64,000 nt of DNA from Nocardioides flavus (ex Wang et al. 2016) (GTDB lineage Bacteria > Actinomycetota > Actinomycetes > Propionibacteriales > Nocardioidaceae). The position numbers were made by a program, and so were the translations under genes. Positions within the stretch are counted from its first letter, which is position 1. Every line of letters starts with the position of its first letter. This document shows, piece by piece, positions 1 through 64,000 of the stretch. The stretch lies in assembly GCF_014653115.1 (NCBI RefSeq), contig NZ_BNAD01000016.1:1-64000 (forward strand), read 5' to 3'. The notes below the pieces were generated by a model. That model was not told where the DNA came from. It saw only the letters and a program-made list of their open reading frames with translations, and searched no databases.

Positions 1-91
1 GAGACAGCCCCGCGAGGCGCGTTATCGGGCCACTGCGAGATCGCAAGACGGACACGGGGATCGATGGGTTCATGGACTGCCACCGCCGCAG

Positions 92-182
92 CCTGAGGGC
101 AGAAGTGTCACCACCAAGACCACCAGAGGTGTCACCGATGTCCTGAGGCAGAACTGTCACCGATGTCCTGAGACATGACACA
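92..182. repeat. Short direct repeats resembling an insertion-sequence end
   Basis: The 18-mer TGTCACCGATGTCCTGAG occurs exactly twice (130-147 and 155-172). A shorter related copy (cctgagggcagaagtgtcacc) lies at 92-112. The block reads like the terminal sequence of actinobacterial IS481-type elements, recalled from general knowledge. No transposase is present, so it would be a relic. It lies just upstream of the promoter of the DUF222/HNH gene. Nothing else is visible in bases 1-205. Confidence 0.5.
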
Positions 183-205
183 TGGTCAGTGTCGGTGGGC
201 TCGCG

Positions 206-211
206 TAGGGT
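206..211 (+). promoter_or_regulatory. -10 hexamer TAGGGT of a leaderless promoter
   Basis: TAGGGT ends 7 nt before the ATG at 219. No Shine-Dalgarno sequence precedes that ATG, so transcription probably starts at or next to the start codon. Confidence 0.5.
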
Positions 212-218
212 CGAACAC

Positions 219-1649
219 ATGATCGAAGTCGCGGCAGGGCCCGGAGCAAGTGAGACAGACGCCCTCACCGCCGCCGGCCTGCTCGCCTCGATCCGGTCCG
301 CCCGCGACGTCGAGAACCAGGCAGCAGCAGAGCAGCTGGACCTGGCCGCGCGGTGGGCCGACCTGCACCCGCCCGAGTCCACCCACTCCGCCGCCACGTT
401 CGCCGTACCGGGATGCGAGCACGAGGAACCCATCGCCGGCGAGGGAACTCCGCTGGTGGCGGAGTTCTGCGTCGCCGAGCTCGGCACCGTCCTCGGCATC
501 TCCACGGTCGCGGCGAAGAAGCTCATCGGGCACGCCCTCGAGCTGCGCCACCGCCTCCCCCGGCTCTGGGACCAGGTCCACGCAGGGCGGGTGCCTGCGT
601 GGCGGGCTCGGTCGGTCGCCGAGACCACCATCCACACCAACCCCGCCCTCACTCGTGAGGCGGCGGGGTTCGTCGACGCGCAGGTCGCCGCCGTCGCCGG
701 CAGGATCGGGCCAGCGCAGCTCGACCGCCTCGTCGCCGAGACGATCAAGCGATACGACCTCGCGGTCGCCGACCCGACAGCCGATCCCGAGGACGGGTAC
801 CTGTCGGTGGACCCGCGGCACGTGACCGTGCATGACGACGACGTCCACTTCGCGGGGACGATGCGGATCGAGGCCGAGGTAGATCTGGCGGACGCCCTCG
901 ACTTCGACCGTGCCGTGGCCCACGGCGCCGCCACCCAGAAGGCACTCGGGTCGACCGAGTCCCTCGACGCGCGACGGGCCAAGGCCCTCGGCGACCTCGC
1001 CCGCACCCAGACCGCCCTCGACCTCCTGACAAGTGGTGATGGTTTCGAGGCTCGCTCCGCTCGCACCTCAACCACCGATGCGGACCTCCCGCCCGCGCGG
1101 GAGATGGTGATCCACGCCCACTTCGACGCCACCCTCTCCGGCGACACCACCGTGTTCGGCCCCACCGGGCGCATGGAGAACGGCCAGCGGCTCGTCCTCC
1201 TCGACCAGATCCAAGCCTGGTGCGGCAACACCCGCACCCAGGTGACCGTCAAGCCGGTCATCGACCTCAACACCCCACTCACCGCGCAGGGCTACGACAT
1301 TCCGGACCGCATCCGCGAACAAGTGATCCTGCGCGACCGCACCTGCGTGTTCCCCGATTGCACCCGCCCCGCACGGGGCTGCGACATCGACCATGTCGTC
1401 CCGTGGGACGAGGACGCCGACGCCGAGGGCAGACCCCAACCCGGGCCCACCACCACGAGCAACCTCGCCGCCCTGTGTCGGTTCCACCACCGGCTCAAGA
1501 CCCACTCACCCTGGCGCTACGCCATGGTCGCACCCGGCGTGTTCGAGTGGACGGCTCCCCACGGATATCGCTACCGACGCGACCGGCACGGCACCACCGA
1601 GCTCGACCCACCCGATCCACCCGGCATCCCACGACCCCGCCGACGATGA
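219..1649 (+). CDS. DUF222 / HNH endonuclease domain protein (13E12-type)
   Basis: A 476-residue protein of the DUF222 plus C-terminal HNH architecture, a multicopy family in actinobacteria (13E12 repeat family in mycobacteria). The N-terminal two thirds is the helical DUF222 region. The C-terminal nuclease shows CVFPDC, CDIDHVVPW (Cys388 and His392 region), a conserved Asn in SNLAALC and the final RFHHRLKTH, so the zinc-HNH site looks intact. I chose ATG 219 over in-frame GTG 189 because a TAGGGT -10 hexamer sits 7 nt upstream. A palindromic repeat (1041-1076) is translated within the gene, between DUF222 and the nuclease. Its biological role is unproven; DNA nicking during element mobility is often assumed. 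Confidence 0.85.
   Translation: MIEVAAGPGASETDALTAAGLLASIRSARDVENQAAAEQLDLAARWADLHPPESTHSAATFAVPGCEHEEPIAGEGTPLVAEFCVAELGTVLGISTVAAKKLIGHALELRHRLPRLWDQVHAGRVPAWRARSVAETTIHTNPALTREAAGFVDAQVAAVAGRIGPAQLDRLVAETIKRYDLAVADPTADPEDGYLSVDPRHVTVHDDDVHFAGTMRIEAEVDLADALDFDRAVAHGAATQKALGSTESLDARRAKALGDLARTQTALDLLTSGDGFEARSARTSTTDADLPPAREMVIHAHFDATLSGDTTVFGPTGRMENGQRLVLLDQIQAWCGNTRTQVTVKPVIDLNTPLTAQGYDIPDRIREQVILRDRTCVFPDCTRPARGCDIDHVVPWDEDADAEGRPQPGPTTTSNLAALCRFHHRLKTHSPWRYAMVAPGVFEWTAPHGYRYRRDRHGTTELDPPDPPGIPRPRRR
1041..1076. repeat. REP-like imperfect palindrome inside the DUF222/HNH reading frame
   Basis: The segment ggtttcgaggctcgct followed by ccgctcgcacctcaaccacc forms an imperfect inverted repeat (ggtt/aacc, gagg/cctc and gc-rich inner arms). 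It is translated as roughly GFEARSARTSTT without breaking the frame. Similar palindromes are, from memory, dispersed in Nocardioides genomes; I cannot verify copy number here. Confidence 0.5.
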
Positions 1650-1704
1650 CCCCGCCCCACACCCCGCCGGTCCCCACGATGGCGGGGGCACAGGCATGCG
1701 CGGG

Positions 1705-2049
1705 TCAATGCTCCCGACGATGTGCGTAGACGTTGCTCATGGGCGTGCGCAGGGCCTCGCCGCACACCTGGCACGTGTAGTCGTTGACGCCGACCCGTGT
1801 GACACCAGGCACGACATGGTTGGAAGGGCAGTCCATGTTCGTGCACCACTGGCTTCCAACCTCGAAATGTCCTGCAGCCGTCAGCTCGGGGTCATCGACA
1901 GCCGTGACCGGCTCGAGTCCGGCGATGACCACTCCGCCGCAGTCCTCGCACGGTCGGTCGGCCGGCTGATGGAGGGAACGGGCCACCTCTGCACCGTACC
2001 CGGCGGTGAGCCCGGCGGCGTGACGGGCAGCCAGGCGGGGCGGAGACAT
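1705..2049 (-). CDS. Small zinc-ribbon-like protein of unknown function
   Basis: A 114-residue protein, not recognised as a named family. Four cysteine pairs or near pairs are visible: CEDC, CTNMDC and CQVC in the C-terminal two thirds, consistent with one or two zinc-binding knuckles. The N-terminus is an Ala/Arg-rich helix. The start ATG (2049) lies 13 nt after the Nudix gene stop, so it is probably the last gene of the hydrolase-Nudix unit. The longer reading frame that continues upstream to 2400 is an artefact overlapping the Nudix gene. It converges with the DUF222 gene across a 55-bp gap. Confidence 0.6.
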   Translation of the reverse strand: MSPPRLAARHAAGLTAGYGAEVARSLHQPADRPCEDCGGVVIAGLEPVTAVDDPELTAAGHFEVGSQWCTNMDCPSNHVVPGVTRVGVNDYTCQVCGEALRTPMSNVYAHRREH

Positions 2050-2062
2050 GTCCTGGGTCGGG

Positions 2063-2629
2063 CTACTGCGACTGGTGGAGGAGTCCCAGCGCGATCGCGT
2101 GCCGAAGGACGTCGGAGTGGATCGGGTCTTCGTCGCCAAGGTAGTCCGCGGCCTCCTGGGGAGGCATGGTGAGCACCTGCACGACCTGCTCGCCGTCGAC
2201 CGGGTTGAGTGGCGGGCCGACGATCTGCACCCGTCCCACCGCATAGCCCCAGTAGGCACGCGGGTGCGGGAGGTGGTGTCGGTAGGGGCGATCCAGGTGG
2301 CTGTCTGCGCGGTGGGCGGAGAAGTGGACCAGCTCCCCGAGAAGCTCAGCGCCCGCCTCCTCCGCGAGCTCCCGTCGTGCCAGATCCAGGAGCGACTCAC
2401 CTGGTTCCCGCGTACCGCCCGGCAGGAAACGCTCGCCTCGGGCGCTGCGACACACCACGACCTCTGCCCCCTCGGTCACGGCAACCAGGTGCAGCCGCGA
2501 GACGAGCTCGTCGGGAGGGGCTCCGCCGGAGTACGCGACTCGGGCGCCCGCATAGTCGACGTACGACTCCTCGAAGAGCCGGGGGAACCGGCGTCGCCCG
2601 TCGTCCCCATGGCTGTCCATCCGGCTCAT
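2063..2629 (-). CDS. Nudix hydrolase
   Basis: A 188-residue protein with a perfect Nudix box in its middle: G-x5-E-x7-REL-x-EE-x-G, visible as GTREPGE, then SLLDLAR and RELAEEAGA. It should hydrolyse a nucleoside diphosphate linked to another moiety in a Mg-dependent reaction; the substrate cannot be read from sequence. The N-terminal 45 residues precede the fold. The ATG overlaps the stop of the upstream hydrolase by 4 bp (ATGA), which indicates translational coupling. The small zinc-ribbon gene follows at once. Confidence 0.9.
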   Translation of the reverse strand: MSRMDSHGDDGRRRFPRLFEESYVDYAGARVAYSGGAPPDELVSRLHLVAVTEGAEVVVCRSARGERFLPGGTREPGESLLDLARRELAEEAGAELLGELVHFSAHRADSHLDRPYRHHLPHPRAYWGYAVGRVQIVGPPLNPVDGEQVVQVLTMPPQEAADYLGDEDPIHSDVLRHAIALGLLHQSQ

Positions 2630-3606
2630 GGCTCCTGCGGTCCCGAAGTCCCCACCCACGCCGTCAACCACTTGCCGAGCACGTCGTACGCCTGCGCCCG
2701 TACGTCGGGGCGCGAGAGGACCACGTCGTGGATGGCGCCCTCGATCGCGATCGAGGTGACGTGGCGCCCGACCGACGAGGCCCAGTGCCGGATCTGCTCC
2801 ACGTCGAGCACGATGTCGTGGGTGGCGGCGGTCTCCTCGTCTGGCTCGCCGAAGTACGACCGGGCCGACGACAGCACCAGGGTGGGGCAGGTGAGGTCGA
2901 GGCCCGCGTGCAGCAGAGCGTGCCCGCGGCGTACGGCGCGCAGCCAGCCGACGTAGACCGGACGCGACTCCAGCGGCTTCCACGACAGGTCGTAGTCCCA
3001 CTCGCCCCCGTGCTCGCGGTGCAGCGTGCGGCCGTAGACGGTGCTGACCTTGCGCGGGATCTCCTGGAGGGGCCGGCTGGTGCCGAGCCGCTCGATGGCA
3101 AGTCTGGTGGCGGGACTGCGCAGCCAGGCCGCACCCTGCATGTCGAACCAGGGGGAGTTGAGCACCAGGGCCGCCAGCTCGGCGGGCCGGCGCCGCTGCA
3201 CCCACAGCGGCACGGTGAGGCCGCCGGTGGAGTGGGCGGAGGCGATGACCTCGCGATGGCCGTCGCGCTGGGTGATGCGCCACCAGGCCAGGTCGATCTC
3301 CGCGAAGTACTCCTCGAGGTCCGCGACGTAGTGCGGGGTCTGGTGCTCGAGCAGCGACCGTCCGTACTTGCGGAGGTCGAGCGCGTAGAAGGTGTAGCCG
3401 CGGTCGGCCCACCACCGGGCGTACTCGGTGTGGAAGAAGTAGTCGGCGAACCCGTGGACGTGGAGCACCGCCCGCCCGTTGGGTCGATGCGGCTCGAGCG
3501 TGACCAGCGTCGCGACGACCGGACCCTCGGAGTCGGGCGGGAGGGAGATCGTCTCCACCCGGTAGTCAGGCCCGAGGACGTCGGCCTGCAGGGGGACCAG
3601 CGGCAT
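2626..3606 (-). CDS. Alpha/beta hydrolase (monoacylglycerol lipase/lysophospholipase-like)
   Basis: A 326-residue cytosolic alpha/beta hydrolase. The oxyanion-side strand (VLHVHGFADYF), the nucleophile elbow AHSTGG (Ser of G/A-x-S-x-G type), and a late DIVL...IHDVV region with Asp and His complete a likely Ser-His-Asp triad. Substrate class is inferred from resemblance to lysophospholipase/monoglyceride-lipase proteins. No signal peptide is seen. The ATG at 3606 follows TAGGCT by 6 nt, a leaderless arrangement. It is first of three genes with the Nudix and zinc-ribbon genes. Confidence 0.8.
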   Translation of the reverse strand: MPLVPLQADVLGPDYRVETISLPPDSEGPVVATLVTLEPHRPNGRAVLHVHGFADYFFHTEYARWWADRGYTFYALDLRKYGRSLLEHQTPHYVADLEEYFAEIDLAWWRITQRDGHREVIASAHSTGGLTVPLWVQRRRPAELAALVLNSPWFDMQGAAWLRSPATRLAIERLGTSRPLQEIPRKVSTVYGRTLHREHGGEWDYDLSWKPLESRPVYVGWLRAVRRGHALLHAGLDLTCPTLVLSSARSYFGEPDEETAATHDIVLDVEQIRHWASSVGRHVTSIAIEGAIHDVVLSRPDVRAQAYDVLGKWLTAWVGTSGPQEP

Positions 3607-3612
3607 GGCAGG

Positions 3613-3618
3613 AGCCTA
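3613..3618 (-). promoter_or_regulatory. -10 hexamer TAGGCT, leaderless promoter of the hydrolase gene
   Basis: On the minus strand TAGGCT ends 6 nt before the ATG at 3606; no ribosome binding site is visible. Confidence 0.5.
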
Positions 3619-3670
3619 CCGAGCCGCCGCGACTTTCCCGGTTCGACCTCGGACAAGCCTTGTCGAGCCC

Positions 3671-3676
3671 TAATCT
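3671..3676 (+). promoter_or_regulatory. -10 hexamer TAATCT, leaderless promoter of the phosphatase gene
   Basis: TAATCT ends 6 nt before the GTG at 3683. It is the best -10 match in this part of the window. Confidence 0.55.
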
Positions 3677-3682
3677 TCGCAC

Positions 3683-4834
3683 GTGTCGAGTGCTGTGGGC
3701 TCCGTGGTGCGCGGCCTCGCGTCGTACGTCCGGCAGCGCATCGCCGGCTGGCGCACCGGCTCGAGGGCCAGCCAGGTCTTCCTGCTCGCCGTCCTCGTGG
3801 CGATGGTCGGCCTGACCACCGTCCTCGGCGCGCTGGTCGAGGTGATCATCCCGGTCGCGATGTGGTTCCTCTTCCTGATGGTCGGCACCATGCTGCTGCG
3901 CTTCGTCCCGCTCCTCGTCCTGGCGGTCGTGCTCGGGGGCGTCGCGGTGTGGACCTCGCTGGGCAACGACTTCGCCACGGCCAGCCGCGAGTCAGCGCTG
4001 GTGATCTTCGCGCTCGCCCTGGCACTCGCGATCTACCAGTCCAGCCGGCAGCGCTCGGGCCTGCCGATGGCACTGAGCGAGGCCGTGCTGACCCAGCTGC
4101 GCGACCGACTCCAGCGCCAGGGGGTGGTGCCGCCGCTGCCCGACGGCTGGCGCACGCAGTCGGCGACGATCACGGCCAACGGTCCGAGCTATGCCGGCGA
4201 CTTCCTCGTCGCCGACCTGCGCGAGGGCCGCTGGCTGGAGATGGCGCTGGTCGACGTGTGCGGCAAGGGCACCTCGGTGGGACCGCAGGCCCTGCAGTTC
4301 GCCGGGGCGCTCGGCGGTCTGATCGGTGCCCTCCCTCCCGCGGAGCTGATGGCCGCGGCCAACGCGTTCCTGCTCCGCCAGGAGTCCGAGGAGTCGCTGG
4401 CGACCGCCGTGCACATCAAGCTCGACCTCGTCACCGGTGACTACACCATCACCAGCGCCGGGCACCCGCCCGCGCTGCACTGGCACCTCGGGCACCGCGG
4501 ATGGTCGATCGACAACGCGCGCGGGATGGCCCTCGGTGTGATCGAGGAGGCCGAGTTCGCCCCCAGCAGCGGACGCCTGCACCCCGGTGAGGCGCTCATG
4601 TTCTACACCGACGGGGTCATCGAGTCGGCCGACCGCGACCTCGACGAGGGGATCGACTGGTTGCGGCAGGTCGCGCTGCAGGCCGTCGACGCGCGCGGCT
4701 TCACCGGCATGCCGAAGCGCGTGCTCAAGAAGGTGCCGCGCGGCGACGACGACCGAGCGCTGCTGGTGCTGGAGCGGCTGCCTCTGACGTCGCCGGAGCG
4801 TGCCTCCGAGCGCCACCGGGGCCTGGCGGGCTGA
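3683..4834 (+). CDS. Membrane-anchored SpoIIE/RsbU-type protein phosphatase
   Basis: A 383-residue protein. The N-terminal 110 residues hold three or more hydrophobic helices (about 32-55, 57-80, 100-115), followed by a SpoIIE-type PP2C domain from about residue 150. Metal-binding signatures are visible: GDF near the domain start, DVCGKGT near residue 190 and FYTDGVIES near 310. Relatives dephosphorylate anti-sigma-factor antagonists in stress partner-switch systems. No anti-sigma or antagonist gene lies nearby, so the partner is unknown. GTG 3683 was chosen because of the TAATCT hexamer. Confidence 0.85.
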   Translation: MSSAVGSVVRGLASYVRQRIAGWRTGSRASQVFLLAVLVAMVGLTTVLGALVEVIIPVAMWFLFLMVGTMLLRFVPLLVLAVVLGGVAVWTSLGNDFATASRESALVIFALALALAIYQSSRQRSGLPMALSEAVLTQLRDRLQRQGVVPPLPDGWRTQSATITANGPSYAGDFLVADLREGRWLEMALVDVCGKGTSVGPQALQFAGALGGLIGALPPAELMAAANAFLLRQESEESLATAVHIKLDLVTGDYTITSAGHPPALHWHLGHRGWSIDNARGMALGVIEEAEFAPSSGRLHPGEALMFYTDGVIESADRDLDEGIDWLRQVALQAVDARGFTGMPKRVLKKVPRGDDDRALLVLERLPLTSPERASERHRGLAG

Positions 4835-4865
4835 GCCGTCGCCTCGCGGCTCGTCCGGCGACGTG

Positions 4866-5828
4866 TCATGCCCCGCGCGAGTAGAGCTCGCGGATGACGT
4901 CCTCGATGTCGGGCTCCTGGATGGAGAGGTCCGCGACGTCGTACGCCGCTGCGACGGCCGACACGACCGGCGCGGCGCTCGCGTCGGCGGGGAAGGACAG
5001 CCACTGGCGCGGGCCCTCGACCCGCCGCACGGTGGCGCCGGGCACCTCGATGGCCGGGGCCTCGTCGACGAGGTCGACCACCAGGGTCCGCGTCGACCCG
5101 CCCTGGGCGTGGAGACCGGCCAGCGACCCGTCGTAGACCGACGTCCCGTGGTCGATCACGATGACGCGGTCGCAGAGCGCCTCGATGTCCTGCAGGTCGT
5201 GCGTGGTGAGGAGCAGGGTCGTGCCGCGCTCGGCGTTGAGCGCTCGGAGGAACTCGCGCAGGCGGCCCTTGCTCACCACGTCGAGACCGATCGTCGGCTC
5301 GTCGAGGTAGAGCACCTCGGGATCGTGCAGCAGCGCGGCGGTGATGTCGCCGCGCATGCGCTGGCCGAGGCTGAGCTGGCGCACCGGGGTGTCGAGCTGG
5401 GCGCCGAGGTCGAGCAGGTCGACGAAGCGGTCGAGGTTCTCGCGGTAGCGCGCCGGCTCGATGCGGTACATCTTCTGCAGCAGGTCGTAGGAATCGCGCA
5501 GCGGCAGGTCCCACCACAGGGTCGAGCGCTGGCCGAAGACCACGCCGATGCGTCGTGCGAGCTCGACCCGGTCGCGGCTCGGGTCGAGCCCCGCCACCCG
5601 GACGCGGCCCGACGTGGGCACGAGGATCCCGGTGAGCATCTTGATCGTGGTCGACTTCCCGGCGCCGTTGGGACCGATGTAGCCGACCATCTCGCCACCC
5701 TCGACGGAGAAGGTCAGGTCGTGCACCGCGACCACGGACTCGCGCGAGCGGCGACGGCGGCCCTCGACCCGACGGCGCACGTCGAAGCAACGCGCGAGCT
5801 CGTGCACGTCGATGAGCGGGTAGGTCAT
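4866..5828 (-). CDS. ABC-2 type exporter, ATP-binding protein
   Basis: A 320-residue ABC ATPase. Walker A GPNGAGKST lies near residue 55, then the Q-loop FGQRST, signature LSLGQRM, Walker B VLYLDEP and the switch histidine in TTHDLQ. An Arg-rich insertion near residues 20-30 precedes the core. The C-terminal 80 residues resemble the regulatory tail of drug or polysaccharide ABC-2 ATPases. It is the last gene of a three-gene unit: its ATG follows the upstream permease stop by 1 nt. Substrate unknown. Confidence 0.92.
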   Translation of the reverse strand: MTYPLIDVHELARCFDVRRRVEGRRRRSRESVVAVHDLTFSVEGGEMVGYIGPNGAGKSTTIKMLTGILVPTSGRVRVAGLDPSRDRVELARRIGVVFGQRSTLWWDLPLRDSYDLLQKMYRIEPARYRENLDRFVDLLDLGAQLDTPVRQLSLGQRMRGDITAALLHDPEVLYLDEPTIGLDVVSKGRLREFLRALNAERGTTLLLTTHDLQDIEALCDRVIVIDHGTSVYDGSLAGLHAQGGSTRTLVVDLVDEAPAIEVPGATVRRVEGPRQWLSFPADASAAPVVSAVAAAYDVADLSIQEPDIEDVIRELYSRGA

Positions 5829-5829
5829 G

Positions 5830-6642
5830 TCAGCTCCCGGTGGAGGTGTAGTGACGCACGCCGGTGCGCCAGACGAGGAGGGCGGCGGTCATCGTGAGGA
5901 CGCCCGCCAGCGGCGAGGCGAACTGGAACGCCTCCGGCATCCCGAACGGGTCCGTGCGACCGAGCAGGAACAGGCAGGGGTACCAGTTGACGAAGGCGAC
6001 CGGGACGACGAAGGTCAGCCCGACCAGCACCTCGCGCGGGAAGATGCTCAGCGGGTACTGGGTGACCGTCGCGCCGCCGTAGGTGAACGCGTTGGCGAAC
6101 TCGGTGGCGTCGGTCGTCCAGAACTGCACGCAGGAGAAGCCGACGAACAGGCCGAAGAAGACCAGCGCGCCGCTGGCGAGCATCGACACCGCGACCAGCA
6201 CGCGCAGGGGGCTCCAGTCGACGTACGTGCAGGCCCACCCGAAGACGGCCGCGGCCTGGGTGAGCCGGCCGAGGCGCCTCAGCGTGAACTGGTCGGCGCA
6301 CACCTGCACGAGCAGCGGCACCGGCTTGGTCATCATCTGGTCGAGCCGGCCGGTGCGGATGTAGGTGCCGATCCGTTCGACGCTCCCGATGGCGGTGTCG
6401 GCGAGTGCCAGTGCCAGTGACGCGCTGCCGTAGAGCAGCGCGACCTCGTGCAGCGCGAAGCCCGCGAGGTCCTCCAGGTGGCTGAACATGATCCAGAGGC
6501 CGACGAAGTCAAGTCCCGTGATCAGCCCGTTGCCGACGGCGAGGAGGACGAAGGACGTCGGGTACTGCCAGGCGGCGCGGATCCACAGCCACGCGATCTG
6601 GGCATAGGTCCGGAGGTGCCGTGCCGGCTGCGGGCTAGCCAC
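5830..6642 (-). CDS. ABC-2 type exporter, permease subunit (COG3694-like)
   Basis: A 270-residue polytopic membrane protein with about six hydrophobic helices, of the ABC-2 permease family usually found paired with a second permease and one ATPase. The stretch IRTGRLDQMMTKP is typical of this subfamily. The ATG overlaps the preceding permease stop by 8 bp, which supports co-translation. With its neighbours it should form an exporter in the cytoplasmic membrane; the cargo is not deducible. Confidence 0.88.
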   Translation of the reverse strand: MASPQPARHLRTYAQIAWLWIRAAWQYPTSFVLLAVGNGLITGLDFVGLWIMFSHLEDLAGFALHEVALLYGSASLALALADTAIGSVERIGTYIRTGRLDQMMTKPVPLLVQVCADQFTLRRLGRLTQAAAVFGWACTYVDWSPLRVLVAVSMLASGALVFFGLFVGFSCVQFWTTDATEFANAFTYGGATVTQYPLSIFPREVLVGLTFVVPVAFVNWYPCLFLLGRTDPFGMPEAFQFASPLAGVLTMTAALLVWRTGVRHYTSTGS

Positions 6643-7447
6643 CCTGCACCACCACCTTGCGGGTGGCCACGCGCAGGACGCCCTGGCAGACCGCCAGCAG
6701 CACGACCGCCCACGCCACCTGGAAGCCGAGGGCGGCGAGGAGCCCGGTTCCGCTGTGCGTGCCGAGCCAGATGTCGGCGGGCACCTGCACGTACGACGCC
6801 CAGGGCAGCGCGCGGGCGAGGGTGCCGAGCCAGCCGGGGAACAGCACGAGCGGCAGCATCATCCCGCTGAAGAAGATCGCGAACGCCCCGCTCATCACCT
6901 TGACCCCCGACTGGTCGAGCAGCCAGAAGGCCGTGCTGGCGACGAGGAAGCGGATCGCGAAGCTCACCACCACGGCGAGCACCAGCGAGGCAGCGAAGGC
7001 GAGTGCGTGGACTGAGGAGCGCGGGAGCGCGATGTCGAAGACGACCAGGCCGATCAGGGTGGGACCCACGCCCCGGGTGAGCAGGTGGTACGCCGCGCGG
7101 CCGAGGTCGCTGGCGAGGTACCACCCGACGATGCCGACAGGTCGGTAGAGGTCGATCGCCACGTCGCCTGTGCGGATCCGCTCGGCGAGGTCGTCGGTGG
7201 CGCCACCGCCCCACAGTGCGATCGTCATGAGAAGGGCCTGGCCGAGCCAGACGTACGTCACCGCGTCCTGCGCGTCGTAGCCGCCTGCAGTGGGGTTGGC
7301 GTCCCACAGGGCGAGGTAGGCGAAGGAGTAGATGATCCCGAAGACCGAGTTGGTGAAGATCCCGGCCAGGGTCGCGGCGCGGTAGGTGGAGTAGCGACGG
7401 AACGCACGGGTCGCCACCGCGACGTGCAGCATCCCCGCGCCCCGCAT
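6635..7447 (-). CDS. ABC-2 type exporter, permease subunit (COG4587-like)
   Basis: A 270-residue membrane protein with six hydrophobic segments and the subfamily motif FRRYSTYRAATLAG near the N-terminus. A longer reading frame to 7489 is unlikely because its first codons lie inside a strong hairpin (7471-7506) that ends the upstream gene. ATG 7447 is given as start; ATG 7432 (MLHVA) is an equal alternative. First gene of the permease-permease-ATPase unit. Confidence 0.85.
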   Translation of the reverse strand: MRGAGMLHVAVATRAFRRYSTYRAATLAGIFTNSVFGIIYSFAYLALWDANPTAGGYDAQDAVTYVWLGQALLMTIALWGGGATDDLAERIRTGDVAIDLYRPVGIVGWYLASDLGRAAYHLLTRGVGPTLIGLVVFDIALPRSSVHALAFAASLVLAVVVSFAIRFLVASTAFWLLDQSGVKVMSGAFAIFFSGMMLPLVLFPGWLGTLARALPWASYVQVPADIWLGTHSGTGLLAALGFQVAWAVVLLAVCQGVLRVATRKVVVQGG

Positions 7448-7470
7448 CGCACAGCCCCCATCGACGATCC

Positions 7471-7506
7471 CGATCCCCGGCCCACCCACGAGGGGGCCGG
7501 GGATCG
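7471..7506 (-). terminator. Hairpin terminator after the CAP-domain gene
   Basis: A perfect 13-bp stem (7471-7483 with 7494-7506) around a 10-nt loop, lying 28 nt after the CAP gene stop on the minus strand. There is no clear U-tract. Confidence 0.6.
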
Positions 7507-7533
7507 TCTCACACCGAGGGGCTCAGCCGCACG

Positions 7534-8049
7534 TCAGTTGGGGCGGACCAGGTTGACGACGCCGATGGTGCGGCCCTGGTCGTCGCGGGTGATGGCGACG
7601 CCGGCCCGGCGGGCACGCGGGCTCAGCAGGATCTGGCGGTGCCCGGGGGAGTCCATCCAGAGCCGGACCATCGCCTCGGGGCTCAGGCCGGCGCCTCTGA
7701 CCAGCGTCTCGCCGGCCCACGACTTGTTGCACTTGCGGATGACCTCGCCCTGGTTCCGGTGCTCGAAGGCGCCGGTACGGGCGATGCGCTGGCCCCACTG
7801 CTCGGCGAGCCGGTCGGTGCACACGTCGAAGTTCCAGATCTTGGGCAGTCCGTTGCCGGCGCGCGCCTGGTTGATCCGGACCATGAGGGCGTCCTCGAGC
7901 TCGCTGTTGGTCAGCTCGGTCGGGTCGGACGAGGAGACGGCGCGCGGCACCGACCAGGTCTTGGCCTCGGCTGCCACGGGTGCGCCGCAGATGACGGCGG
8001 CGGCGACGCCGAGGGCCGCGAGGCGGGTGATGAAGCGGGGGTGCTGCAC
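7534..8049 (-). CDS. Secreted CAP (SCP/PR1-like) domain protein
   Basis: A 171-residue exported protein. A signal peptide (FITRLAALGVAAAVICGAPVAAEA) is followed by a short linker and a CAP domain with RINQARAGNGLP, a helix holding WGQRIARTGAF, and the late SPGHRQILLSP segment. Two mature cysteines (VCTD and RKCNK) can pair. The start is GTG 8049, not the longer frame to 8163, because GGAGG lies 6 nt upstream and the signal peptide then begins at once. Bacterial CAP proteins are cell-wall or extracellular proteins of mostly unknown activity. Confidence 0.85.
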   Translation of the reverse strand: MQHPRFITRLAALGVAAAVICGAPVAAEAKTWSVPRAVSSSDPTELTNSELEDALMVRINQARAGNGLPKIWNFDVCTDRLAEQWGQRIARTGAFEHRNQGEVIRKCNKSWAGETLVRGAGLSPEAMVRLWMDSPGHRQILLSPRARRAGVAITRDDQGRTIGVVNLVRPN

Positions 8050-8270
8050 GGTCGTCCTCCAGAGCAGATCCGCAGTCGGGGGAGCAGGATCTTGACCGAA
8101 TCTTGGGAGATTCGGGGTTGAAGATACGCACTCCATGTGATGCGTGTCGACATTTCGAGCCAACTGACGCGGTCATCCCCGTCGATCATCAAGTTTTCCG
8201 GGGTCGACCTTCGAAATCCGGTCGACACAGATCAAAACGGCTTGACCGTTTCTTCATGACGCGAACGACG
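8050..8270 (-). promoter_or_regulatory. Upstream region of the CAP gene with several inverted repeats
   Basis: This non-coding stretch is visibly less GC-rich than its surroundings. It holds a perfect 7-bp inverted repeat (ccgaatc 8096-8102, gattcgg 8109-8115) and a spaced pair built from gtcgac and tcgaaat at about 8147 and 8207-8224. A TATCTT hexamer on the minus strand near 8120 would give a leader of about 60 nt containing the first hairpin. Function unknown. Confidence 0.4.
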
Positions 8271-8319
8271 AAAAAGGAGACCCGTGGTCTGGACCTGTCG
8301 GCCCTGACCACGAGTCTCC
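8271..8319 (-). terminator. Rho-independent terminator of the PEBP gene
   Basis: On the minus strand a 14-bp stem with one mismatch (8306-8319 with 8276-8289) is followed directly by TTTTT (8271-8275). It lies 50 nt past the stop of the PEBP gene and is the only terminator in the window with a full U-tract. Confidence 0.8.
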
Positions 8320-8369
8320 TGAGGTTGGTGGGACTGCTGGTGCTGGTGTGGCGGCTGGCGGCCTCCGGC

Positions 8370-8891
8370 TCAGTGCTGGTAGGTGCCGTGGATGATGGCG
8401 CGTCCCAGCGTCTTGAAGGCGAGGTTGAACGACACGGCGGCGTTGGAGGCGTCCGCGTCGACACCCAGCGAGTCGTCCTTCACGGCATGGACCACGAAGA
8501 AGTAGCGGTGGGGCTGGTCGCCCTCGGGCGGCGCGGCGCCCATGAAGCCGGCCTCGCCGCCGTCGTTGCGGACGTGGAACGCACGGCCGGGCAGATCGCC
8601 TGCGGCCGCACCGGCCGCGAGCGAGGTGACGTCCGCCGGGATGTCGACCAGGCACCAGTGCCAGAAGCCGCTCGGGGTCGGTGCGTCCGGGTCGAAGCAG
8701 GTGACGACGTAGGACCTGGTGCCCTCGGGTGCGCCCGACCAGCTCAGCTGGGGGGAGGTGTTGCCGAGGGCGGCCACCTGGTCGTCCTTCAGCGGGGCGC
8801 CGTCGGTGACGTCGTCGCTGGTCACCGTGAAGGACTGCGTCGGCGGCAGGTAGTCGTAGGGGTTCGGGGAGACGGGGCGTTCGATGCTCAT
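8370..8891 (-). CDS. YbhB/YbcL family phosphatidylethanolamine-binding-like protein
   Basis: A 173-residue cytosolic protein of the PEBP/Raf-kinase-inhibitor-like family. The ligand-pocket motifs are present: [14 protein letters not shown] in the middle and the downstream [13 protein letters not shown] segment. Length matches the bacterial family. Bacterial members have no agreed biochemical role. The ATG at 8891 follows TAGGTT by 6 nt. It is divergent from the siroheme synthase gene; the two starts are 50 bp apart with abutting promoters. Confidence 0.88.
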
Positions 8892-8897
8892 TCCTCG

Positions 8898-8935
8898 AAC
8901 CTAGCCAGCAGCCCGTGACGTCGGCCAGAGAGAAT
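8898..8935. promoter_or_regulatory. Divergent pair of leaderless promoters
   Basis: Minus-strand TAGGTT (8898-8903) ends 6 nt before the PEBP ATG. Plus-strand GAGAAT (8930-8935) ends 6 nt before the ATG at 8942. Confidence 0.5.
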
Positions 8936-8941
8936 GGGGCA

Positions 8942-10192
8942 ATGAGCGACACCGGTGCCGACCCCCATCCGTACCTGGCCGGCCTGGTCCTCACCGGTCG
9001 CCGGGTCGTCGTCGTCGGGGGCGGCCACGTCGCCCAGCGGCGCGTGCCGGCGCTCCTGGCCTCGGGGGCCGACGTCACCGTGGTCAGCCCCGAGGTCACC
9101 CCCGCCATCGAGGGCCTCGCCGGCGAGCTCACGCTGGTGCTGCGCGACTTCGCCGAGCCCGACCTCGACGGCGCCTGGTACGTGGTCGCCGCCACCGACG
9201 ACCCGGACGTCAACGCGCGCGTCGTCGCGGCGGCCGAGCAGCGCCACACCTTCTGCGTACGCGCGGACGACGCGCTCGGCGGCACTGCCTGGACGCCCGC
9301 CGTCGGGCACCACGGCACGGTGACCGTCGGCGTGCTGGGCAATCGCGAGCCCCGGAAGTCGGCCGCGTTGCGCGACGACATCGTGACCGCGCTCCGCGAC
9401 GGCCACCTCACCGCCTCGGAGGCCCTCGACCGCAGCCCGGGGGTCGTGCTCGTCGGCGGCGGCCCCGGGGAGCCGGAGCTGGTCACCGTCGCCGCCCGGC
9501 ACGCACTCGCGACCGCCGACGTCGTGGTCGCCGACCGCCTCGCCCCGCGCGAGCTGCTCCACGAGCTCGGCCCGCACGTCGAGCTGATCGACGTCGCCAA
9601 GCTGCCACGCGGGCGCTCGGCCACGCAGGAGCACATCAACCACGTGATCGTCGACCGCGCCCGCGCCGGCAAGCGCGTGGTGCGCTTCAAGGGCGGCGAC
9701 AACTTCGTCTTCGGCCGAGGCTTCGAGGAGCTGCTGGCATGCGCCGCCGCCGACGTGCCGGTCACCGTCGTGCCCGGGCTCAGCTCGGCGATCGCGGTGC
9801 CGGCCCGGGTCGGCATCCCGGTGACCCACCGCGGTGTGGCGCACGAGTTCACCGTCATCTCCGGTCACCTGCCACCGGGTCACCCCGAGTCGCTCGTCGT
9901 GTGGGAGGCCGTCGCCGGGCTGCGGGGCACGTTGGTGCTGCTGATGGCGGTGGACAACGCGCCGGCCATCGCCGAGGCCCTCCTCGCGGGCGGCCGGTCC
10001 GCCGACACGCCCGTGGCCGTGATCGTGGACGGCACCATGCCCACCGAGCGCACGGTCCTCACCACCCTCGGGGCGCTGGCCGCCGACCTGAGGACCCACG
10101 AGGTGGTGCCGCCCGCGATCATCGTGGTCGGCGAGGTGGTCGCCGTGGCGCGTCCGACCCACTACGCAGATCGCGGGCAGGGGCGTGGCTGA
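8942..10192 (+). CDS. cysG: Uroporphyrinogen-III C-methyltransferase fused to precorrin-2 dehydrogenase domain
   Basis: A 416-residue two-domain protein. The N-terminal domain (about 1-150) is Rossmann-like with VVVVGGGHVAQRR, as in precorrin-2 dehydrogenase/sirohydrochlorin ferrochelatase (CysG-N/SirC). The C-terminal domain is a SAM-dependent uroporphyrinogen-III methyltransferase (CobA/SUMT): VGGGPGEPELVT, then DRLAP, FKGGDNFVFGRG and VVPGLSSAIAVPA. Together they make the siroheme precursor, the cofactor of sulfite and nitrite reductases. ATG 8942 is preferred over GTG 8915 because of the GAGAAT hexamer. The next gene overlaps it by 8 bp. Confidence 0.9.
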   Translation: MSDTGADPHPYLAGLVLTGRRVVVVGGGHVAQRRVPALLASGADVTVVSPEVTPAIEGLAGELTLVLRDFAEPDLDGAWYVVAATDDPDVNARVVAAAEQRHTFCVRADDALGGTAWTPAVGHHGTVTVGVLGNREPRKSAALRDDIVTALRDGHLTASEALDRSPGVVLVGGGPGEPELVTVAARHALATADVVVADRLAPRELLHELGPHVELIDVAKLPRGRSATQEHINHVIVDRARAGKRVVRFKGGDNFVFGRGFEELLACAAADVPVTVVPGLSSAIAVPARVGIPVTHRGVAHEFTVISGHLPPGHPESLVVWEAVAGLRGTLVLLMAVDNAPAIAEALLAGGRSADTPVAVIVDGTMPTERTVLTTLGALAADLRTHEVVPPAIIVVGEVVAVARPTHYADRGQGRG

Positions 10193-11006
10193 CCGCTCCG
10201 CGCAGGACCGCATCGTCGAGCTGACGGACCCGGACGACCCGCGTCTCGCCGACTACCGCGACCTGCGCGACGTCGAGCTGCGCAAGCACCTCGAGGCCGA
10301 GCACGGGCTGTTCCTCGCCGAGGGCGAGAAGGTCGTGCGCCGCGCGGTGCAGGCTGGCTACGACGCGCGCTCGTTCCTGATGGCGCCCCGCTGGCTCGAC
10401 GGGCTCGCCGACGTCCTCGACGCCAGCACCGGACCGGTGTACGTCCTGCCGGAGGCGCTCATCGAGCGGGTGACCGGGTTCCACGTGCACCGCGGTGCCC
10501 TGGCCTCGTTGCGCCGTCGGCCGCTGCCCGACCTCGACGAGGTGCTCGCAGGTGCCCGCTCGGTCCTCGTGCTGGAGGACCTCGTCGACCACACCAACGT
10601 CGGGGCGGTCTTCCGCTCGGGTGCGGCTCTCGGCTTCGACGCGGTGCTGCTCTCGCCGCGCTGCGCGGACCCGCTCTACCGGCGCTCGATCAAGGTCGGG
10701 ATGGGGGCGGTCTTCTCCACTCCCTGGACGCGCCTGCCCGACTGGTACGACGCGCTGCCCGAGCTGTCCCGGCGCGGCTTCACCACGGTCGCCCTGACGC
10801 TGGGCGCGGACTCCGTGCCGATCGAGGACGCGGTCGCCGGCGTGGACCGGCTGGCCCTCGTCCTCGGCTCGGAGGGCCACGGGCTGTCGTCGCGCTGGGA
10901 GTCGTCGGCCGACCGTCGCGCGGTGATCCCGATGGCGGCGGGGATCGACTCGCTCAACGTGGCGGCCGCGAGCGCGGTGGCCTGCTACGCCGCAGCCCGC
11001 CGCTGA
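10185..11006 (+). CDS. TrmH/SpoU family RNA 2'-O-methyltransferase
   Basis: A 273-residue SPOUT methyltransferase. The N-terminal substrate-binding region carries FLAEGEKVVRRAV. The knotted SAM domain shows LEDLVDHTNVGAVFRSGAALG, LVLGSEGHGLS and the final motif IPMAAGIDSLNVAAA. It should methylate a ribose 2'-OH in tRNA or rRNA; the target cannot be read. GTG 10185 overlaps the siroheme gene. It is tail to tail with a second family member, with only 25 bp between stops. Confidence 0.9.
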   Translation: MADRSAQDRIVELTDPDDPRLADYRDLRDVELRKHLEAEHGLFLAEGEKVVRRAVQAGYDARSFLMAPRWLDGLADVLDASTGPVYVLPEALIERVTGFHVHRGALASLRRRPLPDLDEVLAGARSVLVLEDLVDHTNVGAVFRSGAALGFDAVLLSPRCADPLYRRSIKVGMGAVFSTPWTRLPDWYDALPELSRRGFTTVALTLGADSVPIEDAVAGVDRLALVLGSEGHGLSSRWESSADRRAVIPMAAGIDSLNVAAASAVACYAAARR

Positions 11007-11031
11007 CGCTGACGCGCGCGACGACTCGCCC

Positions 11032-11826
11032 TCAACCGCGCTGGCGCAGCGCCTCGTGCAGCACGATCGAGCCGGCGACGGCGGCGTTGAGCGACGACGC
11101 GGTGCCGACCATGGGGATGCTGGCGACATCGTCGCACGCCGCCCGCCAACCGGACGACAGCCCGGTCGTCTCGTTGCCGACCACGACCACGAGGCGGCCG
11201 CGCAGGTCCACCGACGACAGGTCGGTGCCCTGCTCGTCCGTGCCGACGATGCGGTGGCCGCGGGCATGGGCGTGCTCGATGACCGGGCCGGGGCCCGGCA
11301 CCCGGAGCACGGTGAGGGCGAAGAGCGAGCCGGTGCTCGCGCGCACCGCGCGCGGGTCGTACGGGTCGGCGGCGTGGCCGGTGACGACGAGGGCGGAGGC
11401 TCCGAAGGCGTCGGCCGAGCGGGCGAGCGTCCCGATGTTGCCCGGGCTGCTCGGCCGGTCGAGGACGACGACCGGCCCGTGGGGCCGTACCGAGTCGTCG
11501 AGGCGTGCCAGTCCGTCGTCGGGCATCTCGACGACGGCGACGAGCTCGGCGCCGTCCTCCTTGCCGCTGAGCCGGGCGTGCAGGGCGGGGGAGAGGACCA
11601 CCCGCTCGGCAGACGTCGAGGCCCACAGGTCTTCGGACCAGGTCGACGTGGCGTCCTCGGCGCGCAGCAGCGCGCGTACGGTCCAGCCCTCCTCGACGGC
11701 CCGCGTGATGGGCCGGACGCCCTGGACGAGGAACTCCCGGGCGCGGTGCCGCTTCGAGCGGTTGGTCAGCAGCGCCTCCCACTGCTGGAAGCGGGCGTTC
11801 TCGCGGGTGATGCGCAGGTCCGCCAC
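11032..11826 (-). CDS. Second TrmH/SpoU family RNA 2'-O-methyltransferase
   Basis: A 264-residue SPOUT methyltransferase only distantly similar to its tail-to-tail neighbour. The N-terminus (NRSKRHRAREFLVQGVRPI) is the usual substrate domain. The SAM knot shows LDRPSSPGNIGTLARSADAFG, VVVGNETTGLS and IPMVGTASSLNAAVAGS. Its ATG follows the peptide deformylase stop by 3 nt, so it is probably co-transcribed with def. Target RNA unknown. A third member lies at 50693-51469. Confidence 0.9.
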   Translation of the reverse strand: MADLRITRENARFQQWEALLTNRSKRHRAREFLVQGVRPITRAVEEGWTVRALLRAEDATSTWSEDLWASTSAERVVLSPALHARLSGKEDGAELVAVVEMPDDGLARLDDSVRPHGPVVVLDRPSSPGNIGTLARSADAFGASALVVTGHAADPYDPRAVRASTGSLFALTVLRVPGPGPVIEHAHARGHRIVGTDEQGTDLSSVDLRGRLVVVVGNETTGLSSGWRAACDDVASIPMVGTASSLNAAVAGSIVLHEALRQRG

Positions 11827-11829
11827 GGC

Positions 11830-12432
11830 TCAGTCGGTCCCGGCCGGCCAGGACTGGGGGAAGTCGTCGGCGGAGGCGTCGTGCTTCTTGCCCAGCCGCT
11901 TGCGGGACTTGGCCGAGAGCCGGTCGCCGAAGACGGTGCCGAGGGTGTGGTCGGTCTCGTGCTGGAGACAGCGCGCGAGGAGCCCGCTGCCCTCGAAGGT
12001 CACCGGCTCGCCGTCGAGGCCGAACCCGTCCACGCGCGCGAAGTCGGGCCGTGGGCAGGGCTCGAAGGAGCCGGGGAACGACAGGCAGCCCTCGTCGTCG
12101 TCGTCGAGGCGGCGGTCCTTGCCCTCGGGCAGCGTCAGCACCGGGTTGCAGACGACACCGACCGTGCGCACGCCCTCGTCGTCGGGGCAGTCGAAGACGA
12201 ACATCGCGACGTCCTCCCCGACCTGGCACGCCGCGAGTCCCACGCCGTCGGCGGCGTACATCGTGGCGACCATGTCGGCGGCCAGCGAGCGCAGCGCCTC
12301 GTCGTACGTCGTGACCGGTGCCTGCGGGCGGTGCATCACGGGCGTGCCCCACCGGGTGATCGCGCGGACCGTGCCACCCTCGGGAAGGAGGCCGTGGGGC
12401 GCGTGAGGCTCAGTGGTCTCGTCGTCTGGCAT
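11830..12432 (-). CDS. def: Peptide deformylase
   Basis: A 200-residue metalloenzyme that removes the N-formyl group from nascent proteins. All three family motifs are present in order: GVGLAACQVG, EGCLSFPG (metal-binding Cys) and QHETDHTLG (HExxH-type metal ligands and catalytic Glu). The C-terminal tail is Lys/Asp-rich, as in actinobacterial enzymes. ATG 12432 is chosen over a longer frame to 12474 because TAGGAT ends 7 nt upstream and the extra residues would run into the neighbouring promoter. The RNA methyltransferase gene follows. Confidence 0.95.
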   Translation of the reverse strand: MPDDETTEPHAPHGLLPEGGTVRAITRWGTPVMHRPQAPVTTYDEALRSLAADMVATMYAADGVGLAACQVGEDVAMFVFDCPDDEGVRTVGVVCNPVLTLPEGKDRRLDDDDEGCLSFPGSFEPCPRPDFARVDGFGLDGEPVTFEGSGLLARCLQHETDHTLGTVFGDRLSAKSRKRLGKKHDASADDFPQSWPAGTD

Positions 12433-12439
12433 GCGGGCG

Positions 12440-12445
12440 ATCCTA
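12440..12445 (-). promoter_or_regulatory. -10 hexamer TAGGAT, leaderless promoter of def
   Basis: On the minus strand TAGGAT ends 7 nt before the ATG at 12432. Confidence 0.5.
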
Positions 12446-12494
12446 ACGAGGAGGCGATGGGTGACCGGCAGCACGGGCGGACCTCTGGCGCGGG

Positions 12495-12514
12495 CTGTAA
12501 CTCGGAGTTACAGT
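12495..12514 (+). promoter_or_regulatory. Perfect palindromic operator overlapping the -10 of the acyl-CoA dehydrogenase operon
   Basis: CTGTAACTC-G-GAGTTACAG (12495-12513) has perfect 9-bp arms around one base, the size and shape of a TetR-family operator. Its right arm overlaps TACAGT (12509-12514), a -10 hexamer ending 6 nt before the ATG at 12521. Bound protein would block the promoter. A fatty-acid-responsive TetR repressor is an inference from the genes controlled. Confidence 0.7.
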
Positions 12515-12520
12515 TTCCGC

Positions 12521-13882
12521 ATGTCCCTGATGAACAACCTCCGACCCGGCGGTCGCCACGGGTTGTCCTCCCGCGAGGCCCGCGACCCGATCGGCTTCGC
12601 CGTCGCCGCGGTCAACCGGCTCGCGCAGAGCGAGCTCATCGACCGGGTCGGTCTGCGCAAGCAGACCGAGCAGGTCGTCTACTCCGCGACCCGCAACGGG
12701 TTCCGGGTGGCGACCGCGGCGGGGCGGCAGTTCGCCCGGGCGGGACGGCGCACTGCCGGCGCGCGGCCGGCCTCCGCCCGCTCGCGTGGCGTCTTCGACC
12801 TGACCCCGACCGACGACGAGGCCATGCTGCTCGAGGTCGTCCGGGAGCTCGCCGACGAGCTGCTCCGGCCCGCTGCCGCCGATGCGGACGCTGCCTGTGC
12901 GGCTCCCGAGCCAGTCCTCGCCGCGGCGCAGGAGGTCGGACTCCCCGGCCTCGGTGTGCCCGAGGAGCTGGGCGGGATCATGGAGGAGCGCTCGGCGATG
13001 GCCGGCGCCCTCGTCGCCGAGGCGCTCGCCCGCGGCGACATGGGCCTCGCCGTCGCCACGCTCGCCCCCGGTGCGGTCGCCACGGCGATCGGCCTGTGGG
13101 GGACCGAGGCCCAGCAGCAGACCTACCTCCCGGCCTTCACGGGGAGCGACGTGCCGGTCGCGGCGCTGACCCTCGCCGAGCCCACGGTGCTCTTCGACCC
13201 CTTCGCGCTGTCCACCACCGCGCGGCGTGACGGCGACGGCTTCGTGCTCGACGGCCTCAAGTCCGCCGTCGTCCGCGGCGCCGACGCCGAGCTCTTCGTC
13301 GTCGCAGCCATGCTCGAGGGCGTGCCGGCACTCTTCCTCGTCGAGTCCGGCACCGAGGGGCTGGAGGTGGAGGCCGACCCGTCGATGGGCATCCGTGCTG
13401 CCGGCCTGTCCCGCCTGCACCTCACCGGCGTACGCGTCGGTGCGGATGCCCTGCTCGGGGACACCGAGGGCACGGCGCACCGCGAGTGCGTACGACTCTC
13501 CCGGCTCGCGTGGTGCGCGCTGGCCGTGGGCACCGGCCAGGCAGTGCTCGACCACGTCACCGACTACGTCAACGGGCGGGAGGCCTTCGGCGAGCCCATC
13601 AGCCACCGCCAGTCCGTGGCGTTCATGGTCGCCGACATCGCCATCGAGCTGCAGGCCATGCGGCTGGTGACCTGGAAGGCCGCGTCGCGCGCCGCCCGCG
13701 GCGAGGACTTCGCGCGCGAGGTGGGACTGGCCCGTCAGCTCTGTGCGGAGAAGGGGATGCGCATCGGCCTCGACGGCGTCCAGCTCCTCGGCGGCCACGG
13801 GTTCGTCAAGGAACACCCGGTCGAGCGGTGGTACCGCGACCTGCGGGCCGTCGGAGTCATGGAAGGTGCGGTGCTGCTCTGA
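12521..13882 (+). CDS. Acyl-CoA dehydrogenase (FadE24-like)
   Basis: A 453-residue flavoprotein for alpha,beta-dehydrogenation of acyl-CoA. About 100 N-terminal residues (NRLAQSELIDRVGLRKQTEQ and an Arg/Ala-rich stretch) precede the dehydrogenase fold. The C-terminal domain shows REAFGEPISHRQ, QLLGGHGFVKEHPVERWYRD and a terminal VMEGAVLL, whose Glu is at the position of the usual catalytic base. Length and its order before a 404-residue partner recall the mycobacterial fadE24-fadE23 pair, from memory. The ATG at 12521 is leaderless and sits behind the palindromic operator. The protein ends almost directly after the catalytic Glu. Confidence 0.8.
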   Translation: MSLMNNLRPGGRHGLSSREARDPIGFAVAAVNRLAQSELIDRVGLRKQTEQVVYSATRNGFRVATAAGRQFARAGRRTAGARPASARSRGVFDLTPTDDEAMLLEVVRELADELLRPAAADADAACAAPEPVLAAAQEVGLPGLGVPEELGGIMEERSAMAGALVAEALARGDMGLAVATLAPGAVATAIGLWGTEAQQQTYLPAFTGSDVPVAALTLAEPTVLFDPFALSTTARRDGDGFVLDGLKSAVVRGADAELFVVAAMLEGVPALFLVESGTEGLEVEADPSMGIRAAGLSRLHLTGVRVGADALLGDTEGTAHRECVRLSRLAWCALAVGTGQAVLDHVTDYVNGREAFGEPISHRQSVAFMVADIAIELQAMRLVTWKAASRAARGEDFAREVGLARQLCAEKGMRIGLDGVQLLGGHGFVKEHPVERWYRDLRAVGVMEGAVLL

Positions 13883-15096
13883 TGATCAACCTCGAGACCC
13901 CCCGCAAGCACGCGGGCCTCGTCGACCAGGCCCACCAGCTGGCGATGAACATGCTGCGCCCGATCTCGCGCAAGTACGACCGCGCCGAGCACACCTATCC
14001 CAAGGAGCTCGACATGCTCGCGGCGCTGATCGACGGCGTGTCCGAGACCGGCGCGACCGGCGGGGCAGGTGCGGGCGGCGTACGACGTGAGACCTCCTCA
14101 GAGGAGCCGGGCACGGTGCGCAACGGCGCCAACCTCGCCTCCGTGCTCTCGGTGGCCGAGATGTGCTGGGGCGACACCGCCCTTCTGCTCTCGATGCCGC
14201 GCCAGGGCCTGGGCAACTCCGCCATCGCCTCGGTGGCCAACGAGGAGCAGCTCGAGCGCTACAAGGGCACCTGGGCAGCGATGGCCATCACGGAGCCCGG
14301 CACCGGGTCCGACTCCGCCAACATCACGACCACGGCCGTCAAGGACGGCGACGAGTACGTCATCAACGGGGAGAAGATCTACGTCACCTCCGGCGAGCGC
14401 GCCGACTCCGTGGTGGTGTGGGCGACCCTCGACAAGGAGCTCGGCCGGGCCGCCATCAAGTCCTTCCTGGTCCGCAAGGACAACCCGGGGCTCACGGTGG
14501 AGCGGCTCGAGCACAAGCTCGGCATCCGCGCCTCCGACACCGCGGCGATCACCTTCACCGACTGCCGGGTGCCGGCCGAGGACCTGCTCGGCTCCCCCGA
14601 GATCGACACGAAGTCGGGCTTCGCCGGTGCGATGGCGACCTTCGACAACACCCGCCCGCTCGTGGCTGCGATGGCGGTGGGGTGCGCCCGCGCCTCGCTC
14701 GACCTCACGCGCGACCTGCTCGAGCAGGCGGGGGTCGTGATCGACCACGACCGCCCGCCGCAGTCGCAGAGCGCCGCCGCGGCGACGTTCCTGCGGCTCG
14801 AGGCCGACTGGGAGGGCGCGAAGCTGCTGATGATGCAGGCCGCGTGGATGGCGGACAACCGCTTGCCCAACTCGCTCGAGGCGTCGATGGCCAAGGCGAA
14901 GGCCGGCCGGGTGGGCTCCGACGTCACGCTGTCCTGCGTGCAGCTGTGCGGCACCCTCGGCTACAGCGAGGCCGAGCTGCTGGAGAAGTGGGCGCGCGAC
15001 TCCAAGATCCTCGACATCTTCGAGGGCACCCAGCAGATCCAGCAGCTGATCGTGGCCCGCCGGATCCTGGGCCTGACCAGCGCCGAGCTTCGCTGA
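13882..15096 (+). CDS. Acyl-CoA dehydrogenase (FadE23-like)
   Basis: A 404-residue acyl-CoA dehydrogenase. Visible features are the FAD/substrate loop MAITEPGTGSDSANI, GEKIYVTSG, KLGIRASDTA, and the C-terminal DIFEGTQQIQQLIVARR with the catalytic Glu of the EGT motif. An Ala/Gly-rich insertion with GGAGAGGVRRETSSEEPG lies near residues 60-75. Its ATG shares one base with the preceding stop (TGATG), so the two dehydrogenases are translationally coupled and may form a heteromer, as proposed for related FadE pairs. Confidence 0.85.
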   Translation: MINLETPRKHAGLVDQAHQLAMNMLRPISRKYDRAEHTYPKELDMLAALIDGVSETGATGGAGAGGVRRETSSEEPGTVRNGANLASVLSVAEMCWGDTALLLSMPRQGLGNSAIASVANEEQLERYKGTWAAMAITEPGTGSDSANITTTAVKDGDEYVINGEKIYVTSGERADSVVVWATLDKELGRAAIKSFLVRKDNPGLTVERLEHKLGIRASDTAAITFTDCRVPAEDLLGSPEIDTKSGFAGAMATFDNTRPLVAAMAVGCARASLDLTRDLLEQAGVVIDHDRPPQSQSAAAATFLRLEADWEGAKLLMMQAAWMADNRLPNSLEASMAKAKAGRVGSDVTLSCVQLCGTLGYSEAELLEKWARDSKILDIFEGTQQIQQLIVARRILGLTSAELR

Positions 15097-15101
15097 TCCG
15101 G

Positions 15102-15389
15102 TCAGGAGACGGACTTGAAGGGGTCGTGCTCGGCCAGGATCTTGTCCACGCGGGCCTGGTCGATCCGCGACACGACGTAGCTGTCCTCCTGTGCGTCGCG
15201 CACGCACTTGGCGAGGGTGAAGCTCGAGGTCGTGAGGAACATCGTCCCGAGGCCGAGGAAGGCGCGGATCCACGGGTCGACCGGGAGGTAGAAGATCGCG
15301 AAGATCATGGTCAGCAGCGCGACGGCGAACGAGATGCCGGCCTGCAGGAAGAAGGCGTTGGTGTTCTTGGAGGGAGTCGTGGAAGCCAT
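15102..15389 (-). CDS. YiaA/YiaB two-helix inner-membrane protein
   Basis: A 95-residue protein with two hydrophobic helices (about 12-35 and 41-58, the latter IRAFLGLGTMFLTTSSFTLAK) followed by a soluble tail CVRDAQEDSYVVSRIDQAR. This matches the yiaA/B two-helix domain. AGGAGG lies about 9 nt before the ATG at 15389. Function unknown. It is convergent with the dehydrogenase operon (5 bp between stops). Confidence 0.75.
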   Translation of the reverse strand: MASTTPSKNTNAFFLQAGISFAVALLTMIFAIFYLPVDPWIRAFLGLGTMFLTTSSFTLAKCVRDAQEDSYVVSRIDQARVDKILAEHDPFKSVS

Positions 15390-15474
15390 GGGCCAACCCT
15401 CCTCGCGGGTCGCGCCGTGGTCAGCCGCCGGACTACCCGGACCGGACTGAGTACGCGGACTCGATCGTGCCGAG

Positions 15475-15480
15475 TACGTT
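15475..15480 (+). promoter_or_regulatory. -10 hexamer TACGTT, leaderless promoter of the decarboxylase gene
   Basis: TACGTT ends 6 nt before the ATG at 15487. The sequence gagtacg appears twice upstream, at 15449 and 15473. Confidence 0.45.
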
Positions 15481-15486
15481 CGGCCC

Positions 15487-16920
15487 ATGCCGCACCAGCC
15501 ACCCCACATGTCGCCCGAGGAGTTCCGTCGGCACGGCCATGCCGCCATCGACTGGATCGCCGACTACTGGGCCTCCCTCGACGACCTGCCCGTGCGCTCG
15601 CAGGCGGCACCGGGGGACGTACGGCGCCTGCTGCCGGCGTCGGCGCCAAAGGCCGGTGAGCCGTTCGACGCCCTCCTCGCCGACCTCGACCGGGTCGTCG
15701 TGCCGGGCCTCACGCACTGGCAGCACCCGCGGTTCTTCGCCTACTTCCCGGCCAACTCGTCGCCGGCCGCGATCCTCGGCGACCTGATCTCGAGCGGCAT
15801 CGGGGCCCAGGGGATGATCTGGGCCACCAGCCCGGCCGTGACCGAGGTGGAGCAGGCCGTGCTGGACTGGTTCGCCGAGGCACTGGGCCTGCCCGCCGAC
15901 TTCCGTAGCGACGGCCCCGGCGGCGGCGTCATCCAGGACACCGCCTCGACGGCGACCTTTTCCGCCCTGCTCGCCGCACTGCACCGAGCCAGCGGGGGAG
16001 AGGCGCGGCGCCACGGGCTCGGCGACGCCGGATGGCGGGTGTACGGCTCGTCGCAGGCGCACTCGTCGCTGGTCAAGGCCGCCATGATGGCCGGGCTCGG
16101 TGAGGACGCCGTACGGTCGATCGCGGTCGACCCGGAGACCCAGGCGATCGACCTCGCCGCCCTCGAGGCGGCCGTCGAGGCCGACGTCGAGCAGGGGCTG
16201 ACGCCGGTGATGGTCCACCTCGCCGCCGGGTCCACGTCGACCGGCGCCATGGACGACCTGGTCGGCGCCGGCCGCATCGCACGCGCCCACGGCGCCTGGG
16301 TGCACGTCGACGCGGCCTGGGCCGGCGTCGCCGCCGTCTGCCCGGAGCACCGCGCCCACCTGGCGGGCGTCGAGTCGGCCGACTCCTTCGTGACCAACCC
16401 GCACAAGTGGCTGCTGACGACCTTCGACTGCAGCACCTTCTGGGTGCGCGACCGCGCCGCGCTCACCGGCGCCCTGTCGATCCTCCCCGAGTACCTCCGC
16501 AACGCCGCGACCGAGTCGGGCGAGGTCGTCGACTACCGCGACTGGCACCCGCAGCTCGGGCGACGGTTCCGTGCGATCAAGCTGTGGGCGGTGCTGCGGA
16601 CCTACGGCCTCGAGGGCCTGCGCGAGCACGTACGCAGCGGGGTGGCCCTCGCCGCGCTCGTGGCTGACCTCGTCCGGGCCGACGACCGCTTCGAGCTGGT
16701 CACCGAGCCGTCCCTCTCGCTGGTGGTGTTCCGCCTGCGGTCGGGCGACGAGCAGACGATGGCCGCGATGGAGGCGGTCAACGCCTCCGGGGAGGCGTAC
16801 CTGTCGCACACCACCGTCGAGGGACGAGCGGCGATCCGGCTGGCCGTCGGCAGCTGGCGCACCACCCGCGCGGACGTCGAGCGGACGTGGCGGGCGCTGC
16901 AGGCGGCGGCGGACGGGTGA
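15487..16920 (+). CDS. PLP-dependent group II (aromatic L-amino-acid type) decarboxylase
   Basis: A 477-residue pyridoxal-phosphate enzyme. The N-terminal HWQHPRFFAYFPANSS, the glycine-rich VIQDTASTATFSALLAA, HVDAAWAG and the PLP lysine in TNPHKWLLTTFD (about Lys306) match the aromatic-amino-acid/DOPA decarboxylase family. It should convert an aromatic amino acid to the amine; exact substrate unknown. Full-length and intact. It stands alone between the YiaA-like gene and a membrane protein gene. Confidence 0.88.
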   Translation: MPHQPPHMSPEEFRRHGHAAIDWIADYWASLDDLPVRSQAAPGDVRRLLPASAPKAGEPFDALLADLDRVVVPGLTHWQHPRFFAYFPANSSPAAILGDLISSGIGAQGMIWATSPAVTEVEQAVLDWFAEALGLPADFRSDGPGGGVIQDTASTATFSALLAALHRASGGEARRHGLGDAGWRVYGSSQAHSSLVKAAMMAGLGEDAVRSIAVDPETQAIDLAALEAAVEADVEQGLTPVMVHLAAGSTSTGAMDDLVGAGRIARAHGAWVHVDAAWAGVAAVCPEHRAHLAGVESADSFVTNPHKWLLTTFDCSTFWVRDRAALTGALSILPEYLRNAATESGEVVDYRDWHPQLGRRFRAIKLWAVLRTYGLEGLREHVRSGVALAALVADLVRADDRFELVTEPSLSLVVFRLRSGDEQTMAAMEAVNASGEAYLSHTTVEGRAAIRLAVGSWRTTRADVERTWRALQAAADG

Positions 16921-16942
16921 TCCCGGTGGCAGGGTGGGCGGC

Positions 16943-19010
<2,068 letters not shown>

Positions 19011-19014
19011 CGCC

Positions 19015-19680
19015 GTGAGCGACCTCGACCACGTCTTCGTCATGACGTACGGCAGGTCGGGCTCGACGCTGCTGATGGGCATCCTGAACTCCATCCCCGG
19101 CTGGCTCCTGCGCGGGGAGAACCGGCACGCGATGCGGCACCTCTACGACTTCCACCGCAGCGGGATGGTCGAGAAGGCGCGCGTCGACCCGGTCCGCGCC
19201 GCGCAGCCGACGCACCCCTGGTTCGGCATCGAGTCCTTCCCCGAGGACGTCTCGCTCGCCCGCATCCGCGACCTCGCCGAGGCCACGCTGCTGCGGCCCG
19301 AGCCTGACACGCGCGTGACCGGCTACAAGGAGATCCGCTGGTACGACGAGGACCTGCCCGACTACCTCGCCTTCCTGCGCCAGGTGTTCCCGGGGGCCCG
19401 GTTCGTGCTGAACACCCGCGACCTCGCGGACGTCGCGGCCAGCAACTACTGGACGCACAAGGACGACCCGCTCGGGCAGGTCCAGGCGATCGAGGCGAAG
19501 ATGCTCGCCGCCGCCGAAGGCCTGGGCGACGCGGTCTTCCGCGTCCACTACGACGACTACGTGGCTGACCCGGAGGTGCTGCGCGGGCTCTTCGACTGGC
19601 TCAGCGAGGACTACGACGCCGAGCGGGTCCGCGCGGTGATGGCGACCCCCCACTCCCGCCGGGGCAAGCACCGCGGCTGA
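19015..19680 (+). CDS. Small PAPS-dependent sulfotransferase
   Basis: A 221-residue sulfotransferase-fold protein. The 5'-phosphosulfate loop is MTYGRSGSTLLM at residues 8-19. The 3'-phosphate-binding segment is FVLNTRDLADVAASNYW near 135-150. It would transfer a sulfuryl group from PAPS to an unknown acceptor. GTG 19015 is 4 bp from the guaB1 stop, so it is probably co-transcribed, an unusual pairing. No PAPS synthesis genes are in the window. Confidence 0.75.
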   Translation: MSDLDHVFVMTYGRSGSTLLMGILNSIPGWLLRGENRHAMRHLYDFHRSGMVEKARVDPVRAAQPTHPWFGIESFPEDVSLARIRDLAEATLLRPEPDTRVTGYKEIRWYDEDLPDYLAFLRQVFPGARFVLNTRDLADVAASNYWTHKDDPLGQVQAIEAKMLAAAEGLGDAVFRVHYDDYVADPEVLRGLFDWLSEDYDAERVRAVMATPHSRRGKHRG

Positions 19681-19815
19681 CCGGCCTGTTCGGGCCCGGG
19701 GTGGTGCCCAACCACGACCTGAGCGCCGACCTCATCCGCGCGCGAGGCATCGGCGGTGGCGCTGGGGGAGTGGCTGGACACGAACACCCGTCGTTGAGCC
19801 CCCGCCCGACCGTCC

Positions 19816-20877
19816 TCAGGTCGTGCGTCGTGTGCTGACCGGTCCGCGGCGGGCCGCCCGGGCCAGACCGGCGACGACCGTACGGGGGCGCAGGACCGCG
19901 GTCGCCCCCGACTCCGCGTCCTGCATGCCGGCGACCGTCTCCGCCAGCACCGACGTGGCGTCGGTGGTGGGCATCCACCCGAGCTGGGTGAGGGCCCTCG
20001 TCGTGTCGAGCAGGGGCACGGCGTACGCGAGGTCGATCCAGCCGGGGTCGAGCGGCTGCAGCCGCGCGTGCCAGGACGCGGACACGACGGCTCGTAGCGA
20101 GGCGGACGGCACGTGCACCAGCCGTGCACCGAGCGCCTCCGCGACGTGCTCGGCCGACACCGGCGGAGCTGCAGCGAGGTTGAAGGGGCCCGGTGTCCTG
20201 CTCTCCAGGACCAGCGCGACCGCCTCGGCCACGTCGTCGGCGTGCACCATCGGGACGGACAGCCCCCGGTCGAGCGGCAGCAGCGGCACGTGCCGCAGCG
20301 CGACGGACGGGACGAGGGCGGGCAGGCCGTAGCGCAGCAGACCGCTGGCCGCCCCGCGCTGCCCGACGATCCCGGGACGCATCCGGCTCACGACCACCTG
20401 CGGCTCAGCCTGCTCGAGGTCGTCGAGCAGTCGCTCGGCGGCCGACTTGTGCCGGCTGTACATCGACGACCGCACGCCCTCGGTCGGCCACGTCTCGTCC
20501 ACCGGCGCGTCGTCGTGCCGGGGGGAGTAGGCGCCCACCGACGACATGTGCACGAGGTGCCGGACCCCCGACGCCACGCAGGCGTCGACCACACGGGCGG
20601 TCCCGCCGACACCGAGCGCCCGCAGGTAGGGCTCTCGGTGGGAGGGCTGGAACCCCCACGCGAGGTGCACGACCGAGTCAGCTCCCGCGAACGCACGTCC
20701 CAGCCTGCCGTCGTCGTCGCGGGACAGGTCGGCCCGGACCCACTGCACCCCGGGGAAGGTCCCGTCTGCGGGCGGTCGCCGCGCGATGCCCACGAGCTCG
20801 TGGTGGCCCGGTCCGCCGAGGCGGCGCAGCACCGCCGACCCGACGTTGCCGCTGGCTCCGGTGATGACGATGCGCAC
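19816..20877 (-). CDS. NAD-dependent epimerase/dehydratase family (SDR) protein
   Basis: A 353-residue extended short-chain dehydrogenase. The N-terminal nucleotide loop is VITGASGNVGSAV, the active-site region has MSSVGAY and YSRHK (YxxxK), and PFNLAAAPPVS lies in the substrate domain. It probably acts on a sugar nucleotide or similar carbonyl substrate. The start codon is GTG at 20877 behind a purine-rich GGGAGCAGG. The 135 bp between this gene and the sulfotransferase hold no convincing gene. Confidence 0.8.
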   Translation of the reverse strand: MRIVITGASGNVGSAVLRRLGGPGHHELVGIARRPPADGTFPGVQWVRADLSRDDDGRLGRAFAGADSVVHLAWGFQPSHREPYLRALGVGGTARVVDACVASGVRHLVHMSSVGAYSPRHDDAPVDETWPTEGVRSSMYSRHKSAAERLLDDLEQAEPQVVVSRMRPGIVGQRGAASGLLRYGLPALVPSVALRHVPLLPLDRGLSVPMVHADDVAEAVALVLESRTPGPFNLAAAPPVSAEHVAEALGARLVHVPSASLRAVVSASWHARLQPLDPGWIDLAYAVPLLDTTRALTQLGWMPTTDATSVLAETVAGMQDAESGATAVLRPRTVVAGLARAARRGPVSTRRTT

Positions 20878-20900
20878 GACCTGCTCCCTCTGCCGGGGTC

Positions 20901-20925
20901 GGGCCCGGGCGGCCCGCCTGGGCCC
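20901..20925 (-). terminator. GC-rich hairpin after the LysR-like domain gene
   Basis: A 12-bp inverted repeat with one mismatch (20901-20912 with 20914-20925), downstream of the minus-strand gene ending at 20974. There is no U-tract. Confidence 0.4.
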
Positions 20926-20973
20926 CGGTACCCCGATCGGCGCGTCGCAGACCTTCTCGGCGACGGCCGTGGC

Positions 20974-21555
20974 TCAGCGCGAGGTGTTGGCCGTACGCCC
21001 CTTGGTCACCCCGACGAATGCCTGGGTGACCTCGTCGTCGCGCTCGACCAGCCAGACCAGGGCCACCGTGGTGGGCTCGAGGTCGGTGACGACGCGACTG
21101 ACGACGTCCTTGCGCTGGTGGAGGCGAGCGACCGACATCGGAAGGATCACGACGCCGGTCCCGGCGGCGACCGTCTCGATCGCCTCCTGCTCCGTCATCG
21201 TCGGCCAGTCGAGCTGCTCGGCTGCGGGCGTCCAGCCGCTCGGGTGGGGGCGTACGAGCTGCTCGTCGACGAGGTCGTCCGTCGTGACCTCCTCGTCGGC
21301 GGCGGCCAGGACGTGGTCGCGGGAGGCGACGGCGACCTGTGCCTCGTCGTAGAGGCGGACGCAGTGCAGGCCCTCGCGGTCGACGGGCAGGCGGACGAGT
21401 GCCATGTCGAGGCTTCCATCACGCACGCCGTCCAGCTGGTCGGACTCCGTCACCGGCACGAGCTCCAGGGGCTCGCGCCGGCGAGCACGCCAGTGGCGGG
21501 CCCACTTGTCGGGGGTCGCGCCGGTGACGAAGCCGATGCGCAGGGCGGTGGTCAT
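20974..21555 (-). CDS. LysR-type effector-binding domain protein lacking a DNA-binding domain
   Basis: A 193-residue protein equivalent to the C-terminal periplasmic-binding-protein-like domain of LysR regulators: LRIGFVTGATPDKW at the start, LDMALVRLP in the first lobe and TVAAGTGVVILPMS in the second. No N-terminal winged helix is encoded in any frame upstream, because TAGGGT lies 6 nt before the ATG and the BCCT gene ends there. It may bind a small ligand as a stand-alone sensor or act as a partner of a regulator elsewhere. Confidence 0.8.
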   Translation of the reverse strand: MTTALRIGFVTGATPDKWARHWRARRREPLELVPVTESDQLDGVRDGSLDMALVRLPVDREGLHCVRLYDEAQVAVASRDHVLAAADEEVTTDDLVDEQLVRPHPSGWTPAAEQLDWPTMTEQEAIETVAAGTGVVILPMSVARLHQRKDVVSRVVTDLEPTTVALVWLVERDDEVTQAFVGVTKGRTANTSR

Positions 21556-21561
21556 GGACCG

Positions 21562-21567
21562 ACCCTA
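21562..21567 (-). promoter_or_regulatory. -10 hexamer TAGGGT, leaderless promoter
   Basis: On the minus strand TAGGGT ends 6 nt before the ATG at 21555. Its first three bases are the stop codon of the BCCT gene. Confidence 0.5.
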
Positions 21568-23277
21568 GTTGCGCGAGGCCTCCGGGTCCTTCTCCACCGA
21601 GAGCACGAAGTCGTCGCCGTGCTCGGTGACACCGGTGATGACGGCGGCCTCGACGGCCTCCATGGCGTACTGACGACGCACGACCAGCGGGTCGGTCGCG
21701 AGGTCCTTCACCAGGGCCACGGCGAGCCCGATCATGATCACGACGAACGGCAGCGCCGCGATCACCGTGATGGTCTGGAGGCCGCCCAGGGCGTCGGCGC
21801 CCCCGACGAGCAGCATCACCGCGGCCACGGCGCCGGTCGCGACGCCCCAGAAGATGACGGTGGGACGGCTCGGGTGGATGGTGCCGCGCTCGGACAGCGA
21901 GCCCATGACGATGGAGGCTGCGTCGGCGCCCGAGACGAAGAAGATGCCGACCAGGACCATCACCACGATGCTCGACACGGTGGCCAGGGGGTAGGCCTCG
22001 AGGGTGCTGAAGAGCTGGTTCTCCAGGCCACCCGCGCCGGCGATGTCGGTGCCGGACTTCTGCAGGTCGATGGCGGCGCCGCCGAAGATGCAGAACCACA
22101 CGACGCTGACCAGGCTCGGGACGAGCAGCACGCCGGTGACGAACTGGCGGATGGTGCGACCGCGGGAGATCCGGGCGATGAACATGCCGACGAACGGCGT
22201 CCAGGACAGCCACCAGGCCCAGTAGAAGACGGTCCACGCGGACAGCCACTCGCTGGCCTCGGACCCCTCGGCGGCGGTGCGGGCGGCCATCATCGGCAGG
22301 TCCGCCACGTAGCTGCCGATGGACGTGGGCACGAGGTTGAGGATGAACACGGTCGGGCCGACGATGAAGACGAAGAGCGCGAGCGCGACCGCCAGCACCA
22401 TGTTGATGTTGGACAGCCACTGGATGCCCTTCGCCACGCCGGACACCGCGGAGAGCACGAACGCGGCGGTGAGGACGGCGATGATGCCGACCAGGACGGC
22501 GTTGCCGGTGTCGCCGAGGCCAGCGACGATCTGTAGGCCCGACTCGATCTGCAGCGCGCCCAGGCCCAGCGAGGTGGCCGAGCCGAAGAGGGTGGCGAAG
22601 ATCGCGAACATGTCGATCGCCTTGCCGCCGGCGCCGTGGGCGTGGCGACCGAGGAGCGGCTCGAAGGCGGAGCTGATGAGCTGCAGGCGGCCCTTGCGGT
22701 AGACGCCGTACGCGACGGCAAGGCCGACGACGGCGTAGATCGCCCAGGGGTGCAGGGTCCAGTGGAACATCGTGGTCGCCATCGCGTTCTGTGCCGCCTC
22801 GGCGTTGCCGGGCTCACCGGTCCCCGGCGGCGGGGTGACGAAGTGGGTGATCGGCTCGCTGACGCCGTAGAACATGAGGCCGATGCCCATGCCCGCGCTG
22901 AACATCATCGCGACCCACGAGATCGTGCGGAACTCCGGCTCCTCGTCGTCGCGGCCGAGGGGGATGTTGCCGAACTTGCCGAGAGCCAGCCAGATCACGA
23001 ACACGACGAATGCGCTCGAGGTCAGAACGAAGAGCCACCCGGTCTTCTCCATCGTCCACGCCAGACCGGTCGCCGAGGCGTCGGCGAGGCTGCCGGTGCT
23101 GACGAAGCCCCAGACGAGGAACGCGAGGCTGATCAGCGCCGTGACGCCGAAGACCACCTTGTCCAGGCCTCTCTCGCGTGGCACGGTGGGCTCGATGGCG
23201 GAGTCGAGAGCGGGGTGTGGCTCCTCGACCGGGTCGGGTGTGGGCAGGTCTCGTGGATGTTCGATTCCAGTGGCCAT
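21565..23277 (-). CDS. BCCT family (betaine/carnitine/choline) transporter
   Basis: A 570-residue secondary transporter with about twelve membrane helices. The family signature is visible as AGMGIGLMFYGVSEP in the glycine-rich helix and FYWAWWLSWTPFVGMFIARISRGR in the aromatic substrate-binding helix. A charged N-terminal tail of about 50 residues and a C-terminal tail flank the core, as in osmoregulated BetP-like carriers. Likely Na+-coupled uptake of glycine betaine or a related osmolyte. The ATG at 23277 fits better than an upstream ATG at 23313. Confidence 0.9.
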   Translation of the reverse strand: MATGIEHPRDLPTPDPVEEPHPALDSAIEPTVPRERGLDKVVFGVTALISLAFLVWGFVSTGSLADASATGLAWTMEKTGWLFVLTSSAFVVFVIWLALGKFGNIPLGRDDEEPEFRTISWVAMMFSAGMGIGLMFYGVSEPITHFVTPPPGTGEPGNAEAAQNAMATTMFHWTLHPWAIYAVVGLAVAYGVYRKGRLQLISSAFEPLLGRHAHGAGGKAIDMFAIFATLFGSATSLGLGALQIESGLQIVAGLGDTGNAVLVGIIAVLTAAFVLSAVSGVAKGIQWLSNINMVLAVALALFVFIVGPTVFILNLVPTSIGSYVADLPMMAARTAAEGSEASEWLSAWTVFYWAWWLSWTPFVGMFIARISRGRTIRQFVTGVLLVPSLVSVVWFCIFGGAAIDLQKSGTDIAGAGGLENQLFSTLEAYPLATVSSIVVMVLVGIFFVSGADAASIVMGSLSERGTIHPSRPTVIFWGVATGAVAAVMLLVGGADALGGLQTITVIAALPFVVIMIGLAVALVKDLATDPLVVRRQYAMEAVEAAVITGVTEHGDDFVLSVEKDPEASRN

Positions 23278-23360
23278 CGCACCAACAGAGCAGGCCGGCG
23301 GCCGCGTTGGCAAACCGGGAGTACGTCTCGTCGCTCAGACAGTGAGATGACCCACAGCGT

Positions 23361-23879
23361 TCACTCCCGTCGCGTGGCGAGGCGTCGGCCCCACGCGCGT
23401 GCCCGGTCCAGCTCGCCCGGAGCCAGCGGGCCGGGCGAGTCCTCGACGAAGAACGACGCCGAGTCGACCAGGGTGCCGAGGTGGTGCTTCGCGACCGACC
23501 GGCCGGCTGCGCGGGCCGCCGACCCCGGAAGCCTGCGGACCTTCGTCACCCGCGTGTCGAAGGTCGCGACGTCGGGCCGCACGCCGCTGGGTGCCACGGC
23601 CGCGAGCCACTCGCGGATGCCGCGGGCCTCGTGGCCGGGCTCGGCTCCCTGCGACAGTGCGTCGTGCCGGGTCGCCGCGCGGCTCATCGAGAACGCGTGG
23701 GTGGGACCGCCGACGACCAGCAGGTCCAGGTCGTCGGGGAGCGCGTCCGGAGCCTCGGTGACGTCGACGACGACAACGCCGCCGTCGGCGCCGACTCCGT
23801 CGGTGATCCCCGCGCCGACGGCCTCGGCCACCGCCCGCGAGTTGCCGAAGTGGGACTCGTGGACGACCAGGACGCTCAT
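23361..23879 (-). CDS. Flavodoxin-family protein
   Basis: A 172-residue protein with a flavodoxin-like N-terminus: VHESHFGNSRAVAEAV is the FMN phosphate loop and VVGGPTHAFSM lies by the isoalloxazine site. The C-terminal third is Arg/Ala-rich. A redox role is likely; the partner is unknown. The ATG overlaps the upstream membrane-protein stop by 4 bp (ATGA), so both share the promoter region carrying the DosR-like box at 24408. Confidence 0.82.
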   Translation of the reverse strand: MSVLVVHESHFGNSRAVAEAVGAGITDGVGADGGVVVVDVTEAPDALPDDLDLLVVGGPTHAFSMSRAATRHDALSQGAEPGHEARGIREWLAAVAPSGVRPDVATFDTRVTKVRRLPGSAARAAGRSVAKHHLGTLVDSASFFVEDSPGPLAPGELDRARAWGRRLATRRE

Positions 23880-24340
23880 GGCCGCGCCTCCTCGGACGTG
23901 GTCGCGCGGGACGGGGCGAGGGCGGGCCAGTCGGCGCGTACGGCAGGGATGAGCAGCAGCAGTGCGGGCAGGCTCCACATCCAGAAGCCGAAGCCGAAGA
24001 GCATCAGCAGCACGTGGAAGGCGATCACGCCGCTCCAGCCCACGCGTGCCGCGGGCCCGCCCCGCAGGAGAAGCACGCCCAGGACCACCTCGCCGCAGGC
24101 CAGGCCCATGATCCACGCGAACGGGTGCGCCATCACCACGCCGTCCCACGCACGGACGACGAGTGGCACGAAGGAGGTGTCGGCGAAGGTGCGGAAGACC
24201 TGCGGGTCGGCGATCACGAGACCGGCGTTGATGCCGCCCGTGACCAGGTAGAGGCAGCCCACGACATGACGGGCGGTCGTCGCGGGACCTGCGTGCTGGC
24301 CGGTCGCGCGGGGTGTGCGGGTGCGTACGGTCGTGCTCAC
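23876..24340 (-). CDS. Four-helix membrane protein of unknown function
   Basis: A 154-residue protein with four hydrophobic segments (about 26-45, 60-85, 88-100 and 103-135) and short charged termini. It loosely resembles small DoxX-like membrane proteins, but I cannot assign it. The start is GTG 24340 with GAGGAGG 5 nt upstream. A DosR-like box lies 67 nt upstream. Translationally coupled to the flavodoxin gene. Confidence 0.65.
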   Translation of the reverse strand: MSTTVRTRTPRATGQHAGPATTARHVVGCLYLVTGGINAGLVIADPQVFRTFADTSFVPLVVRAWDGVVMAHPFAWIMGLACGEVVLGVLLLRGGPAARVGWSGVIAFHVLLMLFGFGFWMWSLPALLLLIPAVRADWPALAPSRATTSEEARP

Positions 24341-24407
24341 GGCTGCCTCCTCGTTCCCACCCTGCGCCCTCCGCGCTCCGGGTGACAGAGCAGATGGTCG
24401 TGGGGGC

Positions 24408-24427
24408 CGGGGGACCTAGGTCCCCGG
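24408..24427 (-). promoter_or_regulatory. DosR-like box with perfect core GGGAC-CTAG-GTCCC
   Basis: The palindromic core matches the invariant part of the mycobacterial DosR consensus (TTSGGGACTWWAGTCCCSAA) exactly, with 14 of 20 positions overall. It overlaps the stop codon of the polymerase gene. It is 67 nt upstream of the GTG of the membrane protein/flavodoxin pair, a usual activator position. Confidence 0.7.
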
Positions 24428-26053
24428 CTTGCCCGCGTCGGCGTAGGACCGCACCACCGACACGGTGAGCGGGAAGTCGAGCGTCATCTCGCGGAAGAGC
24501 AGGCGGCCCGCGGTGCTGGCTGCGGCGGTCATCTCGGCAGCCACGGCGCCGGCGAGGTGCGCCGGTGCGTGGACCACGACCTCGTCGTGCACGAAGAAGA
24601 CGAGGTGAGGACGTGCTTCGACGGGACCGTCCCCCGGCAGCCGCCACAGCCTGTTGCGCAGGTCGGCGATCCAGCACAGGGCCCACTCCGCGCCCGTCCC
24701 CTGCACGACGAAGTTGCGGGTGAAGCGGCCGTGCGCACGGCGGCGACGGCCCTGGTCCGCCAGGTCGGTCGGGGGAGCGTCGGGCGTCTCGTCCCAGGAG
24801 GCGCCCGCAGGCGGGCTGCCGCGCCCGAGGAGCGTACGCACGGTCTCGCCCCGCTCCCCGGCGCGCGCCGCGGCCTCGACGAGCCCGAAGGCGTGCGGGT
24901 AGCGGCGGGTGAGGTCGGCGACCATCCGGCCGCTCTCGCCGCGCGTCGCGCCGTACATCGCGCCGAGCAGCCCGAGCTTGGCGTCCTGGCGGGTCGCGAC
25001 CGCTCCGGCGTCGGCCATCCCCTGGTAGAGGTCGGTGCCCCGGGCGGCGTCGGCCAGCCCACGGTCGCCGCTCATCCCGGCGAGCACCCGCGGCTCGAGC
25101 TGTGCGACGTCGGCCACGACCAGCACCCAGCCGTCGTCGGCCACCGCGGCCGGCCGCACCTGCGCCGGGAAGGACAGCGCGCCGCCGCCGTTGGAGGACC
25201 AGCGGCCCGTGGCCGATCCCGCTGGTTGGTAGGACGGACGGAACCGGCCGTCGCGCACCCACTCGTCCATCCACGCCCACCCGTGGGTGTGGAACAGGTG
25301 GGCGAGCTTCTTGTAGCGCAGCAGCGGGGCCGCGACGGGGTGGTCGAGGCGCTGCAGCGTGGAGGCCCGGGTGTCGGTCGCCTCGAGCCCGGCGCGGCGG
25401 AGGGCTGCGAGCAGCTCCGGCTGGGAGTCCGGGTTGAGGCCGGGAGCGGCCAGGAGGCGGCGTACGTCGTCCGCGCACGCGGCGAGCCGGTGCGGCGGGG
25501 CCCCTCGTGGCGGGCGCGGTCCGAGCTGCTCCGCCAGGAGGGCCTCGTGAACTTCCGCGTTCCAGGGGACGCCGGCGTGCGTCATCTCGGCTGCTGCGAG
25601 GGCGCCCGCCGACTCGGCAGCGAGGAGCAGCGACAACCGGGGCGCGTCGGGCGAGGCGGAGAGCGCAGCGAGCTGGCGGGCGTCCTCGACGTCGGCCCGG
25701 AGGTGGTCAGCGGCGTCGCCGGCGCCGAAGAGCACGGGGTCGGTCGCGACGACGGGTCGCAGGGCGTCCCACAGCCGCGAGTCCTCGCCGTCGAGTGCGC
25801 CGGGGTCGACGGCGGGCGCCCGCCGCAGCACGCGACGGCACAGCCGCAGGTCGTGGCACCGCTCGACGCGCACCCCGGCCGCGAGCAGCGGCGGGTACCA
25901 CCGGGCGGTGTCGTCCCACACCCATCGAGGCGAGGTCGCCTCCCGGCGTCTCACGAGGGCCGCGAGGTCCTCGAGCGCGACCTGCTCGACGCCGTCGTGG
26001 TCGGTGATGAGCACCTGGTCCCCGGGGAGGCGGGACAGCCGGACGCGGGTCAC
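24416..26053 (-). CDS. DNA polymerase I-like (bifunctional 3'-5' exonuclease/polymerase) protein
   Basis: A 545-residue family A polymerase-like protein lacking a 5' nuclease domain, of the short actinobacterial type. The N-terminal 190 residues correspond to a degenerate exonuclease region. The polymerase palm shows motif A VVADVAQLEPRVLAGM (the usual DYSQIELR is altered), motif B-like KLGLLGAMYGATRGESG and motif C FFVHDEVV with the catalytic Asp. Both palm aspartates therefore seem kept. GTG 26053 has GGAGAG 9 nt upstream; a much longer open frame upstream overlaps other genes and is not real. It lies inside the DosR-like island. Confidence 0.8.
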   Translation of the reverse strand: MTRVRLSRLPGDQVLITDHDGVEQVALEDLAALVRRREATSPRWVWDDTARWYPPLLAAGVRVERCHDLRLCRRVLRRAPAVDPGALDGEDSRLWDALRPVVATDPVLFGAGDAADHLRADVEDARQLAALSASPDAPRLSLLLAAESAGALAAAEMTHAGVPWNAEVHEALLAEQLGPRPPRGAPPHRLAACADDVRRLLAAPGLNPDSQPELLAALRRAGLEATDTRASTLQRLDHPVAAPLLRYKKLAHLFHTHGWAWMDEWVRDGRFRPSYQPAGSATGRWSSNGGGALSFPAQVRPAAVADDGWVLVVADVAQLEPRVLAGMSGDRGLADAARGTDLYQGMADAGAVATRQDAKLGLLGAMYGATRGESGRMVADLTRRYPHAFGLVEAAARAGERGETVRTLLGRGSPPAGASWDETPDAPPTDLADQGRRRRAHGRFTRNFVVQGTGAEWALCWIADLRNRLWRLPGDGPVEARPHLVFFVHDEVVVHAPAHLAGAVAAEMTAAASTAGRLLFREMTLDFPLTVSVVRSYADAGKPGT

Positions 26054-26103
26054 GAGGACACCCTCTCCCACGGCACCGACACGACGTCCGGAGGAGTGGG
26101 ACG

Positions 26104-27084
26104 TCAGACCAGCTCGAGCACCTCCGACACCGGTCGGCGCAGGGTGCGGTCCGGGGGCGCGCCACCGGTCGGGCGCCAGCCGACCCGGACGAGGAGAAGA
26201 GGGTGGGCCAGGCTGCCGAGGACCTCGACCTGGAAGGCCTGCAGCGTCTCGGGCACCTCGATCACCTGGCTGAGCGGGACCAGGCAGAGGCCGTCGAGGG
26301 TGGCGCCCAGCCACATCGCGCTGAGCCCCTCCCCGACCCGCAGCCACGCGGCCGGGTCGTCGTGGGTGTCGAAGAAGACGATGAGGCCGTCGGTCGCCTC
26401 CACCTCGGCGCCGGGGTGGACCTCCCGGGCGGCGTCCTCGAAGCGGTGGGCGTGCCGACCCGCGCGCTCGACCTGGTCCGGCAGTGCGCCTGCGGGCACA
26501 CCGTCGCCGGCGGGCCGGTGCAACCAGTGCTCCTGCTCGGCACGGATCGCCGGGTTCGCCCGCTGCTGATCGGCGGCGCGGCGGACGAGCCGCTCGGCGA
26601 TGTAGCGCTCGGACTCGTCGGTGAGTGCCACGGCGCGAGCGCCCCACTGGTGGGCGATCCGCGCCAGGTGCGCCAGGCGCTCCTCCGGCACGGGCCAGGC
26701 GTTGAACCGACGGCGGTCGGTGCACCGTGCGTCCATCGCGTCGAGGCTCTCCTGGGCGGTGGGCGACGCGACCCCGGCCGAGAGCTCGATGACGGCGAGG
26801 AGGTCGGGCTCGGCGGGGTCGGGGTGGCGCGCGACGCGTGTCGACCAGCCGAGCGCGCCGGCCGCGACCTGTGCCTGGTGCAGCGCCGCGCCGCAGCTGA
26901 TCGTCAGGTTGCGGCCCAGGGGGTCGGTCTCCGACAGCTGGTACCTCCGGTCGGCGAACAGCTCGAGCGTGTGCGAGCCGCCCCGCCAGAGCCAGGGCTG
27001 GGTGTTGTGGACGCTCGGGGCGCGTGTGGCGACCTCGACGATGCGGTGGAGGGTCTCGACGGGGACGAGGCGGGTGGCGGTCAT
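26104..27084 (-). CDS. Acg-family FMN-binding nitroreductase-like protein
   Basis: A 326-residue protein of the nitroreductase-like Acg family (M. tuberculosis Rv2032, a DosR-regulon member). The signature APSVHNTQPWLWR lies near residue 22. DPLGRNLTISCGAALHQA follows at about 55, and the C-terminal half carries GLSAMWLGATLDGLCLVPLSQ. Relatives bind FMN but have a lid over it and lack nitroreductase activity; flavin storage or sequestration was proposed. CAGGAG precedes the ATG. Tandem DosR-like boxes lie 62-99 nt upstream. Confidence 0.85.
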   Translation of the reverse strand: MTATRLVPVETLHRIVEVATRAPSVHNTQPWLWRGGSHTLELFADRRYQLSETDPLGRNLTISCGAALHQAQVAAGALGWSTRVARHPDPAEPDLLAVIELSAGVASPTAQESLDAMDARCTDRRRFNAWPVPEERLAHLARIAHQWGARAVALTDESERYIAERLVRRAADQQRANPAIRAEQEHWLHRPAGDGVPAGALPDQVERAGRHAHRFEDAAREVHPGAEVEATDGLIVFFDTHDDPAAWLRVGEGLSAMWLGATLDGLCLVPLSQVIEVPETLQAFQVEVLGSLAHPLLLVRVGWRPTGGAPPDRTLRRPVSEVLELV

Positions 27085-27145
27085 GGCCGGCTCCTGGGGG
27101 TGCGGTTCCTGCTCCGAGACTGCGCCGTGCCCGCTCGAGGCGGGC

Positions 27146-27183
27146 AGTGCCGTTGGTCCCTCGCGGCGGGGCCGTCGGTCTCT
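27146..27183. promoter_or_regulatory. Two tandem DosR-like boxes in a divergent promoter region
   Basis: Read on the minus strand, GGGAC-CAAC-GGCAC (core at 27147-27160) and GAGAC-CGAC-GGCCC (core at 27169-27182) each match the 5-4-5 DosR form GGGAC-N4-GGCCC with one mismatch. Their centres are about 22 bp apart, two helical turns. They lie between the Acg-family gene and the metallo-hydrolase gene and could serve both. Confidence 0.6.
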
Positions 27184-27205
27184 GCCCCACAGCCCCGCCC
27201 GCTCC

Positions 27206-27211
27206 TAGCGT
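27206..27211 (+). promoter_or_regulatory. -10 hexamer TAGCGT, leaderless promoter of the metallo-hydrolase operon
   Basis: TAGCGT ends 6 nt before the ATG at 27218. The nearer DosR-like box ends 22 nt upstream of it, next to the expected -35 position. Confidence 0.5.
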
Positions 27212-27217
27212 CGGAGC

Positions 27218-28633
27218 ATGGAGAGCTCGCACGGTCGTGCCGACACGTCCCGGGTCCGGCCCGCGCTGACCTTCCTCGGCGCGGTCGACACCGTCACGGG
27301 GAACCGCTTCCTGCTCGAGCACTCCGGCCGGCGCCTCCTGGTGGACGCCGGCCTCTACCAGGGCCTGGCCGTGCACCGCCGGCGCAACTGGGAGCCGTTC
27401 CCCATCGACCCTGCCGGCATCGACGACGTCGTGCTGACGCACGCGCACCTCGATCACACCGGCTACCTCCCGCGCCTGGTCAAGGAGGGCTTCCGCGGCC
27501 GCGTGACCTGCACCCCGGAGACCGCGGAGCTCGCGGCCATCGTGCTCCGCGACAGTGCCCACCTGCAGCAGGAGGACGCGAGGTACGCGAACGCGGCCGG
27601 CTTCTCCAAGCACAGCCCGGCCCTCCCGCTGTACGACGACGGCGACGTCGAGCGCGCGCTCGCGCTCTTCGAGCCGGTCGAGCTCGAGCAGCCGGTCGAG
27701 CTCTCGGGCGCCTTCACGACCGCCCTCCGGCCGGCAGGGCACATCCTCGGCTCGGCGACGGTGACGATCGCGGGTGGTGGGCAGCGCGTGGCCTTCAGCG
27801 GGGACCTCGGCCGGCCGCACCACCCGCTGCTCCGACCGCCTCCCGACCCGCCCGAAGCCGACACGCTGGTGGTGGAGTCGACGTACGGCGACCGCCGGCA
27901 CCCGCCCCCGGACCCGACGTTGCTCGCCGACGCGGTCCGGCGCACGATCGCGCGTGGCGGGTGCGTGCTCGTCCCGGCCTTCGCGGTGGACCGCACCGAG
28001 CTGGTGCTGCTCGAGCTCCGCCGCCTGGTCGACTGCGGCGAGATCCCCGACGTACCGGTGTACGTCGACAGCCCGATGGCCCTCGCGGCGCTCGAGTGCT
28101 ACCGCCGAGCGGCCGAGCGGGGCGGTGTGGAGCTGCGCCCGGAGGCTCGCGAGCTCGTGCGCCACTTCGACAGCGAGCGTGTCCACGCCGTGCACGACGT
28201 CGAGGGGTCCATGCGGCTGAACCGTCCGCGCACCCCCAGCATCGTCATCTCGGCGTCCGGGATGGCGACCGGGGGACGGGTGGTGCACCACCTCGCGCAC
28301 CAGTTGCCCGACCGGCGCAACTGCGTGGTCCTCACCGGCTACCAGGCCGACGGCACCCGGGGGCGCCAGCTCGCGGAGGGGGCCCGGCAGGTCAAGATCC
28401 ACGGCCGCTACGTGCCGGTGCGCGCCGAGGTGGTGGTGGCGACCGACTTCTCCGTGCATGCGGACGCGAGGGAGATGCTCGACTGGCTCGCCCGAGCGCC
28501 GCGACCGCCGCGCACGGTCTACGTCGTGCACGGCGAGCCGGGATCTGCCGAGAGCCTGGCCCGCTCGATCGCCGACGAGCTCGGGTGGACGGCGGTGGTC
28601 CCGCGGTACGGCGAACGCGTGCTGGTGGACTGA
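27218..28633 (+). CDS. Beta-CASP metallo-beta-lactamase-fold hydrolase (CPSF73/Ysh1-like)
   Basis: A 471-residue protein with metallo-beta-lactamase and beta-CASP domains. Zinc ligands are visible as THAHLDHTG (residues 73-81), RPAGHILGSA, FSGDLG and the late TDFSVHAD. ESTYGDR and VLVPAFAVDR mark the beta-CASP part, and SASGMATGG matches the conserved segment of this group. Relatives are RNases acting in RNA processing or decay. It is the first gene of a unit with a membrane protein and a universal stress protein; the next ATG shares one base with its stop (TGATG). Confidence 0.88.
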   Translation: MESSHGRADTSRVRPALTFLGAVDTVTGNRFLLEHSGRRLLVDAGLYQGLAVHRRRNWEPFPIDPAGIDDVVLTHAHLDHTGYLPRLVKEGFRGRVTCTPETAELAAIVLRDSAHLQQEDARYANAAGFSKHSPALPLYDDGDVERALALFEPVELEQPVELSGAFTTALRPAGHILGSATVTIAGGGQRVAFSGDLGRPHHPLLRPPPDPPEADTLVVESTYGDRRHPPPDPTLLADAVRRTIARGGCVLVPAFAVDRTELVLLELRRLVDCGEIPDVPVYVDSPMALAALECYRRAAERGGVELRPEARELVRHFDSERVHAVHDVEGSMRLNRPRTPSIVISASGMATGGRVVHHLAHQLPDRRNCVVLTGYQADGTRGRQLAEGARQVKIHGRYVPVRAEVVVATDFSVHADAREMLDWLARAPRPPRTVYVVHGEPGSAESLARSIADELGWTAVVPRYGERVLVD

Positions 28634-29319
28634 TGTCCACCCCGCGTCCGGCGCCGGTCTGGGTCGTGGTGGCCGACCTCGTCGCCAAGGTGCTGCTCGC
28701 GCTCGCCGTCACCATGGTGGCCATCGACCCCGCGTGGGGGAACCTCGAGGGCAAGGCACCGCTCGCGCGAGCGGTGACCTATCCCTTGCTCGCGCTGCTG
28801 GTGCCGCTGTTCCACGTCCTGCGGGTGCGGCGCGACGTGCGCTCGGGCCGCGGGGGCGACCGTCCCTATCCCTGGCTCGCCGACCTCCTGGCGACCGTGC
28901 CGGGTTTCTCCGACCTCTTCGGCAACCGCCTCGACCTGTACGACGAGGTGGTGTGGTTCGACGACGCCATGCACATGGTCAACACGGCGACCCTGAGTGC
29001 TGCCGTCCTGGTCCTCAGCGGCGCGTCCGCGGCCCGCTTGGGAACCCGGCTGGCGGTTGCGGTGGCGTCCGGGATCACGCTGTCGCTGACGTGGGAGCTG
29101 TGGGAGTACTACGCCTTCGTCACCCGCTCGGCGGAGTCGACGACCGCCTACGGCGACACGCTCGGCGACCTCGCGCTGGGCTGGGTGGGGGCTGTGCTCG
29201 CAGCAGGACTCGTACGGGTCCCGGACGGGACCTCCGACCCTGCCGGGGGCGGGGTGCGGCGCGCGATGGTGGAGGTGGCGAGAGGCAGCGGCCCCGGTCC
29301 GTACGGGCCCCCGCCGTGA
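28633..29319 (+). CDS. DUF2238-like (YjdF-type) integral membrane protein
   Basis: A 228-residue membrane protein with about five helices. Conserved charged residues lie in or near the membrane: FDDAMHMVNT in the middle and WELWEYYAF followed by AYGDTLGDLALGWVGAV near the end. This pattern resembles DUF2238/YjdF proteins. Function unknown. Coupled to the metallo-hydrolase and 13 bp upstream of the stress-protein gene. Confidence 0.7.
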   Translation: MSTPRPAPVWVVVADLVAKVLLALAVTMVAIDPAWGNLEGKAPLARAVTYPLLALLVPLFHVLRVRRDVRSGRGGDRPYPWLADLLATVPGFSDLFGNRLDLYDEVVWFDDAMHMVNTATLSAAVLVLSGASAARLGTRLAVAVASGITLSLTWELWEYYAFVTRSAESTTAYGDTLGDLALGWVGAVLAAGLVRVPDGTSDPAGGGVRRAMVEVARGSGPGPYGPPP

Positions 29320-29332
29320 CGAGGAGGAGACC

Positions 29333-30274
29333 ATGGAGGAGAGCATGGACGCCACCACTGCCGGGACCATCGTCGTCGGCGTGACGGGCAGGGGGCGGGA
29401 GACCGCGGCCCTGCGCTTCGCCGGCGAGGTCGCGCGACGCGAAGGGGCGCGCATCCTGCTGGTGCACGTCACCCGGGAGCCCCTGCCGACGGTGCCGGGC
29501 GCGCTGCTGGACGAGGTGGAGGCCGCCGAGGTCGCGGCCCGCGTGCTCGAGGACGCCGTGCACGAACTGGAGGACCTGGCGGGCGGTGACCTCGTGGTCG
29601 ACGCGGTCTCGCGCAGGGGCGTGCCGGCGCGGGTGCTGGTGGGACTGAGCGGCTCGGCGCGTCTCGTGGTCGTGCAGAACCGCACGTCGGGCACCGTCGA
29701 GCGACTGCTCGTCGGGTCGACCACCAACGGGACCGCTGCGCACAGCGCCTGTCCGGTGGTGTCGGTCCCCGCGGGCTGGCGGCGCGAGCCGGGGACGGAC
29801 GAGGTCGTCGTCGGCATGCACGAGGACGCCCTGCCGCGTGAGGTGCTCGAGCAGGGGTTCGCGTGGGCCGCAGCCACGGGGGCGCACCTGCGGGTCGTGC
29901 ACGCGTGGCGCCTGGACGCGGCGTACGACGACATCATCACCAACCGGGTGGCTGCGGAGTGGCGTGAGGAGCAGAAGAAGCGCCTCACCTCGATCGTGGC
30001 GGAGGTCCGCGGCGCGTGGCCCCAGGTGGAGGTGGAGGTCGAGGTGCGCCACCAGTGGCCCGCCGACGTCCTGGTGGACGACTCGCGCAACGCCTCGCTC
30101 GTCGTCATCGGCCGCCGTGGTGTCCACGGCTGGGTCCCCGAGCACCTCGGCTCCCTCGCGCGCACGGTCCTGCGGGCCGCGAGGTGCCCGGTCATGGTGG
30201 TGCCCGTCCTCGAGCGCACCGAGGACACGGAGGACTGGGGGCTCGTGGCCGACGAGGTCTCACCGCAGACCTGA
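29333..30274 (+). CDS. Universal stress protein with two tandem UspA domains
   Basis: A 313-residue protein. The first UspA domain covers about 10-145 (TIVVGVTGRGRETAALRFA). The second covers about 150-300 (EVVVGMHEDALPREVL) and ends with the ATP-binding pattern G-x2-G-x9-G-S, seen as VIGRRGVHGW then LGSLAR. The first domain keeps a weaker form near VGSTTNGTAAHSACPVV. Tandem USPs are typical of DosR regulons (for example Rv2623). A strong GAGGAGGAG precedes the ATG at 29333; ATG 29345 is an alternative start. Confidence 0.9.
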   Translation: MEESMDATTAGTIVVGVTGRGRETAALRFAGEVARREGARILLVHVTREPLPTVPGALLDEVEAAEVAARVLEDAVHELEDLAGGDLVVDAVSRRGVPARVLVGLSGSARLVVVQNRTSGTVERLLVGSTTNGTAAHSACPVVSVPAGWRREPGTDEVVVGMHEDALPREVLEQGFAWAAATGAHLRVVHAWRLDAAYDDIITNRVAAEWREEQKKRLTSIVAEVRGAWPQVEVEVEVRHQWPADVLVDDSRNASLVVIGRRGVHGWVPEHLGSLARTVLRAARCPVMVVPVLERTEDTEDWGLVADEVSPQT

Positions 30275-30292
30275 CGGTCAGGGGCGGGCCGA

Positions 30293-30298
30293 CATGAT
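30293..30298 (+). promoter_or_regulatory. -10 hexamer CATGAT, leaderless promoter of the VanZ-like gene
   Basis: CATGAT ends 6 nt before the GTG at 30305. Confidence 0.4.
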
Positions 30299-30304
30299 GG
30301 GCGC

Positions 30305-30754
30305 GTGCTGCACCGACATCCCTTCCTCGGCCTGCTGACGCTCGTCTACCTCGCGTTCGTCGGGCTCGTCACGCTCACCCCGGCGGAGGACCAGCCCGAC
30401 TACGCCAGCCTGGCCGGCCGCATCCTGGCCCGGCTCGAGCGCTACCCCGACCTCGACCCGCTCACCAGCCGGTTGAGCATCGAGCGGATCGAGTTCCTCG
30501 CCAACATCGGCCTGTTCGTACCGCTCGGGGTGTTCCTGCTGCTCCTCGTCGGCACCCGCCTGTGGCTGGTGGCGCTGGCCGCCGGGATCGTGCTCACCTC
30601 GATGATCGAGAGCGTCCAGCGCGAGATCCCGGGCCGGGTCTCCGACCCCCGCGACGTGGCCGCCAACTCGATCGGGATGTTCGTGGGGATCGGCCTCGCC
30701 GTCCTGCTGACGCTGCCGGCGACGCTCAGGCGGCGTCGGCAGCGCGACCGGTAG
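30305..30754 (+). CDS. VanZ-like membrane protein
   Basis: A 149-residue protein with four hydrophobic helices. The VanZ-like pattern is visible: LANIGLFVPLGVFLLLL, then a conserved ESVQ and GRVSDPRDVAANSIG before the last helix. The family is named for a teicoplanin-resistance protein, but most members are of unknown function and no resistance role is implied here. It is the last plus-strand gene before the tRNA. Confidence 0.82.
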   Translation: MLHRHPFLGLLTLVYLAFVGLVTLTPAEDQPDYASLAGRILARLERYPDLDPLTSRLSIERIEFLANIGLFVPLGVFLLLLVGTRLWLVALAAGIVLTSMIESVQREIPGRVSDPRDVAANSIGMFVGIGLAVLLTLPATLRRRRQRDR

Positions 30755-30774
30755 TCCTCCGGAGGGAACGACGA

Positions 30775-30800
30775 AGCCCCAGGCCTGCTGGCCTGGGGCT
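30775..30800. terminator. Hairpin terminator between the VanZ-like gene and tRNA-Leu
   Basis: A perfect 11-bp stem (30775-30785 with 30790-30800) with loop TGCT. It can end the VanZ-like transcript and, from the other side, the tRNA transcript 16 nt past its 3' end. Confidence 0.65.
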
Positions 30801-30816
30801 CCGTCATGTCGATCTG

Positions 30817-30902
30817 TGTCCGAGGGGGGACTTGAACCCCCACGCCCTAATACGGGCACTAGCACCTCAAGCTAGCGCGTCTGCCAATTCCGCCACCCGG
30901 AC
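30817..30902 (-). tRNA. tRNA-Leu (anticodon GAG)
   Basis: An 86-nt class II tRNA on the minus strand. The acceptor arms GTCCGGG and CTCGGAC pair. The anticodon arm is CTAGC-TTGAGGT-GCTAG with GAG at positions 34-36. A long variable arm follows, and the T arm is GGGGG-TTCAAGT-CCCCC. The 3' CCA is not encoded. It reads CUC and CUU leucine codons. Confidence 0.97.
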
Positions 30903-30970
30903 GAGTGCGGTGGAACAGTAGCAAAGCAGTCACCCACACGGTGAATCGGGGCGCGTGCGTGCCACTGGTG

Positions 30971-30976
30971 CAGGAT
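30971..30976 (+). promoter_or_regulatory. -10-like hexamer CAGGAT before the M20 peptidase
   Basis: CAGGAT ends 7 nt before ATG 30984 but overlaps the alternative ATG 30975, which favours the downstream start. Confidence 0.35.
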
Positions 30977-30983
30977 GGACGGC

Positions 30984-32315
30984 ATGGAACAGGCGCCGAG
31001 AGACCCCTCGCAGGACCGCTCCTACGACGCCGCGGCCGAGGTCGTGCAGCTGTGCCAGGACCTGATCCGCATCGACACCTCCAACTACGGCACGGACGAC
31101 GGGCCGGGGGAGCGCAAGGCCGCGGAGCACGTCGCGACGCTGCTCGACGAGGCCGGCATCGAGAGCCGGATCATCGAGGGCCGCCCCGGCCGGGCCAACG
31201 TCGTGGCGCGCTGGGGCGGAGGCGACGGCCGCGCCCCGCTGCTGCTCCACGGCCACCTCGACGTCGTGCCCGCCGAGGCCTCCGACTGGCAGGTCGACCC
31301 GTTCGGCGGCGAGGTCAGGGACGGCCAGGTCTGGGGTCGCGGCGCCGTCGACATGAAGGACTTCGACGCGATGCTGCTGAGTGTCGTACGCGCCCGCGCC
31401 GCCGCCGGAGCCGCTCCGGACCGCGAGCTGGTGCTGTGCTTCACCGCCGACGAGGAGGCCGGCGGCCACCACGGTGCAGGGATCCTGGTCGACGACCACC
31501 CCGACCTGTTCGCCGACTGCACCGAGGCCGTCGGGGAGGTCGGCGGCTTCTCGGCCACCGTGCGCGGTCGCCGGGTCTACCTCATCGAGGCAGCCGAGAA
31601 GGGCATGGCCTGGATGCGGCTCACCGCCCGCGGTCGCGCCGGGCACGGCTCGATGATCAACGACGACAACGCCGTCACCCGTCTCGCCGGCGCCGTCGCC
31701 AGGATCGGCGCCCACCGGTGGCCCGTCCGGCTCACGCCCACCATGGAGGTCCTGCTGGCCACCGTCGGCGAGATCGCCGGCATCGAGGCGACGCCCGACA
31801 ACGCCGAGGCGCTCGTCGAGGAGTTCGGCGACGCCGCGCGCATGCTCGGCGCGGTCATCCGCAACACCGCGAACCCGACCATGCTCCGCGCGGGCTACAA
31901 GACCAACGTCATCCCGACCGACGCCCAGGCCACCGTCGACGGACGGTTCCTGCCCGGCTACGAGGACGAGTTCTTCGCCACCCTGCGCGAGCTGGCCGGC
32001 GACGGCATCGACATCGAGTTCGAGTCCAAGCAGGACCCGTGGGAGACGCCGTACGACGGGGACCTCGTGACCGCGATGACGCGCAGCCTCCTCGCCGAGG
32101 ACCCCGACGCCGTGGTCGCCCCCTACCTGATGAGCGGCGGCACCGACGCCAAGCACTTCCGTCGGCTCGGGATGCGGTCGTACGGCTTCGCGCCGCTGCG
32201 CCTGCCCGCCGACCTCGACTTCACCGCGCTCTTCCACGGTGTCGACGAGCGGGTGCCCGTCGACGCCCTCGAGTTCGGCGCCCGCGTCTTCGACCGCTTC
32301 CTCGACCAGGTCTGA
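30984..32315 (+). CDS. M20 family metallopeptidase / ArgE-DapE-type deacylase
   Basis: A 443-residue zinc-dependent amidohydrolase. Metal and catalytic residues are seen in LHGHLDVVPAE, GRGAVDMKDFDAM, ADEEAGGHHG and, near the end, SGGTDAKHF. A dimerisation lid domain is inserted in the middle (ARGRAGHGSMINDDNA). Such enzymes cleave N-acyl amino acids or dipeptides; the substrate is not resolved. ATG 30984 is preferred to 30975 on promoter spacing. It lies directly upstream of the riboflavin leader. Confidence 0.87.
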   Translation: MEQAPRDPSQDRSYDAAAEVVQLCQDLIRIDTSNYGTDDGPGERKAAEHVATLLDEAGIESRIIEGRPGRANVVARWGGGDGRAPLLLHGHLDVVPAEASDWQVDPFGGEVRDGQVWGRGAVDMKDFDAMLLSVVRARAAAGAAPDRELVLCFTADEEAGGHHGAGILVDDHPDLFADCTEAVGEVGGFSATVRGRRVYLIEAAEKGMAWMRLTARGRAGHGSMINDDNAVTRLAGAVARIGAHRWPVRLTPTMEVLLATVGEIAGIEATPDNAEALVEEFGDAARMLGAVIRNTANPTMLRAGYKTNVIPTDAQATVDGRFLPGYEDEFFATLRELAGDGIDIEFESKQDPWETPYDGDLVTAMTRSLLAEDPDAVVAPYLMSGGTDAKHFRRLGMRSYGFAPLRLPADLDFTALFHGVDERVPVDALEFGARVFDRFLDQV

Positions 32316-32420
32316 GCGCCTCGCGGCCCGGCGCCGCGTCGGATGTGTTGCGCACGTCACCCGTGGTCCCCGGTGAGGGAATGGCCGGGGCTGTGGCATG
32401 GTTACCGGCACGAAGAGCTT

Positions 32421-32546
32421 GCGTGCTCTGGGGGCGGTGGAACTCCGCACCGGCGGTCACAGTCCGCGACCCGACCACATCCAGTGGCCGGTTGACCAGG
32501 TGGAACTCCTGGACCGACGGTCACAGTCCGGATGAGAAGTGCACGC
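32421..32546 (+). ncRNA. FMN riboswitch (RFN element)
   Basis: The P1 stem pairs gcgtgc (32421-32426) with gcacgc (32541-32546). Inside are the conserved RFN blocks: GGGGCGGTGGAACTCCGCAC near 32431, ACCGGCGGTCACAGTCCGCG, then CAGGTGGAACTCCTGGACCG and GACGGTCACAGTCCGGATG near 32517. It lies about 90 nt upstream of ribD. FMN binding should reduce expression of the whole rib operon. In the 90 nt after the aptamer I see a small GTCCG/CGGAC hairpin next to the GGAGG of ribD, which suggests control of translation. Confidence 0.95.
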
Positions 32547-32636
32547 CGACGGCTCGCGTGCTGCGTCCCGACACAGGGGCGAGCGCGCTCCGTCTCCTGC
32601 CCCCTGAGAGTCCGCACCACCGGACCCGGAGGCGAG

Positions 32637-33683
32637 ATGACCACCAGCGAGGCAGAGCGCAGCGCCATGCGGCGCGCCCTGGCGCTCGCGACGACCCCCG
32701 GCGTCCCGCTCGGACCCAACCCGCGCGTCGGCTGCGTGCTGCTCGCGCCGGACGGCACCGTGGTCGCGGAGGGATTCCACCGTGGAGCGGGCACGCCGCA
32801 CGCGGAGGCAGCCGCCCTCGCCGAGGCCGGCGAGGCCGCCCGCGGTGCCACCGCGGTCGTCACCCTCGAGCCCTGCAACCACACCGGCCGCACCGGACCG
32901 TGCAGCGAGGCGCTGGTCGCGGCCGGGGTCGCCCGCGTGGTCTTCGCCCAGCCCGACGCCAACCCGGTCGCAGTGGGTGGCGCGGGTCGACTGCGCGAGG
33001 CCGGGATCGAGGTGGTCGGCGGCGTGATGATCGACGAGGCGCAGGCGATCAACCGGGCCTGGACCTTCGCCATCACGCGACGCCGTCCCTTCGTCACGTG
33101 GAAGTTCGCCACCACCCTCGACGGCCGCAGCGCCGCCGCCGACGGCACGAGTCGCTGGGTCTCCAGCCGCGCGGCACGTCTGGACACCCACCGTCTCCGG
33201 GCGCAGTGCGACACGATGCTCGCCGGCACGAGCACCGTCGAGGTCGACGACCCCGAGCTGACCGTCCGCGACGAGCTCGACGAGCCGGTCGCGGTCCAGC
33301 CGCTGCGCGCGGTCATGGGACTGCGCGAGCTGCCCGCCGACCGTCGCGTGCTCAACGACCGCGCCGAGACGGTGCTCCTGCGCACCCGCGACCCCGAGCA
33401 GGCGCTCGCCGAGCTGTTCGCGCGCGATCGCCAACACGTCTTCCTGGAGGGCGGACCCACCCTGGCCGCTGCGTTCCTCGGCGCCGGACTCGTCGACGAG
33501 GTCGTCACCTACGTCGCGCCGATGCTGCTGGGCGCCGGGCGCCCCGCCGTCGCCGACCTGGGCATCGGGACCATCGCCGACGCCCTGCACCTGCACGTGT
33601 CCGACGTGACGGTGCTCCAGGGCCACGACGGCGAGGACACCAACGTGCGCCTGACCATGCGTCCCCACCTGAGGAGGAAGTGA
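32637..33683 (+). CDS. ribD: Riboflavin biosynthesis deaminase/reductase
   Basis: A 348-residue bifunctional enzyme for the second and third steps of riboflavin synthesis. The deaminase half has the zinc site HAEAAAL and EPCNHTGRTGPC (residues about 50-90). The reductase half starts near 145 with FVTWKFATTLDGRSA and ends with FLEGGPTLAAAFL and VTYVAPMLLG. ATG 32637 has GGAGG 5 nt upstream and lies behind the FMN riboswitch. The open frame before it is riboswitch RNA, not protein. Confidence 0.95.
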   Translation: MTTSEAERSAMRRALALATTPGVPLGPNPRVGCVLLAPDGTVVAEGFHRGAGTPHAEAAALAEAGEAARGATAVVTLEPCNHTGRTGPCSEALVAAGVARVVFAQPDANPVAVGGAGRLREAGIEVVGGVMIDEAQAINRAWTFAITRRRPFVTWKFATTLDGRSAAADGTSRWVSSRAARLDTHRLRAQCDTMLAGTSTVEVDDPELTVRDELDEPVAVQPLRAVMGLRELPADRRVLNDRAETVLLRTRDPEQALAELFARDRQHVFLEGGPTLAAAFLGAGLVDEVVTYVAPMLLGAGRPAVADLGIGTIADALHLHVSDVTVLQGHDGEDTNVRLTMRPHLRRK

Positions 33684-34315
33684 TGTTCACCGGGATCGTC
33701 GAGGAGCTCGGCACGGTTGCCGAGGTCGTCGACCAGGGCGACGCCATCCGGCTCACCGTCGCCGCCGACACCGTGCTCGAGGGCACCGTGCTCGGCGACT
33801 CCATCTCCGTCAACGGCTGCTGCCTCACGGTCTCCGACCTCGGTGACGGTCGCTGGAGCGCGGACCTGATGCAGGAGACCCTCGACAAGACGTCGCTGCG
33901 CGGGGTCGCGCCGGGTGACCGGGTCAACCTCGAGCGTGCCGTGACCGTCGACAAGCGGCTCGGCGGACACATCGTGCAGGGGCACGTCGACGGCGTCGGC
34001 GAGATCGTCTCCCGCTCACCCAGCGAGCACTGGGACGTGGTGGAGATCTCCTTGCCGTCCCACCTCGGGCGCTACCTGGTCGACAAGGGCTCGATCACCG
34101 TCGACGGCGTGAGCCTCACCGTCGTCGAGGCCCGCGACGCCAGCTTCACCGTCAGCCTGATCCCCGAGACGCTCGCCCGCACCACGCTCGGCCGGCGCCA
34201 GGTCGGCGACCTGGTCAACCTCGAGGCCGACGTCATCGCCAAGCACGTGGAGAAGCTGCTCGGCGCCCACCTCCCGGCCGCCCCGGCCGCCCTCGTCGAC
34301 GACGAGGAGGAGTGA
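33683..34315 (+). CDS. ribE: Riboflavin synthase, alpha subunit
   Basis: A 210-residue enzyme that dismutates two molecules of 6,7-dimethyl-8-ribityllumazine to riboflavin. It is two tandem lumazine-binding barrels. The first begins MFTGIVEELGTV with SVNGCCLTV, and the second holds GHIVQGHVDGVG and ITVDGVSLTVV. The ATG shares a base with the ribD stop (TGATG) and has GGAGG upstream. The C-terminal tail is Ala/Glu-rich. Confidence 0.95.
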   Translation: MFTGIVEELGTVAEVVDQGDAIRLTVAADTVLEGTVLGDSISVNGCCLTVSDLGDGRWSADLMQETLDKTSLRGVAPGDRVNLERAVTVDKRLGGHIVQGHVDGVGEIVSRSPSEHWDVVEISLPSHLGRYLVDKGSITVDGVSLTVVEARDASFTVSLIPETLARTTLGRRQVGDLVNLEADVIAKHVEKLLGAHLPAAPAALVDDEEE

Positions 34316-35001
34316 TGGGCCCGCTCGAGTGGCTCATCAACGGCACGATCCCGGTGCCGGGCGGCGCCCTCGGCGCCCGCGAGGTGATCGGCAACCTGTT
34401 CGGCCTGGCCAGCGCGGTCCTCGGGATGCGCCGCCTCCTCTGGGCATGGCCGGTCGGCCTGGTCGGCAACCTGCTCCTCTTCACGGTCTTCGCCACGGGC
34501 GAGTTCTCCGGGACGGTCGAGGAGCCCCTGTGGGGCCAGGCCGGCCGCCAGGTGTTCTTCGCGGCGGTGTCCGCGTACGGCTGGTGGCGCTGGTCGCAGG
34601 CACGCAGGGCCGGCGGGGCCTCTGACGGCGGTGCCATCGCGCCCCGCTGGGCGACCTGGACCGAGCGAGGACAGCTGGTGGTCCTCGGGGTCGTGGGGTA
34701 CGCCGCGTCGTACGCCCTGCTCCTGCGCGTGGGATCGTGGGGGCCGAGCACCGAGGCGTGGATCCTGGCCGGGTCCATGCTCGCGACCTGGGGCATGGCC
34801 CGTGGCTGGGTCGAGTTCTGGCTGGTGTGGATGCTCGTCGACGTCGTCGGCGTGACCACGCTCGTCAACGCCGGCTACTACCCGACAGCAGGGATGTACC
34901 TCTTCTACGCCGTCTTCGTCGTCATCGGGTTCTTCATCTGGTGGCGCGACAGCAGCACGGTCGTCGAAGTGGTCGAGGAGAAGGAGACGATCGCCGCATG
35001 A
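34315..35001 (+). CDS. pnuX: PnuX/PnuC-type riboflavin transporter
   Basis: A 228-residue membrane protein with about seven helices, of the PnuC vitamin-transporter fold: [27 protein letters not shown] and a late [17 protein letters not shown]. Related PnuC proteins carry nicotinamide riboside. A copy inside an FMN-riboswitch rib operon matches PnuX of corynebacteria, a riboflavin uptake protein. ATG 34315 overlaps the ribE stop by one base and is itself overlapped by ribBA (4 bp). Confidence 0.85.
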
Positions 35002-36269
35002 GCGTGCGACTGGACAGCGTCGAGCAGGCGATCGCCGACATCGCCGCGGGCAAGGCCGTCGTCGTCGTCGACGACGAGGACCGCGAGAACGAGGGCGACA
35101 TCATCTTCGCCGCCGCCAAGGCGACGCCCGAGCTGATGGCCTTCACCATCCGCCACTCCAGCGGGGTGATCTGCGTGCCGATGCCGGGCCACATGCTCGA
35201 GCGGCTCGAGATCCCGCTGATGACCCCGCACAACAAGGACCGGCTGCGCACCGCCTACACGATCTCCGTCGACGCCCGCGACGGCGTCTCGACCGGCATC
35301 AGCGCGGCGGACCGCGCCCACACCGCGCGAACGCTCGCCGACTCCGCGACCGAGCCGTGGGAGCTCACCCGTCCCGGCCACGTCTTCCCGCTGCGCTACC
35401 GCGAGGGTGGCGTGCTCGTGCGCCGCGGCCACACCGAGGCCGCCGTCGACCTGGCCCGGCTGGCCGGCCTCACCCCGGCCGGCGTCCTCGTCGAGGTGGT
35501 CAACGACGACGGCACGATGAAGCGCGCCCCCGAGCTGCGCGAGTTCGCCGACGAGCACGGTCTCGCGATGATCTCCATCGAGGACCTCGTCCGCTACCGG
35601 CGGCGCCACGAGCGGCACGTGGAGCGGGTCGCGGAGACCAGGCTGCCGACGCGCCACGGTGAGTTCACCGCGTACGGCTACCGCATCACCATCGACGACA
35701 GCGAGCACGTCGCGCTGGCGCACGGGGACGTCGCCGCCGCGGTCGCGGCCGGCGAGCCGGTCCTGACGCGTGTGCACAGCGAGTGCCTCACCGGCGACGT
35801 GTTCGGCAGCCAGCGCTGCGACTGCGGACCCCAGCTCGACGAGGCGCTGCGGGCCATCGTCGAGGAGGGCAGGGGAGTGGTCGTCTACCTCCGCGGCCAC
35901 GAGGGCCGCGGCATCGGCCTGGTCGCCAAGCTGCAGGCCTACCAGCTGCAGGACGGCGGTCGCGACACCGTGGACGCCAACCTCGACCTCGGGCTGCCGG
36001 CCGACGCACGGCACTACGGGACGGCCACCCAGGTCCTGCGCGACCTCGGCATCTCGTCGGTGCGGCTGATGACCAACAACCCCGACAAGGTCTCCAGCCT
36101 GGAGGACTTCGGCATCACCGTGGCCGAGCGGGTGCCGCTGACGCCCCATCCCACGGTCCACAACCGGGCCTACCTCGAGACCAAGCGCGACCGGATGGGC
36201 CACGAGCTGCCCGGCCTGGCCGTCGACCACCAGGACGAGCACGAACCAGCAGGAGGAGAGGCACGATGA
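34998..36269 (+). CDS. ribBA: Bifunctional 3,4-dihydroxy-2-butanone-4-phosphate synthase / GTP cyclohydrolase II
   Basis: A 423-residue fusion supplying both branches of riboflavin synthesis. The N-terminal RibB half shows [14 protein letters not shown], then TPHN and [14 protein letters not shown]. The RibA half starts near 205, with the zinc-binding [26 protein letters not shown] and RLMTNNPDK. All key residues are intact. The start ATGA overlaps pnuX, and ribH overlaps its 3' end by 4 bp. Confidence 0.95.
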
Positions 36270-36742
36270 GCGGACACGGAGCCCCCACCGCCCAGCCGTA
36301 CGACGCGAGCGGACTGAAGGTCGCCGTCGTCGCCGCGACCTGGCACACCCAGGTGATGGACGGCCTCGTCGCGGGCGCCGAGCGCGCCCTCGCCGCCTAT
36401 GGCATCAGCGAGCCGGAGGTCATCCGGGTCCCCGGGACCTTCGAGCTGCCCGTCGTCGCCGCTGCCCTCGCCCGGGCCGGGTACGACGCGGTCGTCGCGC
36501 TGGGCGTCGTGATCCGGGGCGGCACCCCGCACTTCGACTACGTCTGCTCCGCGGCGACCGACGGTCTCACGCAGGTCAGCGTCGAGCACGCCGTCCCGGT
36601 CGGCTTCGGCGTCCTGACCTGCGACACCGAGGAGCAGGCGCTCGACCGCGCCGGGCTCGAGGGGTCGGCCGAGGACAAGGGCTGGGAGGCGACGTCGGCC
36701 GCCCTCGACACCGCGCGGGTGATTCAGCGCATCCGCGGCTGA
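36266..36742 (+). CDS. ribH: 6,7-Dimethyl-8-ribityllumazine synthase
   Basis: A 158-residue enzyme joining the pyrimidine and butanone-phosphate intermediates. Family features are [18 protein letters not shown], the [11 protein letters not shown] loop, [14 protein letters not shown] and [12 protein letters not shown]. It forms icosahedral or pentameric shells in relatives. AGGAGGAG precedes the ATG at 36266. Last gene of the rib operon; the repeats of the next gene's promoter start 6 bp after the stop. Confidence 0.95.
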
Positions 36743-36747
36743 CGACC

Positions 36748-36793
36748 GTCGTGACCGGGTCGTGAGTGGCTTGCGACTACCGGTGCCCACCGT
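36748..36793 (+). promoter_or_regulatory. Three 11-bp direct repeats (SARP-type) and -10 hexamer
   Basis: GTCGTGACCGG (36748-36758), GTCGTGAGTGG (36759-36769) and CTTGCGACTAC (36770-36780) are consecutive 11-mers. A CACCGT -10-like hexamer (36788-36793) follows after 7 nt and ends 6 nt before the ATG. Heptamers phased at 11 bp just upstream of -10 are the known geometry of SARP activator sites. Confidence 0.6.
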
Positions 36794-36799
36794 GGGCCC

Positions 36800-37537
36800 A
36801 TGACTCACTCACCCTCATCCCGTTCCATCCACCTGGCTCCGGTCGTCGGTGCCCTCGCGGCCCTCCTGGCACTGTCGGGGTGCGCCGGCGCCGCACCACG
36901 TGCGACACCCGGGCCCGCCTCGCCACCGGCCACTCCTTCCGCGTCACCGTCCGTGCTCGCGTCGCCGGCCGGCTCCTCGACCGACGTCGAGCCGCCCGTG
37001 GGCGCGGTCGAGGCCCGGCGGCTGTCGCCGCGGCGTGCAGCGGTGGGCGCGGCCAGGATCGCCGTGCCGCGGGGCTGGAAGGTGGACTGGGTCGGTGTGG
37101 GCTATCTCCACACTGGGCCTGGCCACTTCCGCTACAGCGGCGGTGCCTTCGCGGTCGTCGCCAGTGCCATGGCGTCCGGCGGCCTCGAGTCGGTCGGCGG
37201 TCGGGTCCTGGCGTGGCTGAGGGCCCAGCCCGACGTCACGGTCCGCGAGCTGCGACCCGTCGTCGTGCAGGGCCGGAGCCACCCGGCAGTGCTCGTGCAG
37301 GGCTCTGCCCAGGTCTGCGGCTCCCCGGTGGACTCGCCGGAGGCCGCGCACCACTCGTGCATCAACGCCCGCGGGAGCGTGCTCGCTCTCCTGCCCGTGA
37401 AGGCGAACGGGGCGAAGGAACGCACCCTCGTGGTCAGCGTGGGCGCGCGCCCGCTCGGTCGGCGGGCGGACGAGGCGACCGTGGCGGATCGGCGCGAGCG
37501 CCTTCAACGGCTGGTGGACCTGGTGACCGTGCCCTGA
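36800..37537 (+). CDS. Putative lipoprotein of unknown function
   Basis: A 245-residue exported protein. A type II signal ends in the lipobox LALSGC, placing the lipidated Cys near residue 28. A Pro/Ser/Ala/Thr-rich spacer of about 45 residues and a soluble domain follow, with Cys pairs near CGSPVD and HSCIN. No family recognised. Its promoter carries the three SARP-like repeats, and the gene for a large SARP-nSTAND regulator follows 48 bp downstream. It is therefore probably a target and perhaps a sensing partner of that regulator. Confidence 0.7.
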   Translation: MTHSPSSRSIHLAPVVGALAALLALSGCAGAAPRATPGPASPPATPSASPSVLASPAGSSTDVEPPVGAVEARRLSPRRAAVGAARIAVPRGWKVDWVGVGYLHTGPGHFRYSGGAFAVVASAMASGGLESVGGRVLAWLRAQPDVTVRELRPVVVQGRSHPAVLVQGSAQVCGSPVDSPEAAHHSCINARGSVLALLPVKANGAKERTLVVSVGARPLGRRADEATVADRRERLQRLVDLVTVP

Positions 37538-37573
37538 CGTCGGCAAACGCCCCGGAGACCCCCCATGCGTCCT

Positions 37574-37579
37574 TACCAT
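37574..37579 (+). promoter_or_regulatory. -10 hexamer TACCAT, leaderless promoter of the SARP regulator gene
   Basis: TACCAT ends 6 nt before the ATG at 37586. No 11-bp repeats precede this gene. Confidence 0.45.
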
Positions 37580-37585
37580 CTGCCC

Positions 37586-40500
37586 ATGCGGTTCAGCGTG
37601 CTCGGTCCCCTTGCGGTGCACGGCCCGCGCGGCTCCGTGGACGTGGTGGGCGCCAAGGAGCGCAACTTGCTGGCGCACCTCGTCGCGGCCGGTGGTCGCG
37701 TCGTGACCGTCGACGAGCTCGCGGCCTCGCTGTGGGCCGACCGCCCACCTCGCGCACCCGGCAAGGCCTTGCAGACCTACGTCCTGCGGCTGCGCAACGC
37801 GCTCGAGCCCGATCGTCGAGGCGTCCCGACGATCGTCGTGACCGAGGGGGCGGGCTACCGGCTGGCCGTGTCCGAGCACGAGGTCGACGCCGGGCGGTTC
37901 GCGCACCTGGCGGGGGTGGGGCGTGCCGCGCTGGACGCGGACCGTCCGGACGAGGCGGCCGAGGTCCTGCGCGAGGCACTCGACCTGTGGCGTGGACCGG
38001 CCTACGCGGGGTTCGAGGAGACCGGCTTCGGGCGGGCCGAGCGGCAGCGCCTCGACGAGATCCGGGTGAGCGCGCGCGAGGACCGGTGGGCTGCGGAGGT
38101 CGACCTGGGCCGGTCCGCCGCCGCGATCCCCGAGCTCGAGCAGCTCGTCTCCGAGCACCCCTGGCGCGAGCGTGCGTGGGGCGTGCTCGTGCTGGCGCTG
38201 TTCCGTGCGGGCCGCCAGGGCGAGGCCCTCGGTGCCGTGGAGCGCGCGCGGATCCGCCTCGCCGAGGACCTGGGCGTCGACCCGGGACCGGAGCTGCGCG
38301 ACCTCCACGCCCGGGTGCTCGCCCAGGACCCGATCCTGGTGCGTCTTCCCGACCCGGCGGCGCTGCGGACCGTCGGCGAAGCGGACGACACGCCGACACA
38401 CCACCGGTCGGCGACTCCCTCGCGGGCCGAGAGCCTGGCGGTGGTCCGCGAGGAGGTCGGGTCGGTGGCCGCCGCCGGAGATGCCCTGCGCGGCGGCCGG
38501 TCGGCACTGGTCGAGGGCATCGTGGCGTTGCAGACCGGAGCGGTGCCAGCGTCCATCCCGTCCGACGTGTGCCCCTGGCGCGGCCTGGAGACCTACGACG
38601 TCGAGGACCGCCCTTGGTTCGCCGGCCGCGAGCGCCTGGTCGCCGAGCTGCTCGCCTGCCTCTCCTCGGAGCGGTTGTTGGCCGTGGTCGGCGCGTCGGG
38701 CAGCGGCAAGTCGTCGCTCGTCCGCGCCGGAATGCTCGCTGCCCTCGCTGAGGACGCGCTGCCCGGCAGCGCCGCCTGGACCACGCTGGTGATGCGTCCC
38801 GGTGCCTCGCCCATGCGCGAGCTCGCCGCCGTCGCGCTCGGTGCGGCCCAGGCCGCACCGTCGCTGGGTGACCTGCTGCTGCGGCTCGCCGAGCAGGGCG
38901 GGCCCGATGACGTGCGGCGCACCGTGCTCGTGGTGGACCAGCTCGAAGAGGTGTGGACGGCGTGCGACGACGACCGTGAGCGTGAGTCGTTCCTCGACGC
39001 CCTCGCCGGCATCGCGCACGAGACCGACGCTCGGGTGGTGCTCGTCGTCCGTGGTGACTACTTTCCTCGCCTCGCCGACCACGCCGCGCTGGCGATGCTG
39101 GTCCGCGACGCCACCCTCCTGGTGGGGGCCCCCAGCCCGGCCGAGGTGCGACGCATGGTCGAGGTGCCCGCCCGGGCCGCCGGCCTGTCGCTCGACACCG
39201 GCCTGGCCGAGACCCTGACCGACGACGCGGGCCAGGAGCCCGGGCTGCTGCCGCTGCTGTCGACGTCCCTCCTCCAGATGTGGGAACGTCGCCGCGACCA
39301 TCGGCTCACCTACGCCGACTACGTGGCGATCGGGGGCCTGGCCGGCGCGGTCGCGCACCTCGCCGAGGACGCATACGGGACCCTCCCCGAGGACGACCGC
39401 GCCACCGCGCGGGTCGTCCTGCTGAGGCTGGCCGGTCGCAGCGGCACCGGGGAGGTCGTGCGCCGCCGGGTCCCGCTCGCCGAGCTCGAGGGTCTGCCGG
39501 GCAACACCGGCGACGTGGTGGCCGTGCTCGCCGGAGCGCGGCTGCTGACGCTTGCCGGGGACTTCGTCGAGGTCGCTCACGAGTCGCTGTTCCGTGAGTG
39601 GCCCCGCCTCGCGCGCTGGCTCGCCGACGACGTGAGCACCCGGACGATCCAGCAGCGCCTGGCCGTGGCGGCCGGACAGTGGGACGAGCAGGGCCGCGAC
39701 CCCGGACTCCTCTGGCGTGGTGCGGGCCTGCAGTCGGCGATCGACGTCACGGCGGCCTACCCCGACGAGACGACCGCGATCGAGCGCGAGTTCCTCGCCC
39801 GGGCGGAGGCGGCCGTGGACGAGGAGCGGCGTGCGGCTGAGCTGCGAGCCATGCAGCGCGAGCGCCAGAACAGGTCGCTGCGGCTGCTGCTGACGGTCGC
39901 GGTCGTGCTCCTCGTGACAGCAGTCGTCGCCGGTGTGCTCGCCGCCCTGTCCCGGGAAGAGGCTGCTCAGGCGCGCGACCGCCAGGCGGCGGCGGCCGTC
40001 GCCGCCGACGCGCGCCGGCTGGCCGCTGCCTCGCTCAACGAGGAACAGCTCGACCTCGCGTTGCTGCAGGCGGTCGAGGCGGTGCGCACCGAGCCCGGCC
40101 CCGAGACCCACGGGGCGTTGCTCAGCCTGCTGGCCCGCACTCCCGACCTGCTGCACCAAAGGCGCGCCGAGACGCCCTTCCTCCGCGCCGACGCCAGCCA
40201 CGACGGCAGGGTGGTCGCGGTCGCCGAGTACGACCCGCGCGTGATCGGGGTCGGCGGCGACACCGGAGAGGAGCTGTGGACGCGCGAGGTCCCGAATGCC
40301 GGGCACGTCCTCACCCTCCAGGGGAGCCGGCGCGGCTTCCTCGTCACGTATTGGGACGACGCGGGCGGGACCGGGGTCGAGCTGTGGGACGACCGGACCG
40401 GGCGCACCGAGTGGTCCCTCGCCCCGAGTGACGTCGATCGGGTCGTCGGGCCGGGGGAGCCAGACCTGCTGGAAGCCGTCTGGCTGGCCGACGACCGCGT

Positions 40501-42106
40501 GCTGGTGCTGACGCCCACCCACCTGGTCACGGTCTCGCCACGGGGACGGGTCCGACGGGTCCATGAGCTCGCGCCCGGGCCGTACCCCGGCCTGCTTCGC
40601 GCCTGGCCGGACGGGCGGGTCAGCTACGAGGCGCCGCTCGACGTCGGCCACGTGATCGACCTCGACCGACCCGGCCGGGTGCGCACCCTCGACTTCTCCG
40701 TACCCAGTGTCTCGCCCGACGGTGGGCTGGTCCTGACCGCCGACCGGTCCCAGCCCGACCGGGTTCGGCTGCGGCTGCGCGACTCCCGGACCTTCGAGCC
40801 CCGAGGAGAAGAGATCACGGTCACGTCCTTCGACGACGGAGTCGACTGGGCGCCGGACGGGCGTACGTTCGTCATCGGCGCCGGCGAGGCGGTGCAGGTG
40901 CGCGACCGCCGGGGACGCCTCCAGCGCGAGCTCACCGGGGCGCACAGCGGTGCGGTGATGGCGCCCGTCGTCGCCGGTGAGGACCGCCGGGTGCTCTGGT
41001 CGGCGGGCCGCGACGGACTGCTGTCGGCCTGGACGCTGCGCGACACCGGCGGGTTGCTGTCCTCCATCGACCTCGGCGCCAGCCCGTTCTCCGGGCAGGC
41101 CAGCCTCGACGGCTCGCGCGCAGTCGCCCTCGACTACGTCGAGGACGACCTCAACCAGGCGTACATCCTCGATCCGACGAGCGGTGCCGCGTCCGACCCG
41201 TTGCCCATGCCGGCGGAGTGCCAGTGCCAGCCCTGGGCCGTGGCGATGGCCGGCGACGGCAGCGTGGTCGTCGGCGCGCTCCACGAGGTCGAGTCCCGCC
41301 GGCTGGTCGAGGACCGCGGCCGCGTCGCGGTCTGGGACCCGGGCTCGGGCGAGCTCCTGCGGACGATCGCGACGCCGTGGGCACCGGTCGGTGTCGGTGT
41401 CACGCCGGACGGGTCCAGGGCGGTCGTGAACGGGTTGGGCGGCGTCGCCGTCGTGGACCTGCGCGCCGGCGCGATGCTCGACCGGCCGCTCGCGCTCGAG
41501 CCGTTGGACGGGCCCGAGGGCGTCACCCGCGTCAGCGCCGACGGTCGCACCGCTGCGGTGTCCCGCAACGGCGACCTCCTGCTCCTCGACGTGGGGACCG
41601 CCAACGAGCTGGTCTCACGCCCCCTGGCCAGCCGCTCGGCGACCGCGCAGCGGGCCACCGCCCTGGGCTGGGTGGCTGGCGACCTGGTCGTCGGCGGGCT
41701 CGACGGCCGCCTGCTGTTCCTCGACGGGGCAACGCTGGCGCCCGTGGCAGCCCCGCGCGAGGTCTCGGCCGGGTTCGTCATCGACGTGGTGGAGGTCGGA
41801 GAGGTCGCCGCGAGCCTGGGCACCGACGGCGACGTACGGCTGTGGGACCCCGGCACGTGGTCGCCGATCGGCCTGCCGGTCACCGAGGAGAACGTGCCCG
41901 GCTTCCTGTCGGGGTCCGACGGGGAGCTCCGGGCCTGGTTCGAGGGCGGCAGCCTGGGCACCGCCGGTCGGGCGCGGGACCTCGCGCTGGACCCCGACGG
42001 CTGGGTCGCGCGCGCGTGCGTCCGCGCGGGTCGTCAGCTCACCGCGGACGAGTGGGACGTCATCCACCCCGACCGCGAGTGGCGGGAGACGTGTCCGGGC
42101 GCGTGA
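37586..42106 (+). CDS. SARP-BTAD regulator fused to nSTAND NTPase, membrane helix and beta-propeller
   Basis: A 1506-residue multidomain protein. Residues 2-95 form an OmpR-type winged helix (RFSVLGPLAVHG, SLWADRPP, GAGYRLAV). Residues 98-250 form a BTAD helical-repeat domain ending in LGVDPGPELRDLH. A linker leads to an nSTAND NTPase: PWFAGRERLV, Walker A GASGSGKSS near 369 and Walker B VLVVDQLEEVW near 448. A single helix (LRLLLTVAVVLLVTAVVAGV, about 765-788) is followed by a region with repeated propeller-like blades such as AVWDPGSGELL and RLWDPGTW. I infer DNA binding by the cytoplasmic head and signal sensing by the propeller, if the helix spans the membrane. ATG 37586 is preferred to 37565 because of TACCAT. 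Confidence 0.85.
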   Translation: MRFSVLGPLAVHGPRGSVDVVGAKERNLLAHLVAAGGRVVTVDELAASLWADRPPRAPGKALQTYVLRLRNALEPDRRGVPTIVVTEGAGYRLAVSEHEVDAGRFAHLAGVGRAALDADRPDEAAEVLREALDLWRGPAYAGFEETGFGRAERQRLDEIRVSAREDRWAAEVDLGRSAAAIPELEQLVSEHPWRERAWGVLVLALFRAGRQGEALGAVERARIRLAEDLGVDPGPELRDLHARVLAQDPILVRLPDPAALRTVGEADDTPTHHRSATPSRAESLAVVREEVGSVAAAGDALRGGRSALVEGIVALQTGAVPASIPSDVCPWRGLETYDVEDRPWFAGRERLVAELLACLSSERLLAVVGASGSGKSSLVRAGMLAALAEDALPGSAAWTTLVMRPGASPMRELAAVALGAAQAAPSLGDLLLRLAEQGGPDDVRRTVLVVDQLEEVWTACDDDRERESFLDALAGIAHETDARVVLVVRGDYFPRLADHAALAMLVRDATLLVGAPSPAEVRRMVEVPARAAGLSLDTGLAETLTDDAGQEPGLLPLLSTSLLQMWERRRDHRLTYADYVAIGGLAGAVAHLAEDAYGTLPEDDRATARVVLLRLAGRSGTGEVVRRRVPLAELEGLPGNTGDVVAVLAGARLLTLAGDFVEVAHESLFREWPRLARWLADDVSTRTIQQRLAVAAGQWDEQGRDPGLLWRGAGLQSAIDVTAAYPDETTAIEREFLARAEAAVDEERRAAELRAMQRERQNRSLRLLLTVAVVLLVTAVVAGVLAALSREEAAQARDRQAAAAVAADARRLAAASLNEEQLDLALLQAVEAVRTEPGPETHGALLSLLARTPDLLHQRRAETPFLRADASHDGRVVAVAEYDPRVIGVGGDTGEELWTREVPNAGHVLTLQGSRRGFLVTYWDDAGGTGVELWDDRTGRTEWSLAPSDVDRVVGPGEPDLLEAVWLADDRVLVLTPTHLVTVSPRGRVRRVHELAPGPYPGLLRAWPDGRVSYEAPLDVGHVIDLDRPGRVRTLDFSVPSVSPDGGLVLTADRSQPDRVRLRLRDSRTFEPRGEEITVTSFDDGVDWAPDGRTFVIGAGEAVQVRDRRGRLQRELTGAHSGAVMAPVVAGEDRRVLWSAGRDGLLSAWTLRDTGGLLSSIDLGASPFSGQASLDGSRAVALDYVEDDLNQAYILDPTSGAASDPLPMPAECQCQPWAVAMAGDGSVVVGALHEVESRRLVEDRGRVAVWDPGSGELLRTIATPWAPVGVGVTPDGSRAVVNGLGGVAVVDLRAGAMLDRPLALEPLDGPEGVTRVSADGRTAAVSRNGDLLLLDVGTANELVSRPLASRSATAQRATALGWVAGDLVVGGLDGRLLFLDGATLAPVAAPREVSAGFVIDVVEVGEVAASLGTDGDVRLWDPGTWSPIGLPVTEENVPGFLSGSDGELRAWFEGGSLGTAGRARDLALDPDGWVARACVRAGRQLTADEWDVIHPDREWRETCPGA

Positions 42107-42123
42107 CCCGCCACCGGGCCGGG

Positions 42124-42178
42124 ACCGTGAGCGAGTCGTGACCGGCCCGCGACCGCGGTCGACTTCGCTGTGAGCGCC
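42124..42178 (+). promoter_or_regulatory. SARP-type 11-bp direct repeats upstream of the secreted-protein gene
   Basis: ACCGTGAGCGA (42124-42134), GTCGTGACCGG (42135-42145) and CCCGCGACCGC (42146-42156) are consecutive 11-mers. The middle one is identical to a repeat at 36748. Two weaker units continue the phase to 42178. No clear -10 hexamer is placed as well as at the first site. Confidence 0.55.
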
Positions 42179-42215
42179 GGGAGACACCCGGATCCTGACC
42201 GAAGGGAACCCTCCA

Positions 42216-42719
42216 GTGAAGCTCTCGCACACCATCGTCGCAGTGGCCGCCGTCGGCCTCTTCGCCACCACTGCCGCCGCACCTGCCCAGGCTCGGGAAT
42301 GGCTCCCGATCGAGGGGCACGACCAGCTCGTCCTGGCCACCTGCTCGGACGGCTCGCAGGTCCTCTCCGCGATGATCACCGACCTACGTCGCAACCGCTA
42401 CTCCATGGACTTCGTCGTCGACCGGGACGGGAACACGACCGGCGTGGTCCTCATGCTGAAGTACGCGGGTGGGGCCACGCACTCCACGACGGGTCAGACC
42501 ATCGAGGGCAGCGGAGTGGACCGGATCGTGGTCGACTTCGTCACCGGCGATCAGACGTCCGCGGGTGGCAGGTGGACGGTGAACCTCGCCGGCGAGGGGT
42601 GGGTGGTCAAGGAGGCGGGCCGGATCACGTACGACGGCGCGAGCGGCGAGGTCGACTTCTCCGGGATCGCCTCCGTGGACTGGGCCGCGCTCTGCCCCTT
42701 CTTCGGCGTGCCGGCCTGA
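42216..42719 (+). CDS. Small secreted protein of unknown function
   Basis: A 167-residue exported protein. The signal peptide is about 26 residues (HTIVAVAAVGLFATTAAAPAQA), with cleavage after AQA. The mature part begins REWLPIEGHDQLV and holds two cysteines (ATCSDGS and LCPFFG) that could pair. It is rich in beta-strand-like segments. No family recognised. GTG 42216 has GAAGGGA 8 nt upstream. Its upstream region carries the same phased repeats as the lipoprotein gene on the other side of the SARP regulator. Confidence 0.7.
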   Translation: MKLSHTIVAVAAVGLFATTAAAPAQAREWLPIEGHDQLVLATCSDGSQVLSAMITDLRRNRYSMDFVVDRDGNTTGVVLMLKYAGGATHSTTGQTIEGSGVDRIVVDFVTGDQTSAGGRWTVNLAGEGWVVKEAGRITYDGASGEVDFSGIASVDWAALCPFFGVPA

Positions 42720-42740
42720 CCGTCGGGAGGGGCGCGTCGG

Positions 42741-42995
42741 CTAGCTCGTACGGTCGCTCGCACCCTGCAGTCGGTCGATGTGCTCGGACGCCTCCGCCTT
42801 GGTCAGGTCGGCCGGCAGCTGCTCACCCGCCTCCCGGGCCAGCGTGTCGAGGTAGCTGCGCTGCGCGCCGGTCATCGGCTCGTCGCCGGTGACCCACTCC
42901 TCGGGGTCCTTGCGGGTGGTGTCGCCCTGGGAGCCGCCGAGGAACTCGCGGCCGGGCTCGTCGGGCGTGGTCGAAGGTGTGTTCGATTCGGTCAT
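42741..42995 (-). CDS. DUF3072 domain protein
   Basis: An 84-residue acidic protein. The C-terminal half matches DUF3072: [20 protein letters not shown] followed by [14 protein letters not shown]. The N-terminal half is Pro/Thr/Gly-rich and probably disordered. Function unknown. On the minus strand TACAGT ends 6 nt before the ATG. It is divergent from hisE. Confidence 0.8.
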
Positions 42996-43001
42996 GTCCC
43001 G

Positions 43002-43094
43002 ACTGTAGCCCGCGGTGCCGACACCGCCACCGCCCCGTCGGGTGGTCCGCCCTCGGGACCGGGTCGCGGACGGCCGTGCGCCAGCGCCTAGTCT
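43002..43094. promoter_or_regulatory. Divergent leaderless promoters of the DUF3072 gene and hisE
   Basis: Minus-strand TACAGT (43002-43007) ends 6 nt before the ATG at 42995. Plus-strand TAGTCT (43089-43094) ends 8 nt before the GTG at 43103. Confidence 0.45.
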
Positions 43095-43102
43095 TGTCCC
43101 TC

Positions 43103-43366
43103 GTGAAGACGTTCGAGGAGCTGTGGGCCGAGCTGTCCACCAAGGCCGAGGAGCGCCCCGAGGGCTCGGGCACCGTCGCCCAGCTCGACGCCGGCGTCCA
43201 TGCCATCGGCAAGAAGCTGCTGGAGGAGGCCGCCGAGTCCTGGATGGCCGCCGAGCACGAGGGCAAGGACGCGACGGCGCTGGAGATCAGCCAGCTGCTC
43301 TACCACGCGCAGGTCCTGATGCTCGCCTCCGGACTGACCCTCGACGACGTCTACGCCCACCTGTGA
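43103..43366 (+). CDS. hisE: Phosphoribosyl-ATP pyrophosphatase
   Basis: An 87-residue enzyme for the second step of histidine synthesis. It shows [21 protein letters not shown], a [18 protein letters not shown] helix with the metal-binding Glu/Asp set, and [13 protein letters not shown]. The size matches stand-alone HisE of actinobacteria. GTG 43103 begins the conserved sequence; the longer open frame upstream has no homologous residues. hisG follows 31 bp later, the usual hisE-hisG pairing. Confidence 0.93.
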
Positions 43367-43397
43367 GAGACAGCTGGGAGAACGGGATGGACCCCGC

Positions 43398-44243
43398 ATG
43401 ACCCTCCGCATCGCCGTCCCCAACAAGGGGGCGCTGTCCCAGGCCGCGACCGACATCCTGCGGGAGTCGGGCTACCGCCAGCGCAGCGACTCCAAGGAGC
43501 TCGCGCTCGTCGACACCGAGAACGACGTCGAGTTCTTCTACCTGCGCCCGCGCGACATCGCGCTCTACGTGGGCGAGGGCACGCTCGACGTCGGCATCAC
43601 CGGCCGCGACCTGCTCCTCGACTCCGGCGCCAAGGCCGACGAGGTGATGAACCTCGGCTTCGGCCGCTCGCGCTTCCACTTCGCCGGGCCAGCCGGCCGC
43701 TACTCCTCCCTCGAGGACCTCCGTGGCCTGCGGATCGCGACCTCGTACGTCGGGGTGGTGGAGGACTACCTGTTCCGCCACGGCATCGACGCGACCGTCA
43801 CGCGCCTCGACGGCGCGGTCGAGACCAGCATCCAGCTCGGCGTCGCCGACGTCATCGCCGACGTGGTCGAGACCGGCTCCACGCTGCGCGCCGCCGGCCT
43901 GGCGACGTTCGGCGAGGTCATCCTCGACTCCCAGGCCGTGCTCATCACCCGAGGCGGCGAGGTTCCGGACGACTTCGAGATCTTCCGCCGCCGGCTCGAG
44001 GGCGTGCTGGTCGCCCGCAGCTACGTGATGATGGACTACGACATCGAGGAGGCCCACCTCGACGCGGCCACGACCCTCGCCCCCGGGCGCGAGGGTCCGA
44101 CGATCTCGCCCCTCGGCAAGGCCGGGTGGGTGGCGGTGCGCGTCATGGTGCCCCGCGCCGGCTCGCAGCGGCTGATGGACGACCTCTACTCGATCGGTGC
44201 CCGCGCGATCCTCCTCACGGACATCCATGCCTGCCGCCTCTGA
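43398..44243 (+). CDS. hisG: ATP phosphoribosyltransferase (long form)
   Basis: A 281-residue enzyme for the committed step of histidine synthesis. The catalytic domains show RIAVPNKGALS, DVGITGRDLL and the PRPP site DVIADVVETGSTLRAAGL. The C-terminal regulatory domain of the long form is present (residues about 205-281, with APGREGPTISPL), so histidine feedback inhibition is expected. It overlaps the next gene by 17 bp. Confidence 0.95.
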   Translation: MTLRIAVPNKGALSQAATDILRESGYRQRSDSKELALVDTENDVEFFYLRPRDIALYVGEGTLDVGITGRDLLLDSGAKADEVMNLGFGRSRFHFAGPAGRYSSLEDLRGLRIATSYVGVVEDYLFRHGIDATVTRLDGAVETSIQLGVADVIADVVETGSTLRAAGLATFGEVILDSQAVLITRGGEVPDDFEIFRRRLEGVLVARSYVMMDYDIEEAHLDAATTLAPGREGPTISPLGKAGWVAVRVMVPRAGSQRLMDDLYSIGARAILLTDIHACRL

Positions 44244-44706
44244 CCCCGCGCGCGGGAACGAGGTCCCCACGCTGCCCCGCACGTGGCGGCCGATGGGCGT
44301 GCGGATCGCCGTGCTCGGCTTCGGCCTGATGCTGTTCGTCGTGTGCGCGGCGGCGTGGTTCGGCTTCGACGAGTCGGTCCGCGAGCGCTTCAACATCCTC
44401 CAGCGGATCACGCTCCTGGTGATGGGCGCGGGCTTCGCGGTGATCGGCTGGGCGCTCGGGCGCGCCCGGGTCACCGCCTCCGCCGACGGTCTCGTCGTGG
44501 TCAACGGCTTCCGGACCCGACACCTCGACTGGGAGCAGGTCCTCGGCATCCACCTGCCCGAGGGAGCCCCGTGGGCGACCCTCGACCTCGCCGACGGCAC
44601 GACGATCTCGGCGATGGCCCTGCAGGGCTCGGACGGCCGGGTCGCCCGCGACGGCGTACGCGAGCTGCGCGCCCTGATCGACCGCGGGTCCCCGCAGAAC
44701 ATCTGA
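44227..44706 (+). CDS. Bacterial PH domain membrane protein
   Basis: A 159-residue protein with two hydrophobic helices (about 20-40 and 56-75) followed by a small PH-like beta domain (ARVTASADGLVVVNGFRTRHLDWEQVLGIHL). This is the common actinobacterial bPH_6 type found after hisG. Function unknown. Its ATG lies 17 bp inside the end of hisG in another frame, suggesting tight co-translation. Confidence 0.8.
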   Translation: MPAASDPARGNEVPTLPRTWRPMGVRIAVLGFGLMLFVVCAAAWFGFDESVRERFNILQRITLLVMGAGFAVIGWALGRARVTASADGLVVVNGFRTRHLDWEQVLGIHLPEGAPWATLDLADGTTISAMALQGSDGRVARDGVRELRALIDRGSPQNI

Positions 44707-44771
44707 CAGCCGTCACCTGCGCGCCGGCCGGGCGTCGCCGTGAGGTCACCTGCGAGCGGTGGGCTCGGCGC

Positions 44772-46055
44772 ATGACCCTCGGACACCGCGCGGCCGGTCT
44801 CGCCGCGACCATCCTCGCCACTGCCGTCGCGCCCGCGACCGCGACCGTCACGCCCGACAACATCCGCCCGGACCTCGCAGGCCGACCCACGCTCGCTGCC
44901 TGGTCGGTGCTGCAGGCGACCACCTACGTCCCTGGCAGCGAGCCCAGCGGCCACTGGACCTCCGGCACCACCTCGGTCCCGGCGCCGTACCCCGGGCAGC
45001 CGGTGCAAGGCTTCTCCGGCACCCACGCGCTCGGCGACGGCTCGTTCCTGGTGCTGTCCGACAACGGGTTCGGCAGCAAGGCCAACAGCGCCGACTTCCT
45101 GCTGTCCGTGCACCGCATCACCCCGGAGACCGACGCCGCCGACGGGGACGGCGTGACGTCGCACGACCGCACCGTCGCGGTGCTCAGCGACCCCGACCGC
45201 TTGATCCCGTGGACCACCTGGCGTGACGGCGGCTGCGAGGCGGCGAGCTCCCTGCCGGCTGGCTACACCTGTCCGGCGCCCGACCGCAGGCTCACCGGGT
45301 GGGACTTCGACCCCGAGTCGCTCCAGGTGGCCCCGGACGGATCGTTCTGGATCGGGGAGGAGCTCGGCCCCTACGTGCTCCACTTCGACAGCAGCGGAAG
45401 GCTCCTGGAGGCTCCCGTGCCGACGCCCGGGGTGAGGAGTCCCTCCAACCCGACCCTTGCCGGAGCCACGCCGAACCTGCCGGACTCGAAGGGCTTCGAG
45501 GGGATGTCCATCAGCCCGGGCGGCGCGGTCCTGCGGCCGATGCTGGAGGGAGCCACCGCCGAGGACAAGGCCGCCGGCATGGCCGACGCGCTGCGGATCT
45601 ACACCGTCCGCGACGGCGAGTTCGAAGACGGGTTCCTCCGCTACCGCATGGAGGACCCGGCCCACGCCCTGGGTGACTTCATCCAGGTCAACAGGCACGA
45701 GGCGCTCGTGATCGAGCGCGACAACGGGCAGGGCGCGACGGCCGTCTTCAAGCGGATCTACCTCGTCGACCTGCGTGACCGCGACCGCGACGGGTGGGTC
45801 GGCAAGCGGCTCCTCGTCGACCTGATGGACGTCGCCAACCCCGATGGCCTCTCGCCCCACGGGGACCCGTTCACCTTCCCGTTCTTCACCATCGAGGACG
45901 TCGAGGTCCTCGGTGCGCGCACCATCGCGGTGATGAACGACAACAACTTCCCGGCGTCGGGCGGCCGCTCGACGACCGAGCCGGACCACAACGAGTACGT
46001 CGAGATCACCCTCCCCGAACGGCTGCGGGTCGATCGGCGGCTGCTGCCGCGCTGA
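44772..46055 (+). CDS. Secreted esterase-like phytase domain protein
   Basis: A 427-residue exported protein. A signal peptide (HRAAGLAATILATAVAPATA) is followed by the esterase-like-activity-of-phytase domain, a beta-propeller fold. Segments include GFSGTHALGDGSFLVLSDNGFG, GWDFDPESLQVAPDGSFWIGEELGPYVL, SKGFEGMSISPGG and MNDNNFPASGG. It probably hydrolyses a phosphoester outside the cell; the substrate is uncertain. ATG 44772 was chosen for the signal peptide. No Shine-Dalgarno or clear -10 is seen. Confidence 0.85.
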   Translation: MTLGHRAAGLAATILATAVAPATATVTPDNIRPDLAGRPTLAAWSVLQATTYVPGSEPSGHWTSGTTSVPAPYPGQPVQGFSGTHALGDGSFLVLSDNGFGSKANSADFLLSVHRITPETDAADGDGVTSHDRTVAVLSDPDRLIPWTTWRDGGCEAASSLPAGYTCPAPDRRLTGWDFDPESLQVAPDGSFWIGEELGPYVLHFDSSGRLLEAPVPTPGVRSPSNPTLAGATPNLPDSKGFEGMSISPGGAVLRPMLEGATAEDKAAGMADALRIYTVRDGEFEDGFLRYRMEDPAHALGDFIQVNRHEALVIERDNGQGATAVFKRIYLVDLRDRDRDGWVGKRLLVDLMDVANPDGLSPHGDPFTFPFFTIEDVEVLGARTIAVMNDNNFPASGGRSTTEPDHNEYVEITLPERLRVDRRLLPR

Positions 46056-46082
46056 CCGCCTGCCGGCGCAGGCGCCGACCCG

Positions 46083-46637
46083 TCAGTCCGTCGCGACGAT
46101 CCGGTCGGCGCGGGCGCGCGTCCGGTGCTCGGCGAACAGCCGGTCCTCCTCGATCCGGAACCGCAGCCAGTGACCGCGCATGGCCTCACCGTCGCGCGCG
46201 ATGCCGCGGGTCAGTCGCAGGCCGGACTCGGCCTCCACCCACACCAGCAGGCCGACGACGTCCGCGATGGCGGGCGACCAGGAGCCGACCCCCTCCAGCA
46301 CCAGCAACCCGCCCGGTCGTACGATGTGGGTCTCCGCCCAGCCGTCCGCCAGCCAGTCCCAGCGCCGCCACTCGCCGGGGCGGCCGTCCGCGAGCGGACG
46401 CACCAGCGCCTCGACGGTGGCGGCGAGTCCGGGCAGGCCTCCCCAGCCCTCGAGGAGGTCGTCGCAGTGCACGACGTCCGCGTCGGGCACGACGTCCACG
46501 ATCGCCTGCGCGAGCGTGGTCTTCCCCGAACCGGCGGGTCCGTCGACGCAGACCAGCCGGCCCGACCCGAGGGTCGGGGGAGCGGCGAGCACGCACGCGG
46601 CGACCTCACGGGCCACCTGGGCCGGGTCGGCTGCCAT
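46083..46637 (-). CDS. P-loop nucleotide kinase-like ATPase (uridine-kinase-like)
   Basis: A 184-residue protein with Walker A VDGPAGSGKTTLAQAI near residue 35, an HCDDLLEGW substrate segment, and VLEGVGSWS in the Walker B position. It resembles uridine/cytidine kinase or phosphoribulokinase-like small P-loop kinases; the substrate is unknown. Its ATG shares one base with the stop of the upstream deaminase/aldolase gene. It converges with the phytase gene. Confidence 0.75.
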   Translation of the reverse strand: MAADPAQVAREVAACVLAAPPTLGSGRLVCVDGPAGSGKTTLAQAIVDVVPDADVVHCDDLLEGWGGLPGLAATVEALVRPLADGRPGEWRRWDWLADGWAETHIVRPGGLLVLEGVGSWSPAIADVVGLLVWVEAESGLRLTRGIARDGEAMRGHWLRFRIEEDRLFAEHRTRARADRIVATD

Positions 46638-47854
46638 CAGAAGACGAGCTCGCAGCCGCGGTAGGACGGCACCACATCGACCACCCGGTCCCCGCGCACG
46701 AGGTGCACGTCGCGGACGTGCTCGAAGAGCTCCCCGGACTTCGCGTGCCTGAACCAGACCAGGTCGCCGATGCGCAGCAGCGCGGCAGGGTGGCCCGTCA
46801 GCGGGGTCTGCACCTCTCCGGCGCCCTCGAGCCCGGTGAGGTGCAGGCCCGGCGGGGCCCACGGGACGGGGGAGCGGTCCGCGCCGGTCGGACCGCTGGC
46901 GATCAGGCCCCCACCGTGGACGGTGGCGATGGTCGGCTGGGGCTTGCGGGTGACCCGCAGGCCGAAGAAGGCGGCCGGTCGCGGCTGGAAGGACGCGTAG
47001 TGGTCGAACAGCGCTGGCACGAGCAGGCCCGAGCCTGCGGCGACCTCGGTCACTGCCGGATCCGCGGCGGTCGCCTCGACCGAGCCCGAGCCGCCTCCGT
47101 TCCACAGCTCGAGGTCGACGATCGGCGCGAGGGCCTCCGAGATCTCACGACGGCGCACCGCGAGCTGTGCCGTCGAGGCCTGCTTGAGCCGACGCACGAG
47201 CAGGGACTTCGTACGCTGGCCGGGCACGTCGTCCTGGACGCCGGCGACCTGGCCCTCGTAGGTCATCACCCCGACCAGGCGGAAGCCCTCGCGCCCGGCC
47301 ACCGCGCGGGCCAGGACGACGACGTCGGCCGTGTCGAGCAGCGGCGAGCGCTTGGGGCCGATGTGCTGTCCGCCGAGCCGGAGGCCCGCGTCGACGTCGA
47401 GCGCGATCCGGACCGGGACGGCGCGCGAGGCCCGGGTGGCGTCGACGGCCTCGAGGTGTGCGGTGTGGTCCACCATCAGCGTGATCGCGGCGGCCGCGGA
47501 CGGGGAGGACGTCAGCCGGCGCAGCGCGGCGGTGTCGACGCTCGGGTACGCCACGAGGATGTCGTCGCTGACCCCTGTCTCGTGCAGCCACAGCGCCTCG
47601 GCGAGGCTGTAGGCGAGCACGCCCGCGAACCCGTCGTGCGCCAGCGCGCGGCGGACCAGTTCCGGCACCCGCAGGGACTTCGAGGCGACCCGGATCGGCT
47701 TGCCGCCCGCCCGTCGTACCAGGTCGTCGGCGTTGGTGTCGAAGGCGTCGAGGTCGACCACGGCGATCGGGGTCGCAGGCGGCTCAGGCAAGGCCTCCAC
47801 GGCCGCGTCGAGCCTCGACCACAGCCGGTTGCGGTCGACGAGGGGGTCGCTCAC
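46637..47854 (-). CDS. PLP-dependent amino acid deaminase/aldolase (alanine racemase-fold)
   Basis: A 405-residue protein of the fold-type III group with an alanine-racemase N-terminal barrel and a D-serine-dehydratase-like C-terminal domain. The PLP lysine is in RVASKSLRVPE near residue 60, and ELWNGGGSGS binds the phosphate. The C-terminal WFRHAKSGELFEH contributes the metal-ligand region. Actinobacterial members are annotated as amino acid deaminase/aldolase. The ATGA start overlaps the preceding membrane protein gene by 4 bp. Confidence 0.82.
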   Translation of the reverse strand: MSDPLVDRNRLWSRLDAAVEALPEPPATPIAVVDLDAFDTNADDLVRRAGGKPIRVASKSLRVPELVRRALAHDGFAGVLAYSLAEALWLHETGVSDDILVAYPSVDTAALRRLTSSPSAAAAITLMVDHTAHLEAVDATRASRAVPVRIALDVDAGLRLGGQHIGPKRSPLLDTADVVVLARAVAGREGFRLVGVMTYEGQVAGVQDDVPGQRTKSLLVRRLKQASTAQLAVRRREISEALAPIVDLELWNGGGSGSVEATAADPAVTEVAAGSGLLVPALFDHYASFQPRPAAFFGLRVTRKPQPTIATVHGGGLIASGPTGADRSPVPWAPPGLHLTGLEGAGEVQTPLTGHPAALLRIGDLVWFRHAKSGELFEHVRDVHLVRGDRVVDVVPSYRGCELVF

Positions 47855-48315
47855 TCGATGCCGCGCTTGCGGAGCAGCGCCTCGATGTCGGCGAGGTCGT
47901 CGTCGACGGGCGACCCGCCCCGCTGCCTCGAACGCGTCGACGAGGCCTCCGGCAGGCCCGTCGCGGCTGCCGTGTCCCTGGCGTCGGCCGAGCTGCCGGC
48001 GGCACGGCCGCGCGCCAGCTGGCGGTCACGGATGAAGCCGCTGACGACGAACAGGACGACCGCCAGACCGGCGAGGCCCACTCCCGTCCAGGTCAGGACG
48101 TTGAACACCAGGCTCGTGGCCCAGTCGGTGACAGAGCCTGCGATCTCGACGACCATCTCCAGCGTCCCGGTCAACCAGGCAGCGGCCGGCAACAGCGTGA
48201 AGCCCAGCGCCCGCAGTCCGTTGGCGGCTCCGCGTCGGCGAAACGCGATCCACGTCCAGATGGCACCCGCCACCGTGAGTGCTGCTGTCAGTGCGGCCCA
48301 GCTCGTCCCATCCAC
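47851..48315 (-). CDS. Three-helix membrane protein of unknown function
   Basis: A 154-residue protein with hydrophobic segments near 5-22, 35-55 and 72-95. A charged cytoplasmic tail ends in DDDLADIEALLRKRGIE. No family recognised. GTG 48315 gives a short N-terminus directly before the first helix. It heads a unit with the deaminase/aldolase and kinase genes, and is divergent from the SseB-like gene with 46 bp between starts. Confidence 0.65.
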   Translation of the reverse strand: MDGTSWAALTAALTVAGAIWTWIAFRRRGAANGLRALGFTLLPAAAWLTGTLEMVVEIAGSVTDWATSLVFNVLTWTGVGLAGLAVVLFVVSGFIRDRQLARGRAAGSSADARDTAAATGLPEASSTRSRQRGGSPVDDDLADIEALLRKRGIE

Positions 48316-48321
48316 GACCCC

Positions 48322-48355
48322 AGACTCCCACAGCGCACCACGCACGCGAGAGGAT
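48322..48355. promoter_or_regulatory. Back-to-back leaderless promoters
   Basis: Minus-strand GAGTCT (48322-48327) and plus-strand GAGGAT (48350-48355) each end 6 nt before the GTG start codons at 48315 and 48362. Confidence 0.35.
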
Positions 48356-48361
48356 GCCGCG

Positions 48362-48907
48362 GTGGCTCCCGACGACACCCCGCCCACCGACGACCGGCTC
48401 GAGCGCACCATCCCCGACCCCGGGTTCGCCGACGACGACGGGGCAGCCGACCCACGGCTGTCCCGGGTGCTCGAGGCGCACGCAGCGGGCACGGCCGCGT
48501 CCGGGACCGTGCTGGCGGCGCTCCAGGACGCCCGGCTGCTGGTGCCGGTCGTGGCCGTGCTCGGCGAGGTGGAGCTCGACGAGCAGGGGCTGGCGCACGA
48601 CAAGTCCTCCGACATGGCGGCCGTCCTCGTGCAGGCCGCCGACGGCAGCAAGGGGCTGCTTGCCTTCACCTCGACCGCGACCATGGCGCGCTGGGACCCG
48701 GACGCACGACCGGTGCCCGTCACGACCGCCACCGCGGCCACGGCCGCGCTCCAGGACGGCGCCGAGGCGCTGCTCGTCGACCTCGCCGGGCCCGCGACGT
48801 TCGTCGTCGACGGCGACGATCTCGGCCGGCTGGCAGCCGGCTGGCGCCTGGTGGAGCTCACGGGCACACGCGGTGGCCACGGCTGGATTGGGCCGTCGGC
48901 GGAATGA
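48362..48907 (+). CDS. SseB-like N-terminal domain protein
   Basis: A 181-residue cytosolic protein. An acidic N-terminal stretch precedes an SseB-type domain with LLVPVVAVLGEVELDE, a conserved KSSDMAAVLVQAADG and FTSTATMARWDPDARPVP. The domain occurs in many actinobacterial proteins without a defined role. It is the usual neighbour upstream of infC in this group. GTG 48362 follows GAGGAT by 6 nt. Confidence 0.78.
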   Translation: MAPDDTPPTDDRLERTIPDPGFADDDGAADPRLSRVLEAHAAGTAASGTVLAALQDARLLVPVVAVLGEVELDEQGLAHDKSSDMAAVLVQAADGSKGLLAFTSTATMARWDPDARPVPVTTATAATAALQDGAEALLVDLAGPATFVVDGDDLGRLAAGWRLVELTGTRGGHGWIGPSAE

Positions 48908-49205
48908 TCCGCTAACCTTCTGTGTTGACCGATCAGTGCCACCACGCTTCACGGTGGCGCAGATCCCGCCAAGCGGAGTCGAGCACCACCCGTCTCCCAC
49001 CCGCATCGATCGCCCAGCACCACAGGTCGTCGGGTCCAGGTCCAGTGACACGGATGCCGAGAGGCACTCGTGGGCACGGTCTCCCCGCGGGGGAGATGCG
49101 TGATGACTGGCTCCCGCTTGGCAACAGCGGGAGCCATCCTTCATTTCCGGCCGAGCACGACCGGAGAGACAGGGAGTCCCACCCACCCGAACCACTGGAG
49201 GACCC
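48908..49205 (+). promoter_or_regulatory. Leader region of the infC-rpmI-rplT operon
   Basis: TAACCT (48913-48918) is a possible -10, giving a leader of about 280 nt. It contains a perfect short hairpin (tctcccc-gc-ggggaga, 49080-49096) just before the terminator-like hairpin at 49109-49135. GGAGG (49197-49201) precedes the infC start by 4 nt. The layout suggests an attenuated, autoregulated ribosomal-protein operon. Confidence 0.5.
49109..49146 (+). terminator. Attenuator hairpin in the infC leader
   Basis: A perfect 10-bp stem (49109-49118 with 49126-49135, loop tggcaac) followed by a T-rich run atccttcattt. It lies 60 nt before infC, so readthrough must be possible. Confidence 0.7.
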
Positions 49206-49889
49206 ATCAGCACCGAGCTGCGCATCAACGACCGGATCCGCGTACCCGAGGTCCGGCTCGTAGGACCCAACGGCGAGACCGTTGGCATCGTGCCGACCGA
49301 CCAGGCACTCAAGCTGGCCGTGGAGGCTGACCTCGACCTCGTCGAGATCGCCCCCCAGGGACGCCCCCCGGTCTGCAAGCTCATGGACTACGGCAAGTTC
49401 AAGTACGAGAACGCCCAGAAGGCCCGCGAGTCGCGCCGCAACCAGACGAACGTGATCATCAAGGAGATGAAGCTTCGTCCCAAGATCGACAAGCACGACT
49501 ACGAGACCAAGAAGGGTCACGTCGTGCGGTTCCTCGGTGCAGGCGACAAGGTCAAGATCACGATCATGTTCCGCGGGCGTGAGCAGCACCGCCCCGAGCT
49601 GGGCTTCCGGCTGCTGCAGAAGCTGGCCGAGGACGTGCAGGAGCTCGGCTTCGTCGAGTCCTCGCCCAAGCAGGACGGCCGCAACATGACCATGGTCCTC
49701 GGCCCGCACAAGAAGAAGGCCGACGCCAAGATCGACGCCGACGCCGCCCGCGCCTCCAAGGAGCAGGCGCGTGCCGAGCGAAAGGCCGAGGAGGACGCGG
49801 AGCGCGAGGCAGCCCACGCAGCCGGACCGGTCGCGCAGAAGAAGGAGCGACGCCGCTCCGAGAACCTCGATCCCGAGATCGAGGCCTGA
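49206..49889 (+). CDS. infC: Translation initiation factor IF-3 (ATC start codon)
   Basis: A 227-residue IF-3. The conserved N-terminus ([19 protein letters not shown]) begins only if translation starts at ATC 49206, with GGAGG 4 nt upstream. GTG 49290 would delete 28 conserved residues. Rare start codons in infC allow IF-3 to repress its own synthesis, by E. coli precedent. The two IF-3 domains end near residue 175; a 50-residue tail rich in Lys, Glu and Ala follows, as in other actinobacteria. Confidence 0.92.
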
Positions 49890-49900
49890 GCGGAGCGAAG

Positions 49901-49933
49901 GCTCGATCGAGCATGCGGCGACGAAGTCGTCGC
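49901..49933. repeat. Two short palindromes in the infC-rpmI gap
   Basis: gctcgatcgagc (49901-49912) is a perfect 12-bp palindrome. gcgacga-ag-tcgtcgc (49918-49933) has perfect 7-bp arms. They start 12 bp after the infC stop and could form hairpins that protect or process the mRNA, or be a REP-like unit. Confidence 0.4.
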
Positions 49934-50013
49934 AACCCATCTCAGCAGCGGGCCCACACAGCCCTCTCAGACACACCCGAACCAAGCACGCACAAGGAAG
50001 TTGAGGCAGACAC

Positions 50014-50226
50014 ATGCCGAAGAACAAGACCCACTCGGGCGCCAAGAAGCGCTTCAAGGTGTCCGGCTCGGGCAAGATCATGCGCCTGCAGGCCGGCCGC
50101 AAGTCCGGCGCTGCGTTCGCGTCCGCGCCGACCACCGGCAGCCGCAAGAAGCACCGCCGCAACGCCGGCATGGTCGAGCTCGAGAAGGGCGACGTCTCGC
50201 GCGCCAAGAAGATGCTCGGCATCTGA
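50014..50226 (+). CDS. rpmI: 50S ribosomal protein L35
   Basis: A 70-residue basic protein with the L35 signature: MPKNKTHSGAKKRFKVSGSG at the start, then RKSGAAFASAPTTGSRKKHRRN. Full length. Middle gene of the infC-rpmI-rplT operon. Confidence 0.97.
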   Translation: MPKNKTHSGAKKRFKVSGSGKIMRLQAGRKSGAAFASAPTTGSRKKHRRNAGMVELEKGDVSRAKKMLGI

Positions 50227-50300
50227 GCCTCACCCACCGCACCACCCCGGTGGCTCAGCCGCCGTCCGTCTGACTTTCCCCTGCATCAAGGAGTAACCCC

Positions 50301-50687
50301 ATGGCACGCGTGAAGCGCGCAGTGAACGCCCAGAAGAAGCGTCGTACCACCCTCGAGCGCGCGAGCGGCTACCGCGGCCAGCGCTCGCGGCTCTACCGCA
50401 AGGCCAAGGAGCAGGTCACCCACTCCCTGGTCTACAGCTACAACGACCGCCGCAAGAACAAGGGCAACTTCCGCAAGCTCTGGATCCAGCGCATCAACGC
50501 CGCGGCCCGCGCCAACGGCATGACCTACAACCGCTTCATCCAGGGCCTCGGCCTGGCGGGCATCGAGGTCGACCGCAAGATCCTCGCCGAGCTCGCCGTC
50601 AACGACGCCCCGGCGTTCGCCGCACTGGTCGAGGCCGCCAAGGCCGCGCTGCCCGAGGACGTCAACGCGCCCAAGGTCTCCGCCTGA
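50301..50687 (+). CDS. rplT: 50S ribosomal protein L20
   Basis: A 128-residue basic protein with [35 protein letters not shown], the [20 protein letters not shown] core and [13 protein letters not shown]. It is essential for 50S assembly. AAGGAG lies 8 nt before the ATG. L20 autoregulates this operon in some bacteria; no matching leader structure was identified here. The rRNA methyltransferase gene begins 5 bp after its stop. Confidence 0.97.
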
Positions 50688-50692
50688 CCCAC

Positions 50693-51469
50693 ATGGAGCC
50701 CCTCACCGCCGGCAACACCCGCGTGAAGGAGGCCCGCAAGTTGAGCCGCCGCTCGGTACGCACCGAGCGGCGGCTCTTCCTTGCGGACGGTCCGAAGGCG
50801 GTCGAGGGCGCCCTCTCCGTCGAGGGCTGCGTCGTCGAGGTGTTCGTGACGCCCGCCGCGCTCGAGCAGCACGCCGGACTGCTCGCCGACGCGCCGCTGA
50901 CGCTGGTCGACGACCGGGCTCTGGCGTCCCTGTCGGACGCAGTGTCGCCCGCCGGCGTCGTCGCCGTGTGTCGCCACATCGACGCACCCCTACGGCACGT
51001 GGTGAGCGTCTCGCGGCGGCTGCTGGTCATCTGCGCGGACGTGCGCGACCCCGGCAACGCCGGCACCGTGATCCGTACGGCCGACGCCGCCGGTGCCGAC
51101 GCCGTGGTCCTGGCCGGCAGCTCGGTCGACGCCTACAACCCGAAGACGGTCCGCGCCACCGTCGGCAGCCTGTTCCACCTGCCGTTCGCGATCGAGCCCG
51201 ACCCGGCGGCGGCGGTGCGGGCCGCCCAGGCGCGCGGGCTCACCGTGCTCGCCGCCGACGGCGCCGGCGAGGTCGACCTGTTCGAGGCCGACCTGGCGGG
51301 TCCGACCGCGTGGCTGTTCGGCAACGAGGCCTGGGGCCTGCCCGAGGAGCTCGCGGCACTGGCCGACCACCGCGTCGCGATCCCGATCCACGGGCGCGCC
51401 GAGAGCCTCAACCTCTCAACGGCCGCAGCGGTCTGCCTGTACGCCAGCGCTCGGGCCCAGCGACGATGA
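50693..51469 (+). CDS. TrmH/SpoU family rRNA 2'-O-methyltransferase
   Basis: A 258-residue SPOUT methyltransferase, the usual gene after rplT. It has NTRVKEARKLSRRSVRTERR in the substrate domain, VICADVRDPGNAGTVIRTADAAG as SAM knot motif 1, WLFGNEAWGLPEE as motif 2 and IPIHGRAESLNLSTAAA as motif 3. Its first codons contain a 15-bp perfect hairpin that looks like the terminator of the upstream operon. A DUF4031 gene overlaps its end by 4 bp. Confidence 0.9.
   Translation: MEPLTAGNTRVKEARKLSRRSVRTERRLFLADGPKAVEGALSVEGCVVEVFVTPAALEQHAGLLADAPLTLVDDRALASLSDAVSPAGVVAVCRHIDAPLRHVVSVSRRLLVICADVRDPGNAGTVIRTADAAGADAVVLAGSSVDAYNPKTVRATVGSLFHLPFAIEPDPAAAVRAAQARGLTVLAADGAGEVDLFEADLAGPTAWLFGNEAWGLPEELAALADHRVAIPIHGRAESLNLSTAAAVCLYASARAQRR
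50743..50782 (+). terminator. Intragenic terminator-like hairpin inside the methyltransferase gene
   Basis: A perfect 15-bp stem, 50743-50757 with 50762-50776, loop ACGC, followed by ttccttg. It starts 50 nt after the methyltransferase start codon and encodes conserved residues (LSRRSVRTERRLF). It probably ends most infC-rpmI-rplT transcripts. Confidence 0.65.
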
Positions 51470-51732
51470 TCCTCATCGACCCGCCGGCCGTCGCGCGGTG
51501 GGACCGGCTCTGGTCCCACCTGGCCAGCGACACGTCGTACGAGGAGGCGCACGCCTTCGCCGCGGCCAACGGGATCCCCGAGCGAGGCTGGGACCGCGAC
51601 CACTACGACGTGCCGGCGGACTTCTACGACGCGATGGTGGCCGCGGGCGCCGTCCCGGTGTCCTCACGCGAGCTCGTCCTCGCGCTGCGGTCCGCGGGCT
51701 TGCGCAGGCCCAAGGCGCGGTTCGGATCCTAG
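51466..51732 (+). CDS. DUF4031 domain protein
   Basis: An 88-residue protein with the DUF4031 pattern: ILIDPPAVARWDRLWSHLASD, HAFAAANGIPERGWDRDHYDVP and RELVLALRSAGLRRPK. Function unknown. The ATGA start overlaps the methyltransferase stop by 4 bp, so it is co-translated. The kinase promoter follows at once. Confidence 0.8.
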   Translation: MILIDPPAVARWDRLWSHLASDTSYEEAHAFAAANGIPERGWDRDHYDVPADFYDAMVAAGAVPVSSRELVLALRSAGLRRPKARFGS

Positions 51733-51740
51733 ACCTGGCC

Positions 51741-51746
51741 TAGGGT
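51741..51746 (+). promoter_or_regulatory. -10 hexamer TAGGGT, leaderless promoter of the PAS kinase
   Basis: TAGGGT ends 7 nt before GTG 51754. The alternative GTG at 51745 overlaps it and is therefore disfavoured. Confidence 0.5.
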
Positions 51747-51753
51747 GTCGCTC

Positions 51754-52839
51754 GTGTCGGACGACAGCGCACCGCGCCACCGCGTGGAGAACGGCCGACC
51801 GACCCGACTCCGCACGCTGGCGGACTTCTATCCCGACGGCATCCTGGGGGCCAGCCGGGCGGGGGTCGTGACGATCCTCAACGCGCAGGGGGCGGCTCTG
51901 CTCGGCGTCGACCCCGAGGAGGCGCTCGGCCTGCCGCTGCCGGACGTCCTGCGGCTCCTCGACCAGGACGGACGCACCTGGCTCGACGTCAACCGCCCGT
52001 TCGATGCCATCTCGATCACGCGCGGCGTGCCCGAGCAGTCCTGGCTCAACGCCTCCGGCGACGAGGTGCTCACGACCGCGCGGCTCGTGCGCGAGGACGA
52101 CCTGGGCGAGGTGGTCGGCATCGCCGTCGGCCTGCGCAGCGGGCGCGGGCGTGCCCGCCTGGACCGCGAGCGGTCCGACCTCGTGGCGACGGTCGCCCAC
52201 GAGCTCCGCTCGCCCCTCACCGGCGTCAAGGGCTTCGTCCAGGCGCTGCTCAACCGCTGGGACAAGCTCACCGACGACCAGCGCAAGCTCATGCTGACGA
52301 CCGTCAACGCCGACGCCGACCGCCTCGCGCGGCTGATCGCCGAGCTGCTCGACGTCGCCCGCATCGACACCGGGCGCCTCCAGCTGTATCCCCGCGAGTC
52401 GTCAGCGGAGGTGCTCGTCCGCCGGGTCGTCGACTCGATCGAGGCCGGCACCGCGCGCGACATCGTCCTCGACGTCGAGCCGGGGCTGCCGGACGTCTTC
52501 GCCGACCCCGACAAGTTCACCCAGGTCGTCACCAACCTCGTCGAGAACGCGGTGCGCCACGGCCTGGGCGAGGTGAGCGTGCGGCTCGCCCGGTCCGAGG
52601 AGCTCGACGGCGTGCGGATCACGGTCGACGACCAGGGCGACGGGATCCCGGTCGAGCTGCGGCGCCGGGTCTTCACCAAGTTCTGGACGACCGGCGACTC
52701 CGGCGGCAGCGGCCTCGGGATGTACATCGTCGGTGGCCTCGCCCGCGCCCACGGCGGATGGGTCACCATCGACGACGCCCCCGGCGGCGGTGCCCGGGTG
52801 ATGGTCGACTGGCCCTCCGACGACCGGCGACCGGACTGA
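51754..52839 (+). CDS. Soluble PAS-domain sensor histidine kinase
   Basis: A 361-residue kinase without membrane helices. A PAS-like sensor (about 22-130, with YPDGILGASRAGVVTILNAQG) is followed by HisKA with the phosphoacceptor in ATVAHELRSPL (about His149) and a HATPase domain: N box NLVENAVRHG, DDQGDGIP and GSGLGMYIV. No response regulator is directly paired; the next regulator has its own kinase. The ligand of the PAS domain is unknown. Confidence 0.88.
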   Translation: MSDDSAPRHRVENGRPTRLRTLADFYPDGILGASRAGVVTILNAQGAALLGVDPEEALGLPLPDVLRLLDQDGRTWLDVNRPFDAISITRGVPEQSWLNASGDEVLTTARLVREDDLGEVVGIAVGLRSGRGRARLDRERSDLVATVAHELRSPLTGVKGFVQALLNRWDKLTDDQRKLMLTTVNADADRLARLIAELLDVARIDTGRLQLYPRESSAEVLVRRVVDSIEAGTARDIVLDVEPGLPDVFADPDKFTQVVTNLVENAVRHGLGEVSVRLARSEELDGVRITVDDQGDGIPVELRRRVFTKFWTTGDSGGSGLGMYIVGGLARAHGGWVTIDDAPGGGARVMVDWPSDDRRPD

Positions 52840-52897
52840 CGGCGCACCTCCACACAACCTTCACGCGTCGCCCGCACCTCCCGCCCGTCGGGGCTCC

Positions 52898-52903
52898 TAG
52901 GGT
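52898..52903 (+). promoter_or_regulatory. -10 hexamer TAGGGT, leaderless promoter of the two-component pair
   Basis: TAGGGT ends 6 nt before the ATG at 52910. Confidence 0.5.
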
Positions 52904-52909
52904 CGACCC

Positions 52910-53620
52910 ATGACATCCGGACCGGCTCCGCGCATCGCCCTCGTGGTCGAGGACGAGCCCGCCATCAACGATGCGCTGGCGCACCGGCTGCGTGCCGAGG
53001 GCTACGTCGTCGAGCAGGCCTTCGACGGGCCGACGGCGGTCGACCTGGCCGCCGGGATGCGTCCCGACGTCGTGCTGCTCGACGTGATGCTGCCCGGCCT
53101 CGACGGCCTCGAGGTGTGCCGGCGCATCCAGGCCGCCCGTCCGGTGCCGGTGCTCATGCTCACCGCTCGCGACGACGAGGCCGACGTCCTGGTCGGACTG
53201 GGGGTGGGCGCCGACGACTACCTCACCAAGCCGTTCTCGATGCGCGAGGTCGTGGCCAGGGTCGCGGCGCTGCTGCGGCGCGTGGAGCGAGCCGCCGCGC
53301 TGGCCGAGGAACGACCCGCCGTCATCGAGGTGGGCGGCCTGCGCATCGACCCGGGCACCAGACGTACCACCGTGGCGGAGGAGGCCGTGCACCTGACCCC
53401 GACCGAGTTCGACCTCCTGCTGTGCCTGGCCCGGCGACCCGGTCAGGTGCTGGGCCGCGAGCGCCTGCTGCGCGAGGTCTGGGACTGGGGCGACGCGTGG
53501 GGGAGCGCCAGCGCCACCCGTACGGTCGACAGCCACGTCAAGGCGTTGCGGAGCAAGGTCGGATCCGCGCGGATCCGCACGGTCCACGGCGTCGGGTATG
53601 CCCTGGAGACACTCCCGTGA
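52910..53620 (+). CDS. OmpR/PhoB-type response regulator
   Basis: A 236-residue transcription factor. The receiver domain has the acidic pair VVEDEP, the phosphoacceptor in VVLLDVMLPG (Asp58), MLTARDDE and the lysine in DYLTKPFSM. The C-terminal winged helix shows LTPTEFDLLLCLARRPGQV and RTVDSHVKALRSK. The next gene, its likely kinase, overlaps by 4 bp (GTGA). Confidence 0.93.
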   Translation: MTSGPAPRIALVVEDEPAINDALAHRLRAEGYVVEQAFDGPTAVDLAAGMRPDVVLLDVMLPGLDGLEVCRRIQAARPVPVLMLTARDDEADVLVGLGVGADDYLTKPFSMREVVARVAALLRRVERAAALAEERPAVIEVGGLRIDPGTRRTTVAEEAVHLTPTEFDLLLCLARRPGQVLGRERLLREVWDWGDAWGSASATRTVDSHVKALRSKVGSARIRTVHGVGYALETLP

Positions 53621-56202
53621 GCGCCTGGTTCGACGCGGTCTCCAGTCTCAAGGTCAAGCTCGGGCTGCTCGTCGCGACCTCGGTCGTGGTGGCCGTCGTG
53701 CTGACCATGCTCGGCTCGGCGGCGCGGGTCCCGGCACTGCTGGTGCTGCCGGTCAGCGTGGCGCTCGCCCTCGGCGTCACCCAGCTCCTCGCTGCCGGGA
53801 TGGTGGCGCCCCTGCGCCGGATGACCGAGGTCTCGCAGGCCATGGCGCGTGGCGACTACTCGGGCCGGGTCCGCACAACGGCCACCGACGAGGTCGGCCG
53901 GCTCGCCGGGGCCTTCAACCGGATGGCGGAGGACCTCGCCACGGTTGACCGCGAGCGACGCGAGCTCATCGCCACGGTGTCGCACGAGCTGCGCACCCCG
54001 TTGACGGCGATGACCGCGCAGCTGGAGAACCTCGCCGACGGGGTGGTGCCCGCCGATGCCGACCACCTCGCTGCCGCCCTCGGCGAGGCGGAGCGGCTCG
54101 GTCGGCTCGTCGAGGACCTGCTGCAGCTCTCGCGCCTCGAGGCGGGCGTGGTCGACCTCGACGTCCAGGACGTCGACGTGCGCGCACTGGTCGAGGACTC
54201 CCTCGCCCAGGTCCGGGCGGCCGGTCGGCCCGGCGAGGTCACCGTCCACCTCGCCGACGACCTGGTGGTCACCGCGGACCCGACCCGGTTGCGCCAGGTC
54301 CTGGTGAACGCCCTCGACAACGCCGCCCGGCACGCCCCGCCCAGCACCTCCGTGCACGTGACCGGCGCGGCGCACGCCGATGGCTGGTGGCTCGAGATCA
54401 CCGACCAGGGCGGGGGAGTGGCACCGGCGGACCGCGAGCGCGTCTTCGAGCGCTTCGGGACCGACCGGGCCGGCGGCACGGGTCTCGGCCTCGCGGTCGC
54501 ACGTTGGGCGGCGCAGCTCCACGGCGGGACCCTGCGCTTCCTCGACCCTGCCGAGGGCCGCGGCGCGCGGCTGCGCCTCGACGTCCCAGCCGCGCCGGCG
54601 CCTCGCGCGGCCGCACACGCCGAGGACCGTCCGACCCCGCCCTCGGCGCCGGCGGCACTCGTGGCTACGGCGCCCGACGCACCGGCGCCGCAGGGCGTCG
54701 ACGCGATCTTCGGCAGGTTCTGGCCAGAGCGCGACCTCCGGTCGGGGTTCCGCACGGTCGCGGCCGCGGCGGGCGCCGGCCTCCTGGCCGGCTTCGCGCT
54801 GTCGTTCACCGCAGTCGGCGTCACCTGGACCGTCGTCGCCCTCGCCTGCGGCGTGGCTGCCCTCGCCACCGCGCGCAGGCGCCGTGAGGTTTGGACGCTC
54901 GCCTGCACAGCCCTGTCCGTGCTGCTCGTGCTACCGATGAGCCTGCTGGACGCGGCGTGGATCCAGCTGATCGGCCTCGTCGTGGCGGCCGCCGTCTTCC
55001 TCTGCGGAGTCACCGGCGCCCGAACGGTGCCGGGGATCGTGCTCACCGGCGTCGCCTGGCCGCTGGCGTCCCTGCGCGGGCTGCCGTGGTTCGGCCGTTC
55101 ACTGCGACTGGCCGGCACCGTCTCCCGCGCGCCAGCCGTGGTCCGTACGGTCGCCTGGTCGCTGCTGGGCCTGGCCGTCTTCGGCACCATCTTCGCCAGC
55201 GCGAACCCCGTCCTCGGGTCCTGGGTCGACCAGCTCGTCCCCGACCTGACGTTCGACGACCTGGTCGGACGGGCTTTCCTCGCCTGCTTCGTCTTCGCCG
55301 CGACACTCGGCGCCGCCTACCTCGCGCTGAACCCCGCCGAGGTCGACCTGCTGGGCGGTCGTCGTCCCACGCCTCTGGCCAACCGCTTCGAGTGGCTGGT
55401 CCCGGTGCTCGTGGTCGACGCCGTGTTCCTGGCCTTCATCGTCGCCCAGGCGCGAGCCCTCATCGGAGGGCGCGACTACATCGAGGCCACGACCGGGCTG
55501 ACCTACGCCGACTACGTCCACCAGGGGTTCGGGCAGCTCACCCTCGCCACGGCGCTGACCGTGCTGGTCGTCTGGGTCGCCGCCCGGCGCGCCGGGAGCA
55601 CGGGCGCCGACCGGCGCTGGCTGTTCGGCTCCCTCGGCCTGCTGTGCACGCTCACGCTCCTCGTCGTGGCCTCGGCGCTCCGCGGGATGGCCGTCTACCA
55701 GGACGCCTACGGGTTCACGACGCTGCGGCTGTTCGTCGACGTCGTCGAGGGATGGCTCGGGTTCGTCGTGCTCGCGATCATGGTGACCGGCGTCGCCGGC
55801 CTCACCCGCTGGTTGCCGCGGGTGGCGCTCGCCTCCGGTGCCGCCGCGCTCGTCGGGCTGGCCGCGATCAACCCCGACGCCTGGGTCGCCGGGCAGAACA
55901 TCGACCGCTACGAGACCACCGGCAGGCTCGACCTGCGCTACCTGCAGGAGCTCTCGGCCGATGCCGCGCCCGTGGTCGCCGAGCGGCTGCCCGCTGACGT
56001 CGCCCGCTGCGTCCTGGCCCCTCTCGCTGACGAGGAGCTGACGGCCGGGATCCTGGACGACGCGCGCGCGTGGAACCTCGCGCGGTCCCGCGCCGAGGAC
56101 ACCCTGCGCGGGCTCCGGCTGCTCCCGGACGCGCCAGGGTCGCCGTACGACGCTGCGGGCGACGACGAATGCGGTGGCGTCTGGACCGCCTTCGAGGAGT
56201 AG
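53617..56202 (+). CDS. Sensor histidine kinase fused to a polytopic DUF4153/DUF4173-like membrane domain
   Basis: An 861-residue protein. Two membrane helices (about 16-36 and 42-62), a HAMP domain, HisKA with ATVSHELRTPL (His123) and HATPase (NALDNAARHA, DQGGGVA, GTGLGLAV) form a complete kinase by residue 330. A Pro/Ala-rich linker leads to about ten further helices (375-790) with LALNPAEVDLLGGRR and GLTYADYVHQGFGQL, as in DUF4153/DUF4173 membrane proteins. An extracytoplasmic or cytoplasmic tail of 70 residues ends it. The frame is continuous through the linker, so the fusion is real in this sequence. GTG 53617 is coupled to the regulator gene. Confidence 0.85.
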   Translation: MSAWFDAVSSLKVKLGLLVATSVVVAVVLTMLGSAARVPALLVLPVSVALALGVTQLLAAGMVAPLRRMTEVSQAMARGDYSGRVRTTATDEVGRLAGAFNRMAEDLATVDRERRELIATVSHELRTPLTAMTAQLENLADGVVPADADHLAAALGEAERLGRLVEDLLQLSRLEAGVVDLDVQDVDVRALVEDSLAQVRAAGRPGEVTVHLADDLVVTADPTRLRQVLVNALDNAARHAPPSTSVHVTGAAHADGWWLEITDQGGGVAPADRERVFERFGTDRAGGTGLGLAVARWAAQLHGGTLRFLDPAEGRGARLRLDVPAAPAPRAAAHAEDRPTPPSAPAALVATAPDAPAPQGVDAIFGRFWPERDLRSGFRTVAAAAGAGLLAGFALSFTAVGVTWTVVALACGVAALATARRRREVWTLACTALSVLLVLPMSLLDAAWIQLIGLVVAAAVFLCGVTGARTVPGIVLTGVAWPLASLRGLPWFGRSLRLAGTVSRAPAVVRTVAWSLLGLAVFGTIFASANPVLGSWVDQLVPDLTFDDLVGRAFLACFVFAATLGAAYLALNPAEVDLLGGRRPTPLANRFEWLVPVLVVDAVFLAFIVAQARALIGGRDYIEATTGLTYADYVHQGFGQLTLATALTVLVVWVAARRAGSTGADRRWLFGSLGLLCTLTLLVVASALRGMAVYQDAYGFTTLRLFVDVVEGWLGFVVLAIMVTGVAGLTRWLPRVALASGAAALVGLAAINPDAWVAGQNIDRYETTGRLDLRYLQELSADAAPVVAERLPADVARCVLAPLADEELTAGILDDARAWNLARSRAEDTLRGLRLLPDAPGSPYDAAGDDECGGVWTAFEE

Positions 56203-56317
56203 GCTCGTCCTCGTGGACACGAGCCTGCGATTTCTCAGCCCCGGACCTGGTCCGTCGGGCAGCTGACGTCACCGGGTCCGGGGAGTCCCCGTCCGATCCC
56301 GACGCTCGTCCACTTCT

Positions 56318-56323
56318 AGACTC
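56318..56323 (+). promoter_or_regulatory. -10 hexamer TAGACT of the pheST operon
   Basis: TAGACT lies 36 nt before the pheS ATG, giving a leader of about 30 nt with AAAGGGAG as ribosome binding site. The 157-bp gap also holds a weak hairpin just after the kinase gene (56202-56208 with 56219-56225). Confidence 0.45.
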
Positions 56324-56359
56324 TGCGGCGAACTGCTGTCGCCGCGCCGAAAGGGAGCC

Positions 56360-57457
56360 ATGTCCGGCCCCAACACCGACTACGACCCCGTCGAAGTGAC
56401 CCCGCTCAAGGCCGACCAGGTCGATGCGATGCGCGAGGCGGCCCTGGCCGCGATCGCCGCCGCGCCCGACCTGGAGGCCCTCAAGCAGGTCCGCCTCGAC
56501 CACGCGGGCGACCGCTCGCCCATCGCGCTCGCCAACCGGGAGATCGGCGCACTGCCCCCGCAGGCCCGCAAGGAGGCCGGCCAGCGCGTCGGCCAGGCCC
56601 GCGGCGCGATCAACCAGGCCCTCACCACCCGGCAGGCCGTCCTCGAGACAGAGCACGAGGAGCGGATGCTCGCCGAGGAGACCGTCGACGTCACCCTCCC
56701 GACGACCCGCCGCCGCCGCGGCGGTCGCCACCCGCTGACGATGCAGTCCGAGCTCATCGCCGACCTGTTCGTCGCCATGGGCTACGAGGTCGCCGAGGGA
56801 CCGGTCGTCGAGGCCGAGTGGCTCAACTTCGACGCCCTCAACCTCGGGCCCGACCACCCGGCGCGGACGATGCAGGACACCTTCTGGACCGAGCCGGCCG
56901 AGGACCACGTCGTGCTGCGCACCCAGACCTCGCCGGTCCAGGCCCGCACCATGCTGACCCGCACGCCCCCGATCTACGTAGTGTGCCCGGGCCGGGTCTT
57001 CCGCACCGACGAGTACGACGCCACCCACTCGCCGATGTTCCACCAGGTCGAGGGGCTCGTCGTCGACGAGGGCATCACGATGGCGCACCTCAAGGGCACC
57101 CTCGACCACTTCGCCTCGCAGCTCTTCGGCGACGGCATCACCACGCGCTTCCGGCCGTCCTACTTCCCGTTCACGGAGCCTTCGGCCGAGGTCGACGTGA
57201 AGTGCTTCGTGTGCCGTGGGGTGGGCAGCGACTCCTGCCGCACCTGCCGCGGCGAGGGCTGGATCGAGTGGGGCGGTTGCGGCGTGGTGAACCCGCGCGT
57301 GCTCGTCGCCTGCGGCGTGGACCCCGAGGTCTACAGCGGCTTCGCGTTCGGCATGGGCATCGACCGCTCGTTCATGTTCCGCCACGACCTTGAGGACCTG
57401 CGTCCGCTCTTCGAGGGCGACGTCCGGTTCAGCAGCGCGTTCGGCACCGAGATCTGA
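56360..57457 (+). CDS. pheS: Phenylalanyl-tRNA synthetase, alpha subunit
   Basis: A 365-residue class II synthetase subunit. An N-terminal coiled-coil arm (about 15-100) binds tRNA. Motif 1 lies near GRHPLTMQSELIADLF. Motif 2 is VCPGRVFRTDEYDATHSPMFHQVEG. Motif 3 is GFAFGMGIDRSFMFRHDLEDLR. The insertion KCFVCRGVGSDSCRTCRGEGWIEW has CxxC pairs, a zinc-like feature. AAAGGGAG precedes the ATG. Confidence 0.96.
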   Translation: MSGPNTDYDPVEVTPLKADQVDAMREAALAAIAAAPDLEALKQVRLDHAGDRSPIALANREIGALPPQARKEAGQRVGQARGAINQALTTRQAVLETEHEERMLAEETVDVTLPTTRRRRGGRHPLTMQSELIADLFVAMGYEVAEGPVVEAEWLNFDALNLGPDHPARTMQDTFWTEPAEDHVVLRTQTSPVQARTMLTRTPPIYVVCPGRVFRTDEYDATHSPMFHQVEGLVVDEGITMAHLKGTLDHFASQLFGDGITTRFRPSYFPFTEPSAEVDVKCFVCRGVGSDSCRTCRGEGWIEWGGCGVVNPRVLVACGVDPEVYSGFAFGMGIDRSFMFRHDLEDLRPLFEGDVRFSSAFGTEI

Positions 57458-57473
57458 GAGGGGAGAGCGAGCG

Positions 57474-63125
<5,652 letters not shown>

Positions 63126-63129
<4 letters not shown>

Positions 63130-64000
63130 CAGATCACGAGACCCTCCAGAACCCGAGCCGCCCCGACCCGGCCAAGGCCCGTACGCTCGCTGCCGCCCTG
63201 CCGTGGCTCAAGCGCTACCACGGCCGGACGATCGTGGTGAAGTACGGCGGCAACGCCATGACCGACGAGTCGCTCAAGGTCGCCTTCGCCGAGGACATCG
63301 CCTTCCTGCGCTTCGCCGGGTTCAAGCCCGTGGTGGTCCACGGCGGCGGCCCGCAGATCTCGCGGATGCTCGACAAGCTCGGTATCGAGTCCGAGTTCCG
63401 CGGCGGCCTGCGCGTCACCACCCCGGAGGCCATGGACGTCGTCCGGATGGTGCTCGTCGGCCAGGTCCAGCGTGAGCTCGTCGGCCTGGTCAACCAGCAC
63501 GGGGCCCTCGCGGTCGGACTCTCCGGCGAGGACGCGGGCCTGTTCACCGCCGAGCCCACCAACACGGTCGTCGACGGCGAGGAGGTCGACCTCGGCCTCG
63601 TCGGCGAGGTGGCCCAGGTGCGGCCCGAGGCGGTGCTCGACCTGATCGAGGCCGGCCGGGTGCCCGTCGTCAGCTCGGTCGCCCCCGACGTCCACGGCCG
63701 GGTCCACAACGTCAACGCCGACACCGCAGCCGCCGCGCTGGCGGTGGCCCTCGGCGCCGAGAAGCTGCTCGTGCTCACCGACGTCGAGGGCCTCTACCGC
63801 GACTACGGGAACTCCGACGACCTCATCCAGGAGATCAGCCCCGAGGCGCTCGGCGAGCTGCTGCCGACCCTCGACGCAGGCATGGTCCCCAAGATGCGCG
63901 CCTGCTACGAGGCGGTCACCGGGGGAGTCCCGCGGGCGACCGTCGTCGACGGGCGCGAGCCGCACGCCGTGCTGTTGGAGATCTTCACCGACGAGGGCGT
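63126..64000 (+). CDS. argB: Acetylglutamate kinase (3' end cut by window)
   Basis: The reading frame is open from ATG 63126 to the window end, giving 291 codons. It shows [27 protein letters not shown], a conserved [23 protein letters not shown] and [13 protein letters not shown] near the end. It phosphorylates N-acetylglutamate, usually the arginine-feedback step. The family length is about 300 residues, so only a few residues are missing. The ATG overlaps the argJ stop by 4 bp. Confidence 0.95.

Follow-up and report, generated by a model that had tools for sequence, protein, structure and literature searches.

A conserved palindrome over the predicted leaderless promoter of an acyl-CoA dehydrogenase operon in Nocardioides, probably the operator of a TetR-family repressor

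The stretch of DNA analysed here, which we call the window, comprises 64,000 nucleotides (G000:C16:1-64000; 72.7% G+C, from a genome of 4.18 Mb) and carries a pair of overlapping acyl-CoA dehydrogenase genes with a divergent peptide deformylase gene upstream (Table 1). A perfect palindrome had been claimed to lie in the promoter of the pair and to overlap its -10 element, and both parts of that claim hold: CTGTAACTCGGAGTTACAG stands at 12495-12513, and TACAGT falls in its right half. The extent originally given, 12495-12521, is right in its start, while its end belongs to the first gene, position 12521 being the A of the ATG. Since only TTCCGC, a gap of six bases, separates TACAGT from this ATG, the promoter is predicted to be leaderless. 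Further upstream, the conserved TGTRGCGC element occupies the position expected of a -35; it likewise resembles an additional half-site, set 12 nt upstream, an offset equal to the half-site spacing seen at a thiolase gene (see below). Another sequence in this region, GTGACCGGCAGCACG at 12461-12475, may be a CRP-like site; a GTGA(C/G/T) motif occurs 35-36 nt 5' of the operator core in 79 of 142 orthologous promoters, the fuller form TGTGA-N6-YCAC in only 24 of them.

Table 1. Features of the promoter region and of the genes on either side (window coordinates)
Feature	Position	Strand	Remarks
Operator palindrome CTGTAACTC-G-GAGTTACAG	12495..12513	none	Seen in the sequence and in orthologous promoters
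Operator core TGTAACTNNNAGTTACA	12496-12512		Kept in 142/142 orthologous promoters read
Predicted -10, TACAGT	12509-12514	+	Overlaps right half of operator; TACATT or TACAGT in 137/142 promoters
Upstream element TCTGGCGC, consensus TGTRGCGC	12484..12491	+	Well conserved columns, -12 to -5 before the core, 142 promoters
First acyl-CoA dehydrogenase, fadE24-like (P0001, 453 aa)	12521..13882	+	ATG at predicted +1
Second acyl-CoA dehydrogenase, fadE23-like (P0002, 404 aa)	13882..15096	+	TGATG start/stop overlap with first gene
Peptide deformylase	11830..12432	-	PF01327, 135 bits
-10-like TAGGAT of the deformylase gene	12440-12445	-	Separate from the operator

Perfect 9-bp arms are by themselves ordinary in this window, and the distinctive feature of the palindrome is its A/T content. 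Palindromes with arms of at least 9 bp and spacers of 0-3 nt number nine in the window, where 20 first-order Markov sequences averaged 4.9 (range 0-11). When at least five A/T per arm are demanded, a condition chosen after the operator palindrome had been seen, the window retains only this palindrome and an 18+3+18 repeat at 59979-60017, and the 20 Markov sequences retain none. With up to three mismatches allowed, the palindrome occurs once in the window and in 0 of 100 shuffles; a composition estimate puts the expectation for the 14-base core at 2.5e-6 per 64 kb and 1.6e-4 per genome. To call it the most perfect palindrome in the window was a slight overstatement, as it is exceeded in length by the 18+3+18 repeat and by two palindromes whose arms measure 10 bp. 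The former is a perfect inverted repeat with no T run, situated between convergent genes, one (presumably pheT, which it resembles) ending at 59960 and the other, on the minus strand, at 60044; it is possibly a bidirectional terminator.

The site is highly conserved. Scored as the best match in each promoter stretch, the core is present in all 142 promoters of orthologous first dehydrogenases (FadE1) that were read, exactly in 126 and with one mismatch in 16, whereas the reversed core never came within fewer than four mismatches of the same stretches. These promoters come from 140 of the 141 Nocardioides genomes with FadE1 and from two further genomes, G187 and G190; G130 was left out because the N-terminus is missing from its FadE1 match. 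Of the 14 specified core columns, ten reach 2.00 bits and the other four 1.67-1.89, although part of the conservation in the right half is due to the -10 element that overlaps it. The spacing is conserved as well, with the core 8 nt from the ATG in 111 promoters and 9 nt in 31. Operator, -10 and predicted leaderless start share about 27 bp in an arrangement kept through the genus. A search of the genus with up to two mismatches matched 140 of 147 genomes (three of 147 for the reversed-pattern control), and an orthologous dehydrogenase gene lies just 3' of the site in 27 of the 29 listed loci from other genomes. Two fadE sites (G047, G110) have a C in one half, and two fadE promoters (G036, G115) carry TGTAACTAGCAGTTAC(C/G). 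Additional matches in G034, G140, G083, G067 and G014 were not counted as operators, as they resemble dispersed, REP-like repeats; TGTAAC(A/C)CTTAGTTACA repeats are dispersed over several contigs in G034 and G014, and match counts are high in the other three genomes too.

Beyond the genus, the exact core was found in 22 of 394 genomes drawn across the class, all of them among the 37 members of the window's family and none among the 357 others. In two of the 22 (G402, G528) it precedes a secretory lipase gene, not fadE. Of three FadE1 promoters in genus g2, two have no more than a variant form, TGCAACTCACAGTTACA, which lies further upstream, and the third (G163) has none. Two tandem palindromes of the operator type precede a secretory lipase gene at L083 and L084 (near 1501), in two genomes of another genus of the family.

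Within its own genome the palindrome stands by itself, as the only match to TGYAACTNNNAGTTRCA within one mismatch; the next-best places have three mismatches to a narrower pattern. The original prediction had suggested searching the genome for further copies upstream of other lipid genes and of a TetR gene, and no such site turned up, our regulon search returning the fadE operator only. Uniqueness coupled with lack of conservation had been named as the outcome that would speak against an operator; the former is what we found, and the latter is contradicted by the 142 promoters. Two places with three mismatches, one 5' of an ECF-type sigma factor gene and the other between Lsr2 and Clp ATPase genes, were rejected as support. 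Before an ECF-type sigma factor gene at G000:C2:309132 (L048, near 3001) we noted CGTAACTCGAAGTTACTCACGGGTTCACA; L034 and L045 have a similar sequence at the equivalent position.

In the intergenic region between a thiolase gene and a divergent short-chain dehydrogenase gene (both by Pfam) of the window's genome, TGCAACT occurs twice, 12 nt apart, followed by GAGTCCA. At least one TGYAAC half-site lies upstream of the thiolase gene in 10 of 10 genomes of the same clade, a count that comes without a chance baseline, and thiolase upstream regions contain both T and C forms of the half-site. Possible further targets, each with a site in few relatives only, are genes for a flavin monooxygenase, a short-chain dehydrogenase and, in two genomes of another genus, a secretory lipase (Pfam).

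The thiolase gene also points to a regulator, as several relatives have a TGCAACTNNNAGTTGCA palindrome in the promoter of a TetR-family gene that adjoins it. Of 80 named loci of this tetR gene, 52 have TGYAACTNNNAGTTRCA with at most two mismatches near the start of the gene (27 exactly), compared with 0 of 79 control windows, the best of which had three mismatches; TGYAACNNNNNGTTRCA is present in the tetR promoter of 25 of 30 listed loci. The two kinds of site differ at the third base, which is T at fadE (TGTAAC) and mostly C at tetR (TGCAAC). The tetR palindrome is not universal. None of eight genomes from the clade of the window has it, nor has any of the 21 named loci closest to the window's TetR; elsewhere in the family 9 of 11 tetR loci from other genera lack it, and within the genus so do G018, G036 and G115. 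At those 21 loci tetR no longer neighbours the thiolase gene, and the window's genome has the two genes on different contigs. The fadE operator has been kept through the genus while tetR moved and, in one clade, lost its own site.

A second family of the order provides an instance in which both sites have changed together. In genus g4, the FadE1 promoter reads TGTAAC(T/C)TC(G/A)GTTTACAG, with an altered right half, in 13 of 13 genomes (17 have FadE1, of which the other four gave no locus), and the tetR orthologue of the same 13 genomes is in every case preceded by TGTAAC(T/C)NNCGTTTGCAC. Such a joint alteration is what a single shared regulator would predict. Exact TGTAACTNNNGTTTRCA has 21 matches in these genomes, 12 before FadE1, nine before tetR and none elsewhere, where about 0.06 were expected by chance and the control gave 0; since this pattern was built from the sites that it found, the weight lies on the shared alteration and on the lack of matches anywhere else.

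In the window's genome this regulator is encoded at C17:5251-5967, outside the window. Genome comparison supports the original prediction of a trans-acting TetR-family repressor, and the gene that it singles out likely encodes the repressor for the fadE operator. It is the only full-length match to this TetR in the genome, scoring 405 bits where the next match reaches 47; no close paralogue was found there, the six other TetR matches being weak. Orthologues of the TetR and of FadE1 each occur in 141 of the 147 genomes of the genus, together in 140, and five genomes have neither while each is found alone in one. One assembly, G031, which is 84% complete, yielded FadE1 with its operator and no TetR. 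We rejected the shared absence as proof of a link, as the five genomes without both may be distant lineages and common ancestry confounds the comparison.

The candidate belongs to the TetR family by its domain and, judging from the model of a close orthologue, by its fold over the whole length. The helix-turn-helix domain PF00440 (TetR_N) scores 61.1 bits in the protein of the window's genome and is also found in P0003, the orthologue from G055, and in 20 of 20 orthologues scanned. The best 80 of the 222 confirmed relatives are labelled Nocardioides, Marmoricola, Nocardioidaceae or, once, Actinomycetota. For the N. ganghwensis orthologue, which is 92% identical to the candidate, the AlphaFold model shows a TetR fold throughout (pLDDT 88.4); in a structure comparison the best Z was 18.9 over 190 residues, and 831 of 1000 chains reached Z of at least 8. 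Its Foldseek matches include FasR, FadR, BkaR and KstR2, along with TetRs that have unrelated ligands. P0003 reached the cut-off of no named NCBIfam regulator model, the best score being 49.9 bits against 250, and had no match in plasmids at 1e-20.

Taken as a whole, we consider it probable, at roughly 80%, that the palindrome is the operator of this TetR-family repressor and that the repressor controls beta-oxidation in Nocardioidaceae. What we observed is the site with its position and conservation, the sister sites at tetR and their joint alteration in a second family; binding, repression and the ligand are inferred. A TetR dimer would occupy TGTAACTNNNAGTTACA, mask the -10 of the leaderless fadE promoter and so stop initiation at the start codon; that it would repress is suggested by the operator covering the -10. 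A fatty acyl-CoA or a related intermediate of beta-oxidation would probably release the protein, an effector suggested by the targets, a dehydrogenase and a thiolase, and in agreement with the structural neighbours. The same TetR probably acts on the half-sites before the beta-oxidation thiolase gene and, in the many lineages where tetR lies beside that gene, on its own promoter as well.

The arrangement could also involve two regulators, a different TetR-type repressor binding the TGTAAC form at fadE while the TetR linked to the thiolase gene is restricted to the TGCAAC form of its own sites. We regard this as unlikely, even though the third base differs systematically between fadE and tetR sites and the T in the left half of the fadE site is 99% conserved with no promoter element on that strand requiring it. 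The six weak TetR matches in the window's genome could supply a second protein, and according to PMC10501769 fadE23 and fadE24 of M. tuberculosis are raised when another TetR gene, rv0158, is deleted. A strict division by the third base is hard to reconcile with the thiolase regions, which have both forms, and with the C in one half of the fadE sites of G047 and G110. The weak matches, moreover, include no close paralogue of the candidate, and in g4 the altered half GTTTRCA is common to fadE and tetR sites, with the exact pattern nowhere else in 13 genomes. That one regulator serves both sites is the reading we retain.

Its sign of action is a related issue, as FasR, one of the top structural neighbours, is named an activator in NCBIfam, and the protein at the fadE site might activate or have a dual role. 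An activator sits poorly with a site that covers the -10 itself, which favours repression, and we find such a role quite improbable. Least credible to us is that the palindrome needs no repressor and merely represents back-to-back -10 elements of a bidirectional promoter for the fadE pair and the deformylase gene. TACA does occur on both strands of the palindrome, and it is about 60 bp to the start of the divergent gene, but the deformylase gene has its own TAGGAT close to its ATG, and the conserved inner CT...AG bases lie outside any -10. Palindromes of this type also occur before tetR, where by eye the sister palindrome lies 5' of a -10-like element, and, as a tandem pair, ahead of a secretory lipase gene in two other genomes. 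A repressor operator remains our preferred interpretation of the palindrome.

The resemblance of the gene pair to mycobacterial fadE24-fadE23, proposed from the outset, is supported by genome comparison rather than by direct alignment with the H37Rv proteins. When P0001 was searched against another 28 genomes from the class, 11 matched, ten from family f7 and one from f48, and none of the 17 from other families. In all ten genomes of f7, a family taken to be Mycobacteriales, the first gene has an orthologue at 52-59% and the second is adjacent at 61-66%. Named records show the same adjacent pair, and hisN, which we take to be the same gene as impC, is found directly 5' of it in Tsukamurella and three genes 5' in a Rhodococcus plasmid. 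The order in M. tuberculosis is impC (Rv3137)-pflA-fadE24-fadE23, as stated in a part of PMC2834668.

Where these loci differ is in the operator. A different palindrome, TTACTCNNGAGTAA or something close to it, stands in all ten f7 upstream regions and was also found at the loci of Nocardia farcinica, Rhodococcus sp. DN22 and Tsukamurella tyrosinosolvens, and in 6 of the 13 fadE-pair loci (L424-L436) it is doubled, 21-25 nt apart. Searched for in their strict forms, both palindromes are missing from the f48 promoter, and the N. farcinica operator stretch matched only itself and one chance sequence among plasmids. Perhaps TTACTCNNGAGTAA is the same switch with drifted specificity. A TetR switch on operons of the fadE24-fadE23 type could then be ancient in actinobacteria, its operator having drifted to TGTAACTCNGAGTTACA in Nocardioidaceae, TGTAACTNNNGTTTRCA in the sister family and TTACTCNNGAGTAA in Mycobacteriales, a tentative scenario that we find rather doubtful; the effect of deleting rv0158 implies that a different TetR may act on the M. 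tuberculosis pair. Should the regulators prove orthologous, our results would offer an operator for fadE24-fadE23 throughout the class, and a route to its repressor. The different palindrome in the probable Mycobacteriales makes the control of this operon a concrete question.

For Nocardioides, a genus with steroid-degrading members according to PMC7593942, the outcome is a testable candidate repressor of fatty acid degradation with a defined operator, targets and gene. Among the papers listed by searches of the open-licence PMC library, we recognised no description of this operator. The type of switch is a known one, a beta-oxidation regulon of the TetR/FadR kind, of which this is a new member. 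Like FadR of Bacillus and Thermus and PsrA of Pseudomonas, it combines a TetR fold with a palindromic operator at the promoters of beta-oxidation genes for acyl-CoA dehydrogenase and thiolase; Bacillus FadR is among the Foldseek matches, in one entry with stearoyl-CoA. Thermus FadR and Pseudomonas PsrA are TetR-family, acyl-CoA-responsive repressors of fatty acid degradation, and the operator sequences of FadR and PsrA differ from that of Nocardioides. Closer in taxonomy are KstR, KstR2, BkaR and FasR of mycobacteria, which are likewise TetR regulators from actinobacteria that act in lipid or acyl-CoA metabolism, and structural neighbours of the candidate, with targets that differ from its own. 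P0003 falls below the cut-offs of both the KstR model (21.7 against 280) and the FasR model (41.8 against 330). Palindromic motifs, as described for KstR, KstR2 and BkaR in a part of PMC4482099, are a further trait that the Nocardioides switch has in common with these regulators.
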